From: Ralstonia sp. SET104
GTDB lineage: Bacteria > Pseudomonadota > Gammaproteobacteria > Burkholderiales > Burkholderiaceae
DNA: 64,000 nucleotides
NCBI RefSeq assembly: GCF_003851545.1
Contig: NZ_BHVX01000006.1
Span: 124,001 to 188,000 of the forward strand
Direction of reading: 5' to 3'
Position 1 is the first letter of the stretch. Each line of letters starts with the position of its first letter. The notes under the pieces are model-generated. The model did no database searches, was not told the origin of the DNA, and saw only the letters and a program-made list of their open reading frames with translations. Shown here in pieces: positions 1 through 64,000 of this stretch. The translations under genes were made by a program, and so were the position numbers.

Positions 1-194
1 GGGGAAGGTGCGGGCGAAGGCGTCGGCGTTGAACCGCTGCCGTTGTTAGTCGCGCCGCCACCGTTGCTGGTCGACCCACCGCCGTTTGAACCGCCCAACG
101 AGCCGCCGAGATCGCCGGAGCCTGAGCTTGCGCAACCGCCCAATACCAGCAGGCTTGCCATGGTGGCGGCCAGGCACTTGATGTTCTTATTCAT
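1..194 (-). CDS. Gly/Ser-rich secreted lipoprotein (5' part, runs off the window)
   Basis: Only the first 64 codons are present. The protein starts MNKNIKCLAA, has a hydrophobic signal segment and a lipobox VLGGC with the lipidated Cys at residue 21, then a low-complexity chain of Gly, Ser, Asn and Thr passing into Thr-Pro and Ser-Pro repeats. This is a type II signal peptide followed by a disordered or collagen-like tail, so the product is probably an outer-membrane-anchored surface protein. The start is supported by GGGAG 8 bases upstream. It diverges from a similar lipoprotein gene at 682-1749 and has its own sigma-54 promoter at 270-285. That pairing beside a Tad pilus locus suggests a shared surface or adhesion role, which is inference. 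No specific function can be assigned. Confidence 0.75.
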   Translation of the reverse strand, partial: MNKNIKCLAATMASLLVLGGCASSGSGDLGGSLGGSNGGGSTSNGGGATNNGSGSTPTPSPAPS

Positions 195-269
195 GATGGA
201 TCTCCCGTTTTAAAAGTCCGCTTTAGTAAGCTGGAAAATGTCCCACTGTCGATGTGGGTGGCCGGACTC

Positions 270-285
270 TGCAAACGGTGTGCCA
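270..285 (-). promoter_or_regulatory. Sigma-54 (-24/-12) promoter for the leftward lipoprotein gene
   Basis: On the minus strand the site reads TGGCACACCGTTTGCA, with the invariant GG and GC separated by exactly 10 bases. The sigma-54 consensus is TGGCAC-N5-TTGCA. A transcription start near 260 would give a leader of about 65 bases before the ATG at 194. A sigma-54 enhancer-binding protein is encoded at 13570-14958. Confidence 0.75.
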
Positions 286-293
286 TGCCGCCA

Positions 294-314
294 TCATTAC
301 GCAATCCGTAATGA
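294..314. promoter_or_regulatory. Inverted repeat, candidate activator site
   Basis: TCATTACG and CGTAATGA form perfect 8-base arms around a 5-base spacer. The site lies just upstream of the leftward sigma-54 promoter and shares a TTAC/GTAA core with the repeat at 458-474. Confidence 0.45.
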
Positions 315-391
315 GATATCTTGATTTGCGTGGTTTGGTCCTTAGAAAATGGATGGATTGTGAAAATTAACCAGAATAAGGGATTTACTCA

Positions 392-407
392 CCCTACTTG
401 AGTAGGG
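392..407. promoter_or_regulatory. Inverted repeat CCCTACT-TG-AGTAGGG, candidate enhancer site
   Basis: The two 7-base arms are perfect and separated by two bases. The centre lies about 115 bases upstream of the leftward sigma-54 promoter and about 195 bases upstream of the rightward one. Those are usual distances for the upstream activating site of an enhancer-binding protein. Confidence 0.5.
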
Positions 408-457
408 GTCGCCCATCCGTTTGCGGGGTTATGTTGGTGATGAATATGTTCCGTGTC

Positions 458-474
458 ACGTTACGTTGTAACGT
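458..474. promoter_or_regulatory. Inverted repeat ACGTTAC-GTT-GTAACGT
   Basis: Perfect 7-base arms surround a 3-base spacer. The GTAAC core recurs downstream in two GGGGTAAC copies (494-501 and 518-525). This is a candidate regulator site for the divergent lipoprotein promoters. Confidence 0.45.
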
Positions 475-595
475 CCGGAACGCGAACTTCGCAGGGGTAA
501 CGCGCTATCTTTGTATTGGGGTAACACCTGAGGCGTGGCCCGCAGAGTCAATATCTACGCTGTCCCTTGAAAACCGAGCACTGTTTCTAACGCGC

Positions 596-611
596 TGGCA
601 TGCCATTTGCA
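596..611 (+). promoter_or_regulatory. Sigma-54 (-24/-12) promoter for the rightward lipoprotein gene
   Basis: TGGCATGCCATTTGCA matches the sigma-54 consensus, with GG and GC exactly 10 bases apart. The expected transcription start is near 622, giving a leader of about 60 bases before the ATG at 682. It mirrors the minus-strand promoter at 270-285. Confidence 0.75.
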
Positions 612-681
612 AAATGTGGCCCGCAGTCCGCAGTACCGAGCTCAGACATCAAGACACATCATTCCAAGAAGGGGACGGACC

Positions 682-1749
682 ATGACTCACATTCGACACT
701 CCATGCGCGTTGCACCATTGGCCTGCGCTGTTGCCGCGCTCATGCTGGCGGCTTGTTCTTCGGGAGGCTCGGGCTCGGGAAGCTCGCCTACCGCGAATCC
801 GAACGATGTGACGGGCGTGACGCCCGTTGGCAAGGTGGCCAACGGCGGCGGCAACACGGTGGTCGCTACGGGGCAGGCGGTCAGCAGCCTGGGTGCGACG
901 CTGCAGAACGCCAATATTCCGGGCTTGTCTGACCAGTCCAAGGCCGGCCTTGGCGGCACGGTTGGCAATGCAGGCAAGGCCGTCAGCGACCTCGGCCTGG
1001 GTGTGCAGACCGGTCTTGGCAAGATGGGCCAGAACCCGAACCCGGTCGGTACGACGGTGGCCAGCACCGGCAACGTGGTGACCGATGTTGGTCAGGCTAC
1101 GGTGAGCGCCGGTTCGCTCGTGCAAGGTCTGGGCCAAGGTTCGGGCGCACCGCTTGCGCCGGTCACCCAGCCGGTCGGCGGTGGCGTGCAGCAGGTCGGC
1201 CAGGCAGTGATTGGTGGCGGCACGATGCTGGGAAGCGCGCTGTCTTCGGGCGCGGTTCAGCAGGTGACGCAGCAACTCAGCACGGCCATCGTGCCGGTCA
1301 CGACGCAACTGACCAGTGCCACGCAAACCGGCGGCGACGCAACCGGCCTGGGTGGCCCATTTAATTCGTTGCTGGGCACCGTTGGCGGTGGCGTGGCTGG
1401 CGCCGGCAACACCATCACCGGGACAGGTGTGCCGGTGGTGTCGAACCTGGGGCCCGTGGTCACCTCCGTCGGGGCGACTGTGGCGGCGATCGGCGGTGTT
1501 GCAACGGCTGGCGGCGCATCGGGCAGCAACCCCCTCAGCGGCCTGCCGGGCGGCGTTGGCGGTAGCGGTGGCAACCCGCTGGCGCCCCTGACCGGTCTCC
1601 TGGGCGGCGCGGCAGGCAGTTCCAACCCGCTGGCGCCCGTCACCGGCCTGCTGGGCGGCGCGACCGGCGCGGCCGGCGGCACATCAGGCAGCAGCCCTCT
1701 GGCTCCTGTCACCAACTTGCTGGGCGGCGTTGGCAGCCTGGCGCACTGA
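682..1749 (+). CDS. Gly/Thr/Val-rich collagen-like lipoprotein at the Tad locus
   Basis: This 355-residue protein has a lipoprotein signal peptide with the lipidated Cys at residue 25 (lipobox LAAC), followed by a low-complexity body rich in Gly, Val, Thr, Ala, Asn and Gln. The C-terminal quarter repeats a unit close to NPLAPVTGLLGG three times (about bases 1569-1731). Such proteins are often annotated as collagen-like triple-helix repeat proteins, but strict Gly-X-Y periodicity is not obvious here. The ATG at 682 is preferred because AAGAAGGGG lies upstream and the signal peptide starts there. An upstream ATG at 607 would add 25 residues ahead of it. A sigma-54 promoter lies 71-86 bases upstream and a terminator follows at 1774-1814, so it is probably monocistronic. 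Its role is unknown; a surface or matrix role alongside the pilus is plausible. Confidence 0.8.
   Translation: MTHIRHSMRVAPLACAVAALMLAACSSGGSGSGSSPTANPNDVTGVTPVGKVANGGGNTVVATGQAVSSLGATLQNANIPGLSDQSKAGLGGTVGNAGKAVSDLGLGVQTGLGKMGQNPNPVGTTVASTGNVVTDVGQATVSAGSLVQGLGQGSGAPLAPVTQPVGGGVQQVGQAVIGGGTMLGSALSSGAVQQVTQQLSTAIVPVTTQLTSATQTGGDATGLGGPFNSLLGTVGGGVAGAGNTITGTGVPVVSNLGPVVTSVGATVAAIGGVATAGGASGSNPLSGLPGGVGGSGGNPLAPLTGLLGGAAGSSNPLAPVTGLLGGATGAAGGTSGSSPLAPVTNLLGGVGSLAH
1569..1731 (+). repeat. Three in-gene repeats encoding (N/S)PLAPxTxLLGG
   Basis: Near the 3' end of the lipoprotein gene, three similar units encode NPLAPLTGLLGG, NPLAPVTGLLGG and SPLAPVTNLLGG, separated by Gly/Ala/Ser-rich linkers. 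The DNA of the first two units is close to identical, which suggests recent duplication and possible length variation between strains. Confidence 0.7.
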
Positions 1750-1773
1750 GCAGTACCTGTCTGTGCTCTTGAA

Positions 1774-1814
1774 GGTGCGCGGGCGTGTTCCCGTCGCTCG
1801 CGCATCCTTTTTTT
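1774..1814 (+). terminator. Rho-independent terminator after the lipoprotein gene
   Basis: GGTGCGCG can pair with CGCGCATCC, with one bulged base, and a run of seven T follows at once. It separates the lipoprotein gene from the pilin gene. Confidence 0.65.
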
Positions 1815-2312
1815 GCCTAGACAGAAAATGGGGAGCGTTTGGACCAGCCCCGGGATTAATGGAAAACCCGCTCTTATAATGGATGCAACGTCCACGGAAT
1901 TAAGGGATTTCCATTAGTTTTCAGGGGTCTGGCGAGTTTTTAATAAAAATTAATAGAGAGTTGACTCTAAATCTGGTCAAGTACCTAAATTGGGTTATTT
2001 TTTTTGCGGCGCTGCACGCCTATAAAGCTGTTACGGTGTTACGTGACGTGCGTGACATGCCAGAAAAAATAGATGGACTTGGGGGGCGTGCAGTGGTCGT
2101 TAGGCGATTTTGCGGTGCACAACCGTCTGGTGTGCGTCAATTTCGTTTCCTTGCCGAAACGAGGCAGGCAAAAAAATTTTTTAAGCCTGTGTCATTGCTC
2201 TAAATCCCATACGTTTAATTTTTTTATTAGCAATATGAACTGGCTATGGTCGGAGCGCCAAAAGCCGGTCGAGATCAATACATCCGCGGGCGAGTGCAAA
2301 CAGGAGAGAATC
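1815..2312. other. AT-rich leader region upstream of flp
   Basis: No gene is supported between the terminator and flp. The stretch is clearly more AT-rich than its surroundings, with long T and A runs. Possible sigma-70 elements such as TTGACT at 1961 and TATAAA at 2021 are present, but none has a partner at good spacing. A GG/GC pair near 1993-2007 is spaced 11 bases, one too many for sigma-54. The pilin promoter therefore remains unassigned. Confidence 0.5.
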
Positions 2313-2492
2313 ATGAAAAACGCCGTTCTGAAGTTCCTTCGCGACGAACAAGGTGCCACTGCCGTTGAATACGGCATGATCGCGGGTCTGGTCGCGGCTG
2401 CGATCACACTCATCGTCGGCAAGTTGGGCTCCCAGCTCAACACTGTGTTCGTCAACATCTGCCAGGCCGTCAACAAAGGAACTGCATGCTAG
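2313..2492 (+). CDS. flp: Flp/Fap-type pilin (major Tad pilus subunit)
   Basis: This 59-residue prepilin has a short basic leader ending DEQG, then the processing motif G|ATAVEY with Glu at +5 and Tyr at +6 after the cut at Gly14, then a single hydrophobic segment. These are the signatures of Flp pilins, which are cut by the prepilin peptidase encoded next door and polymerised into Tad pili. The C-terminal part carries two Cys (in NICQAV and at the very end, GTAC) that could form a disulfide. The start is fixed by AGGAGA just upstream. Only one flp copy is visible. Confidence 0.93.
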   Translation: MKNAVLKFLRDEQGATAVEYGMIAGLVAAAITLIVGKLGSQLNTVFVNICQAVNKGTAC

Positions 2493-2501
2493 AGCAGCGC
2501 C

Positions 2502-3053
2502 TTGTATAGCCACGCGGACACCGTTGGTTGGGCAAGTGTCGTAGTTCTCGCCGTTCTTGCAATCACGTGGGACATTCGCTCGCGGCGCGTGCCGAACTGG
2601 CTTGTCGCTGCAGGCGTGGTGCTGTCCATCGTGCTGATCAAGCTCGGCGGGGTCGAGGCACTTGCCTATGACTGGCAAGACTTCTGGCTTGGTGGAGTCA
2701 TCGCATTCGTCGGTTTCCTGCCGCTCTACATGTTGGGCTGGATGGGCGCGGGCGACGTCAAGTTTTTCTCGGTAACCGGGTTGCTGGCCGGCTGGCACGG
2801 CCTGATCGCAGTGTGGCTGGTCTCGAGCCTGATCGCGGGACTGCATGGGCTTGCGATCGTGATGCTGCGCCACTTCGATGTGTCTTCACCTTCCGCATGG
2901 CTGGTGATGCGCATGTGCCCAGCGCTTGAGCGCTGGGACGTCGCGCAAGCCGGACGCCGCGGCATTCCGTATGCGGCCTATATGGCTATCGGATTGCTGT
3001 GCCTGCCGTGGGTGCCCTCCACGATGCGGATGCCCTGGTTGCCGGGCATGTAG
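2502..3053 (+). CDS. cpaA: A24-family prepilin peptidase (TadV/CpaA)
   Basis: This 183-residue polytopic membrane aspartyl protease removes the leader of the Flp prepilin and probably of TadE-like pseudopilins. It has about five hydrophobic segments and the two catalytic aspartates of the family: one in TWDIRSRRVPN near residue 24, the other in the GxGD motif (GAGDVKFF) near residue 85. The only start in reach is TTG at 2502, because an in-frame stop (the flp stop at 2490-2492) closes the frame just upstream. It lies 9 bases after flp, so it is probably co-transcribed. Confidence 0.9.
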   Translation: MYSHADTVGWASVVVLAVLAITWDIRSRRVPNWLVAAGVVLSIVLIKLGGVEALAYDWQDFWLGGVIAFVGFLPLYMLGWMGAGDVKFFSVTGLLAGWHGLIAVWLVSSLIAGLHGLAIVMLRHFDVSSPSAWLVMRMCPALERWDVAQAGRRGIPYAAYMAIGLLCLPWVPSTMRMPWLPGM

Positions 3054-3115
3054 CCAGAAGAATCAAGCATTGAAGAAGAGCCGCAAAGCGGCCCGCCTAT
3101 AAAAAGGAGTCGGCC

Positions 3116-3619
3116 ATGCCGACATTGCGACGGGAACGGGAGGGTGCATGCATGCACCCAAGTGCGCGCAGGCCTGTGGTTCGCCCGCTTGGGCGACGTG
3201 GGAGCCGCGGTGCGGCTTCTGTCGAATTTGCCGTAGTCGTGCCGGTGCTGCTGGCGCTGATGCTGAGCATCGTGTATTACGGCGTGATTCTGGCCATGCA
3301 GCAGGTTCTGACGCTGGCCGCTGAAGAAGGCGCCCGCGCTGCACTGCGCTATCAGTCTTCCAACACACAGCGCGTGGCGGCTGCCTACACGGCCGCCAAC
3401 GCGGCGCTGCCATCTTTCATCAGTGCGCAGGTTGCGACCAACCAGAGCGCATCGCCGTTGGTGGCGTGTCCGACCGTCGCGAGCATGCAATGCCTGAGCG
3501 TCGTGCTCACGCTGCCGGTCACCGCGGGCGCAACGCCACTCCTGCCCGCTATCCCGCTGCTGCCCGTTCCGTCCACGCTGACGGGCTCTGCCGTCGTGCA
3601 GTTGGTGCCGGGTTCGTGA
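3116..3619 (+). CDS. tadE: TadE-family pseudopilin
   Basis: This 167-residue protein has a basic N-terminus, then RGAASVEFAVVVPVLLALML at about residues 30-50. This is the TadE pattern, with a Glu five residues into a hydrophobic helix, followed by a periplasmic domain with a conserved Cys pair (VACPTVASMQC). TadE proteins are minor pseudopilins processed by the A24 peptidase and needed for Tad pilus assembly. The ATG at 3116 has AAGGAG at good spacing. A small hairpin (3080-3092) in the 62-base gap after cpaA may modulate relative expression. Confidence 0.88.
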   Translation: MPTLRREREGACMHPSARRPVVRPLGRRGSRGAASVEFAVVVPVLLALMLSIVYYGVILAMQQVLTLAAEEGARAALRYQSSNTQRVAAAYTAANAALPSFISAQVATNQSASPLVACPTVASMQCLSVVLTLPVTAGATPLLPAIPLLPVPSTLTGSAVVQLVPGS

Positions 3620-3651
3620 CCTTTCTCAGTTCGCTGATTCAAGCCGCCCAG

Positions 3652-4587
3652 ATGACCAGCAAACATCTCCAGATTTTCGCCGCCGCACTTTTGCTGCTTG
3701 CCGCCATTCTTGGCGCCGTGGCGTGGAAGAGCGCGCACCGCCCGCCGACGCCCGTGGCCGTACAGCAAGATGGCAAGACGGTGTATCCCGTTGTTGTCAC
3801 CATAAAGCCGCTCGAGGCCGGCAAGGCCATCACCGCAGATCAGGTGGCCATCGAACGGTTGCCCATCAACCCGACGGATGCGTTTTCCGATGTGACCAAG
3901 GTGGTGGGACGTGAGCCTGTCTTGCCGATTGGCGTGGGTGTGCCGCTGATTGCGTCGCAACTCTCGTCGGGGTTGGCGCAGCAGGTGGAAGCCGGGCAGC
4001 GCGCGATCGCCATCACCGTTGACGAGGTGATCGGGGTGGGCAATCGCGTCATGCCGGGCGACTACGTGGACGTGTTTCTCGTGATGCGCAAGGACGGCCA
4101 GGAGATCGCAGACAGCCAGGCGCGCCTGCTGCTGCCGCACCTGCGCGTGCTGGCGTTTGGCCCGCTGGCCGTCAATGAAGGGCCGCAGAAGCAGCCGGAC
4201 AACAACGCCGTGACGCGCAAGGTTGACCAAGCCAAAACGGCGGTGCTGGCCGTGCCGGTAGAGGCTGTCAGCCAGTTGGCGATGGCACATCAGAGCGGCC
4301 GATTGCTGCTGGCGCTGCGTAACCCCGCAGACGATGCTGAACCGACCATCAAGCCCCAGGACGCCGCGTTGCTGGCCGCCACCAACCGCAACCCGATGGA
4401 CGTTGCACAGGCCGGCGTGTCGCTGGCCAGCCTGACTGGTTTGCCGCGCCGCCCGGCCGCTGTGCAGCCATCGCCGCTGCAGGCGATGGCTGCGGCGCGC
4501 ACTACGGTGCGCAGCAGTGCCGCGAGCACCGCCAACACTGGCATCGAGATCATCCGCGCAGGAAAACGTGAGGAGCAACATGACTGA
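3652..4587 (+). CDS. cpaB: Tad pilus assembly protein CpaB/RcpC
   Basis: This 311-residue protein has one N-terminal membrane anchor (about residues 5-25), then a SAF domain (VTIKPLEAGKAITADQV, about 44-105) and the conserved block IAITVDEVIGVGNRVMPGDY of CpaB/RcpC. It works in the periplasm with the CpaC secretin. An alternative GTG start at 3616 overlaps the tadE stop by four bases and would add 12 residues. Neither start has a strong ribosome-binding site, so the first ATG before the signal anchor is given. The last 8 bases overlap cpaC. Confidence 0.88.
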   Translation: MTSKHLQIFAAALLLLAAILGAVAWKSAHRPPTPVAVQQDGKTVYPVVVTIKPLEAGKAITADQVAIERLPINPTDAFSDVTKVVGREPVLPIGVGVPLIASQLSSGLAQQVEAGQRAIAITVDEVIGVGNRVMPGDYVDVFLVMRKDGQEIADSQARLLLPHLRVLAFGPLAVNEGPQKQPDNNAVTRKVDQAKTAVLAVPVEAVSQLAMAHQSGRLLLALRNPADDAEPTIKPQDAALLAATNRNPMDVAQAGVSLASLTGLPRRPAAVQPSPLQAMAAARTTVRSSAASTANTGIEIIRAGKREEQHD

Positions 4588-5947
4588 TGCCGCCATGGTT
4601 CGCGGTTGGGTGGGTGCACTCGCGTTGGGTTGTGCTGCCTTTGTGTCGACCGCATTTGCTGAGACAGCGCCGGCTGGCCAGACGCTGCACCTGCTGGCCG
4701 GCAGCCAACGCGAAATCCGCCTGGGCAAACCGCTGGAGCGCATTGCCATCGGCAACCCCGAGATTGCCGATGCGCTGCTGCTCAAGGGGCGCAGCGCGGC
4801 CAGCAGCGTGTTGATCATCGCCAAAAAACCGGGCGCCGCCAGCGTGATGGTCTGGACACAAGGCGGCGTCGCGACGACTTACAACGTCCAGGTGGATGCC
4901 GCGGCTCCGCAGCCGGGTGACCCCAATGTCATCGCACAAGGTGATACCGCCGTGGTGTCCGGCTACGCCAAGGACGTCTATGCGCTGGCACGTTCCCGCC
5001 GCGCCGCCACCGCTGCCAGTGGAGGCGAGAAACCCAAGAGCGGCAACGTGATCGACAACACTTCGCTGAATGTGCCCGGCACAGTGCAGGTGGACGTGCG
5101 CGTGGTGGAGTTCAGCAAGACGGTGTTGAAGGAGGCAGGCTTCTCCTTCACGCGCCGAAGGGGGGGATTTGCTTTTGGCACGTTCTCGCCGACGTCGCTG
5201 ACGCAGGCAACGTTTGATCCATCTTCCGGACTGAGCACGCAATCGACCTCGCCGATCAGCTCGGCGTTCAATCTGCTGGCGGGGTCCGTCAGCAAGGGCC
5301 TCTTCGCCAACCTGAGCCTGATCGAATCGAACGGCATGGCGCGCGTGCTGGCCGAGCCCAGCCTGGTTGCACTGTCAGGCCAGAGTGCCAACTTCCTGGC
5401 AGGCGGCGAGATCCCGATTCCCGTGCCGCAAGCGCTGGGAACCACCACCATCGAGTACAAGCCGTTCGGCATTGGGCTGACGGTGTCGCCAACGATCCTG
5501 TCGGAAAACCGCATCGCCCTGAAAGTAGCGCCGGAAGCGAGCGATCTGGACTTCAGCCGCGGCATCACGCTCAACGGCGCGACAGTGCCAGCCATCGTCA
5601 CGCGCCGGGCTGATACCACTGTGGAACTGGGAGACGGCGAGAGCTTCGTCATCGGCGGGCTGGTCAGCCGGTCTACGCTGTCCAATGTCGACAAAGTGCC
5701 GTTCCTGGGCGACGTGCCGATCATCGGGACGTTCTTCAAGCGCCTGAACTACAACCAGGAAGAGCGTGAACTGGTGATCATCGTGACGCCACACCTCGTC
5801 AAGCCGATGGCACGCAATGCACCCATCGACAAGATGCTGCCGGGGCAGAGCGGCGGGCAGGATCGTGATACCGCTGGCGCCCCCGTCTGGCAGCCGTTTG
5901 CGCTGGGGGTGGCGGATCCGGCCATCATGCCTGGGTTCTCGAAGTAA
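4580..5947 (+). CDS. cpaC: Outer-membrane secretin of the Tad system (CpaC/RcpA)
   Basis: This 455-residue secretin forms the outer-membrane channel for the Flp pilus. A signal peptide ends near AFAET. An N-terminal pilus-assembly domain follows (about 30-110; RLGKPLERIAIGNPEIADAL), then a BON-like segment and the type II/III secretin domain (about 180-430) with the typical VPFLGDVPIIGTFF and ELVIIVTPHLV blocks. The ATG has GAGGAG upstream and overlaps the end of cpaB by 8 bases, implying coupled translation. Confidence 0.93.
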   Translation: MTDAAMVRGWVGALALGCAAFVSTAFAETAPAGQTLHLLAGSQREIRLGKPLERIAIGNPEIADALLLKGRSAASSVLIIAKKPGAASVMVWTQGGVATTYNVQVDAAAPQPGDPNVIAQGDTAVVSGYAKDVYALARSRRAATAASGGEKPKSGNVIDNTSLNVPGTVQVDVRVVEFSKTVLKEAGFSFTRRRGGFAFGTFSPTSLTQATFDPSSGLSTQSTSPISSAFNLLAGSVSKGLFANLSLIESNGMARVLAEPSLVALSGQSANFLAGGEIPIPVPQALGTTTIEYKPFGIGLTVSPTILSENRIALKVAPEASDLDFSRGITLNGATVPAIVTRRADTTVELGDGESFVIGGLVSRSTLSNVDKVPFLGDVPIIGTFFKRLNYNQEERELVIIVTPHLVKPMARNAPIDKMLPGQSGGQDRDTAGAPVWQPFALGVADPAIMPGFSK

Positions 5948-5959
5948 GAAGGAGCAGGC

Positions 5960-7303
5960 ATGGATTACTTCCTTCTGCACGGCGGCGTGCGTGCTGGCAT
6001 GCAGGGCGATACCCAGTCGGCAGGTGTGCATCGTTGGCTGGCCGGGGCGATTCGCGAGCTGGGTGTGCTGGTGGCCGAAGCCATCGGCCACGATGCGTTT
6101 ATCGAGCAGATCGGCGCAGTGAACCCCGAAGTGGTGTTCGTGCGCTTTGCGTCGTCCCCCACGCTGATTGATGTGCCTGATCAGGACCAGAAGCTGGGCG
6201 AGGGCACCGACGCGATCAACGAAGCCACGCAACTGGTCGCACAACTCACGCGGCTGTTTCCTGGCCTGCCGCTGGTGGCCGTGGGCTCCGCTGCCGATGG
6301 CCGCGCGATGCTGGCCGCGCTGCGTGCGGGGGTCAAGGATTTCGTTGACGTGGATGGCGCACCTGCCGAGGCCGTGCGCGTTGTGCGCCGCCTGCTGGCA
6401 GAGCGCGCGTCGGCCGAGCCGACCCGTCGCGGTCGCGTGCTGGCCATTCTGGGTGCACGCCCGGGTGTGGGCGCCACCACGTTGGCCACCAACCTTGCCA
6501 CCCTGGTGCGCCGCACGTCTGCCAGCGATGTGATGCTGCTCGACCTTGGCCAGCCGTTGCGCGACGGCGCGCTGTATCTCAACGTGCCGGCCAACTTCCA
6601 TTTTGTTGAGGCCGTGCGTAACCTGCGCCGCTTCGATCAAGTGTTCGTGCAGACCGCGCTGTCGCGGCACCCGAACGGGCTGGCCGTGCTGCCGCTGCCG
6701 ATCTCGCTGGCGGAGATGCGTGACATCTCGTTCTCCGAGGCGCTCGGCCTGCTCAACCGCTTGCGCACGTTCTTTGACCTGCAGGTCGTGGACCTCGGCG
6801 GCTTTGGCAATATTGATTTCATCGCCCAGATCGTCAAGGCCGCTGATGATGTGATGCTGGTGACCGAGCAGAGCGTGGGCGCCATCGTCTCGGCTGCGGA
6901 GCTGATGCAGGAACTCAAAAAGCGCGAGATTGACCGCGACCACCTGCGCCTGACGATTTCGAAGTTCGACACGCGTCTGTCTTTGGACGCGGCGCAGATT
7001 GCCGAGCGGCTGGAGATTTCCTCTGTGCTGACCTTGCCGAACCGCCGTGCGCCGCTGGTGATTGCTTCCAACCAGGGCGCCATGCTGGCCGAAACCCACC
7101 CCGCCGACGCCTACGTGCGTGCGCTGGCCCAGATTGCCCAGACGCTTGGTTACGCCCAGCAGAGTGAACGCACTTTGGGCGTATCGGGCTGGGTGTCTGA
7201 CCTCGGTGCCCGCCTGGGTGGGCGCTTTGGCGGAGGCTCAAAACGCAAGCCGGCAGACGCCGCTGAACTGGATATCGGTACCACCGAACGGAACGCGACA
7301 TGA
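5960..7303 (+). CDS. cpaE: Tad localisation ATPase-like protein CpaE/TadZ
   Basis: This 447-residue protein has an N-terminal receiver-like domain (about 1-140) and a C-terminal MinD/ParA-like domain. The P-loop reads GARPGVGATT at about 165-174, so both lysines of the usual deviant Walker A motif (KGGVGKT) are absent, as in many CpaE/TadZ proteins. These polar localisation factors recruit the rest of the Tad machinery and may bind ATP with weak or no hydrolysis. AAGAAGGAG precedes the ATG. The stop overlaps the cpaF start as ATGA. Confidence 0.9.
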   Translation: MDYFLLHGGVRAGMQGDTQSAGVHRWLAGAIRELGVLVAEAIGHDAFIEQIGAVNPEVVFVRFASSPTLIDVPDQDQKLGEGTDAINEATQLVAQLTRLFPGLPLVAVGSAADGRAMLAALRAGVKDFVDVDGAPAEAVRVVRRLLAERASAEPTRRGRVLAILGARPGVGATTLATNLATLVRRTSASDVMLLDLGQPLRDGALYLNVPANFHFVEAVRNLRRFDQVFVQTALSRHPNGLAVLPLPISLAEMRDISFSEALGLLNRLRTFFDLQVVDLGGFGNIDFIAQIVKAADDVMLVTEQSVGAIVSAAELMQELKKREIDRDHLRLTISKFDTRLSLDAAQIAERLEISSVLTLPNRRAPLVIASNQGAMLAETHPADAYVRALAQIAQTLGYAQQSERTLGVSGWVSDLGARLGGRFGGGSKRKPADAAELDIGTTERNAT

Positions 7304-8655
7304 CACAACCCATCGAGTTCTCCAACCAGGCGGACGCCGGCAACGGCGTGTTTGCCGTTTCACAGGCCTTCCAGGACATCAAAGAGGCCGCGCACGAACA
7401 CCTGCTGACGCGCATCGAAGAGCTTGGTGCCGAGTTCGGCCGCTGGTCGCGCACGGCCATCCAGCGTTTTGTCGACCTGGAGGTGGAGGGCTTCACGCGC
7501 ATGCGACGCATTCCCGTCAACGAGACGGAGATCCGCCAGATTGCCGAGGCGCTCACCAAAGAACTGGCCGGCTTCGGCCCGATTGAAGACCTGCTGGCCG
7601 ATCCGGCAGTGGAGGACATTCTCGTCAACGGCCATTTGGACGTTTACGTATCGCGCCACGGCATTCTGGAGCGCATTCCGGTGCGCTTTGCCGACAACAA
7701 CCACCTGCTGCGCATCGTGCGCCGCATCCTCGCACCAATCGGGCGCAGGCTGGATGAATCGAATCCGATGGTGGATGCGCGCCTGCCCGACGGCGGCCGC
7801 ATCAACGTGGTCATTCCTCCGCTGGCGCTCGAAGGGCCGGTGGTGTCGATCCGCAAGTTTCGCAAAGACCCGCTCAAGCCCGAAGACCTGCTCGGTCTTG
7901 GCACCATGAACGAAGAGATCGGCGCACTGATCGAGGCCGCGGTGCGTGCCCGCTGCAACATCCTTGTGAGCGGGGGCACAAGCTCAGGCAAGACGTCGTT
8001 GCTTAACGCGATGGCGTATCACATCCCGGCGACCGAGCGCGTGATCACCATTGAAGACACGGCGGAGCTGTCGCTCAACCACCCGCATGTCGTGCGCTTG
8101 GAGAGCCGGCCGGGTGGCTTCGAGGGAACGGGCGTCGTGACGATTCGTGAGCTGCTGCGCAACAGCCTGCGCATGCGGCCAGACCGCATCATCGTGGGCG
8201 AAGTGCGCGGCGGCGAAGTGCTGGAAATGCTGCAGGCCATGAGCACCGGCCACGATGGCTCGATGGGCACCATCCACGCCAGCAGCCCACGCGAATGCTT
8301 GTATCGGTTGGAAATGCTGGCGGGCTTTGCCGGCTTCCAGGGCAGTGAGGTGAGCTTGCGCCGGCAGATCACCAACGCGATCGACTTCATCGTGCAGATC
8401 GGGCGGCTGTCCAACGGCAAGCGCCGCATCCTGTCGATCACCGAGGTCACCGGGCTGGGAGACAACATCGTTTCCACCCAGGAGCTGTACCGCTACGAGC
8501 CCTACATCGGCGCAGACGGTGAGGAGGTCGACCGCTGGACGGCACTCGGCCTGCAGCCGCATTCGCCCAAGTTGGCCCGCATGCGCAATAGCGAGGCTGG
8601 CGCAATGGACAGCGGCATGACCGGATTCGGCGGCGGAGGCCGTTTCCATGTCTAG
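7300..8655 (+). CDS. cpaF: Tad secretion ATPase CpaF/TadA
   Basis: This 451-residue VirB11-like hexameric ATPase powers pilus assembly from the cytoplasmic face. Visible motifs are Walker A GGTSSGKTS near residue 226, the Asp box ITIEDTAELSL, the Walker B region RPDRIIVGEVRGGE and the His box TGHDGSMGTIHA. An N-terminal coiled segment (about 20-90) precedes the ATPase core. Translation is coupled to cpaE through ATGA, and the last 8 bases overlap tadB. Confidence 0.95.
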   Translation: MTQPIEFSNQADAGNGVFAVSQAFQDIKEAAHEHLLTRIEELGAEFGRWSRTAIQRFVDLEVEGFTRMRRIPVNETEIRQIAEALTKELAGFGPIEDLLADPAVEDILVNGHLDVYVSRHGILERIPVRFADNNHLLRIVRRILAPIGRRLDESNPMVDARLPDGGRINVVIPPLALEGPVVSIRKFRKDPLKPEDLLGLGTMNEEIGALIEAAVRARCNILVSGGTSSGKTSLLNAMAYHIPATERVITIEDTAELSLNHPHVVRLESRPGGFEGTGVVTIRELLRNSLRMRPDRIIVGEVRGGEVLEMLQAMSTGHDGSMGTIHASSPRECLYRLEMLAGFAGFQGSEVSLRRQITNAIDFIVQIGRLSNGKRRILSITEVTGLGDNIVSTQELYRYEPYIGADGEEVDRWTALGLQPHSPKLARMRNSEAGAMDSGMTGFGGGGRFHV

Positions 8656-9574
8656 CATGACGCTCTGGTTCGGTTGCCTTGCACTGCTGCTGATGGGCGC
8701 CTCGCTCATGCTGTGGGCGCAGGCCATGCGCCGCCGCGAGCGCGAGGCATCGCGCAGCTTCGTGCGCGCACAAACCGACCAGATCAACGCACGTTATCAG
8801 CCCAACGTGGAGGCGGCACCGGCCAGCGTGCCCGCTTCGCTCCACCGTGTCTGGATCGATGCACTGCGCCGCGCCGATATCGAACCGAGTCGCCGTTTCT
8901 ACATGCTGCTGATCTTGCCCGCAGCCCTGATTACGCTGATGGTCTGGGCGCTGTCGAGCATGGTGTCGGCAATGATGGCGCTGGGGTTGTACGCGTTGAT
9001 TGCCGTGTTCCTGTTCTGGAACCGCACGCGGAAGATGAATGAACGCCTGCTCCAACAGTTGCCGGGCTTTCTGGATGGCGTGGTGCGCCTGATGAGCATC
9101 GGCAGTGCCGTGCCCGCAGCGTTCCAGGCCGCGAGCGCCAATACCGAGCAACCGCTGCGTAACTGCCTGATTGCCATCACGCAGATGCAGCGTGCGGGCA
9201 AAGACCTCGATGCCGCTGTGCTGACGGTGGGCAAGCAGTACCACGTCAATGAACTGATTTTGCTCTCGTCGGTGCTGCGGCTGTCGCTGCGCTACGGCGG
9301 TCGGGCAGACATCGTGATGGAGCGCACCGCGGCGTTCATGCGTGATCGGCAGCAGGCACAGCGGGAGTTGCTGGCGTTGTCGGCTGAAACGCGGCTGTCG
9401 GCGTGGATCATCGGGTTGCTGCCGATTGTGGTGGGAGGCGTGATCATCATGTTCAACGCTGCATACATCATGTCGATGTGGCACGACCCGTTCGGCAAGA
9501 CGCTGATCCTGACGGCATTCGGCATGGAAGTGATCGGTGCGGTTATGCTCGCCAGACTCGCTAAATCGGTCTAA
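8648..9574 (+). CDS. tadB: Tad inner-membrane platform protein TadB
   Basis: This 308-residue type II secretion GspF-like membrane protein has hydrophobic segments near residues 5-25, 85-125, 250-275 and 285-305 and a cytoplasmic loop around LLQQLPGFLDGVVRLMSIGS. It pairs with TadC as the inner-membrane platform on which the CpaF ATPase acts. The start overlaps cpaF by 8 bases. Confidence 0.92.
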   Translation: MSSMTLWFGCLALLLMGASLMLWAQAMRRREREASRSFVRAQTDQINARYQPNVEAAPASVPASLHRVWIDALRRADIEPSRRFYMLLILPAALITLMVWALSSMVSAMMALGLYALIAVFLFWNRTRKMNERLLQQLPGFLDGVVRLMSIGSAVPAAFQAASANTEQPLRNCLIAITQMQRAGKDLDAAVLTVGKQYHVNELILLSSVLRLSLRYGGRADIVMERTAAFMRDRQQAQRELLALSAETRLSAWIIGLLPIVVGGVIIMFNAAYIMSMWHDPFGKTLILTAFGMEVIGAVMLARLAKSV

Positions 9575-9583
9575 GGAGGGCGC

Positions 9584-10573
9584 ATGGACGATCCGCTCAT
9601 CACGCTCAGTCTGACCGCCGCCGCAGCGGGTGTGCTGGTGTTCGGCGGCCTGGCGCTGCGGGCAACGCTCACGCGCTATCGCAGCGCGCGCAAACTCGAT
9701 ACGGCGTTGTCCGACATGCGGGCGACGGCAGCCAATCCGGCTGCGACCACGGCTGCGCATGCCGTGCCTCCGGCTGCCAAGGCGCGCCCACACGGCACGC
9801 GCGAAGCCCAGCAGCTTCAACGGCAGATTGCCAAGGTGGGGCAGCGCTGGATCGACACCAGCCTCGGGCAACGCATCGTCACGGAAGAAGATCGCAAGTT
9901 GCTGGAAGAGTGCGGCTACTACGGCGAGCACGCACGCACTGTCTTTGGTGGCACGCGCATCGTGCTGCCGCCGGTGCTGGCCGTGGTTGGCGCGTTGAAT
10001 GCCACGTCGATCCTGTTGGTGTTCGTGTGGGGTTTTGTCGGCTTTGCGTTGGGTTACCTGGGGCCCAAGTGGCTGCTCGGCCGCCGCAAGGAGAGCCGCC
10101 GCCGCCGCTTGGACGACGAATTGGCCGTCATGGTGGACATGCTGCGCCTGCTGCAAGGGGTGGGCCTGTCGATCGACCAAAGCCTGCAGGTGATCGCCAA
10201 TGAATTCCACAGCATGTTGCCTGTGCTGGCAGGCGAGTTCGGGCGTGCCAATCAGCAGTTCGCTTCGGGCCGCCCGCGCGAACAGACGCTGTTGCGCATC
10301 GCTCGCCTGTTCGACAACGAAGACCTGAAAGGCCTGATCACACTGCTCACGCAGGTCGACCGTTTTGGCGGTGCGGTGCAGGAACCGCTGCGCCAATTTG
10401 GTGGGCGTTTGCAGGAAAACCGTCGCGCTCGCCTGAAAGAGCGCGTGGGCCAGTTGACCGTCAAGATGACGATGGTCATGGTCATGACGCTGCTGCCGGC
10501 GCTGTTGATCATCACGGCCGGGCCGGGCTTCATGAACGTAATGCGCAGCCTGCAACATTCCGGGGGAAATTGA
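9584..10573 (+). CDS. tadC: Tad inner-membrane platform protein TadC
   Basis: This 329-residue GspF-domain protein is the paralogue and partner of TadB. It has an N-terminal hydrophobic segment, a central pair of helices (about 125-160), the domain ELAVMVDMLRLLQGVGLSID and C-terminal membrane helices. TAAGGAGGGCGC precedes the ATG. It lies 9 bases after tadB and 1 base before tadD. Confidence 0.92.
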   Translation: MDDPLITLSLTAAAAGVLVFGGLALRATLTRYRSARKLDTALSDMRATAANPAATTAAHAVPPAAKARPHGTREAQQLQRQIAKVGQRWIDTSLGQRIVTEEDRKLLEECGYYGEHARTVFGGTRIVLPPVLAVVGALNATSILLVFVWGFVGFALGYLGPKWLLGRRKESRRRRLDDELAVMVDMLRLLQGVGLSIDQSLQVIANEFHSMLPVLAGEFGRANQQFASGRPREQTLLRIARLFDNEDLKGLITLLTQVDRFGGAVQEPLRQFGGRLQENRRARLKERVGQLTVKMTMVMVMTLLPALLIITAGPGFMNVMRSLQHSGGN

Positions 10574-10574
10574 G

Positions 10575-11504
10575 ATGGCACGGTTCCCGAAAACCAAACA
10601 TGCATGGCTGGGGGCGCTGTCGATCCTGCCGGCGCTTTTGTCGGGCTGCGGCTCGATGGCCACGTCTGACATGGGCCTGCGCGCTGATGCCGATATTGAA
10701 ATGGCACGTCAGCGCCAGAGCCAGGAGAAGGCGGAGATCGCCAGTCCGGCGACCTATCTCTCGTTGATTCGCAAGATGCAGGAACAGGGCCTGTACTACG
10801 CGTCGCTGGCGCATATCGATGCCTACCAGCAACGCTATGGCCGCGCACCCGAGATCATGCTGCTGCGCGCGGACGCGCTGCGCGAAACCGATCAGCTTGC
10901 CGCTGCCGATGCCGAATACCGCGCGGCGGTAGGGGCCACGTCTGCCATGGGCGCAGGCACGCAAGGCGGATTGCTCAATGCTGCGGCCTGGCGCGGCCTG
11001 GGCATCGTTGCGGGGCGCCAGGGCAATTTTGCTGAAGCGGCCCGCAGGCTGCAGGTGGCCGCTCAAGCCAACCCGACCGATGCCAGTACGGCCAGCGATC
11101 TCGGCTACGCGCTGATGCGCGCTGGCGAGGTCGAGCAAGCCCGTGTGCCGTTGATGCAGGCGCAGCAGATGGCCACCGCCAGCCCGAAGATCGCGGGCAA
11201 CCTGGTGATCTGGCTGACTGTGAACGACCGCAAGGACGATGCTGCATCGCTGGCTTCGCACGCACAACTGACGGCATCCGCCCGCAAGGCCATCGACGAA
11301 GACGTGGCGCGCGTGCGTGGGGCGTGGCGCGATCGGCGTATGGCCCGCGACGCTGCGTCGGTGGCTCCGCGCGCCGTAGCGGCTGCGCCAACCACGGGTA
11401 ACACTGTTGTGGCCGTTACCGCTGGTACCACCGCCAATACCCCGCCGCATCCGCTGGCGCTGCAGCGTGGCCGCTTGCTTGACACCTTGGAGACTGCGCA
11501 ATGA
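10575..11504 (+). CDS. tadD: TPR lipoprotein TadD
   Basis: This 309-residue lipoprotein has the lipidated Cys at residue 25 (LLSGC), then tetratricopeptide-like helices (about 70-230; DLGYALMRAGEVEQARVPL), as expected for TadD, a probable pilotin or assembly factor at the outer membrane. The C-terminal 60 residues are Ala/Thr-rich and probably disordered. The final bases overlap the next gene as ATGA. Confidence 0.87.
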   Translation: MARFPKTKHAWLGALSILPALLSGCGSMATSDMGLRADADIEMARQRQSQEKAEIASPATYLSLIRKMQEQGLYYASLAHIDAYQQRYGRAPEIMLLRADALRETDQLAAADAEYRAAVGATSAMGAGTQGGLLNAAAWRGLGIVAGRQGNFAEAARRLQVAAQANPTDASTASDLGYALMRAGEVEQARVPLMQAQQMATASPKIAGNLVIWLTVNDRKDDAASLASHAQLTASARKAIDEDVARVRGAWRDRRMARDAASVAPRAVAAAPTTGNTVVAVTAGTTANTPPHPLALQRGRLLDTLETAQ

Positions 11505-11833
11505 TTCACCGCATGCTGATGACTGCCGGCGTGGTGGCATGGTTGATGTGCAATCCGGCCAGTGCCCAAGGGTTGTCTGGCGGCAACCCGCAGAGCGCTA
11601 CACAGGCCACGCCCAACCTGGGCGCGAATGTGAACGATGCCACCCGCGCCTTGCTCAAGGCGCAACGCGACGGAACGTATGCCGGCGAGTTCGTCCCGCT
11701 GCGCGGCGAACAGGCGGCGTTGGCGTACCAGCGTTATCTCGATACGTTCAGCCGGCCGATGCCGGGTCTTACCCAGCAGGGTTCTGGCGGGCGAGCCCCC
11801 ACAAGCAACCTCGGCCAGCCGTCTGGGCGCTGA
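11501..11833 (+). CDS. DUF3613 secreted protein of the Tad operon
   Basis: This 110-residue protein has a Sec signal peptide (cut after ASAQ, about residue 23) and one short domain, LLKAQRDGTYAGEFVPLRGE through YLDTFSRPMP, matching DUF3613. Such proteins are found with Tad genes in Burkholderiales; their function is not known. It starts inside the tadD stop (ATGA), so it is translated from the same message. The C-terminal 20 residues are Gly/Ser/Arg-rich. Confidence 0.8.
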   Translation: MIHRMLMTAGVVAWLMCNPASAQGLSGGNPQSATQATPNLGANVNDATRALLKAQRDGTYAGEFVPLRGEQAALAYQRYLDTFSRPMPGLTQQGSGGRAPTSNLGQPSGR

Positions 11834-11850
11834 AAGCTGACGGACCCGCC

Positions 11851-13554
11851 GTGACACGCGCTGCTCCCCGCCTTCGTCGAGCCGACAAGCTCCACCGCCG
11901 CCTGCGCGGCGCGGTGAGCGTGATGACTGCCACCTTCATCGCCACGGTTGGTTTGGCGGTGCTCGTGTCCATCGACATCGGCAACCTGTTCTATACGCAG
12001 CGCGCGCTGCAGCGCTCGGCAGACCTCGCAGCCATGGCGGCGGCGCAGCGGTTGGATCTGCCTGCCGCAGCCCAGCAGTCTGCCGTGCAGAACGGACTAA
12101 CGGTGGATGGCACCAACATCACGCTGGCGGTCGTGCCGGGCGTGTGGGATTCGAACGCGGGGACTGCGCCCACATACTTCACCGCGCAAGCGGCCGTTGA
12201 CAACAACACGAACGCCGCGCAAGTGACGATCACGCAAAGCGTGCCGTACTTCTTCATGGTCGGGAATCGGCAGTTGCAGGCGACGGCGATTGCGAAGAAC
12301 ACGCCGGTCGCGTCGTTTTCGCTGGGGTCTGGCTTGGCATCGGTGGACGCTGGCCTGCTCAACCAGCTTCTGGGCAGCCTGCTTGGCAATACCAACCCCT
12401 TGAGCTTGAGTCTCGTTTCCTATCAAGGTCTGGCGAACACCAACATCCGCATCGCTGACTTGATGGCCGCGGTGGGCGTGGGCACCGTGCAGCAATTGCT
12501 GTCGACGCAGCTGACGTTGACGCAGTTTTTCAACGCTGTCATTTCGGCGGGGGCACAGAACGGGTTGGCCGGAGTATCGGCCGGTACCGTGGCCGCACCA
12601 AATACATTGGTCCTTGGTCCTCTGTTGAGTGGCACGACCATCAATATGGGCAACAGCGTTGGCGCACCGGGTGTTCTGCAATTGCTTGCGGCCGTGGGCA
12701 ATGACCAAGCGGCGGCAGACGCCACATTGAATGTTCTGGATCTGCTAATGACGGCAGCGCAGATTGCGAATGCGCAGAACGGCGCGACAATCTCGACCAA
12801 TCTGGGGTTGCCGGGCGTGGCGGGCCTGCCCGGTTTGGTCAACGTCGGGCTGTCGCTCAAGATCATCCAGCCGCCAGTGATTGCCGTGGGGCCGCCCGGC
12901 ACCGATGCGTCGGGGAACTGGCGTACCGTGGCACGCACCGGACAAGTCAGTCTCGGCTTGAATGTTTCCGCTTCGGTACTTGGTCTGGCCAACTTGAACG
13001 TTCCGATGGGGTTGATTGTGGCCGGTGCGAGCGCGCATTTCGAAGCCGCCCATTGCCCAGTGCCCCGTAGCGGCATGTCGGCAGACTTCGGGGGGCAGAT
13101 TGCGCCCGTATCGCTGTGCATTGCAAATGGGGCCGCCACCGCGGCAGGCAGTATCAGCGGCTATTCGTGTCCCGCTACGCCCGCGGTCGTACTGCAGGCA
13201 TTGGGTGTGGACGCAGTATCGTTGCAAGCAAGCGTTGCTCCTGCGGCAAGCACGGGGTGGACGCCCGACCCCACCACGCTGACGGTTGGGCAGACCGTGC
13301 GGGCATCGGGCACCGGTACTTTTTTTGCCTCGGTCCTGAACGATACGAATCAGGTCAAGCTGAAAGTTCTGAGCTTGAATGCATTGAACCTCCTGGGGCT
13401 TTCCGATGTGATCGTCCGGGCGACGCTCGGCCTTGTAGGCCAGACGCTGGATACCCTGTTGTCGCCCTTGCTCGAAGTCCTCGGTATCCAACTCGGCTAT
13501 GCCGACATCAAACTCCTTTCGCTCGACTGCGATGCTGTTGAGCTGGTTTTCTGA
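11851..13554 (+). CDS. tadG: TadG-like pseudopilin with long periplasmic domain
   Basis: This 567-residue protein starts with a basic stretch, then the TadG motif RGAVSVMTATFIATVGLAVL (about residues 23-45) and QRALQRSADLAAMAAAQRLD. This is the single N-terminal helix of Flp-type pseudopilins of the DUF2134/TadG group. The rest is a large secreted domain rich in Leu, Val, Ala and Asn, with Cys residues near AHCPVPRSG, SLCIANG and GYSCPATP. GTG at 11851 is the best start, because a later ATG (11923) would remove the basic region before the helix. It lies 17 bases after the DUF3613 gene. Confidence 0.82.
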   Translation: MTRAAPRLRRADKLHRRLRGAVSVMTATFIATVGLAVLVSIDIGNLFYTQRALQRSADLAAMAAAQRLDLPAAAQQSAVQNGLTVDGTNITLAVVPGVWDSNAGTAPTYFTAQAAVDNNTNAAQVTITQSVPYFFMVGNRQLQATAIAKNTPVASFSLGSGLASVDAGLLNQLLGSLLGNTNPLSLSLVSYQGLANTNIRIADLMAAVGVGTVQQLLSTQLTLTQFFNAVISAGAQNGLAGVSAGTVAAPNTLVLGPLLSGTTINMGNSVGAPGVLQLLAAVGNDQAAADATLNVLDLLMTAAQIANAQNGATISTNLGLPGVAGLPGLVNVGLSLKIIQPPVIAVGPPGTDASGNWRTVARTGQVSLGLNVSASVLGLANLNVPMGLIVAGASAHFEAAHCPVPRSGMSADFGGQIAPVSLCIANGAATAAGSISGYSCPATPAVVLQALGVDAVSLQASVAPAASTGWTPDPTTLTVGQTVRASGTGTFFASVLNDTNQVKLKVLSLNALNLLGLSDVIVRATLGLVGQTLDTLLSPLLEVLGIQLGYADIKLLSLDCDAVELVF

Positions 13555-13569
13555 CATGGAAGCGACGAC

Positions 13570-14958
13570 ATGAAAACCGATCGCTGGGCGTACGAAACGC
13601 TTGAGATTTTCGTCTGGGAAGGCCGTCACGACATCGCTGATCGTGTGGCACGGTTCATGGCGCCGTTCGGGGCAGAGGTGATCCGTGCGGGCGGTATCGA
13701 CTTTCAGCCCGCGGAGCCTCGGCTGAAGCCGGCGGTCGCCGTTATCAGCGCGTCGGTGGTGGAGAGCGGTGGTTTTACCGTGCTCGACTGGCAGGCCGCG
13801 CAAGGCATGCCGGTGATCTGGGTCGCCGCAGATACGCAGCATGATTCGAGCCGTTTTCCGCCCGAATACACGCATGTGCTGGGGCCGGACTTCGGCGCCA
13901 CCGAGCTGCGCGCGCAGATCACCAAGGTCTTGCCGTCGATGTCGTCTGCGCAAGCGCAAGCGCAGGATCAGAGTGCCCTCGTGGCTGCGTCCCCCGCCAT
14001 GCATGGGCTGCTGGAACAGGTCGATACCTTTGCCGATTGCGACAGCAACGTCATGCTCTACGGCGAAACCGGTGCGGGCAAGGAGCGCATTGCCCGCCTG
14101 CTGCACGACAAGAACAGCGTCTATGGCAAGGGGCCGTTCGTGGCGGTCAACTGCGGCGCGATTCCCGATGGGCTGTTCGAATCGCAGTTCTTCGGTCATG
14201 CCAAGGGCGCATTCACCGGTGCCATGTATGCGCACCGCGGCTACTTTGAGCAGGCCAACGGCGGCACGCTGTTCCTCGATGAGTTGGGCGACTTGCCGCT
14301 CTACCAGCAAGTGAAGCTGCTGCGCGTGCTGGAAGACAGTGAATGCACGCGGTTGGGCTCAACGGTGCCGGTCAAGCTCGATTTCCGCCTGGTGGCCGCC
14401 ACGAATAAGAACCTGCGTGAGATGGTCGCCACGGGCAAATTTCGCGCCGATTTGTACTTTCGCCTGGCCGTGATCGAGCTGCGCATTCCCAGCCTGGAGC
14501 AGCGCGGCGCAGACGACAAGATCGCGCTGTTGTTGTCCTTCCTGCGGCATTTGCTGGGCGATAAGACCTGCGAAAGCATGCCACCGGTGCCCGAATGGGT
14601 GCGGGCGTCGGTCGGTCGGGCCTACTTTGCCGGCAATGTGCGCGAGCTGCGCAACCTGGCCGAGCGTATCGGCATCACCCTGCGGCAGTTTGGTCGCTGG
14701 GACGAGGCCCGCATCCTGCCGCTGTTCGCCGGGCTGCAGCGTGATGCTTTTGAGCGCGAAGGCGGCAACGGCGAGCGCAGCAACGGCGGCAATGGCGGGG
14801 AGGAGGAGCGCCGCCGTATCCTGGCTGCGCTCGACGCCAATAACTGGCGCCGTCAGGACAGCGCCGCCACGCTGGGCATCAGCCGCAAGGTGCTGTGGGA
14901 AAAGATGCGCAAATACCAGATTGCCGACGGGGAAACCGAGCTGCGCGAGCTGGAGTGA
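13570..14958 (+). CDS. Sigma-54 enhancer-binding transcriptional regulator of the Tad locus
   Basis: This 462-residue protein has a receiver-like N-terminal domain (about 1-120) without an evident phospho-acceptor Asp pocket. The AAA+ domain (about 140-370) carries Walker A GETGAGKE at 165-172, the sigma-54 contact loop GAFTGA at 213-218 and Walker [13 protein letters not shown] Fis-type helix-turn-helix lies at the C-terminus ([18 protein letters not shown]). It should activate sigma-54 promoters, and two such promoters lie at 270-285 and 596-611 at the other end of the locus. It starts 15 bases after tadG. With a degenerate receiver, the input may be protein interaction rather than phosphorylation. 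Confidence 0.88.
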
Positions 14959-15064
14959 GGCCATACAACACCCTACTGTGCGGCGGGTGCCCGGCGTGCC
15001 ACTTGGGCGGCGGATCGCGTATAGTTTTCAGCTGCAACACCTGCGCAGAATCCACAGGGTCGAG

Positions 15065-15844
15065 ATGAGAACAAAAAAACAGTCAGGGAAAGCGTCATAC
15101 CAGGCGTTTCAGAGGGGATTGGCCATTGCGGCCGCGATGGCAACTTTGGTTGGCACGGCCGCCTGCACATCGGCCGTGGCGCAGAGCCCAGCCGCACCTT
15201 CCACCGCCATCGCGCCGATGGCCGCTACGCCCGTGCCGGCGTTGACGGCTACAGTCGGGCAGCCAGCCGCCGAAGCACCTGCCGCCCGCGCGCCCGCTGC
15301 ATCGGCCGGCACAGCGCGTCCGGCACCAACCAGCACCGTATTCGAGCTGCAGCAACGCATGCAGGCGCATGAGCTGTCTGAACTGCGCACCACCTACAAC
15401 GGGGCGTATGGCGCCAGCCTGCTGTTTGCCCAGAGTGACCTGACGTACTACGTGACACTGTTCCAGAAAAAGGACCTCTGGCGCGTCATCAAGACCACCA
15501 ACGAAGGCTATGCCGAGCGGCTGTACAACGACTTTGCCAAGCAGACGCGCACGATGGCCGATCTGGAGCTGCAGCGCATCCGCTTGGAAGCCCAGAAGGA
15601 GCGCTCCGAGCGCCAGATCGCAGCGCAGGAAGAAAAACTGCGCGGGCTGCAGACTGATCTGAGCATCCAGCGTCAACAGCAAGCCCAGGCGCTGGAGCAT
15701 CAGAAGGTTGCCCGCTCCGAGGCCGATACGCTGGACGCCGAGCGCCGTGCCGCCCGCGCCCGCGTGGACGAGCTGCAGCGCCAGATCCGCGCGCTGGAAG
15801 CGCAGGTCAACGCACCGTTCGCGCCATCGCAGCGCAAGCGCTGA
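15065..15844 (+). CDS. DUF2968 family secreted protein
   Basis: This 259-residue protein has an N-terminal export signal that could be a lipobox (VGTAAC, Cys34) or a Sec site after AVAQ. A Pro/Ala-rich linker follows to about residue 95, then the DUF2968 domain with FELQQRMQAHELSELRTTYNG and a long coiled coil (about 160-250). Function is unknown. The ATG at 15065 is chosen because it begins the signal peptide. It lies 106 bases after the regulator. A hairpin at 15870-15902 probably ends the transcript. Confidence 0.8.
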   Translation: MRTKKQSGKASYQAFQRGLAIAAAMATLVGTAACTSAVAQSPAAPSTAIAPMAATPVPALTATVGQPAAEAPAARAPAASAGTARPAPTSTVFELQQRMQAHELSELRTTYNGAYGASLLFAQSDLTYYVTLFQKKDLWRVIKTTNEGYAERLYNDFAKQTRTMADLELQRIRLEAQKERSERQIAAQEEKLRGLQTDLSIQRQQQAQALEHQKVARSEADTLDAERRAARARVDELQRQIRALEAQVNAPFAPSQRKR

Positions 15845-15869
15845 TCCGGCACCCTGCATCACCCCAGAA

Positions 15870-15902
15870 CGGGCGGCCTACGGGTCGCCCGGTTCACTTT
15901 TA
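15870..15902 (+). terminator. Probable terminator after the DUF2968 gene
   Basis: CGGGCGGCC can pair with GGGTCGCCCG in a GC-rich hairpin, followed by TTCACTTTT. The T tract is short, so this is a moderate call. Confidence 0.5.
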
Positions 15903-15993
15903 GGGGCTTGCATTCAAACATGGCGACTTTGTTTGATGCCGGGCAAGGCGGCGCGTACATTGGCGGACAACCCATTTTCGCAGTCGACCGCGC

Positions 15994-18900
15994 ATGCGTT
16001 CCGCCTCCGAGTTGCCCGCCAACGCCTCATCCGCAGCGGCGGAGCCCATCCCGCAGCCCAAAGGTCTGCCGTGGCTGGGCAACCTGCTTCAACTGCCCAA
16101 AGACCGCCTGGCCCAGACGCTGCTGGAAACCAGCCGGCAGTTTCCCCAAGGCCTCTACCAGCTCGACTTTGCCGGCCGGCGCGTGCCGTTTGTCTATTCC
16201 GCCGATCTGGTGGGCGAGCTGTGCGACGAAACGCGCTTTCGCAAGCTGATCGGCCCGCCACTGTCGTTCCTGCGGGCGGGGGCGGGCGATGGCCTTTTTA
16301 CCGCGCATCAGGACGAACCCAACTGGGGCAAGGCCCACCGCATCCTGCTGCCGGCCTTTAGTCAACGCGCCATGAAGGGCTACTTCGACGTGATGCTCGA
16401 CGTTGCCAATGCGCTGGCTGACAAATGGGCGCGTCAGGGCCCCGATGCCGACATTCCCGTGGCCGACGACATGACGCGGCTCACGCTCGACACCATCTCG
16501 CTGGCCGGTTTCGGATACCGTTTCGATTCGTTCAACACGCCTGATCTGCATCCGTTTCTGGCGGCCATGGTGGGCGTGCTGTCCGAAGCCATGGGCAAGC
16601 TCACGCGCCTGCCGCTCAAAGACCGGTTCATGCGTGAGCACCATCGCCGGTTCGAGCACGACGTGGCCGCCATGCATCAGTTGGTGGATGAGGTGATCCG
16701 TGCACGCCGTCAGGCAAAAGATGGCGGCATCGGCGCGAGCGACTTGCTGGGTCTGATGCTCAACGCGCGCGATCCGGTGTCGGACCAGCCTTTGGATGAC
16801 ACCAACATCCGCTTCCAGGTCATCACCTTCCTGATTGCCGGGCACGAAACCACCAGCGGGCTGCTGACCTTCGCGCTCTATATGCTGCTGCGCCACCCGG
16901 CCGTGCTCGCGCAAGCCTATGCCGAGGTCGACCGTGTGTTGCCGGGCGATACTGTGCCGCAGTACGCGCACCTCGCGCAGCTTGACGTGATCGAACGCGT
17001 GCTCAAGGAAACGCTGCGCCTGTGGCCAACTGCGCCGAGCTTTGGTGTGGCGCCGTATGAAGACACGCGCATCGGCGGCCGCTACGCTGTGGCAAAGGAT
17101 CAGCGCGTCGTGACCGTGCTGCTGGCGCTGCACCGCGACCCCGCCGTGTGGGACCGCCCCGAGGTGTTCGACATCGACCGCTTCCTGCCCGAGAACGAAG
17201 CCCGCATCCACCCGCACGCCTACAAGCCCTTCGGTAATGGCGAACGCGCCTGCATTGGCCGCCAGTTCGCGCTGACCGAAGCCAAGCTGGCGCTGGCAGT
17301 GATCCTGCAGCGCTTTGCGTTGTCCGACCCGTACGACTACGGTTTTCACATCAAGGAAACGCTGACGCTCAAGCCGGACGGTTTCCGCCTGCGCGCGCGG
17401 CTGCGCAATGCGCGCGAACGGCTGTGGGCGGCCACGCCCTTGCGCACCGATGTGCCCACGCAAACCGGTGCCGAAGCCGCGCCCGCTGGCGGCGGTGAGC
17501 CCATGTACGTGTTGTACGGCGGCAGCCTGGGCACCTGTCAGGACATTGCCGAGCAGCTTGCCGCTACCGCATCGGGTGCTGGCTTCGATGCCACGGTGGC
17601 GCCGCTCGACACCATTGCCGACGCGCTACCGCAGCAGGGCACGCTGGTCGTGGTGGCCGCCACCTACAACGGCCGCGCGCCAGATAGCGCCCGCATGCTC
17701 GAGGGGCGGCTGGATGCCGCTGACGCGCTCTCGCGCCGGGCGACCGGATTACTTTATGCGGTGCTTGGCTGCGGCAACTCGCAATGGCCGGCGTTCCAGG
17801 CGTTTCCAAAACGGGTGGAAGCGATGCTCGCGGCATCCGGCGCACAAGCCATCGTGCCGCGCGGCGAGGCCGACGGCAACGCCGGTTTCGACGCCGCCGT
17901 CGATGCCTGGACGCGCAGTCTGTGGAGCGCCCTGGGCGCACGCCAGACACCAGCCGATGGCCCATCCGTCCGGGTCGACTATCTTGCGCCCGACGCCGTG
18001 CGTGCCGCCACGTTGCCGCCCACCGCCCGCGCAATGACGGTGCTCGGCAACGAAGAACTCGTGCGCGACCCGGCCGGCCTATGGGACTTCGCACAAGAGG
18101 CGCCGCGCGGCCCCACGCGCCATCTCACCGTGCGGCTGCCCGATGACGTGAGCTACGCCACCGGCGACCACCTTGCCGTCTACCCGCGCAATGCAGATGA
18201 CCGTGTCGATGCCGCCATCGAGCGGCTCGCGCTGGAGGGCGATGCGCTCGTCACGCTTACCGCACGCCATGCGCACGTGCGGCACTTGCCGCTCAATCAG
18301 CCCGTGTCCGTGCGGCAGTTGCTGCGTGATTTCGTCGAGCTGCAGGACACCGCCACGGTGCGCGATATCACCGCGCTGCGTGCGCTCACGCGCTGTCCGT
18401 TCACGCGCGGCCAGCTTGCGGTTTGGCTGGAGGGTGACCAAGCCACGCAGCGCTTCGATCAGGACATTCATGCCGCACACGTGAGCGTGCTGGATCTGCT
18501 GATCCGCTTTCCCGCGATCGAATTGACGCTGGAAGCGTTCCTCGCGCGGCTTGGGGCGATGCGGCCGCGGTTCTACTCCATCGCATCATCGGCGCGTGTG
18601 TCGCCAGGCGTCGCCGCGCTGACGGTGGGCACGGTGTCGGGACCCGCATGGTCTGGGGTTGGCATGTATCGCGGCACGGCGTCGAACTACCTGATGACAT
18701 TGCCGCCCGGTGCGGAGATTGCCGCCGCCGTGCGCACACCCAACCCGCCGTTCGCGCCCGACGCCGATGTCTGCAAACCGATGGTATTGATTGGCGCTGG
18801 AACAGGCATCGCGCCGTTCCGTGGTTTTCTGGAAGAGCGCGCCACACAGCAGGCTGCAGGTGAGGCGGTGGCAACGTCGCTGTTGTGCTTCGGCTGCCGT

Positions 18901-19233
18901 CACCCGGAACACGATTTCCTGTACGCCGACACCTTGCGCGCCTGGGAAAACGCAGGCGTGGTGCGCATCTTCCCGGCGTATTCCTGCGCGAGCGGCCATC
19001 CGCACCGCTTTGTGCAGCATGCCCTGTGGGACGCGCGCGAAACCGTGTGGGCGGCGTTCGATGCAGGCGCCACGTTGTATGTGTGTGGAGACGGTCGCGC
19101 CATGGCGCCGGCGGTGCGCGACACGCTCATCCGCATGCATCAGGCTCGCTACGGTAGCGATTTGGCCACGGCATCGGACTGGTTGACGGCGCAGATGCAA
19201 TCCGGCCGTTACCGGCAGGACGTCTTTAATTGA
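15994..19233 (+). CDS. Self-sufficient cytochrome P450/NADPH-P450 reductase fusion (CYP102 type)
   Basis: This 1079-residue protein joins a P450 heme domain (about 1-480) to a diflavin reductase (about 505-1079), as in P450 BM3. It is expected to hydroxylate fatty acids or similar substrates using NADPH without separate redox partners. Visible are the I-helix AGHETTSG (282-289), the ExxR helix (VLKETLRLWP), the heme loop FGNGERACIG with Cys420, the FMN-binding flavodoxin start MYVLYGGSLGTCQDIAEQLA, the FAD motif RFYSIASS and the NADPH site LIGAGTGIAPFRGF. Length is slightly above BM3. It stands alone, with no linked regulator. Substrate range cannot be read from sequence. Confidence 0.93.
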   Translation: MRSASELPANASSAAAEPIPQPKGLPWLGNLLQLPKDRLAQTLLETSRQFPQGLYQLDFAGRRVPFVYSADLVGELCDETRFRKLIGPPLSFLRAGAGDGLFTAHQDEPNWGKAHRILLPAFSQRAMKGYFDVMLDVANALADKWARQGPDADIPVADDMTRLTLDTISLAGFGYRFDSFNTPDLHPFLAAMVGVLSEAMGKLTRLPLKDRFMREHHRRFEHDVAAMHQLVDEVIRARRQAKDGGIGASDLLGLMLNARDPVSDQPLDDTNIRFQVITFLIAGHETTSGLLTFALYMLLRHPAVLAQAYAEVDRVLPGDTVPQYAHLAQLDVIERVLKETLRLWPTAPSFGVAPYEDTRIGGRYAVAKDQRVVTVLLALHRDPAVWDRPEVFDIDRFLPENEARIHPHAYKPFGNGERACIGRQFALTEAKLALAVILQRFALSDPYDYGFHIKETLTLKPDGFRLRARLRNARERLWAATPLRTDVPTQTGAEAAPAGGGEPMYVLYGGSLGTCQDIAEQLAATASGAGFDATVAPLDTIADALPQQGTLVVVAATYNGRAPDSARMLEGRLDAADALSRRATGLLYAVLGCGNSQWPAFQAFPKRVEAMLAASGAQAIVPRGEADGNAGFDAAVDAWTRSLWSALGARQTPADGPSVRVDYLAPDAVRAATLPPTARAMTVLGNEELVRDPAGLWDFAQEAPRGPTRHLTVRLPDDVSYATGDHLAVYPRNADDRVDAAIERLALEGDALVTLTARHAHVRHLPLNQPVSVRQLLRDFVELQDTATVRDITALRALTRCPFTRGQLAVWLEGDQATQRFDQDIHAAHVSVLDLLIRFPAIELTLEAFLARLGAMRPRFYSIASSARVSPGVAALTVGTVSGPAWSGVGMYRGTASNYLMTLPPGAEIAAAVRTPNPPFAPDADVCKPMVLIGAGTGIAPFRGFLEERATQQAAGEAVATSLLCFGCRHPEHDFLYADTLRAWENAGVVRIFPAYSCASGHPHRFVQHALWDARETVWAAFDAGATLYVCGDGRAMAPAVRDTLIRMHQARYGSDLATASDWLTAQMQSGRYRQDVFN

Positions 19234-19402
19234 TGCTGCACATATCGCCGTTGGTGTTGCGGCTGCCGCATCGGCGGGGCGGCTTGAGCGGGGGCGCGTG
19301 GGTGCCGCATGTTACGATTTGTCCCTTGGAGCACCGCGCTTTTGGCCTGGTGACGCACTGTCTGACGCGTCCGGCGCAGCGGCTCCGCGAGGAGAAATGA
19401 GA

Positions 19403-19693
19403 ATGTGGCGCCGAATCAAAGCGTCCTGGATGGCGATCTTTCTGGTCACCCTGTTGGGTGTCGGGTACTTGTGGATGTACCGTTTTGAGCCGCTGCTCTC
19501 CGGCGAGGCGGGCAGCGATGTGTTCGTGTGGGACCGCTGGACCCACCGCGTCTGCGCGCTGACCGACAACGGTGAAGCCACCGAATGGCGCTGCGATAAC
19601 GCCATGGAAACCGACGGCTCCAGCAGCAACACCAACTCCGATGTCTCGATACGCAAGCGCATGCGCGACGCCGTGCAGCGTATCAAGCTGTAA
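19403..19693 (+). CDS. Small single-pass membrane protein of unknown function
   Basis: This 96-residue protein has a basic N-terminus (MWRRIKASW), one transmembrane helix (about 9-28) and a hydrophilic domain with two Cys (HRVCALTDN and EWRCDNAM) that could form a disulfide outside the membrane. ATG at 19403 has GAGGAG 8 bases upstream; the ATG at 19397 lies too close to it. A strong terminator follows. The family is not recognised. Confidence 0.7.
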   Translation: MWRRIKASWMAIFLVTLLGVGYLWMYRFEPLLSGEAGSDVFVWDRWTHRVCALTDNGEATEWRCDNAMETDGSSSNTNSDVSIRKRMRDAVQRIKL

Positions 19694-19700
19694 GCCCCCA

Positions 19701-19727
19701 CGCCCGCCGTTCGTTGCGGGCGTTTTT
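19701..19727 (+). terminator. Rho-independent terminator
   Basis: CGCCCGC (19701-19707) pairs with GCGGGCG (19716-19722) and is followed by TTTTT. It ends the transcript of the small membrane protein gene before the convergent oxidoreductase gene. Confidence 0.85.
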
Positions 19728-19738
19728 CCTTGTTGGTT

Positions 19739-20893
19739 TTACCCCTTGCTGGGCTCGGCCGCATCCACCAGTTCCGGTGAGGACACGGGCGGCAGCCTGC
19801 GCACTTGCGTGGTTTCCATGCGGCCTTGACGCTGAAATGGTCCGAGGTTTTGCGGTTGCCCCGATTCCAGCGCGCGTTCAATGGCAGCCAGTACGCGCAC
19901 GTCTGCCAGGCCCTCTTCGCCGTTGGGTTCGGGCTCACGGTTGTGGAGGATGCAGTCGGAGAAATACTGCAGCTCGCCACCGAACTGATCGGTGGCATCA
20001 AAAGCCTGTTCCTGCGTTTTGCCGTCGAGCGTGAGTTGGTACTTCAAGCCCACCCCAAACATAAAGCCCGGTGACACCTCCAAGTCTCCCTTCGTGCCAA
20101 GGATGCGGTACTGATCGATACTTGCGCCGCTGTAGCTGACCACAAACTGTGCAACGCGGTGATCGGCAAAGCGCAGCGTCACGCTGACGGTGTCATCGAA
20201 GTTGAAGGGCAGATCGGGATCGCGCACGCCGCAGGCCGACACCTCCACCGGCTCTTCGCCAAAGAGATTGCGCACCGCGTTAATGGGGTACACGCCCATG
20301 TCCGATACCGGCCCGGCCCAATAGCCATGGTTGGCGCGGTGGTTGGACGGCGCCACCGATTGGCTGAACATGGCCGAGAACGCGCGAATTCGCCCCAGCT
20401 TGCCTGCGCGCACGAGTTCGATGGCGGCCAGCGTGGCGGGCTCAAAATGCAGCCGGTAAGCGATCATCAATTTCGCGTTGCCGTTGCGGGCGGCTTCGAT
20501 CATCGCTTCGCAATCGGCTTCGCTGGTCGCCATGGGCTTTTCAAGCAGAACGTGGATACCGCGTTGCAGTGCCGGCAGGGCGTACTGCCGGTGCATGTCG
20601 TTGGGCAGCGCGAGGTAGATCGCATCGATGTCGCCGGAGTTGAGCAACTGATCGTAGTCGGCATAGCCGTGGACGTGCTCGATGCCATAGCGATCGGCCA
20701 GTACGGTGGCCTTGGCCTCATCGCCGGTGACCAGCGCGGTAACGATGGAGTTGCCGCTCTGCGCCACACCCGGCAGAAACGCGGCCTGCGAGATCCAGCC
20801 GGCGCCGACCACGGCATAGCGTACCGGGCTCCGAACAGTGCGGGCAGGAGCGACTTGCGGCTCACGTTCAGCCTCATGAAAAGCGGTAGACAT
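19739..20893 (-). CDS. Gfo/Idh/MocA family NAD(P)-dependent oxidoreductase
   Basis: This 384-residue protein has an N-terminal Rossmann fold (YAVVGAGWISQAAFLPG, about 30-46), the EKP motif of the family (HVLLEKPMATS, about 120-130) and the C-terminal GFO/IDH/MocA alpha-beta domain. These enzymes oxidise or reduce sugar-like or other alcohol/ketone substrates. AAAGGAA precedes the ATG at 20893, leaving out an upstream in-frame start. It is the last gene of a leftward set with an ABM protein and a P450, suggesting one catabolic pathway. The substrate is unknown. Confidence 0.88.
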   Translation of the reverse strand: MSTAFHEAEREPQVAPARTVRSPVRYAVVGAGWISQAAFLPGVAQSGNSIVTALVTGDEAKATVLADRYGIEHVHGYADYDQLLNSGDIDAIYLALPNDMHRQYALPALQRGIHVLLEKPMATSEADCEAMIEAARNGNAKLMIAYRLHFEPATLAAIELVRAGKLGRIRAFSAMFSQSVAPSNHRANHGYWAGPVSDMGVYPINAVRNLFGEEPVEVSACGVRDPDLPFNFDDTVSVTLRFADHRVAQFVVSYSGASIDQYRILGTKGDLEVSPGFMFGVGLKYQLTLDGKTQEQAFDATDQFGGELQYFSDCILHNREPEPNGEEGLADVRVLAAIERALESGQPQNLGPFQRQGRMETTQVRRLPPVSSPELVDAAEPSKG

Positions 20894-21045
20894 GACAATT
20901 CCTTTGCAATCGTTGCGCATGCAGGCATGCCGATGCCGTGGTGCGGCGTGCTTGGCCGTGCGGGTTCTCTCGGATTAAGCAAAGGTGGTGCCCGGTGAGC
21001 GTAAAAAGCGCCACATCGGGCCCGCAGAGGCGCCGTGGCGTGTGC

Positions 21046-21390
21046 TCAGACGTGCTCGGCGCGGCTGTCGGCAGGGGCCTCGTTGCGCTCGGTCATGCCG
21101 TAGTCGCGCACCACGTGGGCAATGCGCAGGCGGTAGTCGGCAAATGCGTGCTCGCGGCCAACATGCTGGGCGCCGCGGTGCTGCTCGAGGTTGCGCCACG
21201 CCTTGACGGCCTCTTCATCGCGAAAGAACGACAGCGAGAGCATTTTGTCGGGGTTGGTGATGCTCTGGAATCGCTCCACCGAGATGAAGCCATCGACCTG
21301 CTCCAGCAGCGGTTTGAGCCGCGCAGCCAGATTGAGGTAGGTGTCACGCTGGCCTGGTGCGGGTTCGACTTCAAAGATGACGGCGATCAT
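21046..21390 (-). CDS. Antibiotic biosynthesis monooxygenase (ABM) domain protein
   Basis: This 114-residue single-domain protein has the ferredoxin-like ABM fold pattern: MIAVIFEVEPAPGQ at the start, GFISVERFQSITNPDKMLSLSF and DEEAVKAWRN in the middle. Relatives include cofactor-free monooxygenases and stress-associated small proteins. AGGAGA precedes the ATG. It sits between the P450 and the Gfo/Idh gene and is probably co-transcribed with both. The C-terminal tail is charged and likely disordered. Confidence 0.82.
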   Translation of the reverse strand: MIAVIFEVEPAPGQRDTYLNLAARLKPLLEQVDGFISVERFQSITNPDKMLSLSFFRDEEAVKAWRNLEQHRGAQHVGREHAFADYRLRIAHVVRDYGMTERNEAPADSRAEHV

Positions 21391-21437
21391 GGCAAGTCTC
21401 CTGTGGGTGTTTTCGCGGTGTTTTCGTTCTTGCAGAT

Positions 21438-22589
21438 TCAGGCGTGAAAGCTGGGAATGCGCGCATTGGGCGATGGGCGATACCTGACCTCGGCGACTTC
21501 AACCAACTTGCCAAGGCCAGTGAGCCACCGGTCGACATCCGGCAGGCTCAGCAGATGCCGCACCGTTTCGCGCGCGATGATGGTTGCCAATGCATCGGCG
21601 GGGCAGCGGTGCGCGCCGCCACCAAATGTCCACAGGCGTGGTTTTGCGCGGTCGATGTCGAAGCGTAGTGGGTCCGGGTTGGTTGTGCCATCCACATTGG
21701 CGGCGGCCAGCAGCACGAGAACCTTGTCGCCCGCGCGCAGTGGCTGGCCAAGCAAGGCGACATCGTGTGTGACGAAGCGGCGTGTGTTCTGCACCGGCGC
21801 ATCGCGTCGCAAGACTTCGTGTACGAAGGGTTCGACGGCTTGCGGTTGTGCGCGCAGCCGGGTGCGCAAGCCGGCGTGCCGCGACAGCGCGACGATGCAG
21901 TTGCCGAGCAGCCCGGCGCAGGCGTCGTAGGTTTGTGCGAGCAGGGCGGCGAGGTTGGTGATCTCGGCGTCGTCGTCACCGCTGACGAACGAGGAGCCGG
22001 TAAAGCGTTTGCGCAGACGATCGACGGCAGTGTCGGCCTGTGCGACGACTGCCGCGCTGGCACCGGGGCCGAGCGCGGCAAGGTAGGCGGCAATGTCAGT
22101 CTGGCAGGCGGGCGTATCGGCATGATCGCCCAGCAGCGTTTGCGCGATCGTGGCGAGCGGCACGCGGAAGTGAGCGTCAGTACCCAGCGCAGCATCCAGG
22201 CTCGCTGCGTCGGGCAGCGCAGCATTGGCTTGCCGATGTGCACGCCCAGCCAGTGCGGCCACATCCAACCGGCCCAGCGCGGCCATGACCTTGGCCTTGC
22301 GCGCGCTGTGATCCGGCCCGTCGATCTGGCGCACGAGGCTGCCGAAGAAAGCGCCCGTGGATGATGCGGTCACAGCCTTGGGAACGGGTTCATCGGCGGG
22401 GCGTACGCGGCAGGCGGTACTACCGAGCACGGTGTCCACCGCATCGGCGCTGGCGGCCACCCACCAGCCGAGGGCGGCATCAAAGGCGAATGGGCGCGTG
22501 GCGGCAAGTTCTGCGTAATACAGTGCGGGGTCGGCATGCACGACGGCTTGCAGTGCGTCAGCGGGCGGAGGGATGTCCATGGCAGTCAT
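21438..22589 (-). CDS. Cytochrome P450
   Basis: This 383-residue class I type P450 has the ExxR helix (EVLRRDAPVQ), the perf region and the heme loop FGGGAHRCPA with the ligand Cys329. The I-helix reads QTYDACAGLLGN, so the usual acid-Thr pair is altered and a Cys stands where a Thr is common. It needs external ferredoxin and reductase, which are not encoded nearby. The start is ATG at 22589 or 22580; longer forms would overlap the divergent regulator. It heads the operon P450, ABM protein, Gfo/Idh oxidoreductase. The substrate is unknown. Confidence 0.85.
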   Translation of the reverse strand: MTAMDIPPPADALQAVVHADPALYYAELAATRPFAFDAALGWWVAASADAVDTVLGSTACRVRPADEPVPKAVTASSTGAFFGSLVRQIDGPDHSARKAKVMAALGRLDVAALAGRAHRQANAALPDAASLDAALGTDAHFRVPLATIAQTLLGDHADTPACQTDIAAYLAALGPGASAAVVAQADTAVDRLRKRFTGSSFVSGDDDAEITNLAALLAQTYDACAGLLGNCIVALSRHAGLRTRLRAQPQAVEPFVHEVLRRDAPVQNTRRFVTHDVALLGQPLRAGDKVLVLLAAANVDGTTNPDPLRFDIDRAKPRLWTFGGGAHRCPADALATIIARETVRHLLSLPDVDRWLTGLGKLVEVAEVRYRPSPNARIPSFHA

Positions 22590-22677
22590 CAGCGCGGGGT
22601 GCGGGAGTAAGATGGCTGCCATTGTCTGGACTGGCCGCTCGCCTGTCACGCGCCAACAGTTTGGTCTCCATCGAACC

Positions 22678-23382
22678 ATGACCGCATCTTCTACCGCCAC
22701 GCAACCGGATATCGGCCGCGTGGCCGCCACCATTGGTGACCCGACCCGCATCCGCATGCTGTTGCTGTTGATGGAGGGCCGCTCGCTCACTGCAAAGGAG
22801 CTTGCGTATGGCGCTGGCGTGGAGCCCGCGACGGCCAGCGCGCATTTGCGCCGCCTTGAGGCCGATGCGCTGATCACCTCTCTGTCGAGCGGGCGCTACA
22901 AGTACTTCGGGCTGCGCTCACCGGCGGTAGCGGAGATGATCGAATCGCTGATGGTGGTTGCGCCGGAAAAACCGGCTGACCCGCGCCGTTCGACTGTGCC
23001 CGAGAACCTGCGTGCGGCGCGCCTGTGCTACGACCATCTGGCCGGTCAACTCGGGACGGAGGTGTCAGAGAAGCTGCTATCGCGCGGCTGGCTGACGCAG
23101 CTCGATGGCACGCACGGCGCCTATGACGTCACGCCCGAGGGGGAGCATGCGCTGGCCGCAATCGGCGTCGACGTGAATGCGCTGCGCAACGGCCGGCGCC
23201 GCTTTGCCTACGGTTGCATGGACTGGAGTGAACGCCGCCCGCATTTGGCCGGCGCGCTCGGGGCGGCCGTGGCGGAGCGTTGCATTGCGCTGGGGTGGCT
23301 GACGCGGCAGAAGCATTCACGCGCGCTGGAAATGCCCGAAGCCGGGCAGCGTGAACTGTACGCGTGGCTGCACACAGCCTAG
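22678..23382 (+). CDS. ArsR-family winged-helix transcriptional regulator
   Basis: This 234-residue protein has an ArsR-type N-terminal winged helix (IGDPTRIRMLLLLMEG, LTAKELAYGAGVEPATASAHLRR, about 17-75) and a longer C-terminal domain (about 100-234) with GCMDWSERRPHLAGALGAA. This layout matches ArsR regulators without metal-site Cys clusters that sense organic ligands. It diverges from the P450 operon, which it probably regulates. ATG at 22678 is used; ATG at 22612, with GGGAG upstream, would add 22 residues. Confidence 0.82.
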   Translation: MTASSTATQPDIGRVAATIGDPTRIRMLLLLMEGRSLTAKELAYGAGVEPATASAHLRRLEADALITSLSSGRYKYFGLRSPAVAEMIESLMVVAPEKPADPRRSTVPENLRAARLCYDHLAGQLGTEVSEKLLSRGWLTQLDGTHGAYDVTPEGEHALAAIGVDVNALRNGRRRFAYGCMDWSERRPHLAGALGAAVAERCIALGWLTRQKHSRALEMPEAGQRELYAWLHTA

Positions 23383-23395
23383 GGGCTCGCCGTCG

Positions 23396-23601
23396 TTAGC
23401 CCGCGCCGCGAACCGTCTTCACGTAGTCGCGTTGGTCGTGCACGTGGCGGTCGTCGCGTTGCGAGCGTTCGGTGAAGGTCTCGTAGGGTTCTTCGAACCA
23501 GCAGCGCATGATCTTCGCGTCGTTGTTCAACGCGTGCACGAAGCGCAGGTCAGTGCGCTCCAGCGGACGCAGGGAAAGGTCGCGGCTTTTTCAATCACCA
23601 T
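23396..23601 (-). pseudogene. speG: Truncated, frameshifted speG-like spermidine N-acetyltransferase
   Basis: The minus strand encodes LRPLERTDLRFVHALNNDA, then IMRCWFEEPYETFTE and DRHVHDQ, which match the first third of SpeG-type GNAT acetyltransferases. The frame that carries this has a stop just upstream. The likely start (ATG at 23601) is one frame off and joins it only if the run of five A in GAAAAAGC had six. Homology ends after about 65 residues at a stop, where the intact family has about 170-185 and the acetyl-CoA site. It is a remnant on two counts. Confidence 0.7.
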
Positions 23602-23656
23602 GGTGCTGTCCTTGTTGTGTCGAGGGCGCTCGACATCGCGTCGACGCACTGCGTTG

Positions 23657-24799
23657 TCAGCAAGGACGTGTCGCGGCAGATGCGTGTTTGCGCAACGGTT
23701 GTGAGCGTCGGCGCCGGTCGAGATACAGCCACCATCCCGTTGCTGCAAATACCGGCAGCATCAACGCGCCGATCAACACCAGCACAACGCCGATGGGCCC
23801 GAAGTAACGTCCATTGTGGAGCGGCAGCATGCCGGCCAGCAACTGCTGCGCTGGTGATTTGCTGGCGAAGGATTCACTGCGGATGACCGCGCCGGTGGCG
23901 CTGTCGAGCGTCAAATGGTTGAACGCGCGATCGTGCGGTGCGTCGAGCGCAAGCCAGTTGATGTCGACCTTGCCGGTGCGGGCATCGTCGATGCGCAGAG
24001 TGGCTGTTCCGTAGGTCGATGCGTTGGCCAGGAAAGCGTTCCAGGTGCGCTCCAATGCCGCATCGCCAAGCGGCTGTCGCGCGCCCGCCATGGGTTTTGC
24101 CTTGGCGACAACCGGCATGCCAGCCAGGCGCTGCAGGCCATCGCGATACCAGTCGTACGCCCAATACAGCCCGCTGAAAGCGGCCAGCAAGTACAGCGGC
24201 AGCACCAGCGTGCCGAGTACGGTATGCACGTCCCACCAACGGATGCGGCTGGCACGGCTCCAGCGGATAACCAGCCAGCTACGCCAGTTCGTCACGCGCC
24301 GCGGCCAACGAAGATACAGGCCCGACAACGTCATCACCACCAAGCCGATCGTGCTGGCGCCGACGATCTGCTTGCCGACCTCATCAGCCAGCAATGTGCG
24401 GTGTAACAGCTTGACGGTGGCAAAGAAACGTTGCGCGCGCGCTTCGGGCAGCAACGTGCCCGTGGCGGGGTCGATGTAGCGCAGCTCCCCGCGGCTGCTG
24501 CCATCGTGCTTGGCGGGCGGCCAGGCATACCAGACGCGCCACGGCTTGGTAGGTTCGGATACGGCGGCGATGAAGGTGACGGGGCGCTCGGGCACGGCAG
24601 CGCGTGCTCGCGCTGCGACTTGCGGCAGTGTTGGCGGGGGGCCGGTGCGCGCGGGCAGGTTGAGCACGCCGGGGTTGAGCCACCGCAGCAGCTCGTCCTC
24701 GTACGCCATCAGCGCGCCGGTGGCGCCAACGACGGCCAGCACCACGCTGGCTGACAATCCGATCAGCCAATGCAGGCGGAAGAGCACCCGTCGCAGCAT
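23657..24799 (-). CDS. PepSY-associated transmembrane protein (siderophore-linked)
   Basis: This 380-residue membrane protein begins RRVLFRLHWLIGLSASVVLA, with four main helices (about 12-35, 140-165, 185-215 and 330-360) and periplasmic PepSY segments. Family members are often encoded beside siderophore receptors and several act in reductive iron release. It starts 13 bases after the TonB receptor gene ends, so both are probably driven by the Fur-controlled promoter at 27027-27045. The exact role is inferred from context. Confidence 0.85.
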   Translation of the reverse strand: MLRRVLFRLHWLIGLSASVVLAVVGATGALMAYEDELLRWLNPGVLNLPARTGPPPTLPQVAARARAAVPERPVTFIAAVSEPTKPWRVWYAWPPAKHDGSSRGELRYIDPATGTLLPEARAQRFFATVKLLHRTLLADEVGKQIVGASTIGLVVMTLSGLYLRWPRRVTNWRSWLVIRWSRASRIRWWDVHTVLGTLVLPLYLLAAFSGLYWAYDWYRDGLQRLAGMPVVAKAKPMAGARQPLGDAALERTWNAFLANASTYGTATLRIDDARTGKVDINWLALDAPHDRAFNHLTLDSATGAVIRSESFASKSPAQQLLAGMLPLHNGRYFGPIGVVLVLIGALMLPVFAATGWWLYLDRRRRSQPLRKHASAATRPC

Positions 24800-24812
24800 C
24801 GCAGTGCGGCCT

Positions 24813-26945
24813 TTACATCTTGTAGCGCACGCCCAGCAGCGCCATGCGCGGGGCACCCGGCATGTTGTAGTTATCGGCGCCGCCGTGGGCCGACACGTAG
24901 TACACGCGGTTGAACAGGTTCTGCAGGTTCAGCGTGACATCAACGTGCTTGCTGCGATAACCGGCGCCCAGATCCACAGTCATGTACCCCGGCAGCGTTG
25001 TCAGGTTGTACTGCGATGCGTAACGCGCGGCCTCCGCACGCACGCCCCCTGCAACGTAGAAGCCGTTCGGCAGATCGTGCTTGAGCCATACCGAACCGCT
25101 ATGACGCGGCGTAAGCGACGGCTGATTGCCATTGACGGCCACGCCGCCGCTCCTGTCGTTGGGGTTCTCCAGGCGGCCATTCAGATAGGCGTAGCTCGCC
25201 ATCAGGGACCACGTCTTCACAATCTCGCCCGTGAATGACAGCTCCAGCCCGCGCGTGCGTTGCGTGCCGATGGGCACCCCCAGCAGCGTGACTGGATCGG
25301 CGGCCGTCAGGTTGGTCTGCTTCATGTCGAACAGCGCGGCCGTCACGCTGGCACCGGCCGACAGGTCGTACTTGGCGCCGATCTCGTAGTTGGTGGTTGA
25401 TTGCGGAGCGAGCGCGCTGCTGTTCGGGAAGAACGTAAAGCTATCCGCCAGGGGCTGGAACGAGCGGCTGTACGACGCATACAGCGAGAGCGGCTCGATC
25501 GGGTGGTACACAACCCCCAAGCGCGGGCTGACCGGCTTGTCGGTGCGCGACAGATCCACATTGCGCGGGGTCAGGTCGTCACGGCTCTGCTTGAGGACTT
25601 CGTAGCGCAGGCCGGCGAGTACCGTCCATTGCGGCGAAAACTTGATCAAGTCCTGCACGTATGCGGCGTACGTCTCGTTGTGCGAGAGACCGTAGTTGGT
25701 CGGTACCGCGTTGTCGGGCACGGTCGGCAGTACTCGCAGCGTCGGGTTGAACAGGTTGTAGGTCGTGCTGCCCGACGCGCCGGCCACGCGGTCGCTCTTG
25801 TCCTGATAGCCCAGCTCAATGCCGTACAGCAGCGTGTGCTGGATACCCCAGGTCTCGGCCTTCTGCGTCAGCTCGTTCTGCCACAGCGTGCCGCGGTCGC
25901 TGCGGTTGCGCTGGTTGACGGCGAGCGTGACGGTCGGGATCGGGCCATCGGTGACGCGGCTGACGGTCGGGTAGTTGTTGCGGCCAAGCGAGTATTCGTA
26001 GTTGCGCACCACGCTGTGGAATGACCATTTGTCATTGATGCGGTGGTCCAGCGTGCCCGTCACGCTCTTGACAGTGGATTCGACATTGCCTGCGCCCGCA
26101 TCGGCCGAGCCGTAGCGCGTGTCGATCGGAACATTCACGGGGCGGCCGCGGTACGACGGCACGCCTTGGTCGGCAATGCGCTTGTCGTGCAGGTAGTCGA
26201 ACTGCACCGTCAGCTTGGTGTCGGGCGACAGGTTGAACAGGAACGACGGCGAGATCGCCTGGCGGCGCAGAAAATAGTCGTTGCGGAAGCCGCCCGAGTC
26301 TTCCACCGCGCCGGTGATGCGCGCACGGATGGCGTCGTCGTTGATGGAGGTGTTCAGGTCAAACTCGGCGCGCTTCTGGCGCTCGGTGCCGACCACCACG
26401 CCCACTTCGGCCAGCGGCGTGGCCAACGGCTTCTTGGTCACGCGGTTGATGATGCCGCCCGACGAGCCGCGCCCATACAGCACCGCCGCGGGGCCCTTCA
26501 GCACTTCAATGCGGTCGATATTTGACAGGTCACGGAAGTACAGCGAGTCATCGCGCAAGCCGTCGACGTACTGATCGTTGATCGATGAGAAGCCGCGAAT
26601 GGTCACCTGATCGCGCTGTGCATCCCCCAGCGATGCCGAGACACCCGGCACATTGCGTAGCGTGTCGTTGATCGACAGCGCGCCCTGGTCCTGGATCACT
26701 GCGCGCGGCACAACGTTTACCGACTGCGGAATCTCGCGCAGCGGCACGGGAATCTTGGTGGCCGTGTTCGCGATGGGCGTGTCGTAGCTCGTGCTGCTGC
26801 GCGTGCCGTTGACGGTGGCGGTGGGCAGCGTGCCGGCATCCGCTGCCGCAAGCGTGTCGGCGGCAGTGGCCACGTGGGCGAACGGCAGCGTTCCAAGGAC
26901 GGCCAGAGACAGGCACAAACCCTCTCGTCGAAAATTCGGCGGCAT
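24813..26945 (-). CDS. TonB-dependent siderophore receptor
   Basis: This 710-residue outer-membrane receptor has a signal peptide (cut near VATAADT), a plug domain (about 60-170; REIPQSVNVVPRAVI, DRIEVLKGPAAVLYGRGSSG) and a 22-strand barrel ending in the C-terminal aromatic-rich strand ALLGVRYKM. The sequence resembles receptors for hydroxamate-type siderophores, but the ligand cannot be assigned. The upstream Fur box and downstream PepSY gene support iron uptake. The ATG has GGGAA upstream. Confidence 0.92.
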   Translation of the reverse strand: MPPNFRREGLCLSLAVLGTLPFAHVATAADTLAAADAGTLPTATVNGTRSSTSYDTPIANTATKIPVPLREIPQSVNVVPRAVIQDQGALSINDTLRNVPGVSASLGDAQRDQVTIRGFSSINDQYVDGLRDDSLYFRDLSNIDRIEVLKGPAAVLYGRGSSGGIINRVTKKPLATPLAEVGVVVGTERQKRAEFDLNTSINDDAIRARITGAVEDSGGFRNDYFLRRQAISPSFLFNLSPDTKLTVQFDYLHDKRIADQGVPSYRGRPVNVPIDTRYGSADAGAGNVESTVKSVTGTLDHRINDKWSFHSVVRNYEYSLGRNNYPTVSRVTDGPIPTVTLAVNQRNRSDRGTLWQNELTQKAETWGIQHTLLYGIELGYQDKSDRVAGASGSTTYNLFNPTLRVLPTVPDNAVPTNYGLSHNETYAAYVQDLIKFSPQWTVLAGLRYEVLKQSRDDLTPRNVDLSRTDKPVSPRLGVVYHPIEPLSLYASYSRSFQPLADSFTFFPNSSALAPQSTTNYEIGAKYDLSAGASVTAALFDMKQTNLTAADPVTLLGVPIGTQRTRGLELSFTGEIVKTWSLMASYAYLNGRLENPNDRSGGVAVNGNQPSLTPRHSGSVWLKHDLPNGFYVAGGVRAEAARYASQYNLTTLPGYMTVDLGAGYRSKHVDVTLNLQNLFNRVYYVSAHGGADNYNMPGAPRMALLGVRYKM

Positions 26946-27026
26946 TGCAGTTCCCGTAAAGTGAAGAGTTAAACGCCGGTCCTCGCCCTGAGGCCGGCGC
27001 TTTCAAAATGTGAAGTCGCAGATAGT

Positions 27027-27045
27027 AATGAGAACAATTCCCATT
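27027..27045 (-). promoter_or_regulatory. Fur box upstream of the siderophore receptor gene
   Basis: AATGAGAACAATTCCCATT is an imperfect 19-base palindrome matching the classical Fur site pattern. It lies about 80 bases upstream of the receptor start, so iron-replete repression of receptor and PepSY genes is expected. Confidence 0.65.
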
Positions 27046-27190
27046 TACAAGTGAGTTAGATTGTATTTTTGACGGCAGGCAACGTTTGCTTGCCTGATGC
27101 GTCGCAACTTTTCATGGCGTGCTGCAAGATTTTGGGCACAAGATTGCGCATTGAGCGTCACATTCACCTGCTTTCCGCCATTTTTCACAC

Positions 27191-28288
27191 ATGTCGCATT
27201 CATCACATCAGACGCCGTTGCGGGCCTCTTTGGTGGGCTACGGCTATGCCGGCAAGCTCTTTCACGCCGCCTTGATCGACGCCACGCCGGGCCTGCATCT
27301 GCAGGTCATCGGTTCCAACCGGCCCGACGCTGTGCACGCGGATCGGCCAAACGCCGTGGTTTGCGCGCCGGAAGCGGCGGCAACGCACGCGGATGTCGAC
27401 CTGGTCGTCATTGCCGCCCCCAATGAGCGCCACGCGCCGTTGGCTGAAGCCGCGCTGCGTGCCGGCAAGCACGTTGTCGTCGATAAGCCGTTCACGGTTA
27501 CGCTGGCGCAGGCGCGGCATCTGGCGCGGGTGGCGCGTGAGACGGGGCGCATGCTGTCGGTCTTCCAAAACCGCCGCTGGGACAGCGATTTCCTCGCCGT
27601 GCAAGCGGCAATTGCCAGCGGCGCCATCGGTGACGCCATGCACGTCGAATCGCATTTCGACCGTTACCGCCCGCAGGTGCGTGCGCGCTGGCGCGAGCAA
27701 GCCGGGAAGGGCACGGGCATCTGGTTTGATCTCGGCCCGCATCTGGTGGATCAGACGCTGCAACTGCTCGGGCTGCCCGACGCTGTGAGCGCGTCGTTTG
27801 CACGCCAGCGCCCTGGGGCCGAGACGCCCGACTGGGCCCATGTCGTCCTGCACAGCGGTGAGCGCCGCGCCATCCTCCACGCGAGCATGCTGGTGGCGGG
27901 CGGTGCGCCGCGCTGGATCGTCCACGGCACGCGCGGCTCATTTATCAAGCGCCGGATGGATCCGCAGGAAGCGCAACTGCTGGCCGGCATAACGCCCGGC
28001 GCGCAAGGCTGGGGCGCGGATGACGATGCCGGGTTGCTGATCGACGGTGCAACCTCCGCTGAAACCCTTATTGCGGCGCCCGCAGGCGATCAGCGCGCCT
28101 ACTACGCCGCCGTGTGCGATGCCATCCTTGGCCAGCGCGCGAACCCCGTTCCACCCGTACAGGCCGTGGCGGTGATGGCCGTGCTCGAAGCCGCCGTGGC
28201 CGCTGCCGAAACCGGCACCGCTGTCGTGCCAGACCTGACCGACACTGAACGCGCTGATTGGCTGGCCGTGCGGGAGTGCGCCTCGTGA
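27191..28288 (+). CDS. Gfo/Idh/MocA family oxidoreductase
   Basis: This 365-residue enzyme has an N-terminal Rossmann motif (VGYGYAGKLFHAAL, about 14-27), the EKP-like DKPFTVTLAQA (about 98-108) and a C-terminal dimerisation domain with GTGIWFDLGPHLVDQ. It resembles E. coli YdgJ/YhhX-type oxidoreductases of unknown substrate. It is divergent from the siderophore receptor. Its stop overlaps the GTG start of the antiporter gene, so the two are translationally coupled. No clear ribosome-binding site precedes the ATG. Confidence 0.88.
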   Translation: MSHSSHQTPLRASLVGYGYAGKLFHAALIDATPGLHLQVIGSNRPDAVHADRPNAVVCAPEAAATHADVDLVVIAAPNERHAPLAEAALRAGKHVVVDKPFTVTLAQARHLARVARETGRMLSVFQNRRWDSDFLAVQAAIASGAIGDAMHVESHFDRYRPQVRARWREQAGKGTGIWFDLGPHLVDQTLQLLGLPDAVSASFARQRPGAETPDWAHVVLHSGERRAILHASMLVAGGAPRWIVHGTRGSFIKRRMDPQEAQLLAGITPGAQGWGADDDAGLLIDGATSAETLIAAPAGDQRAYYAAVCDAILGQRANPVPPVQAVAVMAVLEAAVAAAETGTAVVPDLTDTERADWLAVRECAS

Positions 28289-30396
28289 ACGGCGTTGTCA
28301 TCCTGTTGCTGGTGGCGGGCGGTTTGCTCGCTGTGGTGGCGCTGGTGCAGATGCTGGCCTCGCGGCTGACGTTGCCGGAGTCGACATTGCTGGCGCTGGC
28401 GGGCATTGGCATCGGCGGCGCGTATGTGGTCGTGCAAAACAGTGCTCCGGCCTTCGCGACCGCGTTCTTCGCGCCGCTGGTTGACCCAAGTTGGCCGGCG
28501 GAGGCGTATCTGTGGCTGTTTCTGCCGCCGCTGCTGTTTCAGGCCGCGCTGTCGGTGGATGTGCGCAGCATGGCGCCAGATGCCGCGCCAATCTTGATGC
28601 TGGCCATCGTGGCGGTGGCCGTGGCCACGGGGGTGATCGGCCTTGCTGCGGCCGCCGTCACGCCGTTTGGCGTCGTCACGTGCCTGCTGCTCGGCGCGAT
28701 GATTGCCACGACCGATCCATCCGCAGTGATTGCGGTGTTTCGTGATGTGGGCGCCCCGGCGCGCCTGATCCGGTTGGTAGAAGGCGAGGCGCTGCTCAAC
28801 GACGCGGCGGCCATCGCCATCATGGGTGTGCTGCTCGCCATGCTGACGGGGCACGGCGGTGATGCGACGGTCGGCACCGGCCTGCGGGAACTGGCCAATG
28901 CGTTCGGCGGCGGCGTGGTGTTCGGGCTGTTAGCCGGGCGCATTGCTGCATTCCTGTTGCCGGCGCTGCGCGGCATTGCCCAGGCGGAAGCCGCTTGGAC
29001 GCTGGCGTTGCCATATCCGCTGTATCTCGGGGCCGAGAACGTGCTTGGCGTGTCGGGCGTGGTATCGGTGGTGTGCGCGGGTCTGGTCATTGGCGCGCTG
29101 GGGCGCACGCGGCTGAGCCCTCGCAACTGGTCACATCTGCAACTGATCTGGGAGCAGATTGCTGCGCTGGCGGGGGCCGTGGTCTTTCTGCTTGCCGCGG
29201 TGCGCGTGCCGGAGCTGTTGCACGGCGTGGTGTGGAAAGACGCGCTGTGGCTGGCAGTGATCGTGGTGGCCGCGCTTGCCGCGCGCCTCGCGGTGCTGTT
29301 CGGGCTGCTGCCTGCGCTGGCATGGTTCAAGCTCTCCGCGCCGGTCAGCCACGCTTACAAGCTGGCGATCGCATGGGGTGGCCTGCGGGGCGCCGTCACG
29401 CTGGTGCTGGCGCTGGGGGTGGCCGAAAACCAGGCCGTGCACGAGGTTGACCGCCATTTTGTCACCATTCTCGCCACCGGCTTTGTGCTGGTGAGCGTGC
29501 TCTTCAATGGCGCGACGCTGCGTTGGGTGATGCGCCAGCTCGGGCTCGATCAGTTGTCGCCGCAAGAGCAGGCTCTGCAAGGGCAGGCGCTGAACATGTC
29601 GACTGAGGAAGTGGAATCGACCATGCGCCGCATCGGCGGGCAGTTCCACTTCACCTCGGGTGCGACGGATCAGGCAGCGCAGGTGTATCGGCGCGAGGTG
29701 GCCGCCGGTGCCGTCGGGCTGAACCTTGAAGAAGCGCTGTCCGAACGCGAACGCCTGACCATCGGCCTGGTTGCGCTTGCCACCCGCGAGCGCGAGCTGA
29801 TTCCTGAGTATGGCAATGGCCTGGTTTCCATCCGCAACCTTGACGCGATGATGCGCAACACCGCTGACATGATCGATGCGGCGCGCACGGAGGGGCGCCT
29901 GGGCTACAAGCGCGCATCGCGGCGCATCCTGGCCAAGCATGTGGGTTATCGGGTCGCGGTCCGGCTGCACTATGTGGCGCATATCAGCCGGCCATTGGCC
30001 AACGCGCTGGCCGACCGCTTTGAACTGCTGATCTGCCGCCAGACGGTGCTGGAGCGCTTGCGCGCGTACAACCGCGCATCGCTGCAGCCGGTGCTGGGTG
30101 AGCGTATGGCGGACGTGCTCGACGGCGTGCTCATCGCCCGGATCGAGGCCGCCGAAGAAGGTCTGGCCGAGCTGCGTGAAAAATTTGGTGATTACAGCGC
30201 GGCGCTGGAGCGGCGCCTGCTGGTGCTGTTTGCGCTCTACATTGGCCAGAACAAGATAGACACGATGCTGGCCGAAACGGTGATCTCGAAAGAGGTCTAC
30301 AAGCAAATCAGCGTGGTAATCCGTCGTGCCTGGACGGCTGCGCTGCCGCGGCCGCCGCTGTCGACTGCACCGCGCGCGCCGGCCGCACCGCAATAG
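28285..30396 (+). CDS. CPA1-family cation/proton antiporter with long C-terminal domain
   Basis: This 703-residue protein has about 12 hydrophobic segments (residues 1-420) carrying the CPA1 motifs TTDPSAVIAVF and EGEALLNDAAAIAIM, where the ND pair is the ion site. A cytoplasmic, mostly helical region of about 280 residues follows. NhaP-like exchange of Na+ or K+ for H+ is expected. GTG at 28285 overlaps the preceding stop (GTGA). The tail is much longer than in minimal antiporters and may be regulatory. The gene ends 6 bases from the convergent phospholipase gene. Confidence 0.88.
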   Translation: MNGVVILLLVAGGLLAVVALVQMLASRLTLPESTLLALAGIGIGGAYVVVQNSAPAFATAFFAPLVDPSWPAEAYLWLFLPPLLFQAALSVDVRSMAPDAAPILMLAIVAVAVATGVIGLAAAAVTPFGVVTCLLLGAMIATTDPSAVIAVFRDVGAPARLIRLVEGEALLNDAAAIAIMGVLLAMLTGHGGDATVGTGLRELANAFGGGVVFGLLAGRIAAFLLPALRGIAQAEAAWTLALPYPLYLGAENVLGVSGVVSVVCAGLVIGALGRTRLSPRNWSHLQLIWEQIAALAGAVVFLLAAVRVPELLHGVVWKDALWLAVIVVAALAARLAVLFGLLPALAWFKLSAPVSHAYKLAIAWGGLRGAVTLVLALGVAENQAVHEVDRHFVTILATGFVLVSVLFNGATLRWVMRQLGLDQLSPQEQALQGQALNMSTEEVESTMRRIGGQFHFTSGATDQAAQVYRREVAAGAVGLNLEEALSERERLTIGLVALATRERELIPEYGNGLVSIRNLDAMMRNTADMIDAARTEGRLGYKRASRRILAKHVGYRVAVRLHYVAHISRPLANALADRFELLICRQTVLERLRAYNRASLQPVLGERMADVLDGVLIARIEAAEEGLAELREKFGDYSAALERRLLVLFALYIGQNKIDTMLAETVISKEVYKQISVVIRRAWTAALPRPPLSTAPRAPAAPQ

Positions 30397-30402
30397 TGAG
30401 AC

Positions 30403-31665
30403 TCAGAGCCGCTTGTCTTCCCGCTCCGCGTTTGGATTGCGGTGAATGTCGTGCGTGACGAAGCCTGTGTCGTTGTCCGGCATCTCCAGCCACTCGGGGT
30501 GCGAGAGCGATTCGCGAATGTCCGCCAGACCCGAAGCCCAATGGTCGCGCATGGTGGACGGCCCGAACTGGATGTCTTTGCCTGGGCCTTCGTGCTCCTT
30601 GGCCGCGTAGATGAGGTGGAAGACGTTGTAGCGCTTGGTGCAGGACAGCTCTTGCGCGTGCTTGTACCACTGCGTGCGCGCAAACTCCTTTTCCGGCAGA
30701 TGCTCGAGCATCTTGCGAACCAGGCGTCGCGTCGATTGGGAGCGTTCCATCCAGTCCGTCACAAGCCGCGTTCTGCTGGAATACTGCAGATCCTTCTGCC
30801 GGCTTGCCACGCCAATCATGGTGTCGGGCACGGGGCCCAGCGCACTCCACAAGTCCACCTGAAACACCAGCGTGTCGCGGCGCGGCTTGGCGCCCAGCAC
30901 GTACGACAGCGGCGTGTTGGAGACGACACCGCCATCCCAGTAATACTCGCCGTCGATCAGCACGGGCGGAAAGCCCGGCGGCAGCGCGCCCGATGCCATG
31001 AAGTGCTCGGCGCGCAGGCGGCGCTCGGTGTTGTCGAACGCCTCCAGGTTGCCGGTGCGCACGTTCACGGCCCCCACTGACACGCGGATACCGCCATCGT
31101 TGATGCGATCGAAATCGCACAGGCGTTCCAGTGTGGCTTTGAGCGGCGTGGTGTCGTAGTAGCTGGCATCGAGCGGATCGACCTCGTTGGCAGGCAGCGG
31201 CGGCGGAATGCGCGGCGTGAAAAAGCCACGCTGGCCTTCGAGCAACGTGTCGGCGGCCTGCATGGCGGTCAGCCATTTGCGCAGGTGCATGTGGCCGTCA
31301 AACCAGGCGTTTTCCAGGATGTCGGGCAGCGGCGGCGAGAAACTCGGCTGCGTAATCGTCTGCCAGAACTCGCGCAGCTTTGCTTGTCGATGCTCGGGCG
31401 CATTGCCCGCGATGATGGCCGTGTTGAGCGCCCCGATGGAGATGCCCGCAATCCAGTTCGGCACGATGCCGGCCTCGTCCAGCCCCTCGAACACGCCGGC
31501 CTGGTACGAGCCAAGCGCGCCGCCGCCTTGCAGCACCAGTGCGATGTTCTCGTACGCCGGCAGCACGATGCGCTGTGCCGTGGTGAGCGGTGCATCTGCC
31601 GGGCGCGACGATTCTGCCGGGGTGGGCCGCTTGCTTGCGGCCACGCGTAGTTTGGGTGCGGGCAT
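30403..31665 (-). CDS. Patatin-like phospholipase
   Basis: This 420-residue lipid acyl hydrolase has the oxyanion loop GGGALGSYQAG, the nucleophile elbow GISIGAL (Ser near residue 96) and the catalytic Asp in DGGVVSNTPL, followed by a DUF3734-type C-terminal region. No signal peptide is evident, so it is probably cytoplasmic. GGAGGTTAGAGGAG precedes the ATG. It is the third gene of a leftward operon after acetoacetate decarboxylase and 3-hydroxybutyrate dehydrogenase. The context suggests polyhydroxybutyrate or ketone-body metabolism, perhaps on granule lipids. Confidence 0.9.
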   Translation of the reverse strand: MPAPKLRVAASKRPTPAESSRPADAPLTTAQRIVLPAYENIALVLQGGGALGSYQAGVFEGLDEAGIVPNWIAGISIGALNTAIIAGNAPEHRQAKLREFWQTITQPSFSPPLPDILENAWFDGHMHLRKWLTAMQAADTLLEGQRGFFTPRIPPPLPANEVDPLDASYYDTTPLKATLERLCDFDRINDGGIRVSVGAVNVRTGNLEAFDNTERRLRAEHFMASGALPPGFPPVLIDGEYYWDGGVVSNTPLSYVLGAKPRRDTLVFQVDLWSALGPVPDTMIGVASRQKDLQYSSRTRLVTDWMERSQSTRRLVRKMLEHLPEKEFARTQWYKHAQELSCTKRYNVFHLIYAAKEHEGPGKDIQFGPSTMRDHWASGLADIRESLSHPEWLEMPDNDTGFVTHDIHRNPNAEREDKRL

Positions 31666-31697
31666 ATCTCCTCTAACCTCCTTGCGTGTGCAGATAG

Positions 31698-32483
31698 TTA
31701 CTGCATGAACCAGCCGTGGCTGACCACGAACGATTGGCCCGTCAGTGCCGCGCTTGGGAACGCGGCCAGGAAGCGCACCGTCTCGGCCACGTCTTCCACC
31801 GTGGTGAATACGCCGTCCACGGTATCACCGAGCATGACCTTTTTCACGACCTCTTCTTCGCTGATGCCGAGCGCCTTCGCTTGCTCGGGAATCTGCTTTT
31901 CGACCAGCGGCGTGCGCACAAAGCCCGGGCACACCACGTGCGAGCGCACGTTATGCGCCGCGCCTTCCTTGGCCAGCACCTTGTTCAGGCCCAGCAGCGC
32001 GTGCTTGGCCGCCACATAGGCCGACTTGAGCGGCGAGCCCTCGTGCGAGTGCACCGAGCCCATGTAGATGACCACACCGCCGCGGTCATCCTTGTACATG
32101 TGGCGCAGCGCTGCACGTGTGGTCAGAAACGCGCCGTCGACATGGATGGCCTGCATCTTCTTCCAGTCGGCAAACGAATAGTTCACGAACGGGTTGACGA
32201 TCTGGATGCCTGCGTTCGATACCAGGATGTCGATCGAGCCGAGTTCTTCGGCCACGCGGTCGATGCCGCTGTCGACGGCTTGCTCGTCGGTCACATCCAT
32301 GCGCAAGCCGATGGCGCGTCCGCCGGCATCGGTGATCTCTTGGGCGACAGCCTTGGCGCCGTCTTCGTTCAAGTCAACGATGGCGATGGCTGCGCCCGAA
32401 TTGGCGAGCGTGAGGGCGATCTGCTTGCCGATGCCGCTGGCGGCACCGGTGACGACGGCGACTTTGCCTTTCAAATCAGACAT
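31698..32483 (-). CDS. bdhA: 3-hydroxybutyrate dehydrogenase (SDR family)
   Basis: This 261-residue short-chain dehydrogenase has the cofactor motif TGAASGIG (12-19), the NAG motif (VSNAGIQ) and the catalytic YxxxK (YVAAKHALL), and ends MQ as 3-hydroxybutyrate dehydrogenases do. It interconverts 3-hydroxybutyrate and acetoacetate with NAD. The neighbouring acetoacetate decarboxylase supports acetoacetate as intermediate. The ATG at 32483 starts directly at [13 protein letters not shown]; upstream in-frame sequence is noncoding. Confidence 0.92.
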
Positions 32484-32530
32484 GTGTGTACTCCGAGGGT
32501 GGACGGAAAAAGCGTGGCGTTGGGCGGGCA

Positions 32531-33274
32531 TTACTGCGCGAGGTAATCGAACACGACCTCGCCCATGCCAAGGGTCAGGTCTGCAATGATGTGCCGGGCT
32601 TCGACAATTTCCAGCACCGGCAGTTCGGCCACCGGCGCCAGCGCGTGGTGTGCCAGCTCCAGCGAGGCCGGGCCCGTCCAGGCGCCTTTTATGTCGATAT
32701 CGACCATGTAGTTGCGCGACAGCTCGCAGATACGGGCGGTTTTGCCGTCTACATGCGGGATGATCTTGAGCAGGAAATTGGGGCGCTCCAGACGACGCTT
32801 CTGTTCGGCCAAGTCCAGCTCGCGGTGCTTGTAGCCCATGGTGCCCGTGGCCACACGCACGGGGCCGTAGTCGAGCGTGCCGATCAACGTGTCCTTGTCG
32901 GTCTCCAGCCTGGGCGAGGCGAGCTTCTTGGGAAAACCCCACATCTCGCGGCCACCGGCCAGGGGCGGGTGGTCGTCCAGGTACATCGCCAGCGTGTAGG
33001 TGCCGGGCTTGCCTTCGTAGGTGACCGGGATCACCTGCCCGCTCTCGGTGTAGTCGCCAAAGCCGGTGGAGTCGGCCATGCGGATGAACTCATAGGCGAC
33101 CAGCGGTTCGGGCACTTCCAGCGGCTCGGGCACCATGGCGCGCAGCTTGGCCGGGTCAGTGCGGTACGTGATGATGAAGAACTCGCGGTGGATAAAGCGG
33201 TACGGGCCGGGCGGGTAGGCAGGGCTCGTGAGCGGCATCGCGAAGGCGGTTTCGCGGACGGTCTTGATGTCCAT
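32531..33274 (-). CDS. adc: Acetoacetate decarboxylase
   Basis: This 247-residue enzyme converts acetoacetate to acetone and CO2. The conserved block [12 protein letters not shown] contains the Schiff-base Lys and its neighbour Lys that tunes its pKa. The length matches the family. The ATG at 33274 is chosen at [11 protein letters not shown]. It is the first gene of an operon with 3-hydroxybutyrate dehydrogenase and patatin phospholipase, with 47- and 32-base gaps. It may drain acetoacetate produced during polyhydroxybutyrate turnover. Confidence 0.92.
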
Positions 33275-33474
33275 GGCACTCCTTGTGCAGAGGATAGGCT
33301 GCAGGTGGCGTTGAGGATGGGGGCGCGGCGCAAGAGAACGGTAGGCGACAGCGCATCGTGTCGCGCGTTTGTGACGCTGCAACCTTCCGTTCATGCAAAT
33401 TTCACGTTTGCGTGCCGGTCACGTGACTGATTGCATGCAAATACGTCATTGCGGCGTATGCGCAGCAACCCCGA

Positions 33475-34878
33475 TCAGGCTTGCGAGAGGAACTCCCACA
33501 GCGCCGGTTCAGCCGAGTAAGCCACGTTAAAGCGCAGCCACGGACTGGCCTCGTCCTGCGGCCGGAAATACTGCCCCGGCGCGAGCCAGATGTTGTGCGC
33601 AATGGCCTTGTCGGCCAGAGCGGCGGCATCCGCATGGCCCGGCAGCCGCGCCCAGAGAAAGAGTCCGCGCCCCGGCGTGTCGAATGGCTCGGCACCGTGT
33701 TGGCGCATGAGGGCTTCGGCGTGTGTGTGGGCCTCGGCCAGCCGCGCAATCAGCCGCGCCACGTGTTCTGCATAGATGGGGCGCGTGACGAACGCGTGCA
33801 CGATACGCTCGGTGATCTCTGATGAGGTGAGCGCCACGGCCATCTTGGTGCGCGCCAGCTCGCGCGTGATGGCGGCATCGGCCACCACGTAGCCCGCACG
33901 CAATGATGGCGAGATCGTCTTCGAGAAACCGCTCACGTACAGCGTGCGGCGCAAGCCGTCGAGCGCAGCCAGCATGGGTGCGGCGGGGTCGGCGAGTTCG
34001 CGGTGCAGATCGTCTTCAACGATCCACAGGCCGTGCTGTTCGGCCAGTTGCAGCACGCGGTAGGCGTTCTGCGCGGTCATCGAAGAGCCGGTGGGGTTCT
34101 GCAGCACCGAGCTCGTGAAAAGGGCGCGCGGCCGATCGGCATCATCGGCGCGCAGGATGGCTTCCAGTGCCACAGTGTCGAGTCCGTCCGGCGTGCGCGG
34201 CACCCCGACCACGCGCAGACCGGCCAGCTTGAGCACCTGGAGCACGTTGCAATAGCCCGGATCATCCACTGCTACGACGTCACCGGCCTTGAATAAGGTG
34301 CGCACGATCAGATCCAGTGCCTGCGTGGCCCCGCTGGTCAACAACACTTGCGAGCGCTCCACCGGCAGCCCCCGCAGTGCAAGCGACTGCGCCACGTATT
34401 CACCCAGCGGCGCGTACCCCCACGGATGTCCGTAGCCCGCCACGCGAAGCGCGGAAACGCGGCTCACCGCACGCATCGCCTCCTGCACACCGCGCTCGTC
34501 CAGCCAGTCGTTCGGCAGCCAGCCGCAGCCCGGCTTGATGGCGATGGAGCGATCGGCAAACACATCCGACAGCAGCCACGCGGCGTTGAGCGTGGGCGGC
34601 TCCCAGCGCGGGGCCACCGGCGCGGGCTGGGTGGATGCGCGCGCCGACACCAGATAGCCCGAGCGCGGCCGCGCCACGATGGCGCCCAGTGCCGCCAGCC
34701 GTGTATAGGCCTCTGCCACCGTGAAGGTGCTTACGTCGTGCGCCTGGGCCAGCTTGCGCACGGACGGCAGCCGCATGCCTGGCAACAGGGTGTGGTTGTC
34801 GACCGCCGCACGAATGCCTTGGATGATCTGGTCGACCAACGTACGCTGGGGATGAGAAGGATCGAGTTCGAGTTGCAT
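33475..34878 (-). CDS. MocR-type regulator (GntR winged helix plus aminotransferase domain)
   Basis: This 467-residue protein has an N-terminal GntR winged helix (about 10-75; LPSVRKLAQAHDVSTFTVAEAY) and a type I aminotransferase-like domain (about 110-460) with a PLP-binding Lys in SGFSKTISPSLR. MocR proteins sense PLP or amino-compound aldimines. It diverges from the beta-alanine transaminase and methylmalonate-semialdehyde dehydrogenase genes with 160 bases between, so it most likely controls that pathway, as TauR/GabR do for theirs. ATG at 34878 is used. Confidence 0.88.
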   Translation of the reverse strand: MQLELDPSHPQRTLVDQIIQGIRAAVDNHTLLPGMRLPSVRKLAQAHDVSTFTVAEAYTRLAALGAIVARPRSGYLVSARASTQPAPVAPRWEPPTLNAAWLLSDVFADRSIAIKPGCGWLPNDWLDERGVQEAMRAVSRVSALRVAGYGHPWGYAPLGEYVAQSLALRGLPVERSQVLLTSGATQALDLIVRTLFKAGDVVAVDDPGYCNVLQVLKLAGLRVVGVPRTPDGLDTVALEAILRADDADRPRALFTSSVLQNPTGSSMTAQNAYRVLQLAEQHGLWIVEDDLHRELADPAAPMLAALDGLRRTLYVSGFSKTISPSLRAGYVVADAAITRELARTKMAVALTSSEITERIVHAFVTRPIYAEHVARLIARLAEAHTHAEALMRQHGAEPFDTPGRGLFLWARLPGHADAAALADKAIAHNIWLAPGQYFRPQDEASPWLRFNVAYSAEPALWEFLSQA

Positions 34879-35038
34879 GTTGCGATGCGGCAAGAAAGCG
34901 CGCGAAAGGTGCGCGCCTATACAGTTTCTTATAGAACCGTCATCTGTGCATGTCCGTGTGACATTCGACTCTGTACAGTTTGCCTCAACCGCTGGCTTGC
35001 CAGTTCGTTCCATTTCCGCTGTTTTTTCGGAGCTGCCG

Positions 35039-36376
35039 ATGAAACCCGCACCGCACCCGCTGGAAACCACTGATCTGTCCCATTTCTGGATGCCGTTCAC
35101 AGCCAACCGCCAGTACAAGGCCGCGCCGCGCCTGCTGACGTCGGCCCAGGGCATGTACTACCGCGACGGCGACGGTCGCGAAGTGCTGGATGGCACCGCG
35201 GGCCTCTGGTGCGTCAACGCCGGCCACTGCCGCAAGGAAATCGTCGACGCCATCGCCACCCAGGCTGCCACGCTGGATTTCGCACCCACTTTTCAGATGG
35301 GCCACCCCTTGGCTTTCCGGGCGGCTGAGAAAGTGGCCGAGATCATGCCGGAAGGGCTGAATCGCATTTTCTTTGTCAACTCGGGTTCGGAAGCGGTGGA
35401 TACGGCGCTCAAGATTGCGCTGGCGTATCACCGTGCGCGCGGCGAAGGGCAGCGCACGCGGCTGATTGGCCGTGAGCGTGGCTACCATGGCGTGGGTTTC
35501 GGCGGCATTTCAGTGGGCGGTATCTCGCCGAACCGGAAGGCGTTTTCTGCCAACCTCGTCCCCGGTGTGGACCACCTGCCGCACACGCATGCGCCTGAGC
35601 ACAACGCGTTCTCCAGAGGGCAGCCGGCTTGGGGCGAGCACTTGGCCGACGAGCTGGAGCGCCTCGTTACGCTGCACGATGCATCGACGATCGCTGCTGT
35701 CATTGTCGAGCCGCTGGCCGGCTCCACGGGCGTGCTGGTGCCGCCCAAAGGTTACCTGCAGCGTCTGCGCGCGCTGTGCGATAAGCACGGCATCCTGCTG
35801 ATCTTCGATGAGGTCATCACCGGTTTTGGCCGCCTGGGCGCGGCAACTGCGGCGGAGTTCTTTGGCGTAACACCGGATCTGCTGACGATGGCCAAGGGCA
35901 TCAACAACGCTGCCGTGCCGATGGGTGCCGTGGCGGTGCGTCAGTCGCTGCACGACACGGTTATCGATGCGGGGGCGCCTGGTGCGATCGAGCTGTTCCA
36001 CGGCTATACGTATTCTGCGCATCCGCTGGCTGCCGCTGCCGCTGTTGCCGCCATCGACCTGTATCGCAGCGAAGGTCTGTTCGAGCGTGCCCGCGCGCTG
36101 TCGCCGGCATTCGAAGCGGCCGCGCATTCAGTCAAGGGTGCGCCGCATGTGAAGGACATCCGCAACCTGGGGCTGGTTGCCGGCATCGAGCTGGAATCGC
36201 GCCCCGGCGCCGTGGGCGCACGCGCTTACGAAGTCTTCCTGAAATGCCTGGAGCGTGGCGTGCTGGTGCGCTACACCGGCGACATCCTGGCGTTTTCGCC
36301 GCCACTCATCATCGAAGAGGCGCAGATCGCGCGCATTTTCGAAACCGTCCGTGCCGTTCTGCAAGAGGTAGCTTGA
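35039..36376 (+). CDS. bauA: Omega-amino acid (beta-alanine):pyruvate transaminase
   Basis: This 445-residue class III aminotransferase has the motifs [11 protein letters not shown] near the start, [32 protein letters not shown] and the PLP Lys in [13 protein letters not shown]. This pattern is that of beta-alanine:pyruvate transaminases, which give malonate semialdehyde and alanine. The product is the substrate type of the next enzyme. GGAG lies 7 bases before the ATG. It is followed after one base by the dehydrogenase gene. Confidence 0.92.
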
Positions 36377-36377
36377 A

Positions 36378-37901
36378 ATGAATCGACCGATTGATCCCGC
36401 AGTGACTGAATCTGTGGTCAGCCACTACATCGGCGGCCAGCGCCAGGGCAGCGCAAGCGCGCGCAGCGCCGATGTGTTCAACCCCGCCACCGGCGCCGTG
36501 AGCGCCCAGGTGCTGCTGGGCGGCAAGAACGAAGTGGCTGCCGCCGTGGCCGCCGCGCACGCTGCCGCACCGGCCTGGGCCGAGACCTCGCCGCTCAAGC
36601 GCTCGCGCGTTCTGTTCAAGTTCAAGGAGCTGCTCGACCAGAACCAGGACGCCCTGGCCGCCGCCATCACGCGCGAGCACGGCAAGGTGTTCTCCGATGC
36701 CAAGGGCGAAGTCACGCGCGGCATCGAGGTGGTGGAATTCGCGTGCGGCATCCCGAACCTGCTCAAGACCGAGTTCACCGATAACATCGGCGGCGGCATC
36801 GACAACTGGAACCTGCGCCAGCCGCTGGGCGTGGTGGCTGGCATCACGCCGTTCAATTTCCCGTTCATGGTGCCGATGTGGATGGCGCCCGTGGCACTCG
36901 CCTGCGGCAACACGTTCATCCTCAAGCCGAGCGAGCGTGACCCGAGCCCCAGCCTGATGATCGCCGACCTGCTCAAGCAGGCTGGCCTGCCCGACGGCGT
37001 GTTCAACGTTGTACAAGGCGGTAAGGATGCCGTCGATGCTCTGCTCGAGCATCCGGACGTCCAGGCTGTCTCGTTCGTCGGCAGCACGCCCATCGCCGAA
37101 TACATTTACGCCGAGGGCACCAAACGCGGCAAACGCGTGCAGGCCCTGGGCGGCGCGAAGAACCACCTCGTGGTCATGCCGGATGCGGATCTCGACCAGG
37201 CTGTTGACGCCCTGATCGGTGCCGGCTACGGTTCGGCCGGCGAACGCTGCATGGCGATTTCCGTGGCCGTGGCTGTGGGCGACGTGGCTGACAAGCTCGT
37301 CCCGCGCCTTGCCGAGCGCGCCCGCGCGCTCAAGATCGGCAACGGCATGGAATCTGACAGCGAAATGGGCCCGCTCGTTACGGCCGCGCACAAGGCCAAG
37401 GTGGAAGGCTACATCGCCAAGGGGGTGGAAGAGGGCGCCAAGCTGGTAGTGGATGGCCGCGGCCACACGGTCGATGGCCATGCTGAGGGCTTCTTCACCG
37501 GCGGCACGTTGTTCGACCACGTCAAGCCTGGGATGACGATCTACAAGGAAGAGATCTTCGGCCCGGTGCTCTCCGTGGTGCGCGTGCATGACCTTGCCGA
37601 GGCGGTGAACCTGATCAACGCACACGAGTTCGGCAACGGCGTGTCGTGCTACACCAGCGATGGCGGTGTGGCCCGTGCGTTTGCGCGGCAAATCCAGGTC
37701 GGCATGGTCGGCATCAACGTGCCGATTCCAGTACCGATGGCCTGGCACAGCTTTGGCGGCTGGAAGCGCTCGCTGTTCGGTGACCACCATGCCTATGGCG
37801 AGGAGGGCGTGCGTTTCTACACGCGGTACAAGAGCGTGATGCAACGCTGGCCGGATTCGATCGCCAAGGGTGCCGAGTTCGTCATGCCGACGGCCAAATA
37901 A
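36378..37901 (+). CDS. mmsA: CoA-acylating methylmalonate/malonate-semialdehyde dehydrogenase
   Basis: This 507-residue aldehyde dehydrogenase oxidises (methyl)malonate semialdehyde to propionyl- or acetyl-CoA. It carries the nucleophile Cys291 in [11 protein letters not shown], the NAD-site blocks [14 protein letters not shown] and [11 protein letters not shown], and the C-terminal [16 protein letters not shown] typical of the family. Pairing with the omega-amino acid transaminase indicates beta-alanine catabolism, though valine degradation is also possible. A strong terminator follows at 37922. Confidence 0.93.
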
Positions 37902-37921
37902 GCCGGCACGTCACCAATGAG

Positions 37922-37946
37922 AAAGGGAGGCATTGCCTCCCTTTTT
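37922..37946 (+). terminator. Rho-independent terminator after mmsA
   Basis: AAAGGGAGGC pairs with GCCTCCCTTT around a short ATT loop and runs into T residues. It ends the bauA-mmsA operon. Confidence 0.88.
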
Positions 37947-37977
37947 CTGTTGAGCATGCCGAGTTGAAACCGGCACG

Positions 37978-38184
37978 TCATATTGGTTTGATGTTGACGG
38001 CGATGAGATCGCCATCGGGCCCAATCTCTACATCAAAGCTGACGCGCTGGCCTTCATGGAATGTCTGCGAGCGCGAAAACTGGATCTCCGAGTCCCGAAT
38101 AAAACTCGGGGCAGCATGCATTTCTGCAGCTGCCCCGGCGGGCGGATCATATTGAACGGCGTTCTCTTCAATTCGGCTGGCCAT
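37978..38184 (-). CDS. Small protein with a cold-shock-domain-like C-terminal half
   Basis: This 68-residue protein begins MASRIEENAVQYDPP. Its second half (FHEGQRVSFDVEIGPDGDLIAVNIKPI) resembles the last strands of cold-shock proteins (compare [26 protein letters not shown] in the neighbour). The RNA-binding strands with KWFN and KGFGFI are missing. GGGAG sits 7 bases before the ATG. The frame is open upstream for a 117-residue form without a ribosome-binding site. It lies downstream of the cold-shock gene on the same strand. It may be a decayed or specialised partial CSD protein. Confidence 0.6.
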   Translation of the reverse strand: MASRIEENAVQYDPPAGAAAEMHAAPSFIRDSEIQFSRSQTFHEGQRVSFDVEIGPDGDLIAVNIKPI

Positions 38185-38300
38185 TGCATGCTCCCAATAG
38201 GGGTTCGTCAAACCAGGCCACCGTTTCCGGCGGCCATCCGACTGCTTGATGGCAAACACGTACTGAACAACCTGCCTGGCGGAATATCCCGGCCAATACA

Positions 38301-38322
38301 CGCGCGAGGAAAACCTCGCGCG
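38301..38322. repeat. Perfect inverted repeat between the cold-shock gene and its small neighbour
   Basis: CGCGCGAGG (38301-38309) and CCTCGCGCG (38314-38322) surround AAAA, giving a 9-base-pair hairpin. No T tract follows on either strand, so it is not a standard terminator. It may stabilise the 3' end of the upstream message or modulate read-through. Confidence 0.6.
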
Positions 38323-38361
38323 GCAAGCCAAAACCGGGCTACCGCGCCCGCGTGCTCCTTG

Positions 38362-38571
38362 TTACTGAGACTGAGGCACGATGTTCGAAGCTTGCTTGCC
38401 CTTCGGGCCTTGCGTCACGTCGAACGTCACCTTCTGACCTTCCTTCAGGCTTTTGAAGCCTGCGGAGTTGATAGCGGAGAAATGTGCGAAAAGATCTTCG
38501 CCGCCATCATCCGGGGTAATGAAGCCGAAACCCTTTGCGTCGTTGAACCACTTGACGGTACCAGTAGCCAT
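38362..38571 (-). CDS. cspA: Cold-shock protein (CspA family)
   Basis: This 69-residue single cold-shock domain carries both RNA-binding motifs: [15 protein letters not shown] (RNP1) and DLFAHFSAI (RNP2). It binds single-stranded RNA or DNA as a chaperone. It has a well-formed sigma-70 promoter at 38667-38695 and a leader of about 90 bases, as is usual for csp genes whose leader responds to temperature. The start codon context lacks a strong Shine-Dalgarno sequence. Confidence 0.93.
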
Positions 38572-38648
38572 GATTTTGAGTCGTGAAGTTGAGAAATCGA
38601 TCGGCCGCCGGCCAAAACAAACGCAGCAGGCAGACCCGGCCAAACCGG

Positions 38649-38664
38649 CCAAACGATCGTTTGG
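38649..38664. promoter_or_regulatory. Perfect 16-base palindrome at the csp transcription start
   Basis: CCAAACGATCGTTTGG reads the same on both strands and covers the predicted +1 of the csp transcript. It could be an operator or the first hairpin of the leader RNA. Confidence 0.5.
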
Positions 38665-38666
38665 TG

Positions 38667-38695
38667 AATATATGCTTGGCGCGTCGCCCCGTCAA
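38667..38695 (-). promoter_or_regulatory. Sigma-70 promoter of the cold-shock gene
   Basis: On the minus strand TTGACG (38690-38695) and TATATT (38667-38672) are separated by exactly 17 bases. Transcription should start near 38660, leaving a leader of about 90 nucleotides. From about 38700 to 38921, toward kup, no further gene is seen. Confidence 0.75.
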
Positions 38696-38921
38696 AGTCT
38701 GTTTTTTAATCCTTTCGGTTTGGAATGGGCCGGGCCGTTGTTTTTGGGAGCGCAGCAGGGTTGGCGTGCGGTTGCCATCCGTGCAAACACCCGCGCAAAG
38801 CCGAGCGTTTTCACCTAAGCTTTAGTGGCTTTTGCCGCACTCGGTTCGGTCTACCAAGCCGGTGCCGCAGGCGGTGCACGAAAATTGCGTGTGCCCCCGT
38901 CGTTCCAGTCGCAGCCTACCC

Positions 38922-40817
38922 ATGACGACAGCCGCAGCCAGTAAAACCAAGAAAAATCCCGCGTTGATGGCCACCATGGTGGGCGCAATCGGCGTGGTCT
39001 TCGGGGACATCGGCACCAGTCCCCTGTATGCGTTAAAAGAGTGCTTCAACCCCGAGCACGGGGTTCCGTTTTCCGACCAGACCGTCTTCGGCATCCTGTC
39101 GATGCTCTTCTGGGCGATGACGCTGGTGGTGTCCATCAAGTATGTGGTGTTCGTCATGCGCGCGGATAACAACGGCGAAGGCGGCATCCTCGCGCTCACG
39201 GCATTGGCCATGCGCGCCAGCAGCGGCAGCGCCCGGTTCACGCGCACACTGATGCTGCTTGGCCTGCTGGGCGCCGCCATGTTCTACGGCGATGCCGTCA
39301 TCACACCGGCCATTTCAGTGCTCTCCGCCATCGAAGGCATGGAGATCATGGCCCCCGCGCTGCAGACGTGGGTGTTGCCGCTGGCGCTGATCGTGCTGAT
39401 CGGCCTGTTCCTGATTCAAAGACAGGGCACGCATGTGGTTGGGCGCCTGTTCGGGCCGATTATGGTGATCTGGTTCGTGCTGTTGGGATTGATCGGGCTG
39501 GCTTCGGTGGTGAAGTCGCCGGAGATATTGGTGGCGCTGAGCCCCGTGTATGCCATCGAGTTCGGGTTCCGGCACACCGTACTGGCGTTTGTGGTGTTCG
39601 GCTCGGTGTTTCTGGCGTTGACTGGCGCAGAGGCGCTGTATGCCGATATGGGCCACTTTGGCGCGCGCCCCATCCGCTATGCGTGGTTCTACATTGCCAT
39701 GCCGTGCCTGCTGCTGAACTACTTTGGCCAGGGCGCCTTGCTGCTGCGCGAGCCGAGCGCCGTGCAGAACCCGTTCTTTCTGTTGATGCCGAACTGGGCC
39801 GTGGGCCCGATGGTGGTGCTGGCCACGGCCGCCACGGTCATTGCGTCGCAGGCCGTTATCTCTGGTGCATTCTCGATGACGGCGCAGGCGGTGCATCTGG
39901 GCTATGCCCCGCGCATGAAGATTCTCTATACGTCGGATGTCGAGATCGGCCAAATTTACGTGCCGGTGGTCAACTACATACTTTTGGTGCTGGTGGTGGC
40001 GGTGGTGCTGGCCTTTGGCAAGTCCGACAACCTGGCTGCGGCCTATGGCATTGCGGTGACGACAACCATGGTGCTGACGACAGGCCTGGTCACGGTGGTC
40101 ATGCACAACGCCTGGAAATGGCGCCTGTCGCTGGTGGTCTGCATCGGCGCGGTGTTCCTGGCAGTGGATCTGTCGTTCTTCGCCGCCAACCTGCTCAAGA
40201 TTGCGGCGGGCGGTTGGTTCCCGCTGCTGCTGGGCGGCCTGATCTTCTTCCTGATGGTGACGTGGCATACCGGCACGCAACTGTTGAAGGCGCGCAACGT
40301 GGAGGGCGGCATTCCGCTCGAGCCGTTCATGGAAGGTCTGCTGCGTCATCCGCCATATCGTGTGGACGGCACGGCCGTGTATCTCACGCCCAGCATCGAT
40401 TTCGTGCCGCTGGCGCTGCTGCACAACCTCAAGCACAACCACGTGCTGCACAAGCGCGTGCTGTTCATCCACTTCCGCACGCTGGCTGTGCCATATGTGG
40501 AGCCTGCCAAGCGCCTGGTCATCAAGACCATTGGCGACGACATCCACGCGGCCGTGGTGGATTTTGGCTTTAAGGAAACACCAGCCGTGGACGAGATCGT
40601 CCGCAGCGTAGGTGAGCGGCTCGGGACCATTTTTGAAGATATGGAAACCTCGTTCTTCATTACGCGGGCCACGGTGGTGCCATCGCCGTTGCCGGGTATG
40701 GCGATGTGGCGCGAGTCGCTGTTCGCCTGGATGCAGCACAACAGCGCCAAGCCGTCGGACTTCTTCCGGATTCCCGCCAACCGCCTGGTTGAGCTGGGTA
40801 GCAAGGTGGAGATTTAA
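38922..40817 (+). CDS. kup: Low-affinity potassium transporter Kup
   Basis: This 631-residue protein has about 12 transmembrane helices followed by a cytoplasmic tail of about 180 residues. The N-terminal signature [20 protein letters not shown] and the block [14 protein letters not shown] are diagnostic of Kup/HAK/KT K+:H+ symporters. ATG at 38922 is preferred, since the 30-residue upstream extension is not Kup-like. It is divergent from csp. It has no obvious operon partner. Confidence 0.95.
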
Positions 40818-40837
40818 GCAGGGCAGCACGCATTGCC

Positions 40838-40865
40838 AAAAAAACAGCCCTCACTGTGGAGGGCT
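40838..40865 (-). terminator. Rho-independent terminator for the leftward fdhD operon
   Basis: Read on the minus strand, AGCCCTC pairs with GAGGGCT around a six-base loop and is followed by G and seven T. It would end transcripts coming from fdhD at 41209 after crossing the LacI remnant. The stem could also act on kup transcripts, but there is no T tract in that direction. Confidence 0.7.
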
Positions 40866-40929
40866 CAACAGTGCTCTGCCAGGAGGGGCAGCACTGCAAT
40901 ACACGGTAATGCATGCCGGGCCGCGCTCA

Positions 40930-41178
40930 GAACAGGTGATGAATTCCGGTCAGCACCACGGTCTGCCGGTCGTGTGTCTGGGCCGCCAGCCGGGCAATGA
41001 CGACGGTATCCGGGCAAGAAGCTGTCAGCCGCCGTTGACGGCCGTGGATCTTCACCTGGATGACATGGCTTCGCAGGCGGTCGCCTTGTTGTTTGATCAC
41101 TTGGGCGGAGGCACAGATGCCCGCCGCTGCGTTGTTCCGGCCCTACCGAAGCTGGTGATTCGCGAGTCTTCAGGCTGA
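40930..41178 (+). pseudogene. C-terminal remnant of a LacI-family regulator
   Basis: The plus strand encodes CQPPLTAVDLHLDDMASQAV, then ALLFDHL and VVPALPKLVIRESSG before a stop. This is the typical end of LacI/GalR regulators: the PPLTTVD strand, the final helix and the VIRESS terminus. There is no start codon context, DNA-binding domain or sugar-binding core, and upstream codons soon lose similarity. The left boundary is approximate. It marks a deletion between kup and fdhD. Confidence 0.65.
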
Positions 41179-41208
41179 TGCGCGGCGATGGCGTGATACG
41201 CGGGCCAC

Positions 41209-42024
41209 TCAGGCAAACCGCGTCACGCTATCGCCCCGGCAGAATGCCAGCAGCGTGAGGTTGCCTGCCTTGGCATGCTGGATCGCCAGCGAAGAGGGCG
41301 CGGAGATCGTCGCCAACAGCGGTACCTGCATATGCACGCACTTGCGCGCCAACTCGAAGCTCGCACGGCTGGTCATGACGATGAAGCCGTCTGCCGGGCG
41401 AATGCCGAGCCGGGCCAACCGGCCGATCAGCTTGTCCAGCGCGTTGTGGCGTCCCACGTCTTCCAGCACATGCAGCGGCGCGTTGCCGTCTGCGGGCGCC
41501 CAGCCCGCGGCATGCACACCGCCCGTCAGCGCGTTCGCTGGCTGATGCGAGGCCATTGCCTGCATTGCGTCCAGCACTTGTGCGTCGGCAAGTGATGCCC
41601 TCCACGCAGGCGGCACAAGCGGCGTCGGCGCGTCTTCAAAAGTTTGCAGGCTCTCAATGCCGCACAGGCCGCAGCCGGTCGGGCCAGCCAATGCGCGGCG
41701 GTGTTCCTTCAGCCGCACGAAGCAATGCGAAGCGATTTCCGCATGCACTTCGAGCCCATGCGGATGCGCTTGCACATCTGCGCCGCGCCAATCGGCACGG
41801 CTGTCGATGATGCCTTCGGACAGTGCGAAGCCCAGCGCAAAGTCCTCCAGATCGGCAGGCGAAGCCATCATTACCGCATGCGTGATGCCGTTGAAGACGA
41901 GCGCGACCGGGGCTTCGTCGGCGACAGCAGTGGTGGTGTCTTCTTGCGTGCCGGCGCGTGTGCGTCGCGCTGCGGTGGTGGAGGCGACGGGTAATCCGGC
42001 GGGGTGACGGGTGAGGAATGTCAT
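41209..42024 (-). CDS. fdhD: Formate dehydrogenase accessory sulfurtransferase FdhD
   Basis: This 271-residue protein passes sulfur from a cysteine desulfurase to the molybdenum cofactor of FdhF-type enzymes. It carries the conserved CGLCG motif (GPTGCGLCGIES), EDVGRHNALDKLIG and SRASFELARKC. Its start overlaps the preceding small gene by four bases, and it lies in one operon with the molybdoenzyme it probably activates. Confidence 0.93.
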   Translation of the reverse strand: MTFLTRHPAGLPVASTTAARRTRAGTQEDTTTAVADEAPVALVFNGITHAVMMASPADLEDFALGFALSEGIIDSRADWRGADVQAHPHGLEVHAEIASHCFVRLKEHRRALAGPTGCGLCGIESLQTFEDAPTPLVPPAWRASLADAQVLDAMQAMASHQPANALTGGVHAAGWAPADGNAPLHVLEDVGRHNALDKLIGRLARLGIRPADGFIVMTSRASFELARKCVHMQVPLLATISAPSSLAIQHAKAGNLTLLAFCRGDSVTRFA

Positions 42025-42265
42025 GCAGTGAAATCAGGCAAAACGCGGCCGGCGTCGAGCAATACGACAAGCCAGCGCGCATCATCCATGGTGATGCGCA
42101 GCAGGCCGGCATCCGCCAGCGGATGCAATGCGCGCAGCACGGTGCTGGCGCGCTCGCCCACACGCTTGGTCAACCAGGGTAGTGAGACCGGCTTGCCGGC
42201 CTCGGTTTCGCGCAATGCTGCCAGCAGCGCCAGTTGCAGCGCAGACCATGCCGGCTCTGTTGGCA

Positions 42266-42266
<1 letters not shown>
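42021..42266 (-). CDS. Small winged-helix-like protein in the formate dehydrogenase operon
   Basis: This 81-residue protein has predicted helices and a wing pattern (LALLAALRETEAGKPVSLPW, VGERASTVLRALHPLADAGLL, WLVVLLDAG) resembling a compact winged helix. It starts one base inside the end of the molybdoenzyme gene (TGATG) and ends overlapping fdhD (ATGA), so all three are coupled. It may be a regulator or an adaptor for FdhD or the enzyme. The family is not recognised. Confidence 0.72.
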
Positions 42267-44623
<2,357 letters not shown>

Positions 44624-44650
44624 GGCTGGGGGGCGGCTTTAAATCACGTG

Positions 44651-46306
44651 TTAGGAGAACAGAACTGCGGCTTTTTGGAGTGTAATCCAAACCCCCCAGC
44701 CCAACGGCAGGCCCACGGCCGCCCAGGCCAGCACCACAGCCACGGCGGAACCCGGGTGTGCCTTCCATTCCAGCGACGTTTCCGGCGAAGCGGCCGCCGG
44801 CGTCGGGCTTTTGGTTGCCGCAGCGTGACGTTGCTCGTCGAGTTGCTCTTCGGTCATGAAATGCTTTGCGTTGACCGGGCGCACCAACAGGTTGCAGATG
44901 AAGCCCAGGATCAGCAGGCCAGCCAGAATCATCATCGTGATGTCGTACACGGCTGCGCGTTCCACACCGTGAGCGATCTGGTATTCGCGCAGGTAGTTCA
45001 CCAGCACCGGGCCCAAAATGCCGGCCGTCGACCACGCGGTCAGCAGGCGGCCGTGGATGGCGCCCACCATTTGCGTGCCGAACATGTCAGCCAGATACGC
45101 TGGCACGGTCGAGAAGCCGCCGCCGTACATCGACAGAATCACGCAGAAGGCCAGCGCGAACAGCGCGATATTGCCGGTGTGCGACGTCCACGGAATCGAT
45201 GCATACAGCACGAAACCGAGCACGAAGAAGACGGCGTACGTCATCTTGCGGCCCAAGCGGTCCGACAGCGATGCCCAGAAGAAGCGCCCGCCGATATTGA
45301 ACAGGCTCAGCAGACCCGTGAAGCCCGCAGCAATGGCCGCGATCTGGCCCTTTTGCGCCGCAGTCAGATCCATGAACGATGTCGTCACGCCCAGCAGCTT
45401 GCCGCCAAATACTTCCTGCAGCAGCGGCGAAGCCATGCCGAGCACGCCAATGCCGGCCGACACGTTCAGGCACAGCACGGCCCAGATCAGCCAGAACTGC
45501 GGCGTCTTCAGGGCTTCGTTGGCGTGGACATGACGTTGCGTGACCATCGTGTCTTTTGCCTTGGCGAGCGAGGGCATCCAGCCGGCAGGTTTCCAGCCCA
45601 CGGGCGGTACGCGGTAGCCCAGCGCGCCGGCCATCATGAACACGAAGTAAATGCCAGCCAGCACGATAAAGGTTTGCGATACGCCCACCGATTCCGGCGT
45701 GGCAAACAGCTTCATCAGGCGGTCAGCCAGCGGAGCACCGATCATTGCGCCGCCGCCAAAGCCCATGATGGCCATGCCGGTGGCCATGCCGCGCTTGTCC
45801 GGAAACCACTTGATGAGCGTCGACACTGGCGAGATGTAGCCAAGCCCCAAGCCGACACCGCCGATCACGCCCGAGCCGATCCACAGCAGCCACAACTGGT
45901 GCACCTGGATCCCGAGCGCCGAGATCAACAACCCGCCGCACCAGCACACCGCCGACACCACGCCGGCCTTGCGCGGGCCGACCCGTTCCAGCCAGCCGCC
46001 CCACAACGCAGCCGAGGCGCCAAGGAACACGAAGAACAGCGTGAACATCCAGCCCAGACTGGAGACACGCCAGTCGCAGGCGGTGGTGAAGAGTTCGGCA
46101 AGCAGCGAGACATCAGCGCCGCAGACAAGCGGCTTGGTAATGCCCAGCGCGCGGCCAAGCGGCAACCAGAACACGGAGAAACCATAAGCCATGCCGATGC
46201 ACAGATGGATGGCCAGTGCGGCAGGCGGAACCAGCCAGCGGTTGAAACCAACCGCAGCGACGGTGCGCTCCCGTGAAAAAAATGGATGAAGAACGGCTTC
46301 GGACAT
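44651..46306 (-). CDS. OFA-family MFS transporter (oxalate/formate antiporter type)
   Basis: This 551-residue major facilitator has 12 main helices plus an extra C-terminal hydrophobic segment and an extended charged loop near residues 490-510. The start (RWLVPPAALAIHLCIGMAYG) and the SPVSTLIKWFPDKRGMATG loop are typical of OxlT-like OFA transporters that exchange oxalate, formate or similar acids. It is the first gene of the leftward operon with the FdhF/YdeP enzyme, 27 bases upstream of it. A substrate for that enzyme is the likely cargo. Confidence 0.88.
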   Translation of the reverse strand: MSEAVLHPFFSRERTVAAVGFNRWLVPPAALAIHLCIGMAYGFSVFWLPLGRALGITKPLVCGADVSLLAELFTTACDWRVSSLGWMFTLFFVFLGASAALWGGWLERVGPRKAGVVSAVCWCGGLLISALGIQVHQLWLLWIGSGVIGGVGLGLGYISPVSTLIKWFPDKRGMATGMAIMGFGGGAMIGAPLADRLMKLFATPESVGVSQTFIVLAGIYFVFMMAGALGYRVPPVGWKPAGWMPSLAKAKDTMVTQRHVHANEALKTPQFWLIWAVLCLNVSAGIGVLGMASPLLQEVFGGKLLGVTTSFMDLTAAQKGQIAAIAAGFTGLLSLFNIGGRFFWASLSDRLGRKMTYAVFFVLGFVLYASIPWTSHTGNIALFALAFCVILSMYGGGFSTVPAYLADMFGTQMVGAIHGRLLTAWSTAGILGPVLVNYLREYQIAHGVERAAVYDITMMILAGLLILGFICNLLVRPVNAKHFMTEEQLDEQRHAAATKSPTPAAASPETSLEWKAHPGSAVAVVLAWAAVGLPLGWGVWITLQKAAVLFS

Positions 46307-46651
46307 CGAATCCCCCCGGATAAGTTGAGCCCGCGTTTTGACGTACGTACTGAAATGGTGCGGCCGCCCGGTTCATGGCCTGGGCGTGCCAACCGGCTGC
46401 AGTTGGAATGCGCCGACGTTGCCCGCGAAAGATAGTGGGGCATCGTGTTCTAGATCAATAGTTGTAGTTACCCGTTGTATTGCGAATTGCGCAAAATGCA
46501 GCCTAATTGATTAAATTATGTAAATAAAAACATAAGAAACGCCGATGAGGGATCGCCGCAATTGGTGTTCCGCCTGCAAGCGCCAATACTGAAGAACCGA
46601 AGAAAAAGGGGCGCGCACCACTTGGGCGGCGAGGAATCGTGGAGGTGACCG
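46307..46651. other. Divergent promoter region between OFA transporter and APC permease
   Basis: No gene is supported. The part next to the APC permease (about 46440-46550) is AT-rich. It contains partial palindromes such as TTGCGAATTGCGCAA and ACGTACGT that could be operator sites, but no site is assigned with confidence. GGAGGTGA lies just before the permease start. Confidence 0.5.
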
Positions 46652-48034
46652 ATGGCAGTCGATACGCAACTCGAAGCCCACGCACTGGGTGTGAGCGAAT
46701 CCGTCGTCATGGGTGTGGCGGGCACTGCGCCTGCGTTCAGCATTGCCGCCACCACGGCCACGCTGATCGGCGCGGTAGGCGCGCTCACGCCGGCCAGCCT
46801 GCTGTATTGCGGGTTGATTATGTTTGGCGTGACGTTTGCATACCTGCATCTGAACCGCGTCAACCCGCATGCCGGCGCGGCGTACGCCTGGGTGGGGGCC
46901 ATCTTCAACCGTACGCTGGGTTTCTTGGCGGGTTGGGCCCTGCTGGTGGCATCGGGTGTGTTCATGGTATCGGGCACGATTCCGGCTGCAACGGCCACGC
47001 TCACATTGGTGGCGCCGTCACTGGCCGCGCAGCCTGCCGTGGTGGCGCTGGTGGCTGCAGCGTGGCTGCTCGTGGTAAGCGCCGTCATCATCAAGGGCAT
47101 CAAGCTGACGAGCTATTCGCAGATCGCCATGACCGCGACGGAGACAGTCATTCTGGGTGGCTTGATCGTGCTGGCAGTGGTGAAGTTTGGCGCGCACCCA
47201 GCGCATGCGCTGTCGTGGGCGTGGTTGTCGCCAACGGCATTTACGCCGCGGTTGTTTGCCACGGGCGCGCTCACGGCGCTGTTTTTCTTCTGGGGCTGGG
47301 ACGTGACCGTGAACCTGACGGAAGAAACACGCGACGCCAATCACGCACCGGGCCGTGGCGCACTGTGGGCCATGGTGATCGTGCTGGCGCTGTTCATGGG
47401 CTTTGCCGCCGTGATTCTGCTTGTGCTGAGCGACGCTGAGATCGAGCAGTCCAGCACCAACGTCATCTTTGCAGTGGCCGAAAAGCTGCTGCCGCGCCCG
47501 TGGAGCTACGTGGCCGTGGTGGCCGTCATGCTGAGTACGATCGGCACGCTTGAAACCTCCATCCTGCAATTCACCCGCACGCTCTACGCCAAGGGGCGCG
47601 ATGGCATGCTGCACACGCGCTACGCCAAGTTGCATCCAAGATGGCGCACGCCGTGGGTGGCCACGGTCGTCATCTCAGCGATTGGGTTGGTGCTGCTTTT
47701 TGGCGCGTCGTTTTTTCCGAGCATCAACGCCATCATCAAGGTTTCGGTCAATGCGATCGGGTTTCAGGTGGCGTTCTACTACGGCCTGGCTGGCTTTGCC
47801 TGCGCGTGGCACTACCGGCATGAAGCGCTGCGCTCTGTGTTCAACGCGGTGTTTCTGGCGGGCTGGCCGTTGGGCAGCGCACTGTTCTTGTGGTTTATCG
47901 CGGCGTACAGCGTGCCGACCTTTGATATGACGACAAACCTGGTAGGGCTGGGCGGCATCGCCGTGGGTGTGGTGCCGCTGCTGCTCAATCGCTGGTCTGC
48001 GCAGCGGGTCGCCCGGTTAGCCCGCAACCGTTGA
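46652..48034 (+). CDS. APC-superfamily amino acid/amine permease
   Basis: This 460-residue protein has 12 hydrophobic segments and the APC-type beginning LGVSESVVMGVAGTAPAFS, with FFFWGWDVTVNLTEETRD in the middle of the chain. It imports amino acids, amines or similar solutes; the substrate is not readable. GGAGGTGA gives a strong start. The 3' end overlaps the convergent Hpt gene by 18 bases. Confidence 0.87.
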   Translation: MAVDTQLEAHALGVSESVVMGVAGTAPAFSIAATTATLIGAVGALTPASLLYCGLIMFGVTFAYLHLNRVNPHAGAAYAWVGAIFNRTLGFLAGWALLVASGVFMVSGTIPAATATLTLVAPSLAAQPAVVALVAAAWLLVVSAVIIKGIKLTSYSQIAMTATETVILGGLIVLAVVKFGAHPAHALSWAWLSPTAFTPRLFATGALTALFFFWGWDVTVNLTEETRDANHAPGRGALWAMVIVLALFMGFAAVILLVLSDAEIEQSSTNVIFAVAEKLLPRPWSYVAVVAVMLSTIGTLETSILQFTRTLYAKGRDGMLHTRYAKLHPRWRTPWVATVVISAIGLVLLFGASFFPSINAIIKVSVNAIGFQVAFYYGLAGFACAWHYRHEALRSVFNAVFLAGWPLGSALFLWFIAAYSVPTFDMTTNLVGLGGIAVGVVPLLLNRWSAQRVARLARNR

Positions 48035-48430
48035 GTCTGGCCACGGGAGCGCGCGGGCCAGTTGGCGAAACTCGTCAGCAAGGGCGCGCAGGCAGGTGAT
48101 GGAGGATTGCATCTCCGCCGCGCGTTCGTGATAGGGCCGTGCGCTGTGCGCGGAGCGCTCGATGATGCGGGCGGTATCGCCGATCGGCTGATGCCCCAGC
48201 ATGCGCGCTGAGCCGACAATGCGGTGCGCGGCTTCGACGATCTGTACGACTTCACTGCCACGGATGGCTTTCTCAAGGCTGACGAGATCCTGTTCCACCG
48301 TCTCGGAAAACAGGTCAATGATGAAGCGCCATTGTTGGAGGTCGTCGCCAAACAGTTCGGCAAGCGTGGCGACCACTTGCGCGGGGAACTGCGCGGTGAT
48401 GTTGGCGTATACGTTGGACGTGGAGTGCAT
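48017..48430 (-). CDS. Stand-alone Hpt (histidine phosphotransfer) protein
   Basis: This 137-residue helical protein has an Hpt domain (about 15-110) with the phosphorylatable His69 in EAAHRIVGSARMLG, matching the AHxLKGSSxxLG pattern. It should relay phosphate between a hybrid kinase and a response regulator, neither of which is encoded in this window. It overlaps the 3' end of the convergent APC permease gene by 18 bases. ATG at 48430 is chosen as the first before the helical domain. Confidence 0.82.
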   Translation of the reverse strand: MHSTSNVYANITAQFPAQVVATLAELFGDDLQQWRFIIDLFSETVEQDLVSLEKAIRGSEVVQIVEAAHRIVGSARMLGHQPIGDTARIIERSAHSARPYHERAAEMQSSITCLRALADEFRQLARALPWPDSTVAG

Positions 48431-48529
48431 GATGGCGCGCGTGCGATGAAGAGCTGATAGGCACTTTGCACGCCGTGCGCGCACGCAACCATGAGATTGG
48501 TCCGATTCTGGCGCTGGCCAACATGAAAC

Positions 48530-48559
48530 GGGCGCACCGCTCTTGCAGGCGGTGCGCCC
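48530..48559 (-). terminator. Strong hairpin after the RND efflux operon
   Basis: GGGCGCACCGC (48530-48540) and GCGGTGCGCCC (48549-48559) form a perfect 11-base-pair stem with an 8-base loop, 26 bases past the czcA stop. The following minus-strand sequence is GTTTCATGTT, a weak T tract. Confidence 0.65.
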
Positions 48560-48584
48560 GATGTCCTTCCTGTGCAGACACGCC

Positions 48585-51500
48585 TCAGGGCAGCATCGCC
48601 GCAGTCGGGCTAACGTCCGAATCGCGTGACGGCGGGCGGCGATGGCGGTGCGCCCACGTAAACACCACCGGCAGCACCAGCAGCGTGAGGATGGTGGTGG
48701 TGACCATGCCGCCGACGATCACCAGCGCCAGCGGGCGCTGCGCTTCCGAGCCGATGCTGTGCGACAGTGCCGCAGGCAACAGGCCCAGGCCCGCCAGCAT
48801 GGCCGTCATGATCACTGGCCGCAGGCGTAGCGCGGCGCCATCCACCGTGGCTTCGCGCAGGTTTTCAGATTGCGCCAGACGATTCACATACGAGATCAGG
48901 ATGACCCCGTCCTGGATGGCGATGCCAAACAGCGACAGGAAGCCGATGCCCGCCGAGATCGACAGCGTCTCGTGCGCGATATGCAGCGCCAGCAACCCGC
49001 CAATGGCCGCAAACGGCACGTTCAGTACCACCATCAGCGCGTCCTTGAAGTTGCCGAACGTGCTGTACAGCAGGAGGAAGATGACGAGGATCGTCAACGG
49101 CACGATCACCATCAGCTTGCCCTGCGCGACCTTCATCTCGTTGAACTGCCCGTCCCACTTGACGGTGTAGCCCTCGGGCAGCTTCACGCTGTTGCCCACC
49201 ACGCGCTGCGCCTCGTCCACCGCGCCGCCCAGGTCACGCTCACGCACGCCAAACTTGATGGCGATGTAGCGCTTGCCTTCTTCGCGGTAGATGAAGAACG
49301 GGCCGTCAGTCATTTCCACCTTGGCGATCATCGATAGCGGAATGTGCTGACCGTCAGGCGTGTCGATCAGCAACTCGCGAATCGCGTCGTACGACGCACG
49401 CGCCTGCTGATTCAGGCGCACGGCCAGCCCGAACGATTTCTCGCCTTCCAGAATCTGCGTGACTGGCGCGCCGCCAATGGCGTATTGCACGAGGCTCTGC
49501 ACATCGCTCACGTTGATGTTGAAGCGCGCGGCGGCCTGGCGGTCGATGGATACGTTCAGCGTTGGCTGGCCCAGCTCGCGGAAGATGCCCACATCCACCA
49601 GCCCTTGCACCTTCTTGAGCTGCGCCTGGATTTCATTGGCCTTGGCTTCCAGCACGTTGAGATCGTTGCCGAACAGCTTGACGGAGTTCTCGCCCTTCAC
49701 GCCCGAGAGTGCTTCGTCCACGTTGTCCTGGATGTACTGCGAGAAGTTGTATTCGATGCCCGGAATTTTCTCCAGATGCTTGGACAGACGCTCGACCAGT
49801 TGCGCCTTGGTCATGCCCTTGGCCCATTGATCAGGCGGGGCGAAGTACAGGCCGTATTCCTGGTTGAACACGCCGGTGGAATCGGTGCCGTCATCCGGGC
49901 GGCCGATCTGTACCGAGACCTTCTGGATCTCGGGCTGCTTGGTGAAGTACGTGCGCAGGTCGTTGGCCACCGACGCCGAGTAGTCCAGGTCCACCGTATT
50001 GGGCAACGTAATGCGCAGCCACAGGTTGTTCTCTTCCAGCGTTGGCAAGAACTCCGTGCCGAGGAATGTCGCGCTGTACAGCGTGAGCACGAGCGCGGTG
50101 ATGGCGGTGGCAAACACGGCCATCGGTCGCGCAATCAACTTGCGCAGCAACGGCTTGTACCAGCGCAGAATGGCCGTGATGAACGCCGGCGAATGCGGAT
50201 GCAGTGACTTGCCGAACACGAAGGACGTGGTGGCCGGCACGAAGGTCAGGCTCAGCACGATCGAGGCCATCAGCGCGAAGCCCATCGTGAAGGCCATCGG
50301 CTTGAAGATGATGCCTTCCACACCGCCGATGAAGAACAGCGGCGAGTACGCCACGATGATGATGCCTGTGGAGAAGATCATCGCGCGCTGCACTTCGCTG
50401 GTGGCCTTGATGATGGCGTCGTCCAGCTTTTCGGCGCCTTCTTCCAGGTGCCGCATGATGTTCTCCATCACGATCACGGCCGCATCGACAATCACCCCAA
50501 AGTCGATCGCCCCGAGCGAGATCAAATTGGCCGGCACATGGAAGTGCTCCATGCTGATGAACGAGACGCACAGCGCCAGCGGAATCACCGCGGCCACCAC
50601 AGCGGCCGCGCGCAGGTTGCCCAGGAAGACGAACAACACCGCCAGCACCAGCGAGATACCGACCACCAGCGTGTGTTCGACCGTGCCCATGGTGATGTCA
50701 AGCAGCACCTGGCGATCATAGAATGGCTTGACCTGGATCGACTTGGGCAGGATGCCGTCGTTCAGCTCGGCAACCTTCTCGCGCACCTTGGCCAGCACTT
50801 CGGTGGCGTTGGCGTCGCGCTTGAGCAGCACGATGCCTTCCACCACGTCGGGCTGGTCGTTGTATTGCACCTGGCCCAGGCGCTGCACGTTTCCGACTTC
50901 TACCTCGGCAATATCGCGCACGCGTACCGGTACGCCGTTGTTGGCGTTGACCACCACGTTGCGGATGTCTTCCACCGTTTGCAGCAAGCCCACGCCGCGC
51001 ACCACGAATTGCTGTTCGCCGTCGCGCAGCAGGTTGCCGCCGGTATTGTTATTGGCATTGCCAATGGCTGTGATGAGCTGAGACAGCGTGATGCCGTACG
51101 ACTGCAGCTTCGCCGGCGACGGCACGATGTGGTACTCCTTCACCTTGCCGCCGAAGGAGCTGACATCCGCCACACCCTGCACGTGCTTGAGCTCTTTGGT
51201 GATGTCGTAGGCCTGGTAACTCTTGAGCGTGGTGAGATCCACGCCATCCCCCACGAGGCGGAAGCGCATGATCTCGCCCGTGGCATCTGAGTCCGGGCTC
51301 AGCGAGGATTGCACCCCGGTCGGCAGATTGGCCGACGCCAGATACTGCGAGAAGTTCTGCCGCGCCTTGAAGCTGTCGGTGCCCTCCTTGAACTTGAGCG
51401 TCACCACCGACAGGCCAAACAGTGATACCGAACGGAATGACTGCACATCTGGCACGCCGGCCAGCGCGTTTTCAATCGGGATGGTGATCTGCTGTTCGAC

Positions 51501-51680
51501 TTCGGTCGTGCTGCGGCCGGGCCACTGCGTGATGGCCTGCACCGACAGCGGCGCCACACCCGGATACGCCTGCAGCGGCAACTCCCGGAACGACAGCACG
51601 CCCGCCGCCAGCAGCGCAACCGCCAGGAAGACAATCAGCAGACGCCGCTTGAGAATGCCCGCGATGGGGTTGAAGCCCAT
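48585..51680 (-). CDS. czcA: HME-RND heavy-metal efflux permease (CzcA/CusA type)
   Basis: This 1031-residue inner-membrane RND pump has a first helix at about 12-32, two large periplasmic loops (about 40-335 and 560-860) and the helix-4 motif AIDFGVIVDAAVIVMEN. This has the DFG and VDxAxxxxEN pattern of metal-exporting RND proteins. It drives metal cations out with proton influx as a tripartite complex with the two upstream gene products. The exact metal (Zn/Co/Cd or Cu/Ag) is not settled by sequence reading. It is the third gene of the operon. Confidence 0.92.
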   Translation of the reverse strand: MGFNPIAGILKRRLLIVFLAVALLAAGVLSFRELPLQAYPGVAPLSVQAITQWPGRSTTEVEQQITIPIENALAGVPDVQSFRSVSLFGLSVVTLKFKEGTDSFKARQNFSQYLASANLPTGVQSSLSPDSDATGEIMRFRLVGDGVDLTTLKSYQAYDITKELKHVQGVADVSSFGGKVKEYHIVPSPAKLQSYGITLSQLITAIGNANNNTGGNLLRDGEQQFVVRGVGLLQTVEDIRNVVVNANNGVPVRVRDIAEVEVGNVQRLGQVQYNDQPDVVEGIVLLKRDANATEVLAKVREKVAELNDGILPKSIQVKPFYDRQVLLDITMGTVEHTLVVGISLVLAVLFVFLGNLRAAAVVAAVIPLALCVSFISMEHFHVPANLISLGAIDFGVIVDAAVIVMENIMRHLEEGAEKLDDAIIKATSEVQRAMIFSTGIIIVAYSPLFFIGGVEGIIFKPMAFTMGFALMASIVLSLTFVPATTSFVFGKSLHPHSPAFITAILRWYKPLLRKLIARPMAVFATAITALVLTLYSATFLGTEFLPTLEENNLWLRITLPNTVDLDYSASVANDLRTYFTKQPEIQKVSVQIGRPDDGTDSTGVFNQEYGLYFAPPDQWAKGMTKAQLVERLSKHLEKIPGIEYNFSQYIQDNVDEALSGVKGENSVKLFGNDLNVLEAKANEIQAQLKKVQGLVDVGIFRELGQPTLNVSIDRQAAARFNINVSDVQSLVQYAIGGAPVTQILEGEKSFGLAVRLNQQARASYDAIRELLIDTPDGQHIPLSMIAKVEMTDGPFFIYREEGKRYIAIKFGVRERDLGGAVDEAQRVVGNSVKLPEGYTVKWDGQFNEMKVAQGKLMVIVPLTILVIFLLLYSTFGNFKDALMVVLNVPFAAIGGLLALHIAHETLSISAGIGFLSLFGIAIQDGVILISYVNRLAQSENLREATVDGAALRLRPVIMTAMLAGLGLLPAALSHSIGSEAQRPLALVIVGGMVTTTILTLLVLPVVFTWAHRHRRPPSRDSDVSPTAAMLP

Positions 51681-51682
51681 AC

Positions 51683-52840
51683 CTACGCTCCCGCCTTCAC
51701 GATCATTTCGTTAAGCAGAGCGGCCCCGCGCACCACCACTTGCGACGAGGCGTTGAGCCCGGCCGTGACGGCAAAATTGCCATCGGCGCCCGTGTCCTTG
51801 CCGCGCACTTCGACGCGCTTGAAGTGCGTGGCGTCGCTTTGCACGATCACGTAGTAGCTGCCGTGGTCTTTCACCAGGGCGGACTTCGGCACCACGGTGG
51901 CTTCACCGCTGCCGGTCTGGATGCGCGCCGTGGCGTACATCTCGGGGCGCAGCAGGCCGTCGGGGTTGGGCACGTCACAGCGCACGGTGAGCGTGTGCGT
52001 GGCCGGATCGATGTTCGGCGCAATAAAGCTCACGCGGCCCGTGAACTCGCGCTGCGGATACGACGACGTATGCAGCGAGATCGGCTGGCCGATGCGCACG
52101 CTGGCGATGTCGTTCTCATACACATTGCCCGTGAACCACAGCACACGCGTATCGACGATGCTCATGAACGAGTCGCCCACGTTCAGGAAGGCGCCCGGGT
52201 CCATGTTGCGGCGGACGATGGTGCCCGAGATGGGCGCGCGCAGCGTCAGGTGCTCAGCCGGCGTGCCGCGCTTGGCGATCTGCGCGACATCGGCGTCGGA
52301 CATGCCCAGTACGTGCAGGCGGCCGGCGGCGGATTGCACGGTGGCGTCTGCGTCTTCCTGCAGATCCTTCATGTTGGAACTCTTGAGCTGGCGGGCGGTA
52401 TTGAGTGCCAGCAGGTATTCCTTCTGCGCGGAGATGAAGTCTGGCGCATACAGCTCGGCAATCGGCTGCCCTTCGCGCACCAGTGCACCTTCGAACTGGA
52501 GGATGTGATCCAGCCGGCCAGCCACGCGTGCCGAAGCCAGCTTGGTGCGCTCAGCGTTGTAGGCGAGCTTGCCCGGCGCGGACAGCTCTACCGGCACCGC
52601 AAGCTGGCTGACTTGCGCAACCTGCACCTGCTGCGGGTCGAAGCCGCCGGCGGGAATCTCAACGGAATCAGGTTTCGGGCGGGCCGGGGCAGTGGCCGCA
52701 ACGGCAGAGGCGGCCGCCGGTTTGGCTGCCTCAGCCGGGGCAGCGGCAGGCCACTTGCGGCCGACCACCACGCCAACAGCAACAGCCGCCGCCAAGGCGA
52801 TCACCGAAGTTACGGTGGCGATAGGAGAGAACTTCTTCAT
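51683..52840 (-). CDS. czcB: RND periplasmic adaptor (CzcB/CusB type membrane fusion protein)
   Basis: This 385-residue protein has an N-terminal membrane anchor or signal (about 8-28), an Ala/Pro linker, then the barrel-sandwich, alpha-hairpin and beta-barrel domains (LTLRAPISGTIVRRNMDPG near 215-235). It bridges the CzcA pump and the outer-membrane channel in the periplasm. No His-rich metal-binding tail is present. It lies 2 bases from czcA and 4 bases from the channel gene. Confidence 0.9.
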   Translation of the reverse strand: MKKFSPIATVTSVIALAAAVAVGVVVGRKWPAAAPAEAAKPAAASAVAATAPARPKPDSVEIPAGGFDPQQVQVAQVSQLAVPVELSAPGKLAYNAERTKLASARVAGRLDHILQFEGALVREGQPIAELYAPDFISAQKEYLLALNTARQLKSSNMKDLQEDADATVQSAAGRLHVLGMSDADVAQIAKRGTPAEHLTLRAPISGTIVRRNMDPGAFLNVGDSFMSIVDTRVLWFTGNVYENDIASVRIGQPISLHTSSYPQREFTGRVSFIAPNIDPATHTLTVRCDVPNPDGLLRPEMYATARIQTGSGEATVVPKSALVKDHGSYYVIVQSDATHFKRVEVRGKDTGADGNFAVTAGLNASSQVVVRGAALLNEMIVKAGA

Positions 52841-52844
52841 GGTT

Positions 52845-54221
52845 TTATTGAGCTTGAACCGGCGAGCGGCCGGTGGCCGCGAGCAGCGCGTGATAGGCCT
52901 GCAAGGCCGTGGCCTGTGCCTGGGCGACCGACAGTTCGGCGTTCTTGAGCGCGCCCTGGGCGGTCAGCAGGTCGTTGAAGTCGGCGTTGTTGCTGGCGTA
53001 GTTGGTCATCGTCACGCGATAGGCCGCCAGCGCCTGCGGCAGTTGCCGCTGCTTGTTGAAGTCGAGCTGCGCGAGCGTCTGGCGCAGCGTGTTGTAGGCG
53101 GTATCCACGGCCAGCAGCGTCTGCTGACGCACTGACACATCGTTGGCTTCCATAGCGATCTGGCTTTCCACTGCCTGGTTCACGCCGTACTTCTCTTTGA
53201 ACAAGAACCAGAACGGGATGATCACGTCCAGCTCGATCTGGTAGCTGTTCGGGTGTACGCCATACGGCGGGTTTTCCGTTGTGACGGTGGCAATGACCTG
53301 GAAGTCGGGCAGGTAAGCCTTGCGCGCCAGCGTCACGCTCTTGCGTGCGGCGTCCATCAGCTCGGCCGATGCCTTGATCGACGGGTGCTCACGCAGTGCC
53401 TGGTTTTCCAGCTCGGGCAGGGGCTCGGACGGCAGGTGCACCGCTTCGTCATCGGCGCGCAGTTCCAGCGGGAAGCTCGGCGCTTTGCCGATGAGTGTGT
53501 TGAGCGTCTGCAGCGTACTGTCGTACTGGCGCTGCGCGGCAAACAGGTCGTTCTGCGCGCTGCTTTGCATGACCTGCGCGTTGAGGAAGTCGGCGTAGGC
53601 AGCGGCGTTGTTGGCGTAGCGCACACGCGTGATCTGCTTGACCTGCTCCAGGCGCGTGATGGTCAGCTTTTGTACGTCGATCTGTTTTTGCAGCGCGACC
53701 GCCTGGTAGTAGGTGGTGGAAAGCTGCGCGTAGAGCTGCAGATACAGCGCGTCGTTCTGCGAATTGAGTGATTCAGCCTGCCGGTCTGCAATTTCCGCCG
53801 CCAGCGCCTTCTTGCCCGGAAACGGAATCTGCTGCGTCAGGTTGTACTGGCTGCCGACAGCGCGGTTGACCGCCAGCGGGAACCCCTTGGGGATGTTGTT
53901 CCAGATGTAGCCGATCTGCGGGTTATTGGGCGCGGCAAGCTGCGGTGGTATCGACTTGGCCGACAGATAGGCGTGCCGCCCTTGAATGAGCTGCGGGTTG
54001 TTGCTTTTCAGCTCCTGCAGCAATTCGACCAGATTAAAGCCGGGCCCGGTGACGCCCGGCACGGACGTCTTGACGGGCGGCATGGTTGCCACCGGCAGAC
54101 TGGCCGCAGCCGTGGCCGGCGTTGGCGCCGGTGTGGCTGCCCAGGCAGCGGAAAATGGCAGGCAGGCCACCGCGCAAAGCACGGCCCTCGCCCGTGGATG
54201 AAATGCACCCCGATGTTTCAC
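52845..54221 (-). CDS. czcC: TolC-family outer-membrane efflux channel (CzcC type)
   Basis: This 458-residue protein has a signal peptide (cut after AWAA, about residue 29) and two outer-membrane efflux repeats of long helices (about 60-250 and 260-450). It forms the outer-membrane exit duct for the CzcBA pump. The start is GTG at 54221, with AGGGGAG about 10 bases upstream. As the first gene, it should lie behind the operon promoter in 54222-54390. Confidence 0.88.
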   Translation of the reverse strand: MKHRGAFHPRARAVLCAVACLPFSAAWAATPAPTPATAAASLPVATMPPVKTSVPGVTGPGFNLVELLQELKSNNPQLIQGRHAYLSAKSIPPQLAAPNNPQIGYIWNNIPKGFPLAVNRAVGSQYNLTQQIPFPGKKALAAEIADRQAESLNSQNDALYLQLYAQLSTTYYQAVALQKQIDVQKLTITRLEQVKQITRVRYANNAAAYADFLNAQVMQSSAQNDLFAAQRQYDSTLQTLNTLIGKAPSFPLELRADDEAVHLPSEPLPELENQALREHPSIKASAELMDAARKSVTLARKAYLPDFQVIATVTTENPPYGVHPNSYQIELDVIIPFWFLFKEKYGVNQAVESQIAMEANDVSVRQQTLLAVDTAYNTLRQTLAQLDFNKQRQLPQALAAYRVTMTNYASNNADFNDLLTAQGALKNAELSVAQAQATALQAYHALLAATGRSPVQAQ

Positions 54222-54390
54222 TGCTGCAGACTCCCCTTGAGACGGGAGCGTTTTTACCGGCGCGAACTTTCAAGCGCCTTTCACGACTCAGCAAGCCGTC
54301 AGCAAGCCGTCTGGGCGTTGGAAAAACGCGCAAAAACCGCCCCCACGGCGGCAGTCTGCGACAGTTATATGACAAGATATGGCGAGTGTC

Positions 54391-54642
54391 TCAGGCCGTT
54401 GCAAGCGGGCATGGCATGCTGACGCGGGCGGCAAGTGCGTCGCGCATGGCTTGCAAACTGGCGATGCGCGCATCGATGGTGGCCAATTTTTCCCGCAGCA
54501 GCGCGGTGACGTCGGCGTCGGTGTCGGGTTGCTGCCACACCTGCGTCATACCTTCGCCTATCTCGGCCAGCGTAAAACCCAGTTGCTGTGCCCCTCTCTT
54601 TCGAAACCGCAGTGTTGCGTAATTGGCTTCGGGCTGCTGCAA
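54391..54642 (-). pseudogene. Decayed MerR-family metal regulator lacking its DNA-binding domain
   Basis: The 83-residue frame encodes YATLRFRKRGAQQLGFTLAE, then LLREKLATIDARIASLQAMR. This is the linker and dimerisation helix of MerR regulators (usual form LRFIRRAQxLGFSLxEI). Only TTG at 54642 could start it, and the helix-turn-helix of about 40 residues is gone. Faint similarity (PAGHRRQ) continues upstream before a stop at 54706-54708. It lies just ahead of czcCBA, so it was probably the metal-responsive activator of that operon. Expression as a dominant-negative fragment cannot be excluded. Confidence 0.6.
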
Positions 54643-54689
54643 TTGGCGCCTGTGGCCTGCGGGCCAGCGCGAACGGGCACGCAGGCGGC

Positions 54690-54721
54690 TTAAGCGCTTA
54701 AGTGCCTAAGCGATTTAGCGT
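54690..54721. repeat. Four tandem 8-base repeats (consensus YTAAGCGN)
   Basis: TTAAGCGC, TTAAGTGC, CTAAGCGA and TTTAGCGT follow one another. The array spans the stop of the BON lipoprotein gene and the point where MerR similarity is lost. It supplies the stop codon on the minus strand ahead of the remnant. Confidence 0.7.
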
Positions 54722-55131
54722 GCGGCTGGGGCGCTGGCCGGCGCGGCGGGCGGCAAGCCAGCCGGGATGAGGGGGCCGCCGCCCAGCACCTGCATGCGCG
54801 AGAGCACGCGCAACTGGTTGTCGAGCTTGGCGGGGTCAACAAAGCGTTTGACGTCCTCGCCGGCGCGGCGGGCCATTTCAGGGGTATCGACCCAGCCCGT
54901 CAGCGTAACGTTGCCGTCAGGGGTAGAGCGGATGCGGATCTGGCGCGTGTTGAGTGCCGTGTCCTGATCCAGCGCTGCCTTGACCTGATATGACAGCAAC
55001 GAGTCGTCGATCATGCGAGCGCCGACGGTGTTCGGGCTTTCGCCCCACGCGCAGGCTGTGAGGAGCGCTGCGGCACCGATTGCCGCCAACACACCGGCCG
55101 GGGCTGCGAAGGACAACTGAGGGAAGCGCAT
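54715..55131 (-). CDS. BON-domain lipoprotein
   Basis: This 138-residue protein has a lipoprotein signal peptide with Cys27 (LLTAC) and one BON domain (about 40-110; DDSLLSYQVKAAL, GNVTLTGWVDTPEMARRA). It ends in a Pro/Ala-rich tail. Such OsmY-like proteins sit in the periplasm and help the envelope under stress, probably by binding phospholipid. AGGAG precedes the ATG. It lies between the bufferin operon and the czc region on the same strand, but its gap to the DoxX gene is 86 bases. Confidence 0.85.
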   Translation of the reverse strand: MRFPQLSFAAPAGVLAAIGAAALLTACAWGESPNTVGARMIDDSLLSYQVKAALDQDTALNTRQIRIRSTPDGNVTLTGWVDTPEMARRAGEDVKRFVDPAKLDNQLRVLSRMQVLGGGPLIPAGLPPAAPASAPAAR

Positions 55132-55217
55132 CGATGCTCCTGAATAGAGGGCTGACGAGGGGGCTGACAAGAAGAGCTGCAACTCCACATCATAAGCCCG
55201 CTGCGCTCGCAATCGGC

Positions 55218-55688
55218 TTAACGCGCGCGGCGTTGCCACATGGTCTGCAACGCCAGCCAACCCGGCCCCACCGTCGCCACAAGCGCAATCAGCACGCCCC
55301 ACACAAAATGGAACTCGATGGCCGACGCCGACAGGTTGGCCCAGTACGACAGCGCCGCGACTACGTTGACGAAGAACAGCCCCGCCGCAGCCAGCCGCGG
55401 CACGATGCCAGCCAGCATCAGCGAGGGGAAGATCAGCTCGCCAAACGTGCCGAGCCCCGCCGCCAGCGCTGGAGGCAGTAGCGGCACTTTGTATTCCTCG
55501 GTAAAAAGCAGCAAGGTTGTGTTCCAGTCGTGCAGCTTGGTCAGGCCCGAACGGAAGAACACGTAGAAGAGATACGCGCGTGCGATCAGCAGGATGAGCG
55601 AGCAGAGGGCACTCTGCGGGCCGGCAAGCCGGTCAAGCGATGCGCGGATGCGCGTGAGCGGGGCAACGGTTGTGGTGAGGGCGTTCAT
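55218..55688 (-). CDS. bufD: DoxX-family membrane protein (bufferin operon, BufD-like)
   Basis: This 156-residue protein has four hydrophobic helices with the DoxX/DoxD motifs (RAYLFYVFFRSGLTKLHDW, LGTFGELIFPSLMLAG). DoxX proteins are the usual last member of DUF2282-DUF692-DUF2063 operons; the role is unclear, perhaps electron transfer at the membrane. It starts inside the stop of the DUF2063 gene (ATGA). The gene symbol follows the bufferin naming scheme by position. Confidence 0.85.
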   Translation of the reverse strand: MNALTTTVAPLTRIRASLDRLAGPQSALCSLILLIARAYLFYVFFRSGLTKLHDWNTTLLLFTEEYKVPLLPPALAAGLGTFGELIFPSLMLAGIVPRLAAAGLFFVNVVAALSYWANLSASAIEFHFVWGVLIALVATVGPGWLALQTMWQRRAR

Positions 55689-56443
55689 GGCATGTCTCCG
55701 GTAGACGTTGCTGTTGGGCAGGCGGACAGCGCGAGCAGCCCCGCGCGATAAAGGCCAGACAGGCATGTGGTGAGATCAAAATCCGCCCGCTCCGCCAACG
55801 TGGTTTCGAGCGCGGCCTGGAGCGACGGCGTGGCGGCGCAAGCCGCAAGGAACGTGGCAGTGGCGGCATCAACATCGAGCACAGCAACGCGATTCCCACG
55901 CGCCGTGATTGCCGCCGCTTCGCCCACACCCAGGTCAATCTCATTGAGCGGGATGCCCGCGTCAGGCTGATGCGCGCGCCAGATCGAAACCACTGGCCAC
56001 TGTGAGGCCACCCACCGAACGCCGTTCGCAAGCTCTGCGCGAATGGTGTCCGCCGGCCGCGCGAGCAAGGTGACATCCACCGCCTTCTCATGCGCATCCG
56101 GCGCGTAGTACGCCCAGTGCACGCACCACTCCAGCCGTGCCACATCAGCCAGATACGGCACGCTGCCGGCCAACGGCGATTGCGCGATGACGTTTGGCAA
56201 CGCATCTCCATAGCGATGCAGATTCGGCGATGCGCATGCCTGCGCGGCCAGCGTGTCGCGCACGAGCGCATCAAAACACTCGTTGCCAACGAGTGCGCGA
56301 CAGACCGGGTATGCCCCTGCGAGCGCGTTGCGCAGAATCGCCAAGCGCGCGTTGCGGTAGATGGCTACGCCACGCGTTTCTTCGTTGCTTGCGCGGTTGG
56401 TGAGCACGCCGATCAGGTGAGACTCCCACTCAGGCAATCGCAT
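55685..56443 (-). CDS. bufC: DUF2063 partner protein of the MNIO enzyme (BufC-like)
   Basis: This 252-residue protein has an N-terminal DUF2063 domain (about 1-100; [40 protein letters not shown]) and a C-terminal PqqD/RRE-like region. DUF2063 proteins bind the precursor peptide and help the DUF692 enzyme act on it. Despite the name putative DNA-binding, no helix-turn-helix is convincing. GGGAGG precedes the ATG at 56443, which overlaps the DUF692 gene by 14 bases. Confidence 0.87.
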
Positions 56444-57299
56444 GGTTTGCCTCCCGCATCGGTGCGTTGGCATGACGATCGAGCACCGCTTGCGCGCGTG
56501 CTGCCTCCTCCAGCAGCACCTGCACCGGCGGAAGATCGGCATCCCATTCAATGAGCGTTGGGCGTGCCCCGTGTTTGGCGATCCACGCGTCATACAGCGC
56601 CCAGACGGGGGCATGCACCGGCGCGCTGTGGGTGTCGATCAGCATGCCGTCTTCCACGCTGAAACCCGCCAGGTGAATCTCGCCGACGAGCGCAGGGTCA
56701 ATATCGGCAAGCACCGATTCCACGGTCACACCATGGTTGACGCTGTTCACGTACAGATTGTTCAGGTCCAGCAGGATGCCGCAGCCGGTGCGCCGCGCGA
56801 GGTCAGTCAGGAATGCGCCCTCAGAGATGGCCTCGTCGGCATCGACCAGGGCACGGCAGTCGATATATGCCGCGATGTTCTCGACCAGCAGCGACCGCTT
56901 GAGGATGTCCTGCGCCCGCATGACGTTGGCGCAGACAATATCCAGCGATTCGCGGGAATAGGGCAGGGGCAGCAGATCGTTGACGACCTGCGCGCCGCTG
57001 CGGTTGAAGCACAGGTGCTCGGAGATGGCGGCGGGGGCAACGGCGTCGGTCAATGCTGCGATGGCGTGCATGTGTTCGATGTCGAGCCCTTCTGCATTGC
57101 CGAGCCCCATGCCCACGCCGTGCAGGCTCACGGGCTGGTGTTCTCGCGCGGCCAGCAGCGCGGCGCGGGCGGGGCCGCCATACAGATAGTTCTCGCTGTG
57201 CACCTCCACCCACGGGAAGTGGGCCACCCCCCGGAGCAAGGCGGGAAAGTGCGGTGCGCGCAGGCCTGCGCCGGCGCAGGTTGGCAGAGCGGTCTGCAT
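56430..57299 (-). CDS. bufB: DUF692 multinuclear non-heme iron oxidative enzyme (BufB-like MNIO)
   Basis: This 289-residue TIM-barrel enzyme has the metal-ligand blocks of the family: [58 protein letters not shown] and [12 protein letters not shown] enzymes with two or three iron ions modify cysteines of precursor peptides; in bufferins the known product is a 5-thiooxazole. It lies 23 bases after the DUF2282 precursor gene. ATG at 57299 is used; the upstream extension has no family similarity. Confidence 0.9.
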
Positions 57300-57322
57300 G
57301 GCGGTCACCCGGCTGGCCTGCG

Positions 57323-57589
57323 TTACTTGGCCGGTGCCTGCATCGTGCCGCCCATCTGCGCGCAGGTGCCGGCGGGCACGTACTTCCACGACATCGGGTC
57401 TTTATCGATCTTCGACTGGCCGGCGCAGGCGTGGGCGCTGCCCGGGCTGGCGCAATCGTTCTGGCCAGCCTTGGCCACGCCGTAGCACTTTTCCTTGGCC
57501 ATTGCGTCGGCGGCCTGCACCGGCGTCGACAGTGCGCCCAGCGCGAGCAGGCTACCCAGAGCGGCGGCAATCATGGCGTGTTGTTTCAT
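57323..57589 (-). CDS. bufA: DUF2282 bufferin precursor peptide (BufA-like)
   Basis: This 88-residue precursor has a Sec signal peptide (residues 1-26 or 27, cut near VQAAD) and a core with four Cys at 35, 46, 55 and 76 in the DUF2282 pattern [21 protein letters not shown] and YVPAGTC. In described bufferins some of these Cys are converted to thiooxazoles by the MNIO enzyme; the modified peptide is exported and binds copper, protecting the cell. AAGGAG precedes the ATG. It is the first gene of the four-gene operon. Confidence 0.9.
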
Positions 57590-57770
57590 TTGCGTTCTCC
57601 TTGAATGAGCAGGTGTCGTTCAACGGCAGACAGGGCGGAATCCCTTGCCGTACGGTGCACTGCGGCATCGCGCAGATGTGTTCCGTGCACCTTTGTCGAC
57701 ACAGGCGCGCGTTCCTGACACGGAGAACAGAAATTTTTTGGATTTTTTTTTGAGAGCCAAACCGGCAATG
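57590..57770 (-). promoter_or_regulatory. Upstream region of the bufferin operon
   Basis: This 181-base stretch must hold the bufferin promoter. It contains T-rich runs (57733-57752) and two GGAAC sequences on the minus strand that resemble the -35 element of ECF sigma promoters, but no matching -10 element at standard spacing is clear. No sigma or anti-sigma gene is adjacent. Confidence 0.4.
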
Positions 57771-57796
57771 AAAAAAGGCGACCCGGATGGGCCGCC
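57771..57796 (-). terminator. Rho-independent terminator after the histone-like gene
   Basis: On the minus strand GGCGGCCC pairs with GGGTCGCC (one G-T pair) around ATCC and is followed by six T. It isolates the bufferin operon from the gene upstream. Confidence 0.82.
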
Positions 57797-57828
57797 GTTC
57801 TAGGCAACTTCGGCTGAGCAGGAAAGAT

Positions 57829-58347
57829 TTACCTGACGTGCGCAGCGCGGGTGCGTGCCGCCTTCTTGGCAGCCGCGGATCTGCCAGCCGCGCCCTTGGT
57901 GGCCGCGCCCTTCTTGGCCGCCGCCGAGCGCTCGCTGCTCGAACGCTTGGAGGCCGCGCTATGCGCCTGCTTGGATAGCGACGATTTGGAAGCCGCCGAA
58001 TGATCTTCTTTCTTCAGCGTGCGGGTTGTGGTCTTGCTGCGCTTGGCGGTGGATTCCTTGCTGGCACTGGCGTGGCTGCTCTTCTTGCTGCCAGCTTTGA
58101 CGTCGTGTTCCGCCTTCTTGCGCGTGGCTGCCGACGCCCTGCCTTCCCCCGGTGGCTTGACGGCAACGCCTGCGCGGCGAGCCTTGGACAGCCCGATCGC
58201 GATGGCTTGCTTGGTGTTTTTCGCACCGTGCTTGCCCTCGCGGATGTGATCCATCTCTTCCTTCACGAAGTTGCCCGCCTGGGTCGAGGCGGCCTTGCCG
58301 TGGCGCTTGTCGGCGCGCGCACGTTCTACGGTTTTGCGTTCCGGCAT
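57829..58347 (-). CDS. DUF6496 protein with histone-H1-like Lys/Ala/Ser-rich tail
   Basis: This 172-residue basic protein has an N-terminal DUF6496-type segment (about 15-75; AGNFVKEEMDHIREGKHGAK, AIAIGLSKARRAGV) and a tail of about 95 residues built from Lys, Ala, Ser, Arg and Thr, resembling eukaryotic H1 tails. It probably binds DNA non-specifically. GGAGG precedes the ATG at 58347. The repetitive tail is prone to length change between strains. Confidence 0.82.
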   Translation of the reverse strand: MPERKTVERARADKRHGKAASTQAGNFVKEEMDHIREGKHGAKNTKQAIAIGLSKARRAGVAVKPPGEGRASAATRKKAEHDVKAGSKKSSHASASKESTAKRSKTTTRTLKKEDHSAASKSSLSKQAHSAASKRSSSERSAAAKKGAATKGAAGRSAAAKKAARTRAAHVR

Positions 58348-58467
58348 GATGACGTCCTCCGTTGGGTTAGGGCGCTGGCCGGCAATGCGATGAATCAGAT
58401 CACCGATCCACCACCGGCAGCGCTTGCCCCACAACCACGCAACCGGCGTACCTGCGCGGCGCCGGAC

Positions 58468-58737
58468 TCAACCCACGCGGAAATGCTCGATGCTCTGTCC
58501 AGCATTGACGGCGCGTTGCAGCCAGTCGGGCATGTCGCCCAGGCCGTCCCAGTGTTGGCCGTCGGCGCTCATGTAAACCGGGCCGATAGGTGTTGGGGGG
58601 GGCGGTGGAGGCGGCGGCGCGTCAAAGCAGCCGTGCGCCTGCAAATCTTCGACAGACAGATCGTAGGTTTGCATTTGTTCCAGGATCCAGGCGACCGCGG
58701 TTTCGCGGCCCGGCTCCGGCGGGTGACCTTCCTTCAT
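58468..58737 (-). CDS. H-NS family variant with polyproline linker
   Basis: This 89-residue protein has a short N-terminal helix (AVAWILEQMQTYDLSVEDLQ), an eight-proline run near residues 45-52 and an H-NS-like C-terminal DNA-binding motif (QHWDGLGDMPDWLQRAV; the usual form is TWxGxGRxPxW). The long N-terminal oligomerisation region of H-NS is much reduced. It may bind DNA or modulate full-length H-NS. No strong ribosome-binding site precedes the ATG at 58737. Confidence 0.78.
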   Translation of the reverse strand: MKEGHPPEPGRETAVAWILEQMQTYDLSVEDLQAHGCFDAPPPPPPPPTPIGPVYMSADGQHWDGLGDMPDWLQRAVNAGQSIEHFRVG

Positions 58738-58895
58738 CTTGTACGTAGGTTTGGAGTTTCTGTCCGCCGGCTGCCTACCCGAGAGAGAAGCGGGGAGAGG
58801 GCAGGCGCAGGGCGCGCCGGGCGCCAGCGGAAAACGCACAAGAATACCAGCAGTTGAGCCGCCGATTCGTGTTGCAAATGCGGCAACCTATTGTG

Positions 58896-59801
58896 TTATC
58901 TGGCGGCAGGCGAATCGGGCCGTGCCCGCCGCCACCGATATGGCGACCACCCCAGGTTCATGCCCGCCGCCGCCAGCAGGATCGCTCCGGCGCCCAAGAA
59001 CTGCGCAAACTGCAGCCGATGCCCGAACGCAACGATGTCTACCACGATGGCGACGATCGGATAAATGAAAGACAACGACCCCGTCAGATGCGTCGGCAGC
59101 CGTTGGATGGCGCCATAGAGCAGGATGTACACCAACCCCGTATGCGCCACGCCCAGCGTGATCAGTATTCCCCACGTGTGCGCATCGGCCGGCAGATGCT
59201 GCAGGTTGGCCAGCGGCGCCAGCATCAGCACCCCCACGCATACCTGGATGAGGGCAATCAGATGCGGCGGCGTGCCGGCCAGCTTTTTGATGAGGAAGGC
59301 TGCCACGGCATAGGCAAACGCCGCGCCCAGCGCCATGGCAATGCCCGTCAGGTAATCGGTGCCCGTGCCGCTGGCTGCCGGCCCCACCTGCACGATCAGC
59401 ACGACGCCAATAAAGGCGAGGGCCAGCCATGTGAGTTTGGCGGCGGTCAGCTTTTCCGACAAAAACAGCGCGCCCAGCCCGACCAACATGAAAGGCTGCG
59501 TGTTGTAGACCGCCGTGGCAATCGAGATGGACGCCCGCGGATACGCCGCAAACAGCAGCAGCCAGTTGATGACAATGGCAACGCCGCCCAGCGCCGCAAT
59601 GCCGGCGCGCTGCCACGTGATCGCGCCGCGCAGCAGCCCCAGGCCCGCGCATACCGCCAGCAGCGTCAGCGCGCCGAACACGCAGCGCCAGAACACCACG
59701 TCGGTCACGGGCTGGCCGGAGCGAATGACGAACCAACCGATCGTCCCGGAAATCATCATGGCGGTGGTCATCTCGACCGTGCCGCGCGTCTTGTCGTTCA
59801 T
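58896..59801 (-). CDS. DMT-family (EamA) transporter
   Basis: This 301-residue protein has ten predicted transmembrane helices in two EamA repeats (about 5-135 and 150-285). Such proteins export amino acids or metabolites. AAGGTGG precedes the ATG at 59801. It is divergent from an Lrp/AsnC regulator 134 bases away, a common arrangement for amino-acid exporters, and is probably controlled by it. Confidence 0.87.
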   Translation of the reverse strand: MNDKTRGTVEMTTAMMISGTIGWFVIRSGQPVTDVVFWRCVFGALTLLAVCAGLGLLRGAITWQRAGIAALGGVAIVINWLLLFAAYPRASISIATAVYNTQPFMLVGLGALFLSEKLTAAKLTWLALAFIGVVLIVQVGPAASGTGTDYLTGIAMALGAAFAYAVAAFLIKKLAGTPPHLIALIQVCVGVLMLAPLANLQHLPADAHTWGILITLGVAHTGLVYILLYGAIQRLPTHLTGSLSFIYPIVAIVVDIVAFGHRLQFAQFLGAGAILLAAAGMNLGWSPYRWRRARPDSPAAR

Positions 59802-59935
59802 GTGAACCACCTTGAGCGTTGAATGCAAGAAGGATCGCATGCGGATCGGCTGACTTCCATCGCTTTTCTGAGGCAAAATGCGCGCTCTTTCTAATGAAGT
59901 AAGGCGAAATGCCAGAACGGCAGCTCGGAGGCATG

Positions 59936-60385
59936 ATGAGCACGATTGACGCGCTGGACCAACGGATTCTGGATGTCCTGCTGACCGATTCCCGCATCTC
60001 GCTCAAACAACTGGCCGAGCAGGTGGGGCTGTCGTCCCCCAGCGTGTCGGAGCGCCTGCGCCGTCTGGAAGCGCGCGGCGTGATCCGCCATTACACCGTT
60101 GATATCGATCCCAAGGCGCTGGGCTACGCGCTGCAGGCCATCGTGCGGGTGCGGCCCATGCCGGGCAAGCTGCATATCGTGCAGAAGCTGATCGAGGAGA
60201 TTCCGCAGATTGGCGAATGCGACAAGGTCACGGGCGAGGACTGCTTCATTGCGCGGCTGTACGTGCGCTCGATTGACCAGCTCGACCACATTCTCGACCG
60301 CCTGGCCGATCACGCCGAAACCAATACCGCCATCGTCAAGACGCAGCCCGTGAAGCGGCGTGCGCCGCCGTTTGCAGACAGTTGA
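59936..60385 (+). CDS. Lrp/AsnC-family transcriptional regulator
   Basis: This 149-residue protein has an N-terminal helix-turn-helix (ISLKQLAEQVGLSSPSVSER, about 19-38) and a C-terminal RAM/AsnC ligand-binding domain (VRVRPMPGKLHIVQKLI, about 68-140). It senses an amino acid. ATG at 59936 or 59933 with GGAGG close upstream is preferred; a longer start at 59909 is possible. It probably regulates the divergent DMT transporter. Confidence 0.88.
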   Translation: MSTIDALDQRILDVLLTDSRISLKQLAEQVGLSSPSVSERLRRLEARGVIRHYTVDIDPKALGYALQAIVRVRPMPGKLHIVQKLIEEIPQIGECDKVTGEDCFIARLYVRSIDQLDHILDRLADHAETNTAIVKTQPVKRRAPPFADS

Positions 60386-60680
60386 GCACGTGCTGGTCAT
60401 CGTCGAGGTGCAGGCCGGGCGCACCAATATTGCGGCATTGGCTGCGCTCAAAGCAGCAACGACAACATCAAGTGCTACCGCACGTCGGTGGCGCTCAGCT
60501 GCTTGACGGGTGGGGCTCGAAGTGCGGGTGGGCAGGCGTTGCGCGCTCTTCCACTGGCGGCGCAATGCGTCAATACGGGGATGAGGCTATAGTGCCCCGG
60601 CGCACCGCCTGATAAGGTTCGCGCGCCATAACACGTACGCTGGCACGACCGGCGTCCATGAGGGTATCAAAGGAGCTCCT
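60386..60680. other. Intergenic region ahead of ggt
   Basis: No gene is supported in these 295 bases. TATAGT near 60588 may be a -10 element for ggt, but the -35 match is poor. AAAGGAG lies just before the ggt start. Confidence 0.4.
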
Positions 60681-62411
60681 ATGCAGAATCCAAGAACAGG
60701 CATGCGGTGGATCGCCGCTGCAATCGCATCGATCAGCATCACGACCGTCGCACACGCGGCATCCGTCGCACCCGTGGCCGCAGAGAACGGCATGGTCGTC
60801 GCGGCACAGCATCTTGCAGCCAAGGTTGGTGTAGACGTGCTCAAGCGCGGCGGCAATGCGGTGGACGCTGCAGTGGCCGTGGGCTACGCGCTGGCGGTGG
60901 TTTATCCGGCTGCCGGCAACCTGGGCGGCGGCGGTTTCATGACCATCCAATTGGCCGATGGCCGCAAGACCTTCCTCGACTTCCGTGAAGTCGCGCCGAA
61001 GGGTGCCACCGCCAACATGTATCTCGACAAGGACGGCAACGTCATCAAGGGCGCGTCCACCAAGGGCCATCTGGCCGTGGGCGTGCCGGGCACCGTGTCG
61101 GGCATGGAATATGCGCGCCAGAAATACGGCACCATGCAACGCGCTGCGTTGATCGCGCCCGCCATCACGCTGGCCGACAAGGGCTTCGTGCTCGACCAGG
61201 GCGATGTCGACATGCTGCACACCTCCACCAAGGATTTCCAGGAAGACGCTGCCTCGGGCGCGGTCTTCCTCAACAAAGGCCAGCCGTTCCAGGTGGGTGA
61301 GAAGCTGGTGCAGCACGATCTGGCCAAGACGCTGCGCGAGATCAGCAACAAGGGCACCGACGGCTTCTACAAGGGCTGGGTCGGGCAGGCCATTGCTGCA
61401 TCCAGCAAGGCCGGTGGTGGCCTGATTACGCAGGAAGACCTGGTCGGCTACAAGACGCGCGAGCTGGCGCCGGTCGAGTGTGATTACCGCGGCTACCACG
61501 TGGTTTCTGCACCGCCCCCGAGTTCGGGCGGCGTGATCATCTGCGAAATGCTCAACATCCTGGAGGGCTATCCGCTCAAGGAGCTGGGCTGGCATTCCGC
61601 GCAGGCCACGCACTATCAGATCGAAGCCATGCGCCACGCCTATGTGGACCGCAACAGCTACCTGGGCGACCCGGACTTCGTGAAGAACCCGCTGGACCGC
61701 CTGCTGAGCAAAGACTACGCGGCCAAGATCCGCGCCGTGATCGACCCGAAGAAAGCCGGTGTGTCGAAAGACATCAAGCCCGGCGTCGAGCCGCATGAAG
61801 GCAGCAACACGACGCACTACTCGATTGCTGACAAGTTCGGCAACGCGGTGTCTGTCACGTACACGCTTAACGACTGGTTTGGTGCGAAGGTCACGGCCGC
61901 CAAGACGGGCGTGATCCTGAACGATGAGATGGATGACTTCACCGCCAAGGTTGGCGTGCCCAACCTGTACGGTCTGGTGCAGGGCGAGGCCAATTCGATC
62001 GCCCCGGGCAAGCGTCCGTTGTCGTCGATGAGCCCGACCATCGTCACCAAGGACGGCAAGCCCGTTATGGTGGTGGGCACGCCGGGTGGCAGCCGCATCA
62101 TCACGGCCGTCATGCTGACCATGATCAACGCCATCGATTACGGCATGAACGTGCAGGAAGCCGTCGACATGCCGCGCTTCCACCAGCAATGGCTGCCGGA
62201 CGTGACCAACGTCGAGCCGTATGCGTTGTCGGAAGATACGCGCAAGATCCTGACGTCGATGGGCCACAACCTGGGTGCGCCGCAGCCGGCCAACCACCTG
62301 GCAGCCATCATCGTTGGTGCGCCGTCGCTGGGCGGCAAGCCGATCGGCAACAACCGCTTCTACGGCGCGAATGATCCGCGTCGGAACACGGGCCTGGCAG
62401 CTGGCTATTGA
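60681..62411 (+). CDS. ggt: Gamma-glutamyltransferase (periplasmic)
   Basis: This 576-residue Ntn hydrolase cleaves gamma-glutamyl bonds in glutathione and related peptides. It has a signal peptide (cut near VAHA, about residue 26), the large-subunit motif GGNAVDAAVAVGYAL and the self-cleavage site before TTHYS, where Thr377 becomes the nucleophile. The conserved GGSRIITAV lies in the small subunit. AAAGGAG precedes the ATG, and a strong terminator follows. Confidence 0.94.
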   Translation: MQNPRTGMRWIAAAIASISITTVAHAASVAPVAAENGMVVAAQHLAAKVGVDVLKRGGNAVDAAVAVGYALAVVYPAAGNLGGGGFMTIQLADGRKTFLDFREVAPKGATANMYLDKDGNVIKGASTKGHLAVGVPGTVSGMEYARQKYGTMQRAALIAPAITLADKGFVLDQGDVDMLHTSTKDFQEDAASGAVFLNKGQPFQVGEKLVQHDLAKTLREISNKGTDGFYKGWVGQAIAASSKAGGGLITQEDLVGYKTRELAPVECDYRGYHVVSAPPPSSGGVIICEMLNILEGYPLKELGWHSAQATHYQIEAMRHAYVDRNSYLGDPDFVKNPLDRLLSKDYAAKIRAVIDPKKAGVSKDIKPGVEPHEGSNTTHYSIADKFGNAVSVTYTLNDWFGAKVTAAKTGVILNDEMDDFTAKVGVPNLYGLVQGEANSIAPGKRPLSSMSPTIVTKDGKPVMVVGTPGGSRIITAVMLTMINAIDYGMNVQEAVDMPRFHQQWLPDVTNVEPYALSEDTRKILTSMGHNLGAPQPANHLAAIIVGAPSLGGKPIGNNRFYGANDPRRNTGLAAGY

Positions 62412-62436
62412 TTGACATTGAAGCACCCGCTGTATG

Positions 62437-62468
62437 AAAAAACCCGCCGAGTTTCGGCGGGTTTTTTC
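62437..62468. terminator. Bidirectional rho-independent terminator
   Basis: ACCCGCCGA pairs with TCGGCGGGT and is flanked by AAAAA on the left and TTTTTT on the right. It serves both ggt from the left and hppD from the right. Confidence 0.9.
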
Positions 62469-62486
62469 TTGGTGACGTTTTGCGGG

Positions 62487-63560
62487 TTAGGCCGCCGCCG
62501 TCAATACCGGCAGATTGCCCTCGCCGAAGCCGTGGTGCCCGCGCCGCTGCACGATCTCGAAAAAGATCTCGCCTGGGTGCCGCTTGACGAAGGTTTGCAG
62601 GAACAGCTTGGGCACGCCGTTGACGATCTCGCCGTCGATCAGGATGCCGTACTGGCGCAATGCGCCCAGATCCAATCCGTGACCGGGCAGGCGTGCGTCG
62701 ACGGTGTCGTAGTAGTGTGCCGGGGGCTCGACAAAGGTGAGGCCGTTGGCGGCCAATGCGGCGGCTGTGCGCAGGATGTCGTCGGTGGCCAGCGCGATGT
62801 GCTGCACGCCTTCGCCGGGATGGTCGGGCAGATAAGCGTGCATCAGGTGGGCGCGGTGCGTGCCTTCTTCATACAGCGGAATGCGGATCATGCCGCACGA
62901 AGACACCATCACGCGGGAATCCCCTGCGACGTGCCAGTTGGCGTGCAGCTCATGGATTTCGCTAAAGCCGAGCTGGTTGCGGTAGAAATCGATCCAGTCT
63001 TGCAGGCGGCCGGGGCCGACGGTCTGCGTCAGGTGATCAACCCGCGCCAGCCCGACGCCGGTGTGGTGCCAGTCTTCGTGCGCGGTGGCGGCGTCCAGCG
63101 GGCGGAAGTCGATGTCGTAGATAGAGATGTCGCCCAAGCCGCCTTTGGCGCCGTGCTTGCCGCGCCAGCGGTCGACAAAGTACAGGTGCGTATCGCCCAC
63201 GCCCTGAATGGCGGGAATTACCAGTTCTGCCGGCCCGATCGGCTCGGCTTCGGCCGGCCAGGCGCCCAGCTCGACGGCGCGGTCGTAAGCGCGCTGGGCA
63301 TCGTCGACGCGGATGCCGATGGCGCAGATACCCACGCCATATTCCTCGGCCCAGCGGTGCGCGAACGAGTCCGCTTCAGCATTGACGAGGAAGTTCATGT
63401 CGCCTTGCCGGTACAGCGTGACATCTTTGCTCACGTGCCGCGCGATGGCCTTGAACCCGAGCGATGCGAACACCTGGCCGAGCGCGGCTGGCGCTTGTGT
63501 GGCGAACTCGATGAACTCCAAGCCGGCGGTCTTGAATGGCAGGTCGGCGTTGCGGCTCAT
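62487..63560 (-). CDS. hppD: 4-hydroxyphenylpyruvate dioxygenase
   Basis: This 357-residue non-heme iron dioxygenase converts 4-hydroxyphenylpyruvate to homogentisate in tyrosine breakdown. The Fe ligands are visible in the C-terminal half: His in RVDHLTQTV, His in GVQHIALAT and Glu in EIFFEIVQR. Length and two-domain vicinal-oxygen-chelate layout match the family. AGGAG precedes the ATG at 63560. Confidence 0.94.
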   Translation of the reverse strand: MSRNADLPFKTAGLEFIEFATQAPAALGQVFASLGFKAIARHVSKDVTLYRQGDMNFLVNAEADSFAHRWAEEYGVGICAIGIRVDDAQRAYDRAVELGAWPAEAEPIGPAELVIPAIQGVGDTHLYFVDRWRGKHGAKGGLGDISIYDIDFRPLDAATAHEDWHHTGVGLARVDHLTQTVGPGRLQDWIDFYRNQLGFSEIHELHANWHVAGDSRVMVSSCGMIRIPLYEEGTHRAHLMHAYLPDHPGEGVQHIALATDDILRTAAALAANGLTFVEPPAHYYDTVDARLPGHGLDLGALRQYGILIDGEIVNGVPKLFLQTFVKRHPGEIFFEIVQRRGHHGFGEGNLPVLTAAA

Positions 63561-63641
63561 GGTGAAACTCCTGTGGCGGAAGCAAAGAATGAGGACTCCG
63601 CATTGTGTACCACGCGCGTGGCAATGCGTAGCCAACAGTCG

Positions 63642-64000
63642 CTATGCGGCAGCGCCTTGCGGATTCGCCTGATTCTGCAACTTCGGCAGCCAGAGGAAGG
63701 CGATGGACGCCAGTACTGCGCCGGCCATCATCATCGGCACCACCATGGGCCAGGCGCCGAGGCTGTGCGATGCGTCATCGAAGGCGGCCGCAGTCTGCCC
63801 CAGGCAGAAGGCGGCCAGCATCATGATGAAGCCCGACCATGACACCGCGCGCCCTGCAAGATGCGGTAACTCGCCCACCGCACCCGCCTGGCCACAGGGC
63901 TGATGAATGCCGTGGCCCATGCAATAGACGCCGTGCCCGAGCAGCAGCGGCCATGCTTGACCAGGAAGAAGCCAGCAGCCCAGCCCCTGGATGCTGGCGC
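63642..64000 (-). CDS. MFS transporter, C-terminal part (runs off the window)
   Basis: The last 119 or so codons are present and the frame is open to the edge. Helices with LLLGHGVYCMGHGIHQPCGQ, VSWSGFIMMLAAFCLG and VVPMMMAGAVLASIAFLWL match the end of Bcr/CflA-type drug or metabolite exporters. It ends 81 bases before hppD on the same strand, so it is probably upstream of hppD in transcription order. The substrate is unknown. Confidence 0.78.
   Translation of the reverse strand, partial: ASIQGLGCWLLPGQAWPLLLGHGVYCMGHGIHQPCGQAGAVGELPHLAGRAVSWSGFIMMLAAFCLGQTAAAFDDASHSLGAWPMVVPMMMAGAVLASIAFLWLPKLQNQANPQGAAA

Follow-up and report, generated by a model that had tools for sequence, protein, structure and literature searches.

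The window, a 64,000-nucleotide stretch of DNA from Ralstonia sp. SET104, contains the genus-core Buf1 bufferin operon of Ralstonia, an operon that appears to lie outside the SigF/NrsF regulon. A block of about 75 bp that is conserved upstream of the operon is probably its control site, judged from conservation alone. The interest of the locus is therefore an apparently SigF-free mode of regulation throughout the genus, resting on an absence together with a conserved element. As an operon, it adds one member of a kind already known to a large and recently defined class of peptides.

Operon structure and gene assignment

Four minus-strand genes make up the operon (Table 1). The first-pass annotation, made from the DNA letters, had described them as a complete bufferin-type operon; its coordinates and strand were right, and all four products exceeded the cut-offs of their Pfam families. 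Its statement that the starts overlap or nearly touch also agrees with the spacing, which was 23 bp between bufA and bufB, with overlaps of 14 bp (bufB/bufC) and 4 bp (bufC/doxX). When NCBIfam was used, bufB scored 314.6 against NF050167 MNIO_BufB (“MNIO family bufferin maturase”), barely above the cut-off of 310, and the other three genes yielded matches below the respective cut-offs: HvfC for bufC (45.4 vs. 142), HvfX for doxX (42.8 vs. 80), and, as the sole match of BufA to a bufferin-precursor model, BufA2 (32.2 vs. 60). By the features that are open to sequence analysis and fold prediction, the locus is a Buf1 bufferin operon. A plasmid collection was searched with positions 53500-58000 of the window, and zero matches were found.

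Table 1. Features of the bufferin locus and its surroundings, in window coordinates
Feature	Position	Strand	Description and basis
Terminator-like hairpin, intrinsic	57777..57796	-	between upstream gene and operon; GGCG...CGCC, then T-rich, in 15-row alignment
Conserved block, candidate promoter/operator	57648..57723	-	two GGAAY boxes 31 bp apart, then CCGTACGG box; alignment of 15 Ralstonia loci
bufA (DUF2282 precursor, Buf1)	57323..57589	-	88 aa; PF10048, 85.7 bits
bufB (MNIO/DUF692 maturase)	56430..57299	-	289 aa; PF05114 (MbnB_TglH_ChrH), 299.1 bits
bufC (DUF2063 + RRE-type partner)	55685..56443	-	252 aa; PF09836, 61.3 bits
doxX (DoxX-family membrane protein)	55218..55688	-	156 aa counted from start 55688; PF07681, 49.5 bits (cut-off 23.6)
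BON-domain protein	54715..55131	-	PF04972, 40.1 bits; lipoprotein-type signal by eye; after doxX
MerR-family remnant	54391..54642	-	PF09278 alone; C-terminal part kept, DNA-binding N-terminus gone
HME-type RND efflux system	48585..54221	-	TIGR00914, 937 bits; neighbour of the operon
RND outer-membrane factor	52845-54221	-	
RND adaptor	51683-52840	-	
RND pump	48585-51680	-	

Precursor, maturase and partner protein

The cysteines of BufA are located at positions 35, 46, 55 and 76, exactly as first annotated, and these positions were identical in 15 of 15 Ralstonia loci. Of 82 related precursor cores, 75 likewise had four cysteines, three had five and three had six, and one truncated stretch had none. 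The Sec-type signal peptide of BufA was assigned by eye. BufB was aligned with 3bww and TglH (8hci), and the conserved motifs were retained (the alignment was read by eye). A BufB tree was built from 84 rows, and the window type was united there in one clade with full support, the stem of which is long (0.99 changes per column). This clade was placed beside one of Gallionellaceae/Nitrosomonadales, where four of the six rows had a sigma gene or motif. Given the length of the stem, the activity of BufB in the Ralstonia clade could have shifted.

BufC was modeled with AlphaFold2 (pLDDT 90.4) from a 44-sequence alignment, the members of which were chosen from stretches of the wider locus survey. 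A Foldseek search with this model at E <= 0.001 returned only TglHI chains (8hci_A and 8hi7_A, with TglI twice) and NGO1945 (3dee). A search of the PDB with single BufC or BufA sequences, unlike the fold search for BufC, gave no match, and a PDB profile search with the BufC alignment gave nothing at 0.01. BufC has the features of a PME-type-1 partner, i.e. a DUF2063 domain and an RRE-type domain in a protein of ca. 250-260 residues (252 here), with a predicted fold like those of TglI and NGO1945. Both of the latter proteins are treated as typical MNIO partners in PMC12452194.

An unusual arrangement was observed in another genome (G011, L167:4897-8914), in which the gene for a 692-residue protein is followed by MNIO and DUF2063 genes; this protein has a ferritin-like domain (PF12902), and its C-terminal part is rich in Cys. 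This set is convergent with a CusA-like RND pump gene and a CusF-like ORF, both recognized by eye. The 692-residue protein could be a very long MNIO substrate; the words “ferritin” and “VioB” are absent from the main text of PMC12452194.

Distribution in Ralstonia and a second operon

The operon was found in 15 of 16 Ralstonia genomes, and the sole genome that lacked it is 88% complete. BufA, BufB, BufC and DoxX were all located in each of the 15 loci, and BufB was free of stops in all of them. The identity of BufB to its counterparts in the 14 other genomes was 85-92%, and its closest named relatives were also from Ralstonia (88-91%). A literature search on Ralstonia in combination with DUF692, DUF2282 or bufferins, from which most subscription journals were excluded, returned papers on Legionella, Caulobacter and Cupriavidus only.

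Contig C10 of the genome from which the window was taken bears another bufferin operon, a canonical one, which is divergent from genes for an ECF sigma factor and NrsF (PF06532, 106.7 bits). The C10 copy of BufB clustered with Paraburkholderia in the 84-row tree, apart from the window type; the two operons thus represent different lineages rather than a recent duplication. One genome therefore carries both forms, the NrsF-linked operon of C10 and the operon of the window. A gene for a patatin-like DUF3734 protein was observed near the C10 operon (L005:5375-6577) and also near an orphan bufA in genome G012 (L166:6922-8073).

Neighboring genes and the question of zinc

The HME-RND system and the BON protein that had been noted beside the operon are both real according to profile matches. 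The BON gene was present in 9 of 9 Ralstonia-type loci in the named collection and in 15 of 15 Ralstonia loci, compared to 0 of 71 others. The order buf-BON-outer-membrane factor-adaptor-RND pump was conserved in all nine Ralstonia-type loci, with a MerR match in eight, and an RND pump was close to a buf operon in only two of the 71 loci outside this group. A gene for an Hpt-domain protein (PF01627; 48017-48484) is situated just downstream of the RND pump gene.

The pump was compared to solved structures, and ZneA was the closest (798 bits, vs. 554-562 for the CusA entries). In an alignment evaluated by eye, it had acidic residues at the positions of the proximal-site acidic residues of ZneA, which we take to be E136, D602, E610 and D654 (Glu, Asp and Asp at the positions of E136, D602 and D654, respectively). 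At the positions of the Met triad in the periplasmic domain of CusA, it had Leu, Asn and Glu, and the triad is therefore absent. In sequence, then, the pump is more similar to ZneA than to the copper exporter CusA. Zinc is the exported metal in the case of ZneA (PMC8277102).

The loss of MerR that had been noted was also evident, as the gene in the window retained PF09278 alone, compared to PF13411, PF00376 and PF09278 in a related locus (L008). In that locus, the MerR gene is arranged head to head with a gene for a small membrane protein, the two being located between the BON and outer-membrane-factor genes. The usual partner of the MerR gene is thus this intervening gene; MerR is accordingly unlikely to be a regulator of the bufferin operon, and its loss provides no evidence on bufferin control. 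The membrane-protein gene, on the opposite strand, was looked for in 13 loci and was present in all but two, the window and L016; L009 and L013 were left out of this check, and L015 and L165, whose contigs are equal in length, probably belong to one contig, which lowers the number of independent genomes. Relative to L008, ca. 650 bp have been lost around positions 54600-54720 of the window, a deletion that removed both the membrane-protein gene and the N-terminus of MerR. After this loss, the buf, BON and efflux genes of the window all lie on one strand, and a terminator scan revealed no minus-strand terminator between bufA and the efflux genes. With the opposite-strand gene gone and no such terminator in between, the bufferin transcript of this strain might run into the efflux genes.

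These observations bear on the possibility that the bufferin system has been retuned to zinc or another divalent metal and acts with the ZneA-like pump and the BON protein. The gene order described above, which is nearly confined to Ralstonia-type loci (elsewhere, RND in 2/71 and BON in 0/71), speaks for it, as do the likeness of the pump to ZneA, with the acidic sites kept and the CusA triad absent, and the long stem of BufB; PMC12452194 also expects MNIO roles under other metal stresses. However, the Cys pattern and the enzyme motifs are standard, and the literature, as far as it was available, ties bufferins mainly to copper homeostasis. Furthermore, synteny within a single genus can be inherited without function, and the opposite-strand gene separates the two units in relatives, so co-transcription is not general. 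A retuning of this kind is accordingly regarded as unlikely. The case for the cooperation with the RND pump that the first-pass annotation had proposed is weakened: the synteny is indeed kept in Ralstonia, but the pump is ZneA-like and the relatives have an opposite-strand gene between the units.

Sigma factors, NrsF and the SigF motif

No ECF sigma gene is adjacent to the operon, as had been noted from the start; the nearest Sigma70_r2 (PF04542) matches on the contig lie at a distance of about 47 kb or more. In total, 17 such matches were found in this genome, two of them on the contig of the window. By itself, the lack of a neighboring sigma gene is nothing unusual. Of 80 related loci fetched from the named collection, 76 had a precursor that was located, and six of these 76 had a sigma match within 3 kb, a count that is a low estimate because a single sigma query was used and some contigs were short.

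Of the 16 Ralstonia genomes, that of the window alone had a match to NrsF, which is located on C10 beside the other operon. The best sigma matches in the remaining 15 genomes had at most 33% identity. Among 200 genomes of the family, those with DUF2282 comprised 46 from outside Ralstonia, 31 of which had NrsF, and 15 from Ralstonia, one of which did (Fisher p = 4e-5, a value that is descriptive only, as the genomes share ancestry). Ralstonia is not alone in this respect, given that NrsF was also missing from 15 of those 46 genomes.

The SigF motif, GTAACC-N16-CGAA, served as a second indicator. It was present in exact form upstream of the C10 operon, which was the positive control, and none of 200 shuffles was as good. 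Upstream of the window operon, the best match had 3.5 mismatches, and 192 of 200 shuffles were equal or better. None of the 14 Ralstonia loci had the motif, whereas 20 of 35 loci from other genera had it upstream of the precursor gene. These 35 were taken from 71 non-Ralstonia DUF2282 places and are not a random sample (15 came as loci, and 20 were picked with knowledge of the NrsF result). All 20 motif-bearing loci are in NrsF-positive genomes, which makes the motif a fair marker; the 15 motif-free loci comprise 12 from NrsF-negative genomes and three from NrsF-positive ones. The best of 15 Ralstonia upstream regions was that of L096, with a SigF-like site having two mismatches that was matched by 25 of 200 shuffles; a two-mismatch site would pass the motif search of the Caulobacter study itself, as described in PMC3511200. 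The lack of the motif in the Ralstonia loci and the single occurrence of NrsF in 16 genomes are together the reason for placing the core operon outside the SigF/NrsF regulon.

Control of the window operon in trans by the SigF/NrsF-type pair of C10 was also considered. There is a precedent in the second Caulobacter operon, CC2905-CC2907, for which PMC3511200 lists a dependence on SigF and a mapped promoter, and the sigma/NrsF pair is present in the genome of the window. Against this stand the unacceptable quality of the best motif match upstream of the window operon, the 14 other Ralstonia genomes that hold the operon without NrsF, and the different BufB lineages of the two operons; trans control of this type is very improbable.

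The upstream block and the 5' region

Fifteen Ralstonia upstream regions were aligned, and the two best 20-bp windows of the conserved block (Table 1) were 85% and 75% invariant. For comparison, the ribosome-binding site reached 65%, the terminator region 40-50%, and the stretch at -330 to -220 had 0-35%, although this last figure was lowered by two of the 15 rows that lack the upstream gene. A 27-position pattern, which was derived from the Ralstonia block sequences themselves, matched all 14 Ralstonia loci with one mismatch at most and had at least 12 mismatches in each of 35 loci from other genera. Behind the terminator-like hairpin, which was found in the alignment, the operon probably forms a separate transcription unit; the terminator scan is weak by itself (two such sites vs. 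a shuffle mean of 3.5).

A duplication in genome G012 (L166:6249-6723) suggests that the upstream region and the precursor form a single functional unit, as the block has been copied together with an orphan bufA in a 475-bp segment. The encoded protein is 94% identical, and no match to bufB, bufC or doxX was found within the 13 kb fetched. With ribosome-binding site and block conserved, all four proteins in 15 of 15 Ralstonia loci, the Cys pattern unchanged and BufB without stops, the notion that the window operon is a non-functional relic, to which the decayed MerR gene and the vanished membrane-protein gene of this genome might point, is scarcely credible.

Other types of control were sought. 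A structured RNA element in the 5' region was rejected on three counts: a search of Rfam with 48000-60000 gave nothing up to E = 1, the fold had a z-score of -1.32 with 23 of 200 shuffles equally stable, and 4 of 35 consensus pairs showed two-sided changes, the covariation term being -0.42. A sigma-70 promoter scan of 54200-58000 yielded a single site on the plus strand and none upstream of bufA. The fit to sigma-54, heat-shock and FliA promoters upstream of bufA was poor (consensus sequences were compared by eye).

When the whole genome was scanned, the first box, as a 28-bp pattern, had 17 matches (one exact, 16 at three mismatches) vs. 11 for a reversed-pattern control, and the second box had 33 (one exact, 32 at one mismatch) vs. 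26. No regulon of the block can be drawn from these counts. Stretches around 8 of the 17 sigma genes were scanned as well; TCAGGAAT was matched once (L159), and the SigF motif was present next to the C10 pair (L160). It could also be that a known regulator acts at the block and went unrecognised.

NrsF-less loci of two other genera (six and four loci) were also inspected; one of these genera had upstream conservation of its own, and the Ralstonia block was present in neither. The six genomes concerned (L182-L187, genus g25, with NrsF-less DUF2282 loci) share upstream stretches around TTACGAAT-GACACATC and GCGTATT, which are possibly another SigF-free control site.

Proposed mechanism

The reading that we favor with good confidence is that of a core bufferin system whose modified peptide would sequester copper in the periplasm and which, rather than being switched by SigF/NrsF, probably answers to another regulator through the block. 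The DUF2282 precursor would be made with a Sec signal peptide and handed by the DUF2063/RRE partner to the MNIO enzyme. By analogy to the family, this enzyme would turn the two central cysteines, 46 and 55, into thiooxazoles by oxidation, the modified peptide would leave via Sec, and a disulfide between cysteines 35 and 76 would close after export. The peptide would then sequester copper, and possibly other soft metals, in the periplasm, as copper binding by related bufferins suggests. DoxX is envisaged as a membrane accessory, and a regulator other than a SigF/NrsF-type switch probably acts on the conserved 75-bp block.

A bolder version is put forward as speculation. The core bufferin operon of Ralstonia, outside the SigF/NrsF regulon, would be governed by an undescribed envelope- or metal-sensing regulator via the two-box, 75-bp element, and the peptide, in concert with the ZneA-like pump and the BON protein that accompany the operon in every Ralstonia-type locus examined, may handle zinc or some other divalent metal, not copper alone.

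Comparison with known systems

The Legionella pneumophila GIG operon has homologous DUF2282, DUF692 and DUF2063 genes, and it responds to gold and copper (PMC5413113). In the text of that paper, “rpoQ” is absent and “sigma factor” occurs once, for RpoS. The Legionella operon is on an integrative element with a reported influence of RpoS, whereas that of the window belongs to the core of its genus and has an upstream block of its own. For the captophorins (fontiphorin, oxazolin and gonophorin), PMC13097082 describes the installation of 5-thiooxazoles by an MNIO with a DUF2063-type partner. Fontiphorin carries seven 5-thiooxazoles, whereas two sites are expected in the four-Cys DUF2282 precursor of the window. 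The zinc exporter ZneCAB contains the solved RND structure that is closest in sequence to the pump of the window.

The Caulobacter operon CC3254-CC3257 has DUF2282, DUF692, DUF2063 and DoxX genes, a set and order that it shares with the window, and is the one that we take to make bufferin 1. Bufferin 1 of Caulobacter has been assigned 5-thiooxazoles (PMC13097082), and the operon is under SigF via GTAACC-N16-CGAA (PMC3511200). That motif was not found upstream of the window operon.

The gigPABT operon of Cupriavidus metallidurans CH34, also of the Buf1 type, has four genes in an order identical to that of the window. It is an RT-PCR-verified operon induced by copper and gold, and the gig promoter is described as unidentified (PMC10304878). 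An ECF sigma gene, rpoQ, and an anti-sigma gene are oriented divergently to gigPABT, whereas the window operon has neither. The SigF motif was looked for upstream of the window operon and was not found there either. RpoQ has been reported not to be essential for gig expression, and the dispensability of this linked sigma factor is left unexplained (PMC13192273). Ralstonia offers a natural case, with the operon in 15 of 16 genomes, NrsF in one, and a short conserved element at hand.
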